DNA from: an uncultured Myxococcales bacterium
Lineage (GTDB): Bacteria > Myxococcota_A > UBA9042
Assembly: GCA_937910235.1 (NCBI GenBank)
Contig: CALENB010000220.1
Coordinates: forward strand, 1-35,390
DNA: 35,390 nucleotides
Direction: 5' to 3'
The translations under genes and the position numbers were made by a program. The notes under the pieces were generated by a model. The model worked only from the letters and a program-made list of their open reading frames with translations, had not been told where the DNA came from and did not search any database. Positions 1 through 35,390 of the stretch are shown here, in pieces. Position 1 is the first letter of the stretch. Every line of letters begins with the position of its first letter.

Positions 1-272
1 CGGATCAAGTCTCGCGTATGCGGCCCCATATTGCCGTCGATCTTCACCGAGACGCCGAGGACGGTGCCCAGCGCGGCCTGCGCCCACTTGGCGAAGGTGT
101 CCGGCGCGTTGACCATGTTCGGGCGAGTGGCGTTCGGGTTGACGGCCTGCTTGCCGCCCCGGTAGCCGATGCCCTGCGCCTGCGCCTTGGCCCCGCCTTG
201 CAGCGCGCCGCTCTTGCCGAGCTCGTGCAGCATCTTCGCTCGGTGTTTGTCCTGCAGGGTGCCCGCGCTCAT
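1..272 (-). CDS. Peptidoglycan-binding-domain-like protein, C-terminus beyond window edge
   Basis: The ATG at 272 is preceded by GGAGG five bases upstream, and the frame stays open to base 1, so at least 90 residues are visible and the C-terminus is missing. Residues 1-55 are polar and Gly/Ala/Gln-rich, with no signal peptide or membrane segment. From about residue 58 the sequence resembles the start of a PG_binding_1-type helical repeat: a W-x-Q-x-x-L-like stretch followed by IDGNMGPHTRDLI, close to the family pattern DGxxGPxTRxAV. In that family the module binds peptidoglycan or serves as a structural repeat. The rest of the protein, and any catalytic domain, cannot be seen. The gene lies 58 bases downstream of ruvX on the same strand and may be read with it. 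The domain assignment rests on one motif and is moderate. Confidence 0.6.
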   Translation of the reverse strand, partial: MSAGTLQDKHRAKMLHELGKSGALQGGAKAQAQGIGYRGGKQAVNPNATRPNMVNAPDTFAKWAQAALGTVLGVSVKIDGNMGPHTRDLI

Positions 273-330
273 GGGATCCTCCGAAGTTCATCGTGTTCAG
301 GATAGCGCGCAGCCAGTCTGTCGCGCCATC

Positions 331-801
331 CTAGGGTTGCAGTGCAGGTTCGCCCAGCACCCAACGATCCAAAATCCGCGCCGCCGCGTGTTTGTCCACC
401 ACCGTCTTCAACCTGCGACCTCGCACGCCCAACAACCCGAGGTGGGCCTTGGCTTCGCGCGACGTGTTGGCTTCGTCGACGAGCCACACCGGCGCTGTCT
501 GCGCCGCTTGCAGCGCGATGGCGAAGTTCCTGGCCAGGCGCGCGGAACAGTCGCGTGGATCGGGGGCCTCGGGTGGTAGGCCCACCACCCACAGCGCCCC
601 TTTCAGCCGATCAAACTGGGCTTGCAGGCGCGCGATGTCCGTACGTGTGCCTTTGCGTACGAGCACCGAGTCGGCGAGCGCCATGCCGGTGTCGACATCG
701 AGCACGGCGACGCCGATGCGCACACGGCCGATATCCAGCGCAACAGCGCGAAGCCCGCGTCGCTGCGCCATCGTCGGCTCCGGTAGCGCTTCAGCGGTCA
801 T
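331..801 (-). CDS. ruvX: RuvX/YqgF family putative pre-16S rRNA nuclease
   Basis: RNase H-fold protein of the YqgF/RuvX family, which acts in 16S rRNA 5'-end maturation and, in some bacteria, as a Holliday-junction resolvase. From the chosen ATG the protein is 156 residues, close to the usual 135-150. The N-terminal strand carries ALDIGRVRIGVAV, with the first metal-binding Asp near residue 23. WVVGLPPEAP matches the usual VVGLP motif in the middle. The glutamate-containing VDEANTS stretch and TVVDKHAAARIL near the C-terminus supply the remaining acidic positions. An upstream in-frame extension to 945 exists but is low-complexity and overlaps the divergent glutaredoxin gene, so I start at 801 behind an AGG-rich sequence; an ATG at 768 is an alternative. 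The gene is divergent from grxC, with the 103-base gap between them presumably holding both promoters. Confidence 0.85.
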   Translation of the reverse strand: MTAEALPEPTMAQRRGLRAVALDIGRVRIGVAVLDVDTGMALADSVLVRKGTRTDIARLQAQFDRLKGALWVVGLPPEAPDPRDCSARLARNFAIALQAAQTAPVWLVDEANTSREAKAHLGLLGVRGRRLKTVVDKHAAARILDRWVLGEPALQP

Positions 802-904
802 CGTCGTCCTACCTTGTAAACAGCCAGACGCCACCGTACTTGCCATCGACCCGCGCTGCGGCGATTCTGCCGCGACGCTGGCCTGCGGATTGGAGATCAT
901 CGCC

Positions 905-1192
905 ATGACAGACCTGACCACACATTCCAGCAGCCCCGTCGTCATCTACCGGACACGTGTGTGCCCGTACTGTGTCATGGCTGCCCGGTTCTTTGACCGC
1001 AAGGGCGTAGCCTATGAAGAGATCTACCTCGACGGCAAGCACGATGCCCGCGAGGCCCTTGAGGCACGGACCAACTGGCGAACCGTCCCGCAGATCTTCG
1101 TTGGCGACAACTTCGTCGGCGGGTTCATGGACGTCGCCGCGCTAGACCGCACCGGCGAGCTCGACGCGATGCTCGCGAAGGTCTCCGGGTGA
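905..1192 (+). CDS. grxC: Glutaredoxin (GrxC type)
   Basis: Small dithiol glutaredoxin of 95 residues, a glutathione-dependent thiol-disulfide oxidoreductase of the cytoplasm. The active site CPYC is at residues 20-23. The cis-proline motif TVP is at 60-62 and the glutathione-contacting GG...D segment at about 72-76, all at standard glutaredoxin spacing. The frame is open upstream to 392, but that part is antisense to ruvX and unlike any glutaredoxin. I therefore start at ATG 905, with GGAG nine bases upstream. The stop codon overlaps the GTG start of the next lipoprotein gene (GTGA), indicating translational coupling. Both active-site residues here are ordinary cysteines. Confidence 0.93.
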   Translation: MTDLTTHSSSPVVIYRTRVCPYCVMAARFFDRKGVAYEEIYLDGKHDAREALEARTNWRTVPQIFVGDNFVGGFMDVAALDRTGELDAMLAKVSG

Positions 1193-1650
1193 GATGTAGA
1201 CCCCTACCCAGTCGTGTCGTCGTCGCGGCGTCGATGCTGATGATCGTCGTCGGCAGCGCGGTGTCTTGTACTGGTGTGCGGACCCGTCGCACGGACCTGC
1301 GGGACGCGGTGCACGAGTACAATATCGCGGTCCGCTGGGGACACGTGCAGAAGGCGTCCACCTTCATCCCAGCCGCCAAACGGGCCGAGTTTGTGGTGCG
1401 AAAGCGCCAGGCGATGGCGCGCATGCAGATCCACGAGGTCTCGATTCGCAACGTTCGGTTGAAGGAGAACAACGAGGTCGCCGAGGTGCTCGTGCAGCTC
1501 TCGTTCTCCATCGGCGCCGATCCGATCATCCGCAATCATCTCGTCCAGCAACACTGGCGGTATCGTGACGCGCAGTGGCTGCTGATATCGCGCAGGCGGG
1601 TGGAATCGACGGCGACAGGGCGCGCGCCCCAGCCAGACGATCTGTACTGA
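1189..1650 (+). CDS. Hypothetical lipoprotein
   Basis: Protein of 153 residues starting at a GTG that overlaps the glutaredoxin stop codon by four bases. Residues 8-26 form a hydrophobic signal segment ending in SAVSC, with Cys27 a possible lipidation site. The box is weaker than a classic LAGC, so it may be processed as an ordinary signal peptide. The mature part is mixed helix and strand and ends in a short Arg/Pro-rich tail. The pattern RDAVHEYN...VRW followed by a region on responses to input resembles small NTF2-like exported proteins of myxobacteria, but I cannot name a family and assign no function. The position between glutaredoxin and aspartokinase looks conserved only by convenience. 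Confidence is high that the gene is real, low on its role. Confidence 0.75.
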   Translation: MRCRPLPSRVVVAASMLMIVVGSAVSCTGVRTRRTDLRDAVHEYNIAVRWGHVQKASTFIPAAKRAEFVVRKRQAMARMQIHEVSIRNVRLKENNEVAEVLVQLSFSIGADPIIRNHLVQQHWRYRDAQWLLISRRRVESTATGRAPQPDDLY

Positions 1651-1656
1651 CTGTCC

Positions 1657-1718
1657 GTGCTGACTGTGCTGACTGTGCTGACTGTGCTGACTGTGCTGAC
1701 TGTGCTGACTGTGCTGAC
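1657..1718. repeat. 9-bp tandem repeat, six perfect copies plus a partial seventh
   Basis: The unit GTGCTGACT occurs six times without mismatch from 1657 to 1710, then eight of nine bases of a seventh copy. Degenerate copies extend left to about 1646, into the stop codon region of the preceding gene. The array ends 14 bases before the aspartokinase ATG, just ahead of its GAGG ribosome binding site. It lies between genes, so copy-number change would alter spacing rather than either reading frame. Confidence 0.95.
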
Positions 1719-1732
1719 ACGTTGAGGTTGTG

Positions 1733-2923
1733 ATGCGGGTGGTGAAGAAGTTCGGCGGTTCCTCCCTCCGGGACACGGCGAGCGTGCGGGCTGTGGCGGC
1801 GCATGTGGCGCGGGCCCACGAAGCTGGGCATGGGGTGGTGGTCGTCGTCTCGGCGATGGGAAAGACCACCGACGAGCTCATGGCGTTGGCCCACCAAGTC
1901 AGTCCACATCCGGATCGTCGCGAGCTCGACATGCTGCTGACGGCCGGAGAGCGGATCTCCATGGCGCTGCTCGCCATGGCGGTGCGAGACCTGGGGGTGC
2001 CGGCGACGTCGCTCACCGGCAGCCAGTGCGGGATCATCACCAACGACCGCCCCGGCGCGGCGCGGATCGTAGAAGTCCGGCCGTACCGGGTCGAGGACGC
2101 GTTGGACGCAGGTCACGTCGTGATCGTCGCCGGTTTTCAAGGTGTGAGCTATCGACGCGAGGTCACGACGCTGGGCCGCGGCGGCAGCGACACCACCGCG
2201 GTGGCGTTGGCAGCCGCGATCGGCGCCGAGGTCTGCGAGATCTACTCGGACGTCGACGGCGTCTACACCGCTGATCCACGCGTGATCCTGGGCGCGAAGC
2301 GGCTCAGCGCGCTCTCGCACGACGAGATGTTGGAGTTGGCGCGCGCCGGCGCCAAGGTCTTGGCTGAGGACGCAGTCGCCTGGGCGCGCCTCAACAACGT
2401 CGCGCTTTTTGTGCGCGCCGCCGACGGCCGACCCGGCGAGACGCTGGTGCGCGTCGACCCGCCTGAGGCCCACACCGGCGTCGTGGGTGTCGCCGCGCGG
2501 CCCGACGCGTGGCTCTGGCGCTACCCGGCTGCGCTGCGCAGCTTGGCGCTCGCTCGCCTGGGTTCGGCCGGCGTAGCGCCCCTGGTCGACACAACGATGC
2601 CGGCAGGCGACGCGCTGCTGCTCATCGCACGAGATGTGGCCGACGCGGTGGATGGTGCGTTCGCGACGCTCTGCGCCGACCTGAGCGAGCTGCTGAGCCC
2701 CGAGGCGATGCTCGCCCAGGGTACCCTCGTCAGCGTGGTCGGGACCGGGGTCGGGCGCGACCCGTCGCTCGCAGGCCGATTTGACGCGGCGCTGTCGCAG
2801 ATCGCCCCGTTTGCGCCACGAATTAGCCAGGGCCTGATGCGTTCCGCCTTGGTCGAGCCCGGCTCGGCCACCCATGCCGTCGGCGCTCTCCATGCGGCGC
2901 TGATCACAGAGGCGCCCGCATGA
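1733..2923 (+). CDS. lysC: Aspartate kinase
   Basis: Aspartokinase, which phosphorylates L-aspartate at the first step of lysine, threonine, methionine and diaminopimelate synthesis. The 396-residue protein begins with the signature KKFGGSSL (residues 5-12). It carries [13 protein letters not shown] near 65-77 and the nucleotide and substrate site [17 protein letters not shown] around 145-160, followed by [13 protein letters not shown]. The C-terminal 120 residues form the regulatory ACT-like part, including VSVVGTGVG, so feedback control by an amino acid is expected. It is a little shorter than typical monofunctional enzymes (400-450), and the ACT region looks trimmed. The ATG at 1733 has GAGG five bases upstream. 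The stop overlaps the next gene as ATGA. A 9-bp tandem repeat sits directly ahead of the ribosome binding site. Confidence 0.95.
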
Positions 2924-3738
2924 TCATCCCGACCCACCCTCGCAATCGGCCCCTGTTCATGGGCTATTTGGTGCCGATCTCTCTGGGGATGGCGCTGACC
3001 ATCGGGTGCGCCGGCGCGGCGAAGCTGCCCGCCAAGGGCCCACAGACGGCCGAAGCCGTGTTAGCCAAAGCGCTCGCGCGGCCGCTGCCCACCAGCGTCC
3101 AGGGCATGAGTCGACTCGAAGCGTTCGTGGACGGCACCGCCAGCAAGGCCGACGTCGTGTTGCTCGTCGAGCGCCCGAATCGCGCGCAATTCAAAGCGTT
3201 GACCCCGACCCTGGACCTCGTCGCCGTGCTCAGCACGGACGGCAAGCGTTTCACGAGCTACGAACGCGGCGCCGCGAAGTGCTACGTCGGGGAGGCTTGT
3301 CCGAAGAACCTGGGGCGCCTCGTTCCGATCGCGTTGCCACCGCGGCAGCTCGTTGAGGCGGTGCTCGGGCGGCCGCCGCTCATCGACGCACAGAGCCAGA
3401 AACTGACCTGGGATGCGGACCGCGGCGCCTATCGCGTGTTGCGCGTGAGCGTCGATGGCCACTGGCAGCAAGAGCTGTGGGTGATGCCCCAGACCTACCG
3501 AATCCTCGCATCCGTGGTGCGCAAGGACGGCAAACGTGTGGCCTCGATCGCCTACGGGGCGCTCGAAAAACTCGGCCCCGCAGCGCCGCCGGCCATCATG
3601 CGACTCAAGCTGCCGGAGCGGAAGATCGACATGTCGCTGACGCTCCGCGACGTCACCCTGAACGAAGACATCGAAGACGAGGCATTTGCGTTGTCGTGCC
3701 CGGGCGGTACGGTACCCATCGAGTTGCCGTGTCGGTGA
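2920..3738 (+). CDS. Outer-membrane lipoprotein, LolB/DUF4292-like
   Basis: Lipoprotein of 272 residues whose ATG overlaps the aspartokinase stop. A hydrophobic signal segment ends in the good lipobox LTIGC with Cys30 as the lipidated residue. The mature region alternates short strands: a segment about a gene product acting on a lipid-like ligand ([18 protein letters not shown]), then [15 protein letters not shown], and later paired strands around [30 protein letters not shown] kept here as two pieces. This layout is typical of the half-barrel LolA/LolB and DUF4292 folds that handle lipids or lipoproteins at the outer membrane. The fold call is by pattern only. Two internal cysteines (in [10 protein letters not shown]) and two near the C-terminus may form disulfides in the periplasm. 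Confidence 0.7.
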
Positions 3739-3755
3739 CGCTGGAGGCGAACTCG

Positions 3756-4418
3756 ATGCGTGAAAGCCCCTTATTCATCGTGATCGAGGGTATCGACGGC
3801 GCAGGCACGACCACGCAGGGCGATCGCCTGTGCGCGGCGCTGCGTCGATCGGGTCGCGCCGTGCACCGAACCCACGAGCCCTCCGATGGCGAGATCGGCC
3901 AGCTTGTGCGGCGCGCGCTGCGCCATGAGACGAAGAATCGCCTGAGCGCCCGGCAGGTGGCGCTGCTCTTCGCCGCGGATCGCCTCGATCACTGCCGCAA
4001 CGAGATCGGCGTCGCCCTTGCGCGTGGTGACACGGTGGTCTGCGATCGCTATCTCGGCTCGTCGCTGACGTTTCAGGTCATCGACGGCGCTGGCGATTTC
4101 GACGCGGACTGGGTGCGCAGCTTGAATCAGCCGATCATCACGCCGGATCTGTCGCTGCTGATCGACGTTCCGGTGGAGGTCTCTCTCTCTCGCATCATCG
4201 CTCGCGGTAAGCCGATAGAGCGATTTGAGGTGGCCGAGACGCTGACGAAGGTGCGCGAGCGGTACCTGAAGGTGTTCACGGCGGAGACGGCGGGGCTCGG
4301 TGAGGTCCAGATCATCGATGGCACGCCCGATGCGCACACAGTGGCGTTTGAGGTGATCGGGCGCGTCATGGCGGTCGTCGATCGGCGTCGCAGCGCGCGT
4401 CCCGCGGGTGCGCGATGA
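3756..4418 (+). CDS. tmk: Thymidylate kinase with a lysine-less P-loop
   Basis: dTMP kinase, which converts dTMP to dTDP for DNA synthesis. The protein is 220 residues, a standard length. Family features are clear: EGIDGAGTTTQ at residues 11-21, the EPSDGEIG segment near 41-48, CDRYLGSSLTFQ with the DRY motif at 97-99, and an Arg/Lys-rich LID region around 150-157. The P-loop normally reads GAGKST; here the lysine position is Thr18. I recall similar GAGTTTQ forms in other deltaproteobacterial kinases, so it is probably functional, but this should be checked. The ATG at 3756 has GGAGG eight bases upstream, 17 bases after the lipoprotein stop. The stop overlaps the start of the Ser/Thr kinase gene (ATGA), so the two are translationally coupled. 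Confidence 0.92.
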   Translation: MRESPLFIVIEGIDGAGTTTQGDRLCAALRRSGRAVHRTHEPSDGEIGQLVRRALRHETKNRLSARQVALLFAADRLDHCRNEIGVALARGDTVVCDRYLGSSLTFQVIDGAGDFDADWVRSLNQPIITPDLSLLIDVPVEVSLSRIIARGKPIERFEVAETLTKVRERYLKVFTAETAGLGEVQIIDGTPDAHTVAFEVIGRVMAVVDRRRSARPAGAR

Positions 4419-6523
4419 CCGGCCGAGCCAAAGATGGTCAGCCCACCTCGTTGCTCTCCGCCGCCGACGCCGCGCGTGCCGCGGAGTCGACCGTGGAGAC
4501 CGCCGACTTTGGTGATCTGCTCGGACTCATCAACAGCGACGGATCCGACCCGTTGGCCGCCGCTGCCGCCGACGGTCAGGGAGAGCTCAGCCCGCGGCAC
4601 CAGGTGACGGTGGCCAGCGACGAGGGTCCGGACACGGTCGGCGGGGCGACGTTCGTCGCGCTGCACAGCGGCGATGTCGTCACCGAGCACGACGAGACAA
4701 TCAACCACATTGGGCCGAGCGGCGCTCCGGTGAGCGACGACCCAGACGCGACCGAGATGGAGCGGCATCCAGGGCGAACCAACGACATCGACCCTGCGCG
4801 CGTCGACGAGCGCGCCGCCCTCGGCGCGAAGATCCGCGCGCACCTGGACCGTGACGCCCCCGCCGCCACAGCGGATCCACTCATTGGCGCGCTGATCGGC
4901 GGGCGATTTGAGGTGGTGAGCAAGCTGGGCGCTGGTGGTATGGGAGCGGTCTATCGGGCACAGCAGCGCGGAATCGATCGGTCCGTCGCCATCAAGGTGC
5001 TGCTGCAAGAGCTGACGAGCAACGAGACCCTCATCCGTCGCTTCACGATCGAGGCGCTCGCCGTCTCTCGGTTGAAGCATCCAAACACCATCCAGATTTT
5101 CGACTTCGGCAAGACCGATCAAGGCAACCTCTACATCGCGATGGAGCTGCTCGAGGGCGAGACGCTGTTCGCGCGTCACGCCCGCGAGCGCCGTCTGCCC
5201 GTGCGCAAAGCTCTGCGGATTATCGAGCAGGTCGCCGCGTCGCTCGCAGAAGCGCACGGCAAAGGCATCATTCACCGCGATCTCAAGCCTGAGAACATCT
5301 TCCTGACACGTGTCGGGGACCACGACGATTTCGTGAAAGTGCTGGATTTTGGGGTCGCGAAGCTCCGAGATGGCACCGGCGACGGCAAGGGCACGCTGAC
5401 GCAGGCCGGATCGATCTTCGGCACGCCGCGCTACATGAGCCCGGAGCAGGCGTCCGCGCGCCCGGTCGATGCCCGGTCCGACGTGTATGCGCTCGGCGTG
5501 ATCCTCTACGAGCTGGTCGTCGGTCACGTGCCGTTTCGTAGCGACACGCCGCTGACGCTGCTGATCGCCCACGTCAACGACTTGCCGCAAGCCCCGAGCG
5601 CGGCGTGCCCGGACGTGGCGATCCCCTTGGAGGTCGAAGAGCTGATCCTGACGCTGCTCGAGAAGGCACCCGGCGACCGCGTGCAGTCGGCCGGTGAGCT
5701 GGCCCACATCTGCGCGGACTTGGCCGGCCGCCTGCCTGAGGCGTTCGACCGACCCGTGGATCTGTCTCAGGCCCAGGCGCTCGGCGTGGCGTTGAGCGCC
5801 CCGGAGACGGTTCACGTGCCCATGGCAGGCCTCTCCTCGGACACCGTGCACACCGAGGGGCCACGTACTGAGACCGATGCGCCAGCGCCCGCCACACGCC
5901 GACGCGTGGTCATGGCCGCGCTCCTCGTGGCTGCCGGGAGCTTCGCCGGTGGGTTGGTCTGGTTTCAGGGTTCGGACGCCCCTGGGTCGGGCGCCCAGGC
6001 TGCAGCGGGCACCGCTGAACACCCGCAAAACCGGGCCGCTGGCGCTGCCGCAGCGGGGGGCGCAGCGGTAGGGCACGGCGCCGCGATCACGGAGATTGAC
6101 GCGGGACCGACGGCCGTTCGGGTCCAGATCACGACCGTGCCCCCTGGCGCGAACGTGCTGCGTGCGGGCTCGCCCGGCACCCTGCTCGGGACCAGCCCGC
6201 TCGCCTTGGAGCGACCGCGCGGGACGCAACTGGCCGTGCGTCTCGAGCGCGACGGCTACCAGTCCCAAGATCTCCGGCTGACGTTTGAGGAGACCACGAC
6301 CGTCAAGATCGTGTTGCCGCGAGAGGTCGCAGCGGATGCGGGCGCAGCGGCTCCGATCGCGCCGCCCGCCGTCGCAAAGAAGCCAACGGGCACCGGTCGC
6401 CGTCGCACGATCAGCAAGAAGCCAACGCCCGCAACGAAGACGGCTCCGAAGCTCGCTCCGACGCCGGACAAGCCCAAGAAGCCGACGAAGCCCAGCACAG
6501 GGTTGGTGGGCGACTTGATGTAG
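4415..6523 (+). CDS. Membrane Ser/Thr protein kinase with PEGA-like extracytoplasmic domain
   Basis: Hanks-type (Pkn/PknB-like) kinase of 702 residues. Residues 1-160 are acidic, low-complexity and probably disordered. The kinase domain spans about 163-430: glycine loop LGAGGMGAVY at 171-180, ATP-binding Lys194 in VAIKVL, catalytic HRDLKPEN with Asp289, DFG with Asp311, and GTPRYMSPEQ in the activation segment. A single hydrophobic segment lies around 495-513. It is followed by an Ala/Gly-rich linker and a PEGA-like domain at about 570-640 (VPPGANV...GTSPLAL...RDGYQ). The tail is Lys/Pro/Thr-rich. The topology implies a cytoplasmic kinase and an envelope-facing sensor. The start overlaps the tmk stop. 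The gene ends 23 bases from the converging SUMF1-like gene; a weak 4-bp hairpin before TTTT lies between them. Confidence 0.93.
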   Translation: MTGRAKDGQPTSLLSAADAARAAESTVETADFGDLLGLINSDGSDPLAAAAADGQGELSPRHQVTVASDEGPDTVGGATFVALHSGDVVTEHDETINHIGPSGAPVSDDPDATEMERHPGRTNDIDPARVDERAALGAKIRAHLDRDAPAATADPLIGALIGGRFEVVSKLGAGGMGAVYRAQQRGIDRSVAIKVLLQELTSNETLIRRFTIEALAVSRLKHPNTIQIFDFGKTDQGNLYIAMELLEGETLFARHARERRLPVRKALRIIEQVAASLAEAHGKGIIHRDLKPENIFLTRVGDHDDFVKVLDFGVAKLRDGTGDGKGTLTQAGSIFGTPRYMSPEQASARPVDARSDVYALGVILYELVVGHVPFRSDTPLTLLIAHVNDLPQAPSAACPDVAIPLEVEELILTLLEKAPGDRVQSAGELAHICADLAGRLPEAFDRPVDLSQAQALGVALSAPETVHVPMAGLSSDTVHTEGPRTETDAPAPATRRRVVMAALLVAAGSFAGGLVWFQGSDAPGSGAQAAAGTAEHPQNRAAGAAAAGGAAVGHGAAITEIDAGPTAVRVQITTVPPGANVLRAGSPGTLLGTSPLALERPRGTQLAVRLERDGYQSQDLRLTFEETTTVKIVLPREVAADAGAAAPIAPPAVAKKPTGTGRRRTISKKPTPATKTAPKLAPTPDKPKKPTKPSTGLVGDLM

Positions 6524-6546
6524 CGGGAAGCCCTGCGAGGCTGGTT

Positions 6547-7683
6547 TTACAGGCTCTTGGCACAACGAAAGCCAATGCCTTCGTGTGGATCGGTGGCGCG
6601 CCACGTGAAGCCACGCTCGTCCGACCGACCTTCGCACGGCGCCACCGTCTTCGTGCCAGAGTTCTGGAAGAAGCTGCCACCACGCACAATGCGTTGCGCG
6701 CTCTCGTAGGGGCCTGGCAGCGCCGCCTTGGCGATCGGGAGCGACTCGTTCTTGTACACCGCGCAGATCGGCGATTCGCAGGGCAGGTAGCAGTTCGGCT
6801 TGCTGGACACATCACCGTCACCACAGGCGCACGAACCACACTCCGGTTTGCAGTTGGCGCGCGCCTTGCCTGAGTTCAGACACGCCACGCACGCTTGGCA
6901 GCTGTAGGGTTGGACCGGATCGCACGTGACCTGCCCGAGTCCGTCGCTGGCGGTCCATTCGTACGCGTTGCCGAACAGATCGAACACCGCCACGCCGCCC
7001 TCCGTCACTACATCGCCGCTGCTGCTGGTGACAGCCTTCGGTCGGTCGAGCTGGGTGCAGGCGTAGAGGTTGATGTTCTTGTCGCTGCACTTGCCCGGGT
7101 GGTCCTGGGGGCCCAGATCCCCGAACGGGTAGACCCGCTTGGTCGCGCTCGTCAACGCCGCGCCGCCCGCGACGCGCTCCCACTCGTACTCCGTTGGCAG
7201 CCGTTTGCCGACAAACGCGCAGTACTCCTGCGCCTGCAGCCAGCTCACCTGCACGACAGGGAAGTTGGCATACGTCGGGTTGGGCACCGTGCCGCCGCCC
7301 GCCGCCAGTTTTGCCCAGTAATTCGGGATGCCAGACGTATTATCGCCGGCGGGCTCAGAGCAGATCTCCATCTCCACGCAGTACCGATACTGCTCGATCG
7401 TGACCTCGTGCACGTCGAACTTGAACGCCGCCAGCTGCACCTTCAGGCTCGGGTAGCCGAGGTTGAACGTCTCGTTCGGCTTGCTCGTGCACGTCTCGTC
7501 GGTCGGAACGTTGCAGCCCTCGCGTCCCATGCCGAACTGAAAGGTCAGTCCGCTCGTGATGGAGGCCATCTGCGTCACCGCCGGCGCGGGTCGACCTTCA
7601 GCGCAGCCAAGCAACGCCATCAGGCTCACGACGACGAGCAGCGGCCGCGCGCCTGCATTGGTCCGTTGGAAACGCAGCATCAT
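6547..7683 (-). CDS. SUMF1/FGE-domain lipoprotein with cysteine-rich insert
   Basis: Exported protein of 378 residues with a formylglycine-generating-enzyme (SUMF1-type) fold. A signal segment ends in LMALLGC, with Cys27 the probable lipidated residue. FGE landmarks are present in order: DVHEVTIEQYRYCV near 90-103, VVQVSWLQAQEYCAFVGKR near 143-161, LPTEYEWERVA at 162-172, FDLFGNAYEWTA near 234-245, and the C-terminal RIVRGGSFFQ...GIGFRC. Between residues 254 and 307 there is an insert with 11 cysteines in 54 residues, several as CxxC. Most bacterial proteins of this family are not true sulfatase activators but binding or maturation proteins, so enzymatic activity is not assumed. It is the last gene of the ECF sigma operon; its first ATG overlaps the upstream stop. 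The second ATG, three bases on, is equally possible. Confidence 0.9.
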   Translation of the reverse strand: MMLRFQRTNAGARPLLVVVSLMALLGCAEGRPAPAVTQMASITSGLTFQFGMGREGCNVPTDETCTSKPNETFNLGYPSLKVQLAAFKFDVHEVTIEQYRYCVEMEICSEPAGDNTSGIPNYWAKLAAGGGTVPNPTYANFPVVQVSWLQAQEYCAFVGKRLPTEYEWERVAGGAALTSATKRVYPFGDLGPQDHPGKCSDKNINLYACTQLDRPKAVTSSSGDVVTEGGVAVFDLFGNAYEWTASDGLGQVTCDPVQPYSCQACVACLNSGKARANCKPECGSCACGDGDVSSKPNCYLPCESPICAVYKNESLPIAKAALPGPYESAQRIVRGGSFFQNSGTKTVAPCEGRSDERGFTWRATDPHEGIGFRCAKSL

Positions 7684-8981
7684 GGACCCTCACTGGCGTG
7701 TTCACCCATGGGGCGCAGGGTCTTCCCTTTGACACGGGCGACGCCCACGACGCGATCCGCCTTTGGGATGCCAGACCGGATGCCGTCCCAGATGATGAGC
7801 CCAAGTCCCGCCGCCACCGACGCGCCGCCCGCGCCGTAGCCGAGGTTCTGGTAGCCCTCAAAGACCTTGAACTTGGGCGATCCGGCGTACTGTAGCTCTG
7901 CCTGACCGCGCGACCAGATGCCACCGCCGATGCCCGCGAGGCCGCCCACCAACAACGGCCACCCCACGATCGCTCGCCATGATGAGGTGCTCTCCACCAG
8001 CTCCAGCACGTAGTTGATATGCAGTTCCTGCGCCTCGGGCACACTCACGATCTCCTCGATCGGGCCGTAGCCCGCCTTCTGGATGCTCACCTGATGGCGA
8101 CCCGGCGGCACCTGAATCGTCCCGGAAAACGGCGTAATCGCCACGATCTTGCCGTTCACAGCGATCTTTGCGCCTCGGACATTGCACCAGAAGCTCAGCG
8201 CCGCGAGCTTGACGATCGGCTTCAGTGAAAACACCGCACGCACCTTGCCCGTCTCTGGCACGACGAGGTCTGCTTCAAGCGACGTGTGCCTCGCCAGCAC
8301 CATCTTGAGCTTGTAGGTGCCGGGGCTGAGGTGGGTGACCAAGGGCGTGGAGCCAAGGATCTTGCCGCCCGGGAGCACCGCGACCGTCGCGCCGCTCGGA
8401 TTGGTGCCGATCACCACCTCGGGCAGCGACTCGAAGGCGCGTTGGCGAAGCGTGCGCACCAAGTTGGTGACATCCGCTACGTTGGCCGGGCTCGTTCCCG
8501 CGTTCTGGCGGCGAAACTGGTCCAGGTAGCGCTGCAGCAATCGAACCGCGTCGCCGTATTTGGCGAGCTTCTCCATACATCGGCCCATGTTGTAGAGGTA
8601 GCCGGGCTTCGGGACATGGCTGAACGCACGCGCGAACGCGTCGTGGGCCTGCTGGTACTGGCCAGCGGCGTAGGCCTTGCGGCCAGCGGCTTCGAACGTG
8701 TCGGCCTGCATTTTGGGCGTCAGCGCCTGTGTGGTGGGCGCCGGCGCGACAGGTGGGGTCGTCGCCGCGGGTGCCCCAGACGGGGTCGGGACGTCAGCGT
8801 GAGCATAGGTCTGCGGCGCGAGGCTCATCGCGGTGACGGCGAGGCCTAGGAGCGCCCGATGTAACCGGAACGGGCGCGACAGGACGCCAAGCAACCGGCC
8901 AGCCCGCAGCGAGCGCGGCGGGCACGCAGATGACGGCGCAGCAGGAGCGGCGCGCTGGCGGACGACAGGCTGTTCTGGCAT
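7680..8981 (-). CDS. TPR and double PEGA-domain membrane protein
   Basis: Protein of 433 residues from the ATG at 8981, which has GGAG nine bases upstream; a TTG at 9029 would add 16 residues but has weaker support. A signal-like hydrophobic stretch at about 43-60 ends near TYAHA. A Pro/Ala/Thr linker follows, then tetratricopeptide-like helices at about 95-157 (AYAAGQYQQAHDAFARAF). Two PEGA-like domains follow at about 188-252 (NPSGATVAV...GSTPL) and 262-328 (RGAKIAVNGK...TPFSG). Hydrophobic segments near 337-355 and 383-405 could anchor it in the membrane. This architecture is common in deltaproteobacterial envelope proteins of unknown function; PEGA domains are thought to bind surface structures. 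It sits in the ECF sigma operon and its stop overlaps the SUMF1-like start, so the two products may act together. Confidence 0.85.
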   Translation of the reverse strand: MPEQPVVRQRAAPAAPSSACPPRSLRAGRLLGVLSRPFRLHRALLGLAVTAMSLAPQTYAHADVPTPSGAPAATTPPVAPAPTTQALTPKMQADTFEAAGRKAYAAGQYQQAHDAFARAFSHVPKPGYLYNMGRCMEKLAKYGDAVRLLQRYLDQFRRQNAGTSPANVADVTNLVRTLRQRAFESLPEVVIGTNPSGATVAVLPGGKILGSTPLVTHLSPGTYKLKMVLARHTSLEADLVVPETGKVRAVFSLKPIVKLAALSFWCNVRGAKIAVNGKIVAITPFSGTIQVPPGRHQVSIQKAGYGPIEEIVSVPEAQELHINYVLELVESTSSWRAIVGWPLLVGGLAGIGGGIWSRGQAELQYAGSPKFKVFEGYQNLGYGAGGASVAAGLGLIIWDGIRSGIPKADRVVGVARVKGKTLRPMGEHASEGP

Positions 8982-9066
8982 CGAGACGGACTCCACGGTC
9001 GGGCGTCTCCCCGAATAGCATGCGCCCAAGTGGCGTGTCGAGAGAGACGGGCCGCGGGCGCTGCGC

Positions 9067-9651
9067 TCAGCGGACAGTGGTGGAGATGATCGTGAGCTTC
9101 GCGCCGTTCCGGATGACGTCCAACGTCCGCGCCCCCGGCGCGACCGACCGCTTCATCCGCGTGCGCGGCATCTGCACCTCGTAGCGAATGCGTCGGACCT
9201 TGCCGGCGGTGAAGCCCAGCATCGTCAACCCGAAGCGTTTGCCGGTGGGCAGCGCGACGCCGCCCGCCTGGTTGAGATTCAACCGCAATGTCTGGTCTCG
9301 GATGAGCGCAAATTGGTTGTACTGGCCGAGGAATGGCCTGAATTCACGCTGCATGGCCGACAAACGCGGATCCATACGCGCGGTCGCGCCTTTGGAGGCT
9401 TCGATCACGCGCACAAGAAACACTGCGGACGGCGTCGCTGGTGCTGCCACGCTCCGCGCGCGTTTGGACGGCGCTGCGGCGGCTTTGGGTCGAACGGCCG
9501 CAGCTGTCGGCGGCGTCGCGCTGGCTGGGCCCGCCATCAAAAGCGCCAGCAGGCCGGCCAACAGGCCAACCCGCCGCACGACTGAGCCGTGGCTACGTGT
9601 TGCGCGTTCGGCGCTACCGCCGGTCCCAGCAATCTGGGTCGATTGGCTCAT
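9067..9651 (-). CDS. Hypothetical exported protein in ECF sigma operon
   Basis: Protein of 194 residues not recognised as a known family. A basic N-terminus is followed by a hydrophobic stretch at about 28-44 ending GPASA, consistent with a cleavable signal peptide or a single membrane anchor. An Ala/Pro/Lys-rich linker runs to about residue 75. The remaining globular part begins VFLVRVIEASKG and is rich in basic residues and predicted strands. The region that compares a charged arginine-rich series (RIRYEVQMPRTRMKRSV) with a final strand (KLTIISTTVR) suggests a small beta-sandwich. Its ATG overlaps the anti-sigma stop as ATGA, so expression is coupled to that gene. By position it is probably an envelope component or a modulator of the sigma/anti-sigma switch; this is inference. 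Confidence 0.7.
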   Translation of the reverse strand: MSQSTQIAGTGGSAERATRSHGSVVRRVGLLAGLLALLMAGPASATPPTAAAVRPKAAAAPSKRARSVAAPATPSAVFLVRVIEASKGATARMDPRLSAMQREFRPFLGQYNQFALIRDQTLRLNLNQAGGVALPTGKRFGLTMLGFTAGKVRRIRYEVQMPRTRMKRSVAPGARTLDVIRNGAKLTIISTTVR

Positions 9652-10271
9652 CCGGCTTCCCCCCCGTCCGGCTGCATGTGCCAGATGATCATCGTCTCGC
9701 CGGGCTCCTCGGCCCCCTCGATCAGCACCGTACCACCGTCGAGCTCCATGTCTTCAATGATCACGCTCGGCTCTCTCTCTGAGCGTAGCACCGCTTTGGC
9801 GACGGCCGTCTCGGCGTGGCCGGCGGCCGTCGGGAGCGCCCCGTTCGCGCCGGCTTGATCAACGAGCGCCTGTGTCGCGTCCGTGCGGCCTTGCGTGAGC
9901 ACCACAGCAAAGAGCAGCGCCGCCATGGCGACGCCCCCGGCGACCCCAATTTGCCCCGCGTCGAAGTGGCGGGTCCAGCCGAAGAGCCGGCCCAGCAGCG
10001 TGGTTCGTGGCTCCGCTGCAGCGGCGCGGGCCGGCGCTGGGATCTTCGTCAGGACGCGGCCACGAACACGGCTCAAATCTGCGCTGACGGTCTGCTCGTC
10101 ACCCAAGACGTGGCTCCGCAGCGCCAACGCCGCGAGGCGCAGATCATGCACAGCGACCTTGGCCGTGGCTTGCACCGCCACCAGCGCCTCGGCCTGCGCC
10201 AAGCTGTCGCCGGTCAACTCACCATCGGCGTAGGCCATCAACAGCATCTCTTGTTCTTCGGTCAGTGCCAT
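9648..10271 (-). CDS. Putative transmembrane anti-sigma factor
   Basis: Protein of 207 residues directly downstream of the ECF sigma gene, the usual position of its anti-sigma partner. The N-terminal region (EEQEMLLMAYADGEL) matches the start of cytoplasmic anti-sigma domains. The zinc-binding His-x3-Cys-x2-Cys motif of the ZAS class is absent, so this is a zinc-free form. One membrane segment lies at about 110-132 (GVAGGVAMAALLFAVVL), followed by an acidic C-terminal domain that would face the periplasm (SVIIEDMELDGGTVLIEGAE). The ATG at 10271 follows AGGAGG by five bases; an upstream in-frame start at 10319 lacks this site. It would hold the sigma factor inactive at the membrane until an envelope signal arrives; the signal is unknown. 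Confidence 0.8.
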   Translation of the reverse strand: MALTEEQEMLLMAYADGELTGDSLAQAEALVAVQATAKVAVHDLRLAALALRSHVLGDEQTVSADLSRVRGRVLTKIPAPARAAAAEPRTTLLGRLFGWTRHFDAGQIGVAGGVAMAALLFAVVLTQGRTDATQALVDQAGANGALPTAAGHAETAVAKAVLRSEREPSVIIEDMELDGGTVLIEGAEEPGETMIIWHMQPDGGEAG

Positions 10272-10352
10272 CGCTGCCTCCTGTTGTGCGACGCGGATCG
10301 TCGCAAGCTGCTCGGCCACTCGCCACCTGATCGCCCGCCGCTGGTTGGCCGC

Positions 10353-10967
10353 TCACGCACGACGCGCCTCCTCCCGGTAGGGCTCCAGCTCGGCCTGGAG
10401 TTTCTTGCGGGCGTAGAACAGCCGGCTCATCACAGTGCCCTTCGGGATGCCCATCTCGTCGGCGATCTCCTGGTAAGAGTAGCCGTGCACATCACAGAGC
10501 AGCACACACTGCCGGTGGGTCTCCGACAAGGTCGCCAGCGCTGCGTCGAGGGCTTTGCCCATCCGGTTCAGCTCGGTTTCTTTCAGCGGCGACTGTCGAC
10601 CAAACGTGCCGATCGACGGCACTTTGCCTTCGGACAGGTCGCCAGCGCCGATACGATCATCCAACTCACCTGCGCGCCTTGTTTTGCGCCGTCTCAGCTT
10701 GTCGATGCTGCCGTTCGCCGCGATACGACAGACCCAAGCCTTGAAGTTGCTGTCGGGCTGAAACGTGTCCAGCTTCGTCCAGGCCTTCAGAAACGTGTCC
10801 TGCACCAAGTCCATCGCGTCCGCCTCGTTTCGCGTATGGGACAGACAAATGCTGAATACCACACGCTTATAGCGATCAATGAGCTGACCAAACGCGTCAC
10901 GGTCTCCCCCGAGCGAGGCTGTCACCAACTTGGCGTCTACCTGCTTTCTCTCGAGCTCGTCCGTCAC
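10353..10967 (-). CDS. ECF-type RNA polymerase sigma factor
   Basis: Sigma-70 family factor of 204 residues with only regions 2 and 4, the ECF layout. Region 2 covers about 25-95 (FGQLIDRYKRVVFSICLSH, then DLVQDTFLKAWTKL and FKAWVCRIAANGSIDKLRRR). A variable linker with an acidic stretch follows. Region 4 covers about 140-195 (LSETHRQCVLLCDVHGYSYQ, then IADEMGIPKGTVMSRLFYAR), the helix-turn-helix that reads the -35 element. The start is GTG at 10967, with GGGAG five bases upstream. It heads a minus-strand operon with an anti-sigma factor and three envelope proteins, so it probably controls an envelope-stress or surface programme and its own transcription. Confidence 0.95.
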   Translation of the reverse strand: MTDELERKQVDAKLVTASLGGDRDAFGQLIDRYKRVVFSICLSHTRNEADAMDLVQDTFLKAWTKLDTFQPDSNFKAWVCRIAANGSIDKLRRRKTRRAGELDDRIGAGDLSEGKVPSIGTFGRQSPLKETELNRMGKALDAALATLSETHRQCVLLCDVHGYSYQEIADEMGIPKGTVMSRLFYARKKLQAELEPYREEARRA

Positions 10968-10991
10968 GCGTACTCCCAGCCCACATCGTTG

Positions 10992-11015
10992 AACGATACG
11001 GCTCGTTGATTATTC
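10992..11015 (-). promoter_or_regulatory. Possible ECF-type promoter ahead of the sigma gene
   Basis: Read on the minus strand, GAAT is followed after 16 bases by CGTT, spacing similar to ECF promoters with an AAC-containing -35 and CGT-containing -10 element. The match is weak and was found by eye; it would fit autoregulation of the sigma operon. A small palindrome, ATCGT-TGA-ACGAT, overlaps its downstream end. Confidence 0.2.
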
Positions 11016-11036
11016 ACGCGCCCAGCCAAAAGATCG

Positions 11037-11077
11037 ACCGGCCGCGAAAGACGCGCTTAAGCGCCTTCGCGGCCGGT
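11037..11077 (-). terminator. Hairpin terminator after the 2-oxoacid dehydrogenase operon
   Basis: A perfect 12-bp inverted repeat, ACCGGCCGCGAA with TTCGCGGCCGGT, encloses a second 12-bp palindrome, GCGCTTAAGCGC. On the minus strand it lies 23 bases after the E2 stop and is followed within a few bases by TTTT, as expected of an intrinsic terminator. It separates the dehydrogenase operon from the sigma operon downstream. Confidence 0.65.
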
Positions 11078-11099
11078 GCCAATCCACGCTGAGGCCACG

Positions 11100-12407
11100 C
11101 TAGGCGAGCTCGGCCATCAGCAGGCCAGGGCTCTCGAGCAGGGTCTTCACCTGTTGCACAAAGGCAGCGCCGATATGGCCGTCGATCATGCGATGGTCAA
11201 AACTGCAGCTCATGTACATGCGCTCACGAATCACGATCTGGTCGTTGACGACCACCGGGCGCTTCTCGATCTTGTGCAAGCCGAGGATCGCGGTCTCCGG
11301 AGCGTTGATGATCGGGGTCGCGAACATGCCGCCGAGCTTGCCCAGGCTGGTGATCGTGAACGTGGAGCCGCTGAGCCGTGAGACTGGCAGCGCGCTGGTG
11401 CGTGCGCCCTCACCGACCTCGCCGAGCTCGTCCACCAGCGTGCGCATCGACTTCTTGTCGACATCGAACACCACCGGCACCAGCAGCCCGGCGTCCGTGG
11501 CCGCGGCGATGCCGAGGTGGTAGCTGCGCTTGAGCGTGATGGTGCCCGCGTCATAGTCGGTCCACGCGTTCAGCATCTCGAACTCGGGGTCTTTCAGCGC
11601 GGTGACGACGGCCTTCATCACGAAGGGCAGGTACGTCGTGCGCAGGCCCGCTTCGCGCAGGGCGCGCTTGAGCTTGCTGATCTCAGTGAAATCGACCTCG
11701 TCGACGTAGGTGAAGTGAGCGCTCTTGGCCTTGCTCGCGCGCATGTTGTCGCTGATGCGGCGACGCAGCCCGATGATCTTGCGGACCTCGTCGTCCGCGC
11801 TGACGACGATCGCGCGCGGCGCTGACGCTGGTTTTGCGGCGTTTTCGGCGGGTGCTTCCGAGGCTTGGGCGACCTGGGTGGCCCAGTTCTGCACGTCCTC
11901 GCGTGTCACTCGGCCATGGTCGCCGGTGCCGGCGATCCGACCGATATCGACTCCGAGCGTCCGGGCGAGCTTGCGCGTCGCAGGGGTCGCGCGGATGCGC
12001 TCATCGGCGGTCCGGGTCGCCGGCGCAGGCAGCGCCGCGACGACTTGCGGCGTGGCGATCGGTGTCGCCGCGGTCGGAGCGATCGGCACCGTGGTCGCGG
12101 TGGGTGCGCTCGGCGTGGGCGCTGGTTTCTCAGCGGCGGTCGGTGCGCTCGGCGCGGCGTCGGCGTCCCCGGCGGCGGTGATGGCGAGCACGACGGCGCC
12201 AACCGGCACAATATCGCCCTCTTCGAAGTAGCACTTAGCGACGACGCCCTTCCGCGGCGACGGGATCACCGCGGAGACCTTGTCGGTCAGCACCTCGAAA
12301 AGCGGCGTGTCTTCCTCGACAGCGTCGCCTTCCGCGACGAGCCACTTGACTAGCTCGCCTTCAACAACGCCTTCGCCGATGTCCGGCAGCTTGAACTCGA
12401 ACGCCAT
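11100..12407 (-). CDS. bkdB: Branched-chain 2-oxoacid dehydrogenase E2 (dihydrolipoyl acyltransferase)
   Basis: E2 core of a 2-oxoacid dehydrogenase complex; it transfers the acyl group from the E1-bound intermediate via lipoate to CoA. The 435-residue protein has one lipoyl domain at 1-78 with the lipoylated Lys43 in VLTDKVSA. An Ala/Pro/Thr linker follows, then a peripheral-subunit-binding domain at about 138-172 (RATPATRKLARTLGVDI) and the catalytic domain from about 205, with the active-site DHRMIDG near 404-410. The ATG at 12407 has GGAG seven bases upstream; the longer frame to 12641 overlaps E1beta and is not used. It is the last of three genes. The E1 partners are of BCKDH type, so branched-chain acyl-CoA products are most likely, though pyruvate cannot be excluded. 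No E3 gene is in the window. Confidence 0.93.
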   Translation of the reverse strand: MAFEFKLPDIGEGVVEGELVKWLVAEGDAVEEDTPLFEVLTDKVSAVIPSPRKGVVAKCYFEEGDIVPVGAVVLAITAAGDADAAPSAPTAAEKPAPTPSAPTATTVPIAPTAATPIATPQVVAALPAPATRTADERIRATPATRKLARTLGVDIGRIAGTGDHGRVTREDVQNWATQVAQASEAPAENAAKPASAPRAIVVSADDEVRKIIGLRRRISDNMRASKAKSAHFTYVDEVDFTEISKLKRALREAGLRTTYLPFVMKAVVTALKDPEFEMLNAWTDYDAGTITLKRSYHLGIAAATDAGLLVPVVFDVDKKSMRTLVDELGEVGEGARTSALPVSRLSGSTFTITSLGKLGGMFATPIINAPETAILGLHKIEKRPVVVNDQIVIRERMYMSCSFDHRMIDGHIGAAFVQQVKTLLESPGLLMAELA

Positions 12408-12460
12408 GTCGTCTCTCCCAGTCGGCTGTGACGCCGCGTGTTCCGAACAGGTCGTGCACC

Positions 12461-13480
12461 CTATCCGTAGGTGGCTACGGTCCTCAACGCTGTAAGCACC
12501 CGGCCTGCGTCGGGCAGGTACGCGAACTCCAAGGTGTACGGGAAGGGCGTGTCGTAGCCCGTCACCCGTGTCACCGGCGCCTCTAGCCAGTCGAAGCAGT
12601 GCTCCATCACCAAGCTCGTGATCTCCGCGGCATACCCACACATGCGCGGCGCCTCGTTGGCCACCACGACACGTCCCGTCTTCTTCGCGCTGGCGACGAT
12701 CGCCTCGAGATCGTAGGGCATCAGCGAACGCAGATCGACGAGCTCGACGTCGATGCCTTCCTGTTGCGCCAGCGCGGCAGCCTTCTCGCAGGTGTGCACC
12801 ATCGCCCCATACGTCAGGATCGTCACGGCCGTGCCGTCGCCCGTCAGCTCGCGCGCAATCGCGGCCTTGCCGATCGGGACGGTGTAGTGGCCCTCCGGCA
12901 CTTGGCCTTTGGGATGGGAGCCCCAGTTCTTACCGTGATCGGGACCCCGATAGACGCGCTTGGGCTCCAGCACCATCACGGGGTCGGGGCTCTCGAGCGC
13001 GCTGAGCAGCAGGCCCTTGGCGTCATACGGGTTACTCGGCGCGACGACGACGAGACCGGCGTGGTGCACAAAGAGCGATTCGGGAGATTGGCTGTGGTAG
13101 TGGCCGCCCCGAATACCGCCGCCCACCGGGGTGCGAATCACCACGGGGCACGGGTACTCTCCACCCGAACGGTACCGGAACTTTGCCAGCTCGTTCACGA
13201 TCTGATCGTAGGCTGGGAAGATGAAGTCCGAGAACTGGATCTCCGCCACGGCCGTCACGCCGTACAGCGCCATGCCAATCGCGGCGCCGATGATCCCTGA
13301 CTCGGCCAGCGGCGTATCGATGACACGATCCTCGCCGAACGCCGCTTGCAGCCCAACCGTCGCGCGAAAGACGCCGCCAAACTTACCGACGTCCTCGCCG
13401 AGCACCACGACGTTGTCGTCGGCTGCCATGGCGAGGTGCAGGGCGTTGTTGACCGCCTGGATGATATTCATCGTCGCCAT
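12461..13480 (-). CDS. bkdA2: Branched-chain 2-oxoacid dehydrogenase E1 beta subunit
   Basis: Beta subunit of the thiamine-diphosphate-dependent E1 component, 339 residues, full length for the family. It carries VVVLGEDVGKFGGVFRAT near residues 24-41, DTPLAESGIIGAAIGMA near 55-71, and AEIQFSDFIFPAYDQIVNE near 79-97. The segment GGHYHSQSPESLF matches branched-chain enzymes better than pyruvate dehydrogenases. LEPKRVYRGP and VPEGHYTVPIGKA, which follow, also recall the Pseudomonas BkdA2 sequence as I remember it. The ATG at 13480 has AAGGA seven bases upstream. It is 90 bases after E1alpha and 53 before E2 on the same strand. The pair E1alpha/E1beta forms the heterotetramer that decarboxylates the 2-oxoacid. 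Confidence 0.94.
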   Translation of the reverse strand: MATMNIIQAVNNALHLAMAADDNVVVLGEDVGKFGGVFRATVGLQAAFGEDRVIDTPLAESGIIGAAIGMALYGVTAVAEIQFSDFIFPAYDQIVNELAKFRYRSGGEYPCPVVIRTPVGGGIRGGHYHSQSPESLFVHHAGLVVVAPSNPYDAKGLLLSALESPDPVMVLEPKRVYRGPDHGKNWGSHPKGQVPEGHYTVPIGKAAIARELTGDGTAVTILTYGAMVHTCEKAAALAQQEGIDVELVDLRSLMPYDLEAIVASAKKTGRVVVANEAPRMCGYAAEITSLVMEHCFDWLEAPVTRVTGYDTPFPYTLEFAYLPDAGRVLTALRTVATYG

Positions 13481-13570
13481 CGGTTTGTCCTTTCATCTGC
13501 GCCCGAGGTGTCGGGCAGGGTGAGCGGTGGTGGTGCAGCGAAAACGCCGGATCGATGGGCGTCTGGGCGC

Positions 13571-14731
13571 CTAGCCTGCGCGATAGTCTGACTCACCGGA
13601 GGCCACGTGGGCGGTCATCGCGTTGAGCTGCGCGTCGAGGTGGGCAGGACGCTCCGCGAAGACGTCGTCGAAGACCGTGTCGAGGGCCGGGTGCGGTTTC
13701 GACTCGGCGATCGTGAGCGCCGCGATGATGCGTGCGCTGGAGGTGTCGACGCAGGCCTGCTCCTTGGTCTCGTCCCACAATCCCTTCGTCTCCAAGTAGG
13801 CGCGGAGGCGTTTGAGCGGGCATAACTCAGCCCAGAGCGCCTCTTCTTCGCGGCTGCGATAGCTGCTTGGATCGTCCGAGGTGCTGTGCGCGGCGATGCG
13901 GTACGTCTTGGCCTCGATGAGGGTTGGACCGTTGCCGGCGCGCGCCCAGTCCGCGGCGTCGCGGACCGCCTTGATGACCGCGAGCACGTCATTGCCGTCG
14001 ACCAACACGCCGCGGATGCCGTATCCATGGGCGCGCAGCACGATGTGCGCCGCCGCCGTTGTCTTCTCAAACGGGGTCGAGATGGCGTATCCGTTGTTGC
14101 GGCAGAAGAAGATCGCAGGTGATTTCCAGACGCCGGCGAAGTTCAGGCCGACGTGGAAGTCGCCCTCGCTGGAGGTGCCCTCGCCGAAGAAGCAGATCGA
14201 GACGGCGTCGTGACCCATGAGCTTGGCGGCGTAGGCGCTGCCGGTGCACTGCGGGATCTGGGTGCCGACCGGGGAGGAGATCGAGACGATGTTCTGAGCG
14301 CGCGCGGTCCAGTGCACGGGCATCTGGCGGCCCTTTGCGGGGTCGTCGCAGTTGCCGACCATGTTGTCGACCCAGGCCTGAAAGGGCATGCCGCGCCACA
14401 ACGCGATCCCGGGCTCACGGTACGCCGGGTAGAACCAGTCGCGGGCTTCCAGGGCGTAGGCCGGGCCGTAGGAGCAGGCTTCTTCGCCGGTGCACGCGAG
14501 GTAGAAGCCGAGGCGGCCCTGACGCTGCATCTTGATCATGCGGTCGTCGTACACACGCTGCGCCAACATGGCTTCGTAGAGCCTGATGAGGTCGGCCTCC
14601 GGGATCGTCGCGATGAACGCCGCGTCGACGACTGAGCCGTCTGGCGCCATGACCTGAAGCAGCTCGGTCGAGACGGTCGGTGCGCTCTGGAGGGTCGAGA
14701 CGGTCGGAAGGGTGTGCGCGGCGGAGCTCAT
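13571..14731 (-). CDS. bkdA1: Branched-chain 2-oxoacid dehydrogenase E1 alpha subunit
   Basis: Alpha subunit of the E1 component, 386 residues. The thiamine-diphosphate site reads GEGTSSEGDFHVGLNFAG, with the second motif half NNGYAISTP, slightly different from the usual GDG...N27...NN. The phosphorylation-loop-like segment AAHSTSDDPSSYRS follows, as in branched-chain and pyruvate E1alpha proteins. The ATG at 14731 sits eight bases after AGGAGG; the frame continues upstream to 14812 but that part lacks conserved features. It heads the operon E1alpha-E1beta-E2 and is divergent from an LD-carboxypeptidase gene across a 158-base gap that must hold both promoters. In related bacteria this complex supplies isovaleryl- and isobutyryl-CoA for iso-fatty acids as well as catabolism of Leu, Ile and Val. 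Confidence 0.94.
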   Translation of the reverse strand: MSSAAHTLPTVSTLQSAPTVSTELLQVMAPDGSVVDAAFIATIPEADLIRLYEAMLAQRVYDDRMIKMQRQGRLGFYLACTGEEACSYGPAYALEARDWFYPAYREPGIALWRGMPFQAWVDNMVGNCDDPAKGRQMPVHWTARAQNIVSISSPVGTQIPQCTGSAYAAKLMGHDAVSICFFGEGTSSEGDFHVGLNFAGVWKSPAIFFCRNNGYAISTPFEKTTAAAHIVLRAHGYGIRGVLVDGNDVLAVIKAVRDAADWARAGNGPTLIEAKTYRIAAHSTSDDPSSYRSREEEALWAELCPLKRLRAYLETKGLWDETKEQACVDTSSARIIAALTIAESKPHPALDTVFDDVFAERPAHLDAQLNAMTAHVASGESDYRAG

Positions 14732-14889
14732 GCGGGCAGCCTCCTGGAGCGGACGATCCACACAAAATCGAGTGAAAACGGTCGGCCTGAAAAGCGGCGC
14801 AGAATCTATCACGGGATCCCAGATTCAGGGAAGGGTGGCGCTTGGCGCGAGGGGTTGCTCCTGACTGATGGCCTCGGCACTCTTGGTGC

Positions 14890-16017
14890 ATGATCAACGG
14901 CCCGATTCGCCGCGTGCGCGTCATCCTCCCCAGCTCTCCCATCCCGAATCAGGCGGCCTTCGATGCGGGGCTGGATTGGCTGCGCGCCGAAGGCGTGACC
15001 TTGCTGGTGCCAGCCGCGCCGCCGCCCGGACCGCTGCCCTTTCTCGCTGGTCCAGACCTTGGACGCGCACAAGAGTTGGGGGGCGCCTTCGCCGTAGAAG
15101 ACGTCGATGCGGTGTGGTGTGCCCGCGGTGGCAGCGGCGCGCAACGGACCTTGTCGGCGCTCGACGCCGTCGGGGCTTGGGCAGCGCGGGTTGAAGGCGC
15201 GCGCGACGAGACGATGCCGGGCCCGTCCGTGTCTGGCGGCGCGCTTGCCGGCGGCGCGCTGCCCGGCGGCGCAACGGTGGGCAGGGTGGACGATGAACCG
15301 CGCCGCCGCGCCCCCGGCCACGGCTCGACGACGGCCCGGCCCAGTCGGTTCGCGCAAGTGCGTCGCGCCGTGCCGCTCGTGGGGCTGAGCGACGCCACCG
15401 CGCTTCTGTTGGCGCGTCTGCACGACGACCGGCCCGGCGTGGCGATCCATGGTCCCGTGATCACGCAATTGACGCGTCTGGATGCTGCATCAGCGACCGC
15501 CCTCCGCGCTTGGCTCGCTGACCCGACGACCCTTCCCGTGCTGCGAGCGTCGCCAGCGCGCGTTCATGTCGCGGGGCGGGTCGAAGGCACCCTGGTGGCC
15601 GGGAATCTGGCTCTGTTGGCGTCTTGCTGTGGCACGCCGGAGCAACCCCGACTCGACGGCGCGGTGCTGCTGGTCGAGGAGATCGGCGAGCCGGCCTATC
15701 GGATCGACCGGATGATGGCGCAGCTCGCGCGCAGTGGCGCGCTGCATGGACTTCGGGGTCTCGCGCTGGGATCGTTTGAGCAGTGTACCCCGCCCGACGC
15801 CGCCGAGGCGTGCCTGGCTTGGTGGGCGCGCCGGCTCGATGTGCCGTGTCTCGGCGGTCTGCCCGTCGGGCATGGGTCGGCGTGTTGGCCCGTCGCCCTC
15901 GGCCTGCGCTACCTGCTCGCCGCCGAAGACGGGCTTCTGGCGCCACTTGAGAACGTCCACGCGTGGCTGCACCGCACAGCAGTCGCCGGAGATCGTCGGC
16001 ACGGCGGCGCCGCGTGA
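14890..16017 (+). CDS. S66-family LD-carboxypeptidase-like protein with internal insert
   Basis: Peptidase S66 (LdcA/MccF) family protein of 375 residues. LdcA removes the terminal D-Ala from tetrapeptides during murein recycling; MccF-type members cleave acyl-adenylates. The N-terminal CARGGSG at 78-83 and the nucleophile motif GLSDAT with Ser167 are present. The catalytic triad is completed by Glu263 or Glu264 in LVEEIGEPAYRIDRM and His328 in GLPVGHG. Between the ARGG and GLSD motifs there is an extra stretch of about 50 residues (102-155), Gly/Ala- then Arg-rich, containing three 15-bp-like repeats of a GGAL unit; most members have only a short loop here. No signal peptide, so cytoplasmic. 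ATG at 14890 lacks a clear ribosome binding site. The stop overlaps the next gene (GTGA). Confidence 0.87.
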   Translation: MINGPIRRVRVILPSSPIPNQAAFDAGLDWLRAEGVTLLVPAAPPPGPLPFLAGPDLGRAQELGGAFAVEDVDAVWCARGGSGAQRTLSALDAVGAWAARVEGARDETMPGPSVSGGALAGGALPGGATVGRVDDEPRRRAPGHGSTTARPSRFAQVRRAVPLVGLSDATALLLARLHDDRPGVAIHGPVITQLTRLDAASATALRAWLADPTTLPVLRASPARVHVAGRVEGTLVAGNLALLASCCGTPEQPRLDGAVLLVEEIGEPAYRIDRMMAQLARSGALHGLRGLALGSFEQCTPPDAAEACLAWWARRLDVPCLGGLPVGHGSACWPVALGLRYLLAAEDGLLAPLENVHAWLHRTAVAGDRRHGGAA

Positions 16018-17270
16018 GCCATCCCACCGCGTCCGATCGCCGCGCTGCCGGTGCGCTTCGCGACACCTCGGACGGCCTGCAATCCAAGCTCGAAAGCCGG
16101 CTGCTGCCGCTCATACGCGACGCCATCGACGCGGGCGTCGGCTCCGCGATGGGCCTCGGTGTTGTCACCACTGGCGGTGGACGTGCGATGTGCATCGCGG
16201 GCGCGACCCTGCGTTTCTCGGAGGAGCCGGCCTCACCGCGGGGTGGGAACGCGTCGTCGACGGCCCGGGCCGTCACGGCGAGCACGCTGTTTGATGTCGC
16301 CTCCCTGACCAAACCCATGGTCACCTCCACGCTGCTCGCCGGCGCCGTCGCCGAAGGGCGCTTGTCGCTCGAGCAGCGCCTCGATTCGGTGTTGCCCGCG
16401 GCGGTCGGCGCCGCCCTCGGTGACCGCACGCTCCGGTCGCTGCTCGGGCACACCTCTGGCGCGATCGCCTGGCACGACTTCTATGCGGAGACCCGGAAAT
16501 TGGCCCTGGACGCGCGACCTGACGCGATGTTGACCGCGGTGTTGCGGCATCCGCTCAGCCGCACCGCCCAGCCGCCGACTGACGACTGCGCCGTGTATAG
16601 CGATCTTGGGTTCATCGCCCTCGGCCGCGCGTTGGAAGTGCACTTTGGCGCGCCCCTCGACGTGCTCTTTGCGCGCCGTGTCGCCGCGCCGTTGGGGCTG
16701 CAGGCACAGTTCCGACGCATCAGCCGGCGCGCGTCGGCGCCGCTCGATCCGCCCGACCGCGCGGTCGTCGCCACGGAGATTTGGCCGCCGAGGTGCCCCG
16801 ATGGTCGACCTCTGCAAGGGGTGGTCCATGACGATAACTGCGCAGGTCTCGATGGCGTCGCTGGGCATGCCGGGTTGTTTGCCTCCCTCGACGACGTGCT
16901 GACTTGGGCACGCGCTTGGCTGCAGGCTGTGGCTGGCGAACAGACGGCGCTAGGCGCCCGTCTGCCAGCTTCGCTCGCGCGGGCGTGGGTCACTTCGACG
17001 GGCACTGGCGCCCCTGGACCGGGTAGCACGACCTGGCGGCTCGGCTTCGACACCCCGTCATCCGGGCAATCCAGCGCTGGCGCTAGGGTCAGCGACCGCG
17101 CGTTCGGTCACCTGGGGTTCACCGGTACGAGCGTGTGGATCGATCCCACTCGTGGCGCCGCCGTAGTCCTGCTCTCCAACCGCGTCCACCCCTCTCGCGC
17201 CGCGCACGCCCCGATCAAGGCGCTGCGACCGCGCGTGTACGATGCTGTTTGGGGCCTGCTCGATACGTAG
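16014..17270 (+). CDS. S12-family serine hydrolase (beta-lactamase-like)
   Basis: Serine hydrolase of the class C beta-lactamase/esterase fold, 418 residues. The catalytic SxxK is SLTK at 97-100, the YxN-equivalent is YSD at 195-197, and the KTG-equivalent is HLGFTG from His366, the combination typical of EstB/S12-type esterases and D-peptidases. SNRVHPSR near the C-terminus is also characteristic of the family. No clear signal peptide is seen, so a cytoplasmic location is more likely than secretion. I use GTG at 16014, which overlaps the stop of the LD-carboxypeptidase gene by four bases; the frame runs further up but only as overlap. The coupling suggests both enzymes act on the same muropeptide or related D-amino-acid substrate; that is inference. 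Confidence 0.88.
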   Translation: MSHPTASDRRAAGALRDTSDGLQSKLESRLLPLIRDAIDAGVGSAMGLGVVTTGGGRAMCIAGATLRFSEEPASPRGGNASSTARAVTASTLFDVASLTKPMVTSTLLAGAVAEGRLSLEQRLDSVLPAAVGAALGDRTLRSLLGHTSGAIAWHDFYAETRKLALDARPDAMLTAVLRHPLSRTAQPPTDDCAVYSDLGFIALGRALEVHFGAPLDVLFARRVAAPLGLQAQFRRISRRASAPLDPPDRAVVATEIWPPRCPDGRPLQGVVHDDNCAGLDGVAGHAGLFASLDDVLTWARAWLQAVAGEQTALGARLPASLARAWVTSTGTGAPGPGSTTWRLGFDTPSSGQSSAGARVSDRAFGHLGFTGTSVWIDPTRGAAVVLLSNRVHPSRAAHAPIKALRPRVYDAVWGLLDT

Positions 17271-17474
17271 CGCCGGTCGATTGACCGAGTTTGCGTCGCG
17301 CTGCTACGCTCCTCGTCGCTCGATGGTGGGAGGTTGTGACCGCTTTGGCCAAACGGATTCTCGACCGAGAAAGGGACCCGTCACCCACGCAGTCGAAGAA
17401 GTGGAACCTGCCAACTGCGCCCCGAATTCCTGGGCTCATTCACGTCTGGATTGTTGTCCGCTTGAGGAGATTCG

Positions 17475-19058
17475 GTGTCAGACGCCCGTCCCATCACCGA
17501 TGTTACCGACTACGTCTGCGGCAGCTGCTGGGGCTCGTTCAATAGCGGCGCGCCCGGCGTCTCGATCGACGCCGACAGCGGCGAGCCCGGCGCGGTCGCG
17601 CGCATCAGGTGTCCACACTGCGGCCATATCCAGCTGGGCGGTCGATCGATCGTCGACGCGGTCAACGCCGCCACGGCCAGCGGCTTGGGTGCCGCGTCGG
17701 GCGGCTTCACGAGCGACGAACCGAACGCCGACGAGCGTGCGATGGTCAGCGTGACGGCGGCACCGGCGACGCCGGCACCGCAGACGCCGGCGGAGATAAC
17801 CTCGCCCGAGCTGCCGGCGGCGGTCTTTGAGGAGACATCGCCCGCGATTGTGCCATCCGCAGCCTCGCGCCAGACGGCGGCCCACGGCTCCCCGCAGTCC
17901 GATTCAGCGGTGCGGCCAAGCGATGATGAGCTGTTCGCTGTCTTCGCCGCGACGCTCGACAACGCCACACACGGCGGCGTGGTCGGTCCGGCCGTCGTCA
18001 AACGCGGGGCAAGCGCGCCCTTCACAGCCGTGACGGTGGGTGACGCCGAGCTTGGTTTTGCCGATGGCTCGAGCGTGTCTGATCTGACTGATCCCGAAGC
18101 GGACCTCGACGCGATAGAGGCCGGTTTTGCGGCGGTGAATGCGGGGACAGACGCAGGCGTCACGGTCGACGGGAAGACGGAAAACGCCAACGCTGTGCAC
18201 GATCCGTTGGCCGAGCAGAACGGCTTGTTCGACCTCGACCCGTTCGACCAGGACACAGGCGAGTTCGAGGCCGCCGAGATCGGTCAAGCCTTGCACGTGA
18301 GCGCACAGAACACGGCGCCACAGGCGCCGTCGCAGGCCGTAGAACCCGAGCCCACCGAATGGAAGCTGAAGGCGCCGCCTGGGTTGACGTACAATTTTCA
18401 CAGTTTGGATGGTCTCGTGGGCTGGGTCGGCACGAAAGACCCCAACGCGATGCAGATCTCCATCGACAGCGAGACCTGGCGCCCTTTCGCGCCATTTCTG
18501 GACGCCGCGCGCGATGGTCTGACCGGGCGCCAATCCTGGGACATCGCCGGCGGCGCGCCGATTCATGTGCGACACGGCTCGATGCGGTCGGCGATGGACG
18601 ACATCGCCGAGCTTGACGCGGTCGCCATGGCACAAGCCAGCTTGCGTCTCGCGCCGTCCTTGAGTTTTGGAGACGAGACCGACACGCAGGACGACGCGTC
18701 GACCGACGAGGATGACGCCATCGCGGACTTCGGACACGACGCGGCGGAGTCGGCGAGCGTGGCCGGCGCCAGCGGTGGCGCGGCGAGTCCAACGCGCGCC
18801 AAACCTGTCGATGACCTCACGCGGCCCGACAGCCACAGCTCGGACCGATTCCCAGCCGCGCCCGCCGCAGAGACGGCGCCGACCGCTGGTTCCGGGGCTG
18901 CTTCGACGCGATCACACCGTGCGACCGGCGCCCGCCCGATGCCCCAGAAGATCGCCCTTGAGAAGGAGAACTCTCGGTCTCCGCTCATCGTCATCGCTGT
19001 GGTGGTCGTGCTGATCGGCGCTGTAGCTGCCGCCCTGTTCGCCACGGGCAGGCTGTGA
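17475..19058 (+). CDS. Zinc-ribbon protein with C-terminal membrane anchor
   Basis: Protein of 527 residues beginning at GTG 17475, with GAGGAG five bases upstream. A zinc-ribbon is formed by Cys15, Cys18, Cys46 and Cys49 (CGSC and CPHC), similar to the MJ0042 type. Residues 60-290 are acidic and low-complexity. A compact domain at about 296-355 (YNFHSLDGLVGWVGTK, then ISIDSETWRPFAPF) resembles the small tryptophan-containing modules (GYF_2 or related) that follow zinc ribbons in myxobacterial regulatory and motility proteins such as GltJ; the identity is not certain. A second acidic linker leads to one C-terminal hydrophobic segment at about 502-525, which makes this a tail-anchored protein with the ribbon in the cytoplasm. 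The 204 bases before it contain no gene I can support. Confidence 0.8.
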   Translation: MSDARPITDVTDYVCGSCWGSFNSGAPGVSIDADSGEPGAVARIRCPHCGHIQLGGRSIVDAVNAATASGLGAASGGFTSDEPNADERAMVSVTAAPATPAPQTPAEITSPELPAAVFEETSPAIVPSAASRQTAAHGSPQSDSAVRPSDDELFAVFAATLDNATHGGVVGPAVVKRGASAPFTAVTVGDAELGFADGSSVSDLTDPEADLDAIEAGFAAVNAGTDAGVTVDGKTENANAVHDPLAEQNGLFDLDPFDQDTGEFEAAEIGQALHVSAQNTAPQAPSQAVEPEPTEWKLKAPPGLTYNFHSLDGLVGWVGTKDPNAMQISIDSETWRPFAPFLDAARDGLTGRQSWDIAGGAPIHVRHGSMRSAMDDIAELDAVAMAQASLRLAPSLSFGDETDTQDDASTDEDDAIADFGHDAAESASVAGASGGAASPTRAKPVDDLTRPDSHSSDRFPAAPAAETAPTAGSGAASTRSHRATGARPMPQKIALEKENSRSPLIVIAVVVVLIGAVAAALFATGRL

Positions 19059-19236
19059 TCGAGGCGCCGTAGCGACCGACGAACGCCGCAGCTGGCAGCA
19101 CCACGTCCCGTACGCCCGGCGTCGCAGCGCCAATCGCGCACTTGCGCTCGTCGACAGACGGCCGCACGCTCTGCGCCGCCCAGACCGTCGCTGCCGCAGT
19201 CATCGGGTCCCTTTTTTTGAAGCTGTTGGAGCGCCC

Positions 19237-20187
19237 GTGCCCACCCATCGGACCCCGTTGTTGCCTCGCCTCGCGTGCCTCGCCCTGGTCGCGTCCTTCG
19301 TTGGCTGCGGTGGCGCTGCCGTCGCCAAGGTCACGCCCAAGGCCCAAGCCGCGGCGGCGTATGTCGATGGGCTCAAGAGCATGGCGTCGTCCAACTTCCT
19401 CGAGGCGCAGCAGGTGTTCACCGGCGTCCTGAAGATGCCCGCGTACCTGTCCGCCACCACCGTGGCGCGGCTGCGCTTCGCCGATTCGCTCTACGCGCAG
19501 TCCAAGTATGAAGAGGCGGTCCAGGTCTATCAGGGCTACGTTCGCCGGCACGACGGATCGGAGAACGTGCCGTACGCGCGGTTTCGCATTGCGCAGAGCT
19601 ACTACCAGCTGGTGCCAACCGACTTCTGGTTGCTACCGCCGATCTTCGAGATGGACCTGAGCTCGGTCGAGCGGGCCCGCTACTATCTGGAGGCCTTCGT
19701 TCGGCGCTATCCCACGGCCGACTTCATCCCGAGCGTGCTGAAGATGCGGGATCGCTGCATTGCGCTGCAGATGGCACAACATCGGTACGTCGTGCGCTTT
19801 TACCGCGAGCGCAGCAAGCCCATGGGGATCATCTTCCGCAGTCACGAGCTGCTGCGTCGATTTCCGGTGCGCGGGCACACGCTGGCGGACTACGTGCCGC
19901 TGGCGGACGCTTATCGGTCGGTGACATGGCGTCGTCGCGAGATGGAGCTGCGCCGCGAGATCGCGCGCCGTTGGCCCGCCAAGCCGGAGGGGATCGCCGC
20001 TCGAGCGCGCGTCGCAGCGCTACGCAACGACATCGCGCAGCTCAAAGCGCAGGGTCGCAAGGACGCCGAGATGCCCCTGGAGCTCCCGCCGACCGCACAC
20101 GAGCGGCCAGAGCGCTTGGCCGGGCCCGATGGCGTCAAGACCGGCGACGAACGCGGCGGGTACAAGCCCAAGACGCCGCAGGGCTAG
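19237..20187 (+). CDS. bamD: BamD-like outer-membrane lipoprotein
   Basis: Lipoprotein of 316 residues with tetratricopeptide-like repeats, resembling BamD (YfiO), the essential lipoprotein of the beta-barrel assembly machine at the inner face of the outer membrane. The signal segment ends FVGC with Cys24 lipidated. TPR helices occupy about 40-195: YVDGLKSMASSNFLEAQQVF, then RFADSLYAQSKYEEAVQVYQ, then YARFRIAQSYYQLVP and ARYYLEAFVRRYPTADF, the last close to BamD's recurring pattern. The C-terminal third is charged and less conserved. GTG 19237 has GGAG five bases upstream. The 178-base gap before it contains a seven-T run at 19212-19218 but no gene; it may hold the promoter. BamD is the best match, though other TPR lipoproteins cannot be excluded. 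Confidence 0.82.
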   Translation: MPTHRTPLLPRLACLALVASFVGCGGAAVAKVTPKAQAAAAYVDGLKSMASSNFLEAQQVFTGVLKMPAYLSATTVARLRFADSLYAQSKYEEAVQVYQGYVRRHDGSENVPYARFRIAQSYYQLVPTDFWLLPPIFEMDLSSVERARYYLEAFVRRYPTADFIPSVLKMRDRCIALQMAQHRYVVRFYRERSKPMGIIFRSHELLRRFPVRGHTLADYVPLADAYRSVTWRRREMELRREIARRWPAKPEGIAARARVAALRNDIAQLKAQGRKDAEMPLELPPTAHERPERLAGPDGVKTGDERGGYKPKTPQG

Positions 20188-20381
20188 GGACGCCCCAGAG
20201 CGCGGCTGTCGGTCCGTTATCCTTGCCTTTGTCTGGCCGCTGAGGTATCCGCGCGGCCCACGTTTAGTGGGACACCACGGCTGAACCCATTCGGCCATCG
20301 CACGTCCGGCGCGCACACAGTACGCGCTGGCGCTACGTCAACGCCCCACCGTCTCCCGACGCGGGCATCAAGGAGGGCCCC

Positions 20382-20828
20382 ATGGCCAACAGCAAAAAAG
20401 GGACCAAGCAGGTCAATCCACCCACACCCAAGCAGCGCGTCTCCGCCGCTTTTGGTGGCAAGCGCGCGCTGGTCGACGAGATCACCGGCCTCATGGGCGA
20501 CAGCACGCCTGAGCTCCGCAGCGCGCTGATGCAGGTGAGCAACGATCGCTTGATCAATCACCACCGCGCCACCAAGCGCATGGTCGCGAGTTTTGGCAGC
20601 AAGGACGGCCTCGTCGAGTCGATCATCGCGCTGCGCTTTCCCAAGGGCACGCCGGACGAAGGCTTCCGCGGCAAGCTGGAGGGCTACAGCCCGTGGCGCC
20701 TCGTCGACCTGCACCGCCAGACCAAGAACTGGGAAGTGAACCAGGCCAAGGCCGTCGCCAAGGCTGCGAAGCTCAAGGCTGTCAAAGCCAAGCGTCGCGC
20801 CAAGATCCGCGCCAAGAAGAAGGGCTAG
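20382..20828 (+). CDS. Small lysine-rich protein of unknown function
   Basis: Protein of 148 residues, not recognised as a named family. AAGGAGG five bases before the ATG is a strong ribosome binding site, which supports a real and well-translated gene. The N-terminus is Lys/Pro-rich (KKGTKQVNPPTPKQR). A helical core at about 20-120 includes RALVDEITGLMG, NDRLINHHRATKRMV and SKDGLVESIIALRFPKG. The last 27 residues are almost entirely Lys, Arg and Ala, like the tail of histone-like or ribosome-associated proteins, which suggests nucleic-acid binding. No signal peptide or membrane segment. It stands alone between bamD and the converging uvrA, with its own 194-base upstream region and a hairpin after the stop. 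Confidence 0.8.
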   Translation: MANSKKGTKQVNPPTPKQRVSAAFGGKRALVDEITGLMGDSTPELRSALMQVSNDRLINHHRATKRMVASFGSKDGLVESIIALRFPKGTPDEGFRGKLEGYSPWRLVDLHRQTKNWEVNQAKAVAKAAKLKAVKAKRRAKIRAKKKG

Positions 20829-20883
20829 CCCCCTGCGTGACTAGGTGGGCGGCTCATTCGCTGTCTCGCCGGTCTACCGATTC

Positions 20884-20917
20884 ACAACGGCCGGTCGCTC
20901 GCGCGATCGGCCGTTGT
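20884..20917. terminator. Bidirectional hairpin between converging genes
   Basis: A perfect 10-bp inverted repeat, ACAACGGCCG with CGGCCGTTGT, separated by 14 bases. It lies in the gap between the lysine-rich protein gene (plus) and uvrA (minus). Neither side has a clear T run, so termination may be factor-assisted. Confidence 0.55.
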
Positions 20918-20933
20918 TCGTTGTGAGCCGCCT

Positions 20934-23798
20934 TCATCCCCGCGCCAGCAGCGCCTGCCCTGTGTAGCTCTGCGGACAAGCCATGATGTCCTCTGGCGTC
21001 CCGACCGCCACAATCGCGCCACCAGCGTCCCCGCCCTCTGGGCCCAGATCGATGACGTGGTCGGCGATGCAGATCAGGTCCAGGTTGTGCTCGACCACCA
21101 GCACCGAGTTGCCCAGCTCCACGAGGTCTTGCAGCACCACCAGCAGCTTGCGCACATCCTCAAAATGCAGCCCAGTCGTCGGCTCATCCAGCACGTACAG
21201 CGTGTGGCCACGTTTGGCGCGTGACAGCTCTTTGGCCAGCTTCACCCGTTGCGCTTCGCCACCTGAGAGCGTCGGCGCGGGCTGACCCAAATGCAGGTAG
21301 CCGAGACCGACGCGCTGCAAGGTCGTCAAGACGCGGCCGATCTGTGGATGATTGCGAAACAGCTCCGCCGCCTCGTCGATGCTGGTGTCCAACAACTCGG
21401 AGATCGACAGGCCTTTGTAGCGCACCTGCAGCGTCGCCTCGTTGAAGCGGCGCCCTTCACAGACATCGCACGGCACATACACGTCGGCGAGGAAGTGCAT
21501 CTCGATCTTCAGGACACCGTCGCCCTTGCAGTGCTCGCACCGGCCGCCTTTGACGTTGAAGGAGAAGCGTCCAGCCCCATATCCCGCCACTTTTGCGTCG
21601 GGGAGGCTCGCGTAGACGGTGCGGATCTTGTCCCAGAGCTTGGTGTACGTCGCCGGGTTCGAGCGGGGCGTGCGGCCAATGGGGCGTTGGTCGACCTCGA
21701 TCACCTTGTCGATGGCCTCTAGCCCCGTGATCGCGCTGTGCTCGCCCACCTTCTTCTCGGAGCGATTGAGCGCGTTGGCGAGCGCGGGCAGCAGGGTGCC
21801 GTTGATCAGGGAGCTTTTGCCGGCGCCGCTGACGCCCGTGATCACGGTGAGGCAGCCCATCGGCAGGGCGACGTCGATGCCGCGGAGGTTGTTGGCGCTC
21901 GCGCCGGTGAGGGTGACCCAGCTGGTGGCGGGGCGGCGCGTGTCTCGGCTGGGCATGGTCCGTCGCCCTGCCAGCCAGTCGCCTGTCAGAGAGCGTGGGC
22001 TCGCCATGACCTGGGCAACCGTCCCCTCTGCGACCACCTCTCCGCCCCGAATGCCAGCGCCAGGGCCAAAATCGACGATGTGATCTGCGGCGCGGATCGT
22101 CTCCTCATCATGCTCGACGACGATCACCGAGTTCCCGATCGCGCGCAGGTGTTCGAGCGTCCGAAGCAAGCGGCGCGTATCACGGGGATGGAGGCCGATG
22201 GACGGTTCGTCGAGAATGTAGAGCACGCCGGTGAGCTCGCAGCCGACCTGCGAGGCCAGTCGGATCCGCTGTGATTCGCCACCGGACAGGGTCTGACCGT
22301 TGCGGCCCAAGCTGAGGTAGTCGAGGCCCACATCCGACAGGAAACCGAGCCGCGCGCGGATCTCTTTGACGAGCTCCGAGGCGATCGTTGCGGTGTTTCC
22401 GACGAGCTCAAGCGCGCTGAACCACGCGTTCAACTCCGACACCGGCATCTGCGACAGCTTCGGCAAGATCACGCCATTGAGTCGCACCGCCGCGCTCGCC
22501 TTGCAGATCCGCATGCCGTCACACTCAGGACAGATCTGCTCGACAAAAAACGCCCGGTAGTGCTCGCGCATCTGCGCGCTCGCCGTCTCCTTCCACCGTC
22601 GCTCGATCTGCGTGAGCGCGCCCTCAAACCGCATCGACCACTCACCCTTGCCGTTCTTGCCGTCAAGTTTGACGTTCACCTTCTTCGCCGCGCCATACAT
22701 CAGGAGCTTGCGATCGCGGGGCGTTAGCGCGTCCCACGGCGTGTCGAGATCGACCTTGTAGTCGCGCTCCAACGCCTCCAGCAGGCGCCGGGTCCACGAG
22801 TTGTTCTCGACCTGCTTGGCCCACGGCGCGATGGCGCCCTCTCGCACGGTCAAGCTGCCGTCCGGCACCACGCGCTCGGGGTCGGCCTTCAGCGCGATGC
22901 CGAGGCCATTGCACGTCTGGCACGCGCCGAGCGGGGTGTTGAACGAGAAGCGCTGCGGCGTCAGCGGCGGATAGCTCACGTTGCAGGTGTCGCAGTACAG
23001 CGCCTCGGAGTAGGACTTCTCGACAAAGGCGAAATCGTCCGCGCGTTGGTCCGCGCCGAGCATCACCGCGGCCGCACACTGGCCCTTGCCCTCCTTGAGC
23101 GCGGTCTCGACGCTGTCTGTGAGCCGCAGCGTGTCGGCCTGCCGGATCACGACGCGATCGATGACGAGATCGACGTCGTGCTTGCGGTTCTTGTCGAGCG
23201 CCAGCTCAGCCGTCAGGCGCACGACCTCGCCATCGACCCGCGCGCGCAAATAGCCCCGTTTCATCGCGTCTGAGAAGGTGTCGGTGAAGGTGCCCTTGCG
23301 ACCCCGCTCCAAGGGAGAGAGCACCAGCAGCCGCGTGCCCTCTGGGAGACTGTTGAGATCGGCGACGATCTGGGCGGGATCTTGGGTGCCCACCGCGGCG
23401 CCACAGGTGTGACAGTGCTGCTGGCCGGCGCGGGCGTACAGCACTCGGAGGTAGTCGTAGATCTCGGTGATCGTCCCGACCGTCGAGCGCGGGTTGCTGC
23501 CGGTGGTCTTCTGATCGATCGCGATCGTAGGTGAGAGACCGCGGATGTGATCGTAGAGCGGCTTGTCCATCTGGCCGAGGAACTGCCGCGCATAGGCCGA
23601 CAGGCTCTCGACGTAGCGGCGTTGGCCTTCTGCGTACAGGGTGTCGAACGCGAGCGAGGACTTCCCCGACCCGCTGACCCCACAGAAGACGACGAGCTTT
23701 CCCTTCGGAATGTCGAGGTTTACACCCTTGAGATTGTGCTGCCGGGCTCCGCTGACAACCAGACGGTCGCCAACGTAGCGGCGGTCGTTCGCGCTCAT
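20934..23798 (-). CDS. uvrA: Excinuclease ABC subunit A
   Basis: UvrA, the DNA-damage sensor of nucleotide excision repair, 954 residues, full length. Two ABC ATPase halves are present. The first has Walker A GVSGSGKSS near residue 40, the signature LSGGESQRIRLASQ and LDEPSIGLHPRD. The second has GVSGAGKSS, LSGGEAQRVKLAKEL and LDEPTTGLHFEDV. Zinc sites are CDTC...CQTC in the first half and CEHC...CDVC in the second. The ATG at 23798 follows GGAG by six bases; the frame goes on to 23891 but that part overlaps the upstream transporter gene. That gene ends 22 bases upstream on the same strand, so they may share a transcript. Any LexA box would lie further upstream; none was identified. Confidence 0.98.
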   Translation of the reverse strand: MSANDRRYVGDRLVVSGARQHNLKGVNLDIPKGKLVVFCGVSGSGKSSLAFDTLYAEGQRRYVESLSAYARQFLGQMDKPLYDHIRGLSPTIAIDQKTTGSNPRSTVGTITEIYDYLRVLYARAGQQHCHTCGAAVGTQDPAQIVADLNSLPEGTRLLVLSPLERGRKGTFTDTFSDAMKRGYLRARVDGEVVRLTAELALDKNRKHDVDLVIDRVVIRQADTLRLTDSVETALKEGKGQCAAAVMLGADQRADDFAFVEKSYSEALYCDTCNVSYPPLTPQRFSFNTPLGACQTCNGLGIALKADPERVVPDGSLTVREGAIAPWAKQVENNSWTRRLLEALERDYKVDLDTPWDALTPRDRKLLMYGAAKKVNVKLDGKNGKGEWSMRFEGALTQIERRWKETASAQMREHYRAFFVEQICPECDGMRICKASAAVRLNGVILPKLSQMPVSELNAWFSALELVGNTATIASELVKEIRARLGFLSDVGLDYLSLGRNGQTLSGGESQRIRLASQVGCELTGVLYILDEPSIGLHPRDTRRLLRTLEHLRAIGNSVIVVEHDEETIRAADHIVDFGPGAGIRGGEVVAEGTVAQVMASPRSLTGDWLAGRRTMPSRDTRRPATSWVTLTGASANNLRGIDVALPMGCLTVITGVSGAGKSSLINGTLLPALANALNRSEKKVGEHSAITGLEAIDKVIEVDQRPIGRTPRSNPATYTKLWDKIRTVYASLPDAKVAGYGAGRFSFNVKGGRCEHCKGDGVLKIEMHFLADVYVPCDVCEGRRFNEATLQVRYKGLSISELLDTSIDEAAELFRNHPQIGRVLTTLQRVGLGYLHLGQPAPTLSGGEAQRVKLAKELSRAKRGHTLYVLDEPTTGLHFEDVRKLLVVLQDLVELGNSVLVVEHNLDLICIADHVIDLGPEGGDAGGAIVAVGTPEDIMACPQSYTGQALLARG

Positions 23799-23820
23799 CT
23801 TGATCTCCACGGTTGTCCGT

Positions 23821-24570
23821 TTATTCGCCGCCGGCGGCGTCGCCGCGATCCATGGCGGCCAACACGGCTCGCTCAAAAGCGCGCGCGTCATCGTTAAAGG
23901 CGGCGAGCGCGGCTGCGTCCAGATCCAACGCGAGCTGGCCGCGGCTCAGCACCACAGCGCGGTCGGCGATCGCGAGGGCGGACTCGGCGAGATGGCTGGC
24001 GACTAGGATGGCGCAGCCCTCGTCCCGACGAGCCTGAAGCAGCTGCCGCAACGCGAGCGCGGAGCGGATGTCGAGGCCCGTGTAGGGCTCGTCGAGCAGC
24101 AGCACTTGGGTCTGCGCCGCGAGCCCCAGACACAACGCTGCCTTCTGCCGCATCCCGCCCGACAACACGCGGGTTGGCCGCGCCAGGGCCCGACCGATCT
24201 GCAGGGCCTCCGCGTGGGTGCGCAGTCGCGCCAGCGTCGTGTCCGGGTCGAGGCCGCGCCAGCCGATCATCGCTTCCGCGTGCTCCAGCGCCGACAGGAA
24301 CGGCGCAAGCGGCGGCGATTGCGCGACGTGCGCGAGCTTGGCCCGCGCCTTGTCGTCCTGCTCACCGAGCGTGTGGCCGTCGACCTTGACCGCGCCGCGA
24401 TCGGCGATGAGCTCGCCGGAGAGGATGCGAATCAGCGTGCTTTTTCCGGCGCCGTTGGCGCCGAGCAGCACCGTGATCGTGCCCGGCGCCAGATCGAGGT
24501 CGATCCCGCGCAGGATAGGTTGATCGAGCCAAGATTTGTGCACCTGTCGTGCGGCGAGTGGGGCGTTCAT
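23821..24570 (-). CDS. ABC transporter ATP-binding protein
   Basis: ATPase subunit of 249 residues, standard length. Walker A is GANGAGKST, the signature LSGGMRQKAAL, Walker B VLLLDEPYTGLD, and the switch His is in VASHL. It starts at ATG 24570 without a clear ribosome binding site; the longer frame to 26109 is antisense or overlapping and not used. The gene before it on this strand encodes a multi-spanning membrane protein, so the two probably form an exporter of the CcmA/ABC-2 kind. The substrate is not evident. The C-terminal 35 residues are Ala-rich and poorly conserved. The gene is followed closely by uvrA. Confidence 0.92.
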   Translation of the reverse strand: MNAPLAARQVHKSWLDQPILRGIDLDLAPGTITVLLGANGAGKSTLIRILSGELIADRGAVKVDGHTLGEQDDKARAKLAHVAQSPPLAPFLSALEHAEAMIGWRGLDPDTTLARLRTHAEALQIGRALARPTRVLSGGMRQKAALCLGLAAQTQVLLLDEPYTGLDIRSALALRQLLQARRDEGCAILVASHLAESALAIADRAVVLSRGQLALDLDAAALAAFNDDARAFERAVLAAMDRGDAAGGE

Positions 24571-24656
24571 AGGGGCGGGAGCGTGCCATGCGTCGCGCCG
24601 CGCAACAATCGCCGCGGCGGCACCACACCGGGGCGGCGTGTCGCGCAGTGCAACGC

Positions 24657-25931
24657 TCAGCCTAGCCCAGCGACGAGCAGCATCGCTGCGGCCAGCCCAA
24701 GTCGACCGGCCCACACGGCCACCGCGCGATGGCCAAGGCGCACCAGCAGGGCGGCGGTCACCGCGCCCCCGAGCAGCCCCGCCGCCGCGCCGCCCCACGC
24801 GCCGGAGGTCCAGCCCGCTGCGATCGCCGTGATCGCGGGCGTCGTCAACCGCAACGCGAGCGATCGTTCGGCCGCTCGCAGCGTATCGGACCGACCACCC
24901 AGCCACGCCGCTGCAGCGCTGAGCTCTGGGCCTGCCAGCAGCAGCCCGAGGCCGCGGGTGCCGGCGTACAACGTCGCCGCGAAGCAGAGGATCACCACGG
25001 ATTCTGGTGCGGTTTTCGGGCCGACCGCCAAGGTAGCGGCGAGCGCGATCAACACGCTGACAAAGAGCGACGCCGGGTAACGTCGGACCCAGGCGCGGCC
25101 CAGAAACTGCACGCTGGTCTCCTGCGCGGCCAGCCACCTGGGCGGCTGTGGCGCCTCTTCGGCCAGGGCAAACGGCGTGGCGTGGGCCTGCTCGATGACC
25201 AACAACGCACGGTGCACCTGGGGCGCGAGCCGCGCGCAGCGGCGCCGCGCTGACAGCGCGCTGCCGACCAGGACGATCGCCGTCGCAGCCCAGGCGCGCT
25301 CCGCGCTCAACACCTGCGGCGCGGCGTTCCAGAGCGCCGTCAGCAGCGCTGCAGGGATCAGCCCAGCCAGAAAGGCGAGCGCTGGTGCATAGAGCAGCGG
25401 CGCGACCTCCGGCGGGCCAAAACCGACGCCGGCAGCCGCCCGCCAGGCACCCTGCGTACCTGCGGCGATCGTCGCCATGGCGGCGGCGAGCAACGTCATC
25501 GACGCGATCGCGGCGCCGAGGACGCCGCTGCTGAGCACGGCGGCGCCGCGCTGCGCCGCGACCGCGTCGAGGCCCAGGCTGAAGCTGGCGAGCAGAAAAC
25601 CAGCTGGGACAGCCAGCAGCGTCGCGACGAGCAGCCAGGCCGACCGCACGGCGTCGCTGAAGATGGAGGCGCCGGTCTGGCCGAGAAAACGTCGGGTCAC
25701 CGCGTGGGTCGGCGTGGTCAGGCCGCTGAGGAGCGCCACTGGCGCGGGCAGGGCGCCCAATCCGGCGAGCACGAGGGCGCGGTCGGCCCACAGCGCCGGC
25801 GCGGTGTCTTGGAGCCCCCACGCCGCCAGGGCCCCGTAAGATCCGGCCGCCAGCGCCCATCCAACCACGGCCAACGGCGATCGTGCGCGGTCGAGTTGGC
25901 GAGCGGCAGGCGCGGCGGGCATAGCGGACAC
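24657..25931 (-). CDS. Multi-spanning membrane protein, probable ABC permease
   Basis: Very hydrophobic protein of about 424 residues with many predicted membrane segments spread over its length, for example SPLAVVGWALAAGSYGALAA, AVLSSGVLGAAIASMTLLAA, LFVSVLIALAATLAV and the C-terminal LGLAAAMLLVAGL. No enzymatic motif is visible. The adjacent downstream gene is an ABC ATPase, 86 bases away on the same strand, which makes a permease role likely. The start is uncertain: GTG 25931 has GGAG six bases upstream, ATG 25922 lies three codons later. The longer frame to 26420 overlaps a plus-strand membrane gene and its translation is not hydrophobic, so it is excluded. The 157 bases between this gene and the divergent gene at 26089 hold no obvious feature. 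Confidence 0.8.
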   Translation of the reverse strand: MSAMPAAPAARQLDRARSPLAVVGWALAAGSYGALAAWGLQDTAPALWADRALVLAGLGALPAPVALLSGLTTPTHAVTRRFLGQTGASIFSDAVRSAWLLVATLLAVPAGFLLASFSLGLDAVAAQRGAAVLSSGVLGAAIASMTLLAAAMATIAAGTQGAWRAAAGVGFGPPEVAPLLYAPALAFLAGLIPAALLTALWNAAPQVLSAERAWAATAIVLVGSALSARRRCARLAPQVHRALLVIEQAHATPFALAEEAPQPPRWLAAQETSVQFLGRAWVRRYPASLFVSVLIALAATLAVGPKTAPESVVILCFAATLYAGTRGLGLLLAGPELSAAAAWLGGRSDTLRAAERSLALRLTTPAITAIAAGWTSGAWGGAAAGLLGGAVTAALLVRLGHRAVAVWAGRLGLAAAMLLVAGLG

Positions 25932-26088
25932 GGTAGACTCCACAGCGGGTGGTGCCGAGAAAAAACTGGGCGATCCAAGGTGCCCGGTCGACCGTCGTTT
26001 GGAAAGCGAAGCGACGCGCGGCTGAAGTGGTTGCCAAGCCTCGTGCAAGGGCCGATGGTTCCACCACTGCTTTGTTCGCGAGGTCACC

Positions 26089-26700
26089 ATGGCATTTGCC
26101 CAACGCCACCAGAACGTGCGCCTTCGAGACGACTCGCGTCTGCCCATCGCGCTGGGTGTCGCCGTCACCCTCAGCAGCGCGCTATGGGGCTGGTCGTTTG
26201 TGGTGGTGGCTGGGGTCGGGCTCGCGCTCACGGCGGTGGCGCTCAACGCACGACGACACCCGACGCCGGCGCTGCGCCGCACCGCGCTGTGGTTATCGTC
26301 GGCAGCGCTCGCGATCAGCCTGCTCCTGCGGCTGAGCTTCGTGTCGTGGGAAGATGAAGCGACCAAGACCGTGAGCTGGCACATCGTCGGCGAGGCCGGG
26401 GCGCAGGCCGCCGCCGCCATCGGTCAGAAGCGGGTCGAGCTGCGATTCCGGCTGCATCCAGGCTACGTCCAAGCCCTCTACTCGACGCCCCTGGCGAGCG
26501 CTTTGGCGGGCGGACCGGCGACGATGCCCGCCACGTTTGCGGTGACCCACACGGTGTGGGGGCTCACCGGCGTTCGGGTGACTTCGCTGGGGTCCCACGT
26601 CCTGTGCGCCAAGACGCAGTGCCCGCCCAACGCCGTGCCGGTGGCGGCTGCAGACGGCGGCTGGCAGGCCGGAAAGCAGGGGCCATCGCCCTGGCGCTGA
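26089..26700 (+). CDS. Hypothetical membrane protein
   Basis: Protein of 203 residues with two or three membrane segments near its N-terminus, at about 18-52 (PIALGVAVTLSSALWGW, then VVVAGVGLALTAVAL) and 66-83 (ALWLSSAALAISLLLRL). The rest is a soluble region that would be cytoplasmic or periplasmic, containing a conserved-looking HPGYVQALYSTPLA and a C-terminal part with Cys residues in LCAKTQCPP that could pair. No family recognised. ATG 26089 follows GAGG by five bases. It is divergent from the ABC permease and converges with the next gene, its stop two bases from that gene's stop (TGACGTCA across both). Function unknown. Confidence 0.75.
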   Translation: MAFAQRHQNVRLRDDSRLPIALGVAVTLSSALWGWSFVVVAGVGLALTAVALNARRHPTPALRRTALWLSSAALAISLLLRLSFVSWEDEATKTVSWHIVGEAGAQAAAAIGQKRVELRFRLHPGYVQALYSTPLASALAGGPATMPATFAVTHTVWGLTGVRVTSLGSHVLCAKTQCPPNAVPVAAADGGWQAGKQGPSPWR

Positions 26701-26702
26701 CG

Positions 26703-28247
26703 TCAGTGGACCGCGACCTCTGAGACTGCGCGTGCGGCTAGGACAGCCTCACGCTGCTCCGGCGAGACGGCTCCCCAGCCGGGTTCGTACGCGAAGACGT
26801 CGCGGGCCAGGCGCGAGCCGAACTGGCCATCGAGGATCTCGAACTTGTCGAGACCGACCAACCCCGGATGCGCCTCGCCGAGCGCGTGGCTCAGCGACAG
26901 CAGCTCGTAGCGAAACATAGCGATGTAGTTCGCGTAGCGGTTCGCTTTGTGGGTCGGATCCAGACCGCGCATCAGCCAAGGGTTCTGGGTCGCGACGCCC
27001 GCTGGACAGTGCCCGGTGTGGCACTTCTGCGCCTGAATGCAGCCGATCGAGAGCATCGCCTCGCGTGCCACGGCGAGCATGTCGCACCCGAGCGCGAGGG
27101 CGAGCATCGCGTCGGGCGGCAGGCCGAGCTTGCCGGAGCCGATCCACACGACGTTCTGTTGAATGCCACGCTCGCAAAAGATGCGATAAACCCGCGTGAA
27201 AGCGAGCTTCCAGGGCAGCGACACGTGATCGCTGAACACCAGAGGCGCCGCGCCGGTGCCGCCCTCTCCGCCATCGATCTGGATGTAGTCGACGCCGCGC
27301 TCTCCGCTCACCATGAGGTCGGCCAGCTCTTCGAAGAACTCGAGCTGCCCCACTGCCGTTTTGATACCGACCGGCAGGCCCGTCTCGGCGGCCAGCAGCT
27401 CGACGAAATCGAGCAAGCCGTTCGCGTCTGAAAACTGGGTGTGGGCGGCCGGGCTGAGCACGGTCTGGCCGACCGGAACGCCCCGAATCGCCGCGATCTC
27501 CGGCGTCACCTTCGCGCCCGGCAGCACGCCGCCCTTGCCCGGTTTGGCGCCTTGGCTGAGCTTGATCTCCAGCATACGCACGTCGTAGCGCGCGACGCGC
27601 TCCTTGAGCATGGCGAGGTCGAAGTTGCCCTGCGCGTCACGACAGCCAAAATACCCGGTGCCGATCTGCCAGATGAGCCCGCCGCCGTGGTCGTGGTGCG
27701 ACGCGATGCCGCCTTCTCCCGTGTTGTGCAGCGAACCGGCGATGGCCGAGCCGCGATTGAGCGCTTCGACGGCCGACGCGGACAGGGAACCGAAGCTCAT
27801 GGCCGACAGGTTGACGATCGAGTTCGGGCGAAAGGCGCGCGTTCGGCCCCGTGGCCCACCGACGATCTTGGCGCACGGTATGTTGAAGAGCGGCCCCGGA
27901 AAGCTGGCGCCGGCATAGGGGAAGGTGGCCTGCTTGAGGATCAGGTAGTTGTCGACGCGCTCGACTTCGTTGTCCGTGCCAAACCCAAACAGGTTGTTTT
28001 CCTGCTTCGAGCTCGCATAGATCCACCGACGCTGATCGCGCGAGAAGGGCAGCTCCTCGTCGTTGTTGGTGACGATGTACTGCCGCAGCTCCGGCCCGAC
28101 CCGCTCGAGGAGGTAGCGGAGATGGCCGATGATCGGGTAGTTGTGGATGATCGCGTGCTTTTTCTGAAACACGTCACGGGCTACTATCGCGCTCACAACG
28201 AGGCCGATGCCACCGGCCATGAGCGCAGTCGTCGACAGGTCCATCAT
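26703..28247 (-). CDS. Glutamate-synthase-like FMN-binding protein, membrane-anchored
   Basis: Single-domain homologue of the FMN/Fe-S half of glutamate synthase (GltB-like, GltS family), 514 residues. A membrane anchor is at about 8-26 (ALMAGGIGLVVSAIVARDVF). FMN-binding barrel motifs follow: NLSAMSFGSLSASAVEAL, HNTGEGGIASHHDHGG, IEIKLSQGAKPGKGGVLPG (shown as MLEIKLSQGAKPGKGG here), DYIQIDGGEGGTGAAP. The three cysteines of the [3Fe-4S] site are in GCIQAQKCHTGHCP, spaced as in GltB, followed by GVATQ. The amidotransferase domain is absent, so ammonia or another donor would be needed; physiological role of such stand-alone proteins is mostly unknown. ATG 28247 follows AGGAGG by five bases. It is divergent from the orphan E1alpha gene. 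Confidence 0.9.
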   Translation of the reverse strand: MMDLSTTALMAGGIGLVVSAIVARDVFQKKHAIIHNYPIIGHLRYLLERVGPELRQYIVTNNDEELPFSRDQRRWIYASSKQENNLFGFGTDNEVERVDNYLILKQATFPYAGASFPGPLFNIPCAKIVGGPRGRTRAFRPNSIVNLSAMSFGSLSASAVEALNRGSAIAGSLHNTGEGGIASHHDHGGGLIWQIGTGYFGCRDAQGNFDLAMLKERVARYDVRMLEIKLSQGAKPGKGGVLPGAKVTPEIAAIRGVPVGQTVLSPAAHTQFSDANGLLDFVELLAAETGLPVGIKTAVGQLEFFEELADLMVSGERGVDYIQIDGGEGGTGAAPLVFSDHVSLPWKLAFTRVYRIFCERGIQQNVVWIGSGKLGLPPDAMLALALGCDMLAVAREAMLSIGCIQAQKCHTGHCPAGVATQNPWLMRGLDPTHKANRYANYIAMFRYELLSLSHALGEAHPGLVGLDKFEILDGQFGSRLARDVFAYEPGWGAVSPEQREAVLAARAVSEVAVH

Positions 28248-28326
28248 GATGTCCTCCTATGGAGATCGCAGCATGACACGGCCCACGCGTTGGCGGCTAG
28301 CAGGCTGGAGTTGCGGGGCCGTCGCG

Positions 28327-28369
28327 CTGGTCCATCACGCTGGTCCATCACGCTGGTCCATCACGCTGG
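28327..28369. repeat. 13-bp tandem repeat, three copies plus a partial
   Basis: The unit CTGGTCCATCACG occurs three times in a row without mismatch, followed by four more bases of the next copy. It is in the 162-base gap between two divergent genes, about 40 bases upstream of the E1alpha start at 28410, so it overlaps the likely promoter or leader region of that gene. Confidence 0.95.
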
Positions 28370-28409
28370 GCCGGCCTGTGGTAGAACCGCGCCGCACCCA
28401 GAGGTTGTC

Positions 28410-29606
28410 ATGGCCGAACTAAGCTACAGCACCGCGTTTCCGTCATTCGATCCCGCTGATCTGGCCCAGGCGCGTGGGCTGTTTCGGGTCCTGGATGAGC
28501 ATGGCCGCGAGGTGGCCGTCGATGGTGACGAAGCGACTGGCCAGGCAGGCGTCGAGGACGAGGTGGCGCTCCGGATGTGGCGCAGCATGGTGCGGATTCG
28601 CGTCGTCGACGACCGGCTCCTGGCGCTGCAGCGACAGGGACGCATCGGCTTCTACGGCGCCGCGACAGGGCAAGAGGCCAGCGTGATCGCGGCTGCGGAG
28701 GCGATGGAGATCAGAGATTGGATTCACCCCGCGTTGCGCGAGGGCGGCATGGCGCTGCATCGTGGCTTCTCGCTGCGGACCTGGTTGTCACACTGCTTTG
28801 GCAACGCGGAAGATACCTGCACCAAGGGCCGCCAGATGCCGTGCCACTATGGTTCGCGCGCGCATGGTTACGTGACGCTCTCTTCGGTTATGACGACGCA
28901 GTTTCCCCAGGCGGTGGGCACCGCGTATGCGATGGCCTTGAAGCACCCCTCGCCCGATGATCGACCGATTTGTTTTGCTGCGATTGGGGATGGCGCCACC
29001 AGCGAGGGCGATTTTCACGTCGCGATGAACTTCGCCGGCGTCATGCGCCCGGGAGGCCGTGGGTTGCCGCTGATCCTGTTCTGCCAGAACAACCAGTGGG
29101 CGATCAGCACCCCGGGAAGCAAGCAATGTGCCGCTGAAACCCTGGCGATCAAGGCTGTCGGCTATGGCCTGGTCGGCGTGCGCGTGGACGGCAATGACGC
29201 GCTCGCCGTCCTCCGCGTGATGCGGGAGGCCGTCGCGCGGGCCCGTCGTGGCGAGCCGCCGGTGTTCATCGAAGCCGTGACGTATCGGGTTGGCGCGCAC
29301 ACCACGTCCGACGATCCGAGCCGCTACCGCGACGAGAGCGTGACCGAACGTTGGCGCGACCTGGACCCGATCGCCCGCTTGGAGGCGTGGTTAGGATCGC
29401 GCGGTGTGCTCTCAGCAGCAGACGTGGCCGACTGGCGGCAGGCGTGTGACACCGAGGTGCGCACGCTGCTCACGGAGGTCGAGGGCATCGCTCCGCCGGC
29501 GCTCCGCACGCTGTTTGAAGACGTCTACGCCGAGATGCCGGCTCACCTGGAGACGCAGTTTGCCGCTGCGTCGGCGCAAGCCAGCACGTCGGTTGGCCCG
29601 GCCTGA
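28410..29606 (+). CDS. Second 2-oxoacid dehydrogenase E1 alpha subunit (orphan)
   Basis: Alpha subunit of a thiamine-diphosphate-dependent E1 enzyme, 398 residues. The cofactor motif GDGATSEGDFHVAMNFAG and NNQWAISTPGSKQ are complete, with the loop GAHTTSDDPSRYRDES following. LQRQGRIGFYGAATGQEA near residues 70-87 is conserved. It is a paralogue of the E1alpha gene at 13571-14731, but no E1beta or E2 gene is next to it in this window. The N-terminal extension of about 55 residues (FRVLDEHGREVAVDG) resembles that of branched-chain E1alpha proteins. ATG 28410 has AGAGG five bases upstream. It might share the E1beta subunit encoded about 14 kb away, or have its own partner elsewhere. A 13-bp tandem repeat lies in its upstream region. 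Confidence 0.93.
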   Translation: MAELSYSTAFPSFDPADLAQARGLFRVLDEHGREVAVDGDEATGQAGVEDEVALRMWRSMVRIRVVDDRLLALQRQGRIGFYGAATGQEASVIAAAEAMEIRDWIHPALREGGMALHRGFSLRTWLSHCFGNAEDTCTKGRQMPCHYGSRAHGYVTLSSVMTTQFPQAVGTAYAMALKHPSPDDRPICFAAIGDGATSEGDFHVAMNFAGVMRPGGRGLPLILFCQNNQWAISTPGSKQCAAETLAIKAVGYGLVGVRVDGNDALAVLRVMREAVARARRGEPPVFIEAVTYRVGAHTTSDDPSRYRDESVTERWRDLDPIARLEAWLGSRGVLSAADVADWRQACDTEVRTLLTEVEGIAPPALRTLFEDVYAEMPAHLETQFAAASAQASTSVGPA

Positions 29607-29646
29607 GAGCCGGCTGGGCGACCAGCCTCGACGCCCCCGCCGACCC

Positions 29647-32600
29647 GTGGGTCGCCCAGCTCGCGTCCTGGTTGTCGGCGCGCTGTGCATCGTGCAGCTG
29701 GTGGCTGCGCGCCCGGCCCGTGCGCACGACGGGGACCTCACGTTCCGCACCCTCGTCACGGCGCACACCCGCGTGCACTACCCAGCGCGGCTGCGGGTCT
29801 TTGCCCACCGCGTCGCTGAGACCGCGGAGGAGGCGATCCAGACGCTTCAGCCGTTGTTTGGCTATCGGCCGCCGCGTCGCATCGAGCTGACGATCGACGA
29901 CTACGCCGACAGCGCCAATGGCTTCGCTGGCTCCTTCCCCTTTGATCACGTGCAAATCCGCGCGTGGCCGCCGGCGCCAGGCAGTGATCTCGCCGACAAC
30001 GGCGACTGGCTCCGTGGGCTTGTGTTCCATGAGATCGCGCACATTTTGCATCTGGGCGACACGGGCGGCCTGTCCACGGTGATCAACAGGGTGTTTGGCC
30101 GCACGTGGCTACCCAACCAGTTCTTGCCCCGCTTCTGGGTCGAAGGCTTGGCGGTCTACGCGGAGACCCGTTATCCGGGACGCGACAAAGCCGTGCGCGG
30201 CGCCTCACCCGCTCACAGTCGCGGCGGGCGCGCTGAGGCGGCGCCCTACATGGCCCAGCTCCGCGGCGCGCTGCGCGATGGCACCTGGCCGAAGCTCCCG
30301 CAGCTCACCGGACCACCGCTCGTCTGGCCGCGCAGCTCGGGTTGGTATCTGTATGGCAGCTGGTTGCTGGACTATCAGGCCGGCGCGCATGGTCACAAGA
30401 AGCTCAAGCGCTTCATTCACAGCTACGGACGTCGCGCTGTGCCCTATGGCATCAACGTGCTGTATCGCCGGATCTACGGCCGATCCGCGCTGCGCATGTG
30501 GTCCGATGCGACCGCTGCGCTGCGGCGCCGGGTCGCCCTTGAGCGCCGTTTGCGCCGCCGCGGGCTGGTCCCGCCGCGGGCGGCGTCGGATCTGCCGCTC
30601 GCCGTCAGCACCCTCGGCAGCTCGGCCGGTGACGGCGACGCGACCCGGGCCACCGCCCTGCCGAAGGCGGTGACCCGACTGACCCACGATGGCGAGTGGC
30701 GGGGGCGTCTGCGCTGGCTCCCCGACGCTGCGCACGTCGTGTACGCCCGCGCGCCGGCCGACGCGCTCGCCCGAATCGAGCGCTTGAACATGGCGACCGG
30801 GCGGCGTGACGTGTTGTGGCGCTGCGAGGCGGACTGCGATGACGTCACCCCGTCGCCCGATGGCCGCTGGTTACTCTGGGTGGCCACACGGCCTGTCGGT
30901 CGCCTCTATCAACGTCGAGAGATCTTCGCCGCGCCGCTCGTCACGTCGCCGGCTGGCGTCGCGCGCTTGGGCTCGCCGATCCGGCTGGGTTTCGGGATGC
31001 GCGCCCGCGAGCTCGCGTTGTCGCCGTCAGGGCGCTGGCTGGTCTGGGTGGCCGTGGCGTCCGATGGGCTCACCGAGATCAGACGCCTCGATCTGCCCGC
31101 CACCCTCGCAGCCGTTCGTCGTGGCCAAGCGCCACCGCGTCCGATCCGCGTGATCCGCGCGCCGGGTCACGACGTGGTGCTCGGGACGCCCACGCTCGAT
31201 GATCAGGGCACCCTCTACTGGACCGCCGGCGCGGGCGGACGGCGCCAGATCTGGCGGCAACGCTTCGGCGGCTCCTGGGTCGCTCAGCAGGCGCCAGCGC
31301 CGTTGGCACCGCGCGGCGTGGTCGGGGTCGCCGAGGTGGTCGGGTTCACGCCGCGGCCGGCGGCGGTGCGGTGGGCCAATGATCTGTCGTGGCGACGTGT
31401 GCGCGGCGATGCGGTGTTGTCGGCGGTGATCGAGCTCGGGTCCTTTCGGGACGCGGCGACCCTGCGGGTCAACTCCGAGGGCGCGCCGTGGCAGCTTAGC
31501 AGCTGGACCGATACGGGGGTGGTCTCCGCCGCGCTCAGCTCGCGCGGCGAAGTCGCGGCGCTCGCGGTCGGCGGTCGTGGTCGCGACGTGCTGCGCTGCG
31601 CCGCCGCCGACGTCGGGCCGCCGATGGCCGCGCCGCGCGCGCCGCTGGTGGCGCTCGCGCAGCTCCGATTTCAGCCGCGCCCCTTGCGCCTGACCGAGGG
31701 CCCCTACGAGGCCGTCAAACCGGCCTGGCCGCGCGCTTGGTCGCCGATCGTCCAGATCGCTGGCGGCGCGTCTGCGCTCACGCCGGACGCCACCACGCTC
31801 GGCTTTGAAGTTGACGCCCGCGATCCGCTGGAGACGCTGAGCTGGCACTTGCTCGCCCAGAGTGACCTCGCCTTCGCGTCGCCGCTGGTCGTCGCGACCT
31901 TCAATCTGGCGCGCTACGAGCCGTTGTGGAGCTTGACGATGGCCTGGGCCCGCGGCGCCGTCTGGGCATCGGGCGGTGGCACCTACGTTCGTGTCCCGAT
32001 CTCGCAGTGGGTCACGCACCTCGGTGGCGCGTGGCGCTACCCGTTGGCGCGGGGCGGGTGGACGCTGTCGTGGGGCTGGCGTGGCGCGTTGCTGCGTCCG
32101 AGCGATGCACACGCCCGGTGGCTGCTCCAGAGCGTGCCCGAAGACCCGTTTGGCCCCGTGCCCTACCGACCCTTCTTGGGCCGCACCAGCAGCCTGAGCG
32201 TGGGGGTCGCCTACGATCGCAGCGAGCGGTATCCAGATTCGGCGGTCGAGGAGCGGCGCCACGGCATTGGGGTGACGCTCTTTGTCGACGACGCCCTGAT
32301 CGGCAGTGAACTGCGCCAGAGCCACCTCGACGTTCAGGCGCGTTGGACCGCGTCGCTCGGACGCCACCGAGCGTTGGAGCTGCGCGGCAAGCTCGCCTGG
32401 GCAGCCACCTACGAGCCCAGCGCGCCGCCCTTTGCGCTCTCCGGACTGCCCGCGAGCGACGCCCAGTCGCTCCTGTTCTCCGGCGCCGCTGGTGACTTTG
32501 GCGTCGTGCGTGGTCTCGTCCTCGTCGACGTCCCCGGGCCGCGTTTCGCCGGTCCCGCGCTGGCCTGGGGCTCCGCGGCGCTGAACTTGCCATTGCCTGC

Positions 32601-32865
32601 GGTAGGCGCTGGCCTCGACCTGCTGCCGGTCTTTCTGGGTCGCACGTGGGTCAGCGTGTTTGTGGACGGCGCGCGGATCTGGTCCGGGCCGGAAGCACGG
32701 CTGCGCTATCAGCTGACCCGCGGCGGTTGGGCCGTGTCGGGCGGCGTGGAGATCGCCGCCCGGCTGGAGACGGGCTACATCGGGCAGGGCTCTGTGCGCC
32801 TTGGGTTCGCGGCCGCGTTTGGCGACATCACGTCGCAGCTCTGGTACGTGCGGCTGGGGCCCTAG
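29647..32865 (+). CDS. Large exported protein: HExxH domain, propeller-like region, probable barrel
   Basis: Exported protein of 1072 residues. From GTG 29647 the N-terminus is a signal peptide (VLVVGALCIVQLVAARPARA). An upstream extension of this frame overlaps the E1alpha gene and is rejected; no ribosome binding site is clear, so the start is less certain. Residues 20-270 contain FHEIAHILHLGD (His128, Glu129, His132) and, 34 residues on, WVEGLAVYAE with Glu166, the arrangement of a gluzincin (peptidase MA-like) zinc site. Residues 340-660 show repeated PDGRWLLWVA- and PSGRWLVWVA-type strands, as in TolB/PD40 propellers. From about 690 to the end, alternating amphipathic strands rich in aromatic residues suggest an outer-membrane barrel or surface-antigen-like domain. 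Such three-part proteins are seen in Myxococcota and Bacteroidota; function is not established. Confidence 0.85.
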   Translation: MGRPARVLVVGALCIVQLVAARPARAHDGDLTFRTLVTAHTRVHYPARLRVFAHRVAETAEEAIQTLQPLFGYRPPRRIELTIDDYADSANGFAGSFPFDHVQIRAWPPAPGSDLADNGDWLRGLVFHEIAHILHLGDTGGLSTVINRVFGRTWLPNQFLPRFWVEGLAVYAETRYPGRDKAVRGASPAHSRGGRAEAAPYMAQLRGALRDGTWPKLPQLTGPPLVWPRSSGWYLYGSWLLDYQAGAHGHKKLKRFIHSYGRRAVPYGINVLYRRIYGRSALRMWSDATAALRRRVALERRLRRRGLVPPRAASDLPLAVSTLGSSAGDGDATRATALPKAVTRLTHDGEWRGRLRWLPDAAHVVYARAPADALARIERLNMATGRRDVLWRCEADCDDVTPSPDGRWLLWVATRPVGRLYQRREIFAAPLVTSPAGVARLGSPIRLGFGMRARELALSPSGRWLVWVAVASDGLTEIRRLDLPATLAAVRRGQAPPRPIRVIRAPGHDVVLGTPTLDDQGTLYWTAGAGGRRQIWRQRFGGSWVAQQAPAPLAPRGVVGVAEVVGFTPRPAAVRWANDLSWRRVRGDAVLSAVIELGSFRDAATLRVNSEGAPWQLSSWTDTGVVSAALSSRGEVAALAVGGRGRDVLRCAAADVGPPMAAPRAPLVALAQLRFQPRPLRLTEGPYEAVKPAWPRAWSPIVQIAGGASALTPDATTLGFEVDARDPLETLSWHLLAQSDLAFASPLVVATFNLARYEPLWSLTMAWARGAVWASGGGTYVRVPISQWVTHLGGAWRYPLARGGWTLSWGWRGALLRPSDAHARWLLQSVPEDPFGPVPYRPFLGRTSSLSVGVAYDRSERYPDSAVEERRHGIGVTLFVDDALIGSELRQSHLDVQARWTASLGRHRALELRGKLAWAATYEPSAPPFALSGLPASDAQSLLFSGAAGDFGVVRGLVLVDVPGPRFAGPALAWGSAALNLPLPAVGAGLDLLPVFLGRTWVSVFVDGARIWSGPEARLRYQLTRGGWAVSGGVEIAARLETGYIGQGSVRLGFAAAFGDITSQLWYVRLGP

Positions 32866-32906
32866 CCGGTCCGCGTCGCAGGCTGATCGTCGTGATCCCG
32901 CACAGC

Positions 32907-33557
32907 TCACCCGCCGAAATGAAAGCTCAGCCCCGCGTCTGCCTGAAGCCCCGGCTGGAACCGGAGTTGGCCCTGGGCGGTCTGCGTGCGAAGCCGCCGG
33001 TCCGGGCCTTCGTAGAGGAAGCCACGCGCTTGCACAAAAAGCGTCACCCATGCCGACGCAGCCCAGTGCATGCCCGCGTCGGCGTGGGCGCCCAGCAGCA
33101 CCGCGTCGTTGCGCGGACCCCCCCAAAACGTCGGTTCGATGCGGCTGATCATCGCACAGAACCCGGCGCCTAGGCGCAGCGCGAGCCGCGAATGCAGACG
33201 AAATGGCGTCGTCAGCGCGAAGCCGCCGACGTCGTCAGCCCGCGCCCCATCTGGCCAGTCGACCGTGGCCCGGTTGGCAAACACCTCCACGCCGAGCCAG
33301 CGTGGCCACACCTCCCAGCGCAGCACAGCGCCGGTGCCATAGCCGCCGTAAGCGCCATGCCAGGAGGTGCCATACGCGCCGACCGACCAGCTGCGATCCA
33401 ACGCGGCCCGTGTCGTCGCGGCGACGGGTTGGCTCGGGGTGGCGGTCGCCGTCGCGGCTGGACTGAGGAGGGCGCCGCAGACGAGCACGAAGATCGGCAG
33501 GATGCGAGTAGCCGCGTGGGCGACGATGCCCGCTGGGCGCGGTGAGATGTGTGACAT
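32907..33557 (-). CDS. Small outer-membrane beta-barrel protein
   Basis: Exported protein of 216 residues. A signal peptide covers about 1-40 (ILPIFVLVCGALLSPAATATA). The mature part is made of alternating strands with many Gly, Trp, Tyr and Phe residues (WSVGAYGTSWHGAYGGYG, GVEVFANRATVDW, LALRLGAGFCAM, WVTLFVQARGFLYEGP) and ends in GLSFHFGG, similar to the closing strand of eight-stranded OmpW/OmpA-like barrels. No family is named with confidence. ATG 33557 follows AGGAG by five bases; that site could pair with ACTCCT 14 bases upstream of it, but this is weak. It converges with the large exported protein, 41 bases apart, and is divergent from the selenoprotein gene across 274 bases that contain no clear gene. 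Confidence 0.78.
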   Translation of the reverse strand: MSHISPRPAGIVAHAATRILPIFVLVCGALLSPAATATATPSQPVAATTRAALDRSWSVGAYGTSWHGAYGGYGTGAVLRWEVWPRWLGVEVFANRATVDWPDGARADDVGGFALTTPFRLHSRLALRLGAGFCAMISRIEPTFWGGPRNDAVLLGAHADAGMHWAASAWVTLFVQARGFLYEGPDRRLRTQTAQGQLRFQPGLQADAGLSFHFGG

Positions 33558-33831
33558 GAGGACTCCTGAGGTGGGTGACCAAGGAGTTCAACCCCGCCCG
33601 AGTCCCAAGGTGTTACCTCAAGATTCGGCAGCTGCCGGATCGACCTGGGATACGATGGCGATGCGTCCTCTCCAGTATGACAATCTGGGGATGAGGTCGT
33701 ACGCTGCCGCCGACCCGCGGCGTGCGGCCGTGTGCGCTGCCGCTGTGTCCGAAGCTCGGCGTGGCAAGCTGCGCCTGGCCGCTTGCGTACGTGGGTCCGT
33801 CGCCCACCCTGATCTGCTGGAGGTTTCTCTG

Positions 33832-34185
33832 ATGATGACGCTGATCTGCACCCGAACTTGAAGCGCTTGTCGCAAGGCGGTCGCCTTGCTGAAGGAACAC
33901 AACATCCCGTTCACGTACCGCGAATACACCGAGGCGCCGTTGAGCCGCGTTGAGATTGAGGCCGCGCTCGCTGGGTTGGCCATGTCGGTTCAAGACGTGC
34001 TGCGCAAGCGCGACGCGAACAAGTACGGCTTCTCCGGCGCTGAGTCGGACGACGTGCTGCTCGACGCCATGGCGGCGAACCCGCGCATGCTGCAGCGCCC
34101 TATCGGTCTGTTTGCCGGTCGCGCCGAGCTGGGTCGACCACCGGAGAATCTGTTGCGTCTGGTCGGGGCGGGCGCCGCGTCATGA
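33832..34185 (+). CDS. Predicted selenoprotein: ArsC-family (arsenate reductase/Spx-like) with U-S-A-C motif
   Basis: Predicted protein of 117 residues, read through an in-frame TGA at 33859-33861 as selenocysteine. The reading from ATG 33832 (GGAGG eight bases upstream) is LICTRT-U-SACRKAVALL. Sec10 and Cys13 stand where Spx has its Cys10-x-x-Cys13 pair and where ArsC has its catalytic cysteine. The downstream part is typical of the family: HNIPFTYREYTEAPLS, VLRKRDANKYGF, and RPIGLFAGRAELGRPPENLL. Arg58, Arg89 and Arg102 match the three ArsC arginines as I recall them (60, 94, 107); spacing from the catalytic residue to the first arginine is 48 in both. A stem-loop like a bacterial SECIS follows the TGA. 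Without readthrough, only a 99-residue piece from a TTG at 33886, lacking the active site, would be called. Its stop overlaps the next start. Selenium insertion is inferred, not shown. Confidence 0.85.
33859..33894 (+). promoter_or_regulatory. Predicted bacterial SECIS element with its UGA codon
   Basis: The TGA (33859-33861) is followed after 10 bases by a perfect 7-bp stem, GCAAGGC (33872-33878) with GCCTTGC (33883-33889), closing a four-base loop GGTC. A short lower helix is possible between CTT at 33866-33868 and AAG at 33892-33894. In E. coli fdhF the SelB-recognised loop also contains GGUC about 20 bases after the UGA; here the loop begins at base 21 counted from the U. The element lies wholly in coding sequence, as bacterial SECIS elements do. 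Confidence 0.75.
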
Positions 34186-35390
34186 TCGTGCCGCCGTCAG
34201 CCCCCGGCGCCGGAGGTCCGGCGCTCAACGACCGCGATATGAGCGTGTTGGCGCTGGCCCGCCTGTTGCGCGGCCGCGGTGACGCGGCGCAGGCCGTGCA
34301 GCTGCTCGACGCGACCTTGAGCCAGGCGCGTCTGCAGACGCCGGCGACCACCACGCTGTCGGCCGACGTCGCGTGGCTGCACCTCGAACGCGCCGGTTTG
34401 AGTCAAGACGCTGGTGATCTGACGTCGGCGGATCATCACGGGCTGCGCGGCGTGTTCCATTTTCAGCGGGCGGGGGACCGCGGTGGCCAAGCCGCTGCCG
34501 CCCTGCTGCTAGGAGATCTCGCCTGGCAGGGCGGAAATCCGGAGGCTGCGGCGCGGTGGTGGACACGCTGCCACGCGCTCGCGGACAACGTCGGCAACCC
34601 GATGCTCGGCGCGCGGGCGCTCGCGGCGCTGGCCTTGCTCGAGCTGTCGATGGCGCGCCCCGATCAAGCCGAGGCGATGCTCGCCGCCGCCGAACACCGC
34701 GCCCAGACCGATCTCGACGAGGCGCTCGCCGGCGAGGTGCTCGACACAGGCACTCGCGGCTTGCGGACTGAGGCGAGGGCCGAGACGCGCGTCGTCGAGG
34801 CCTCCGTCGCCTTGGTGCGCGCCCGCCAGGCGATTCGGGCGGGGCGATGGTCCGCTGCCCGTCTGCTGCTTGGCGCTGTCGCCGAAGTAGCGCAGCAGCA
34901 GGGCGCGCCGGGGCTCTACGTCGACGCGCTGCGCCTCGACGCTGTGGTCGCGCGACGCCAGGGCGATCCGCGCAGCGCCGCCGAAGGGCTCATCCTCGCG
35001 GCGGACGCGGCACGTGCGGCCGGCATGCTGCGGCTCGCCGCGCTTGTCGACACCGAGCGCGTGCTCGCGCTGGCTGACAACGAGGCCTGGCCGGAGGCTT
35101 TCGCCCTACAAAATCAGGCTCCGCCGCCGTCCATCGCCGCGCAGCCGGCCGTGCACGCCGCCCGCTTGGAGGCGTTCGCGGTGCTGTCCCTGCGCGCAGG
35201 CAACGCGATCGCCGCGGAGCGCTCGGCAGCTGAGGCCGAGGCCACCCGGCTCGCGGCCCACGACTTTGCTGGGAGCGCGCGCGCCACCGCGTTGCTCGCC
35301 GAGGCGCAGCTCGCCGGTGGAGACGTCGCGCTCGCCGCTGAGACCGCCGAGCGCGCGGCCGCAGCGGCGGTAAGCGCCGGCCGAATCGAC
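34182..35390 (+). CDS. TPR-like repeat protein, C-terminus beyond window edge
   Basis: The ATG at 34182 overlaps the selenoprotein stop (ATGA) and the frame remains open to the last base, giving 403 visible residues. The sequence is almost all helical and Ala/Leu/Arg-rich, with repeated A-x-x-x-A/L-L patterns of tetratricopeptide or SEL1-like repeats, for example VLALARLLRGRGDAAQAVQL, AAALLLGDLAWQGGNPEAAA and ALRLDAVVARRQGDPRSAAE. No signal peptide or membrane segment is evident. A protein-protein scaffold is the most that can be inferred. Its coupling to the selenoprotein suggests the two are made together, but a functional link is not shown. The downstream end, and so any catalytic or DNA-binding domain, is outside the window. 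Confidence 0.8.
   Translation, partial: MIVPPSAPGAGGPALNDRDMSVLALARLLRGRGDAAQAVQLLDATLSQARLQTPATTTLSADVAWLHLERAGLSQDAGDLTSADHHGLRGVFHFQRAGDRGGQAAAALLLGDLAWQGGNPEAAARWWTRCHALADNVGNPMLGARALAALALLELSMARPDQAEAMLAAAEHRAQTDLDEALAGEVLDTGTRGLRTEARAETRVVEASVALVRARQAIRAGRWSAARLLLGAVAEVAQQQGAPGLYVDALRLDAVVARRQGDPRSAAEGLILAADAARAAGMLRLAALVDTERVLALADNEAWPEAFALQNQAPPPSIAAQPAVHAARLEAFAVLSLRAGNAIAAERSAAEAEATRLAAHDFAGSARATALLAEAQLAGGDVALAAETAERAAAAAVSAGRID

Follow-up and report, generated by a model that had tools for sequence, protein, structure and literature searches.

Predicted selenocysteine at the catalytic position of an ArsC-family protein from an uncultured Myxococcales bacterium

An ArsC-family gene of an uncultured Myxococcales bacterium is interrupted by a TGA at the codon of the reactive cysteine, and comparative sequence evidence makes it very probable that its product, a 117-residue protein with a thioredoxin fold of the ArsC/Spx branch, is a selenoprotein; this high confidence covers the selenoprotein statement and not the substrate. 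The stretch of 35,390 nucleotides that was analysed, termed the window, comes from contig 220 of a genome of 7.1 Mb in 593 contigs. The features of the gene and its immediate surroundings are listed below.

33819-33823, + strand: Shine-Dalgarno-like GGAGG, 8 nt ahead of the ATG, read directly from the sequence
33832-34185, + strand: arsC-family selenoprotein gene (predicted), 117 codons and a stop, with UGA as Sec at codon 10; orthologues share the in-frame TGA
33859-33861, + strand: predicted Sec codon UGA, opposite catalytic Cys12 in the alignment with ArsC (R773)
33868-33870, + strand: TGT for Cys13, the predicted resolving cysteine of U-x-x-C, nearly invariant in the alignment of relatives
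33872-33889, + strand: candidate bacterial SECIS apical stem-loop GCAAGGC-GGUC-GCCUUGC, whose loop begins 17 nt past the UGA
34003-34005, + strand: Arg58, equivalent to ArsC Arg60 by alignment
34096-34098, + strand: Arg89, equivalent to ArsC Arg94 by alignment
34135-34137, + strand: Arg102, equivalent to ArsC Arg107 by alignment
34182-35390, + strand: downstream gene without a Pfam match, running off the contig; its ATG overlaps the arsC stop (ATGA)

Translation would start at the ATG at 33832, and the TGA at 33859-33861 is the sole interruption of the 117-codon frame, which continues to the next in-frame stop, TGA 34183-34185. The readthrough product begins MMTLICTRTUSACRKAVALLK and matches Pfam ArsC (PF03960) at 35.9 bits against a gathering cut-off of 24. 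A sequence-only reading of this DNA had proposed an in-frame TGA within a well-started ArsC-family gene, with Sec at the reactive-cysteine site and Cys at +3. Both proposals are borne out, the first by the start signals (GGAGG, 8 nt, ATG) together with the PF03960 match past the TGA, and the second by the alignment of the TGA with Cys12 of the E. coli plasmid ArsC.

The strongest evidence is evolutionary. Relatives were gathered from class, phylum and named genome collections, and 47 distinct sequences had a readable site. The codon at the site is TGA in 40, TGC in five and TGT in two, with no TAA or TAG; cysteine, which the earlier reading expected at this position in relatives, is thus found in 7 of 47, and neither other stops nor frameshifts, which that reading had named as signs against it, occur at the site in any of them. 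The maximum-likelihood tree places all 40 Sec forms and four Cys forms in one clade (support 99/99), with the four Cys forms nested among the Sec forms; one genus contains both a Cys form (G145) and a Sec form (G255). The site codon of G145 is TGC, and the one TGA in its match lies elsewhere. Additional stops counted in the matches likewise fall away from the site in those loci that were read. Named clade members are MAGs of Myxococcota, Gemmatimonadota, Planctomycetota, Calditrichota and Acidobacteriota (Thermoanaerobaculia), and every named Sec sequence is MAG-derived. The relatives from Nitrospira carry Cys and fall outside the Sec clade. Within the genus, codons past the TGA show dN of 0.16-0.19 and dS from 0.65 to saturated, indicating purifying selection. 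The plasmid search returned 404 records, all below 60% identity (33-36% among the five matches listed). We also note an ArsC-like frame in another genome (L024, G013:C82 6005-9343) with a TGA five codons before the reactive-Cys codon (LY*KSTC). A homologue in that same genome, L025, has TGG at the position of this TGA (LYWKSTC); L024 has the look of a decayed copy or of a single-base error, not of a Sec gene.

The machinery for selenocysteine insertion, sought by family searches, is complete in the same genome, as the earlier reading had proposed to check: tRNA-Sec (80.5 bits), SelB (above cut-off), SelA (a single 565-residue open frame) and SelD are all present. The SelD gene (G000:C411, locus L036 1501-2439) has an in-frame UGA at the canonical Sec site (SHGAGUACK) and would therefore itself encode a selenoprotein. 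Co-occurrence was assessed across 379 genomes of the phylum, a fixed sample in which 33 carry a close homologue; the loci of 31 carriers were read, and one (G145) is a Cys form. SelA is present in 32 of the 33 carriers vs 208 of the 346 remaining genomes (P=2.7e-6), and the only carrier without a detectable SelA is an 87% complete MAG (G049).

The candidate SECIS element begins 10 nt past the UGA and consists of a 7-bp stem closed by a GGUC loop, with a stem-loop energy of -12.5 kcal/mol. The published bSECIS model calls for a loop of 3-9 nt with G in the first two positions, a stem of 4-16 bp, a UGA-loop spacing of 16-37 nt and an MFE <= -7.5 kcal/mol (PMC13188914), and the hairpin at 33872-33889 falls within all of these limits. 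The Rfam search of the hairpin gave no match, only sub-threshold noise, and folding of the whole region (61 nt) was uninformative (z-score +0.48). A simple stem scan is unspecific: of the 174 in-frame TGAs in the window that qualified as candidates, 23 come with a 7-bp stem resembling a SECIS. In addition, 3.4% of synonymous redraws of the gene retain the same stem. The stem by itself is weak evidence, and it is the evolutionary evidence that carries the selenoprotein case. Of the 40 Sec forms, 39 have a GGTC loop and 37 have all seven stem pairs intact, and the pair +15/+24 has changed on both sides, from G-C to A-T, in four Sec sequences. Codon choice in the stem is skewed relative to usage elsewhere in the same genes: GCG and GTC each occur in 39 of 40 Sec forms, and Leu is TTG in 37 of 40 vs 64 of 528 (12%) elsewhere (Fisher P=2e-27, a value that, like the other Fisher P values, overstates independence because the sequences share ancestry). 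The contrast with the seven Cys forms, in which the stem pairs and the loop identity are lost in the same region, is the safer argument. Taken as sequence patterns, these observations show the marks of a hairpin RNA under selection of its own.

On the strength of the conserved RNA structure, the Sec/Cys exchange and the complete Sec machinery, we infer that SelB, together with the SECIS hairpin immediately 3' of the codon, would direct selenocysteine insertion at the UGA at 33859-33861. The motif and the fold suggest how the product may work: the selenol at position 10 would act as the attacking nucleophile, Cys13 would resolve it with formation of a U-x-x-C selenenylsulfide, and a cellular thiol reductant would have to reopen this bond. 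The conserved pocket of Arg58, Arg89 and Arg102 would favour an oxyanion-type substrate. A thioredoxin-like fold, U-x-x-C and the Arg triad are best read as the signature of a selenol-based reductase with a selenenylsulfide intermediate. Arsenate has the family precedent as a substrate, with general thiol-disulfide reduction or reduction of another oxyanion or oxide about equally likely.

The AF2 model of the product (pLDDT 92.1) is matched best in the PDB by the arsenate reductases 3rdw, 3f0i and 1i9d (TM 0.82-0.87), with Spx next, and the PDB profile search likewise returned arsenate reductases and Spx. The top NCBIfam match is TIGR00014 arsC at 67.8 bits, under its curated cut-off of 106.05. 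With NF041106, the model for ArsC family (seleno)proteins, the product reaches 16.6 bits where the cut-off is 85, which places it outside that subfamily. Since both scores lie below their cut-offs, the subfamily looks unmodelled.

Of the readings that go beyond the selenoprotein statement, one takes the product for a Grx/Trx-coupled seleno-arsenate reductase with arsenic detoxification as its main role. It concerns the substrate and is compatible with the selenoprotein reading. The catalytic position and all three ArsC arginines are retained, the nearest structures are arsenate reductases, and TIGR00014 is the best NCBIfam match, though below its cut-off. ArsC requires Cys12, Arg60, Arg94 and Arg107 (PMC5155266). 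The earlier reading had taken the three arginines as those expected of arsenate reductases; R58, R89 and R102 do align with R60, R94 and R107, but the function finds no support in gene context or co-occurrence. No ars genes stand beside the gene here or among the 20 flanking ORFs of related loci, and the neighbourhood analysis found no conserved partner outside the genus. The downstream neighbour is conserved within the genus only (two sister species, L067 and L068), and its 4-nt overlap with the gene (ATGA) possibly reflects translational coupling. Acr3, the arsenic gene on which the co-occurrence count is based, is not enriched, occurring in 16 of 33 carriers vs 160 of 346 other genomes. Elsewhere in its own genome (G000:C248, locus L095 3396-5018, - strand), an Acr3-type arsenite permease adjoins a protein of the low-molecular-weight phosphatase (LMWP) family, which includes a different type of arsenate reductase, and this pair is probably the main arsenic operon of the genome. 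Some documented ArsC-like genes play no part in arsenic resistance, although those had lost one arginine (PMC5155266). Given the lack of ars context and of Acr3 enrichment and the separate Acr3/LMWP pair, arsenic detoxification as the main role is judged plausible at somewhat less than an even chance.

Elsewhere in the window, two long ORFs at 26706-28247 (- strand) and 27441-29603 (+ strand) overlap at their ends on opposite strands. Both have strong Pfam matches, to a glutamate synthase domain and a dehydrogenase E1 component, respectively; the overlap does not reach the E1 match, and the true start of the + strand gene is therefore probably downstream.

With somewhat less than an even chance, the product belongs to a distinct and unmodelled subfamily of ArsC-fold selenoenzymes with U-x-x-C and an intact Arg triad, found in at least five phyla, which would have kept the arsenate pocket while becoming uncoupled from arsenic genes and would act on another oxidised substrate. 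A role as an Spx-like redox switch, in which U-x-x-C is a sensor on a protein that binds RNA polymerase rather than the active site of an enzyme, is improbable. U-x-x-C does have its counterpart in the C-x-x-C of Spx, the top fold matches include Spx structures, and profiles related to Spx are hit (PRK01655 at 41 bits); yet the product scores far under the cut-offs of the Spx models NF002459 and TIGR01617 (41 vs 123 and 34.7 vs 75.05) and retains two arginines of the arsenate pocket, Arg58 and Arg102. To our knowledge, Spx-type regulation is not established outside Firmicutes. That the gene is a pseudogene, or that the TGA is an ordinary stop or an assembly error, is very improbable: the frame is truly interrupted and a lone 7-bp stem is not rare in such GC-rich DNA, but 40 distinct sequences, drawn from many assemblies and several phyla, have TGA at the same codon, Cys is the sole alternative at the site, and purifying selection past the TGA, the conserved hairpin and the complete Sec machinery all speak against it. 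In particular, dozens of independent assemblies share this TGA, which makes an assembly error at 33859 hiding a true TGC or TGT unlikely.

Selenoproteins of this kind are widespread and already recognised, and the selenoprotein nature of the product is no surprise to specialists. Gene callers that halt at the TGA would truncate or miss the gene, and the single curated seleno-ArsC model is blind to the product; the subfamily is therefore probably missing from the annotations of several environmental phyla. The contribution of selenium to the enzyme could be tested directly on natural Sec/Cys pairs such as G255 and G145, which share a genus.

The literature search on Myxococcota selenoproteomes, or on Sec-ArsC in that phylum, found nothing relevant. 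For the family as a whole, the description of a Sec-containing member as "at most rarely described" proved too strong. A UxxS arsenate reductase containing Sec was reported from the Sargasso Sea in 2005 with 14 sequences (PMC1088965), the GOS selenoproteome of 2008 listed 77 UxxS sequences and 42 of a UxxC form, "Arsenate reductase 2" (cd03032) (PMC2398784), and a 2026 review gives both forms, UxxS under TIGR00014 and UxxC under NF041106 (PMC13188914). GOS "Arsenate reductase 2" resembles the product in its ArsC-family domain, in having Sec in place of the reactive Cys within U-x-x-C, and in the frequency of Cys homologues; it is known from environmental reads, the 42 sequences above (PMC2398784), and could correspond to the present clade. 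The UxxS enzyme has the same domain and Sec position, but its U-x-x-S lacks a resolving Cys at +3 (PMC1088965; TIGR00014 in PMC13188914). NF041106 (ArsC_rel_Se_1) is likewise ArsC-related with UxxC (PMC13188914), and differs in that the product stays well below its cut-off. ArsC of the E. coli plasmid R773 (1i9d) has the same fold (TM 0.86), with Cys12 corresponding to Sec10 and Arg60/94/107 to Arg58/89/102; identity is about 27%, and the product has Sec and a resolving Cys. R773 ArsC uses a single catalytic Cys and needs glutaredoxin. Bacillus Spx (1z3e) shares the fold and the x-x-C spacing of the redox pair, while the product remains below the Spx family cut-offs and retains the arginines of the arsenate pocket.
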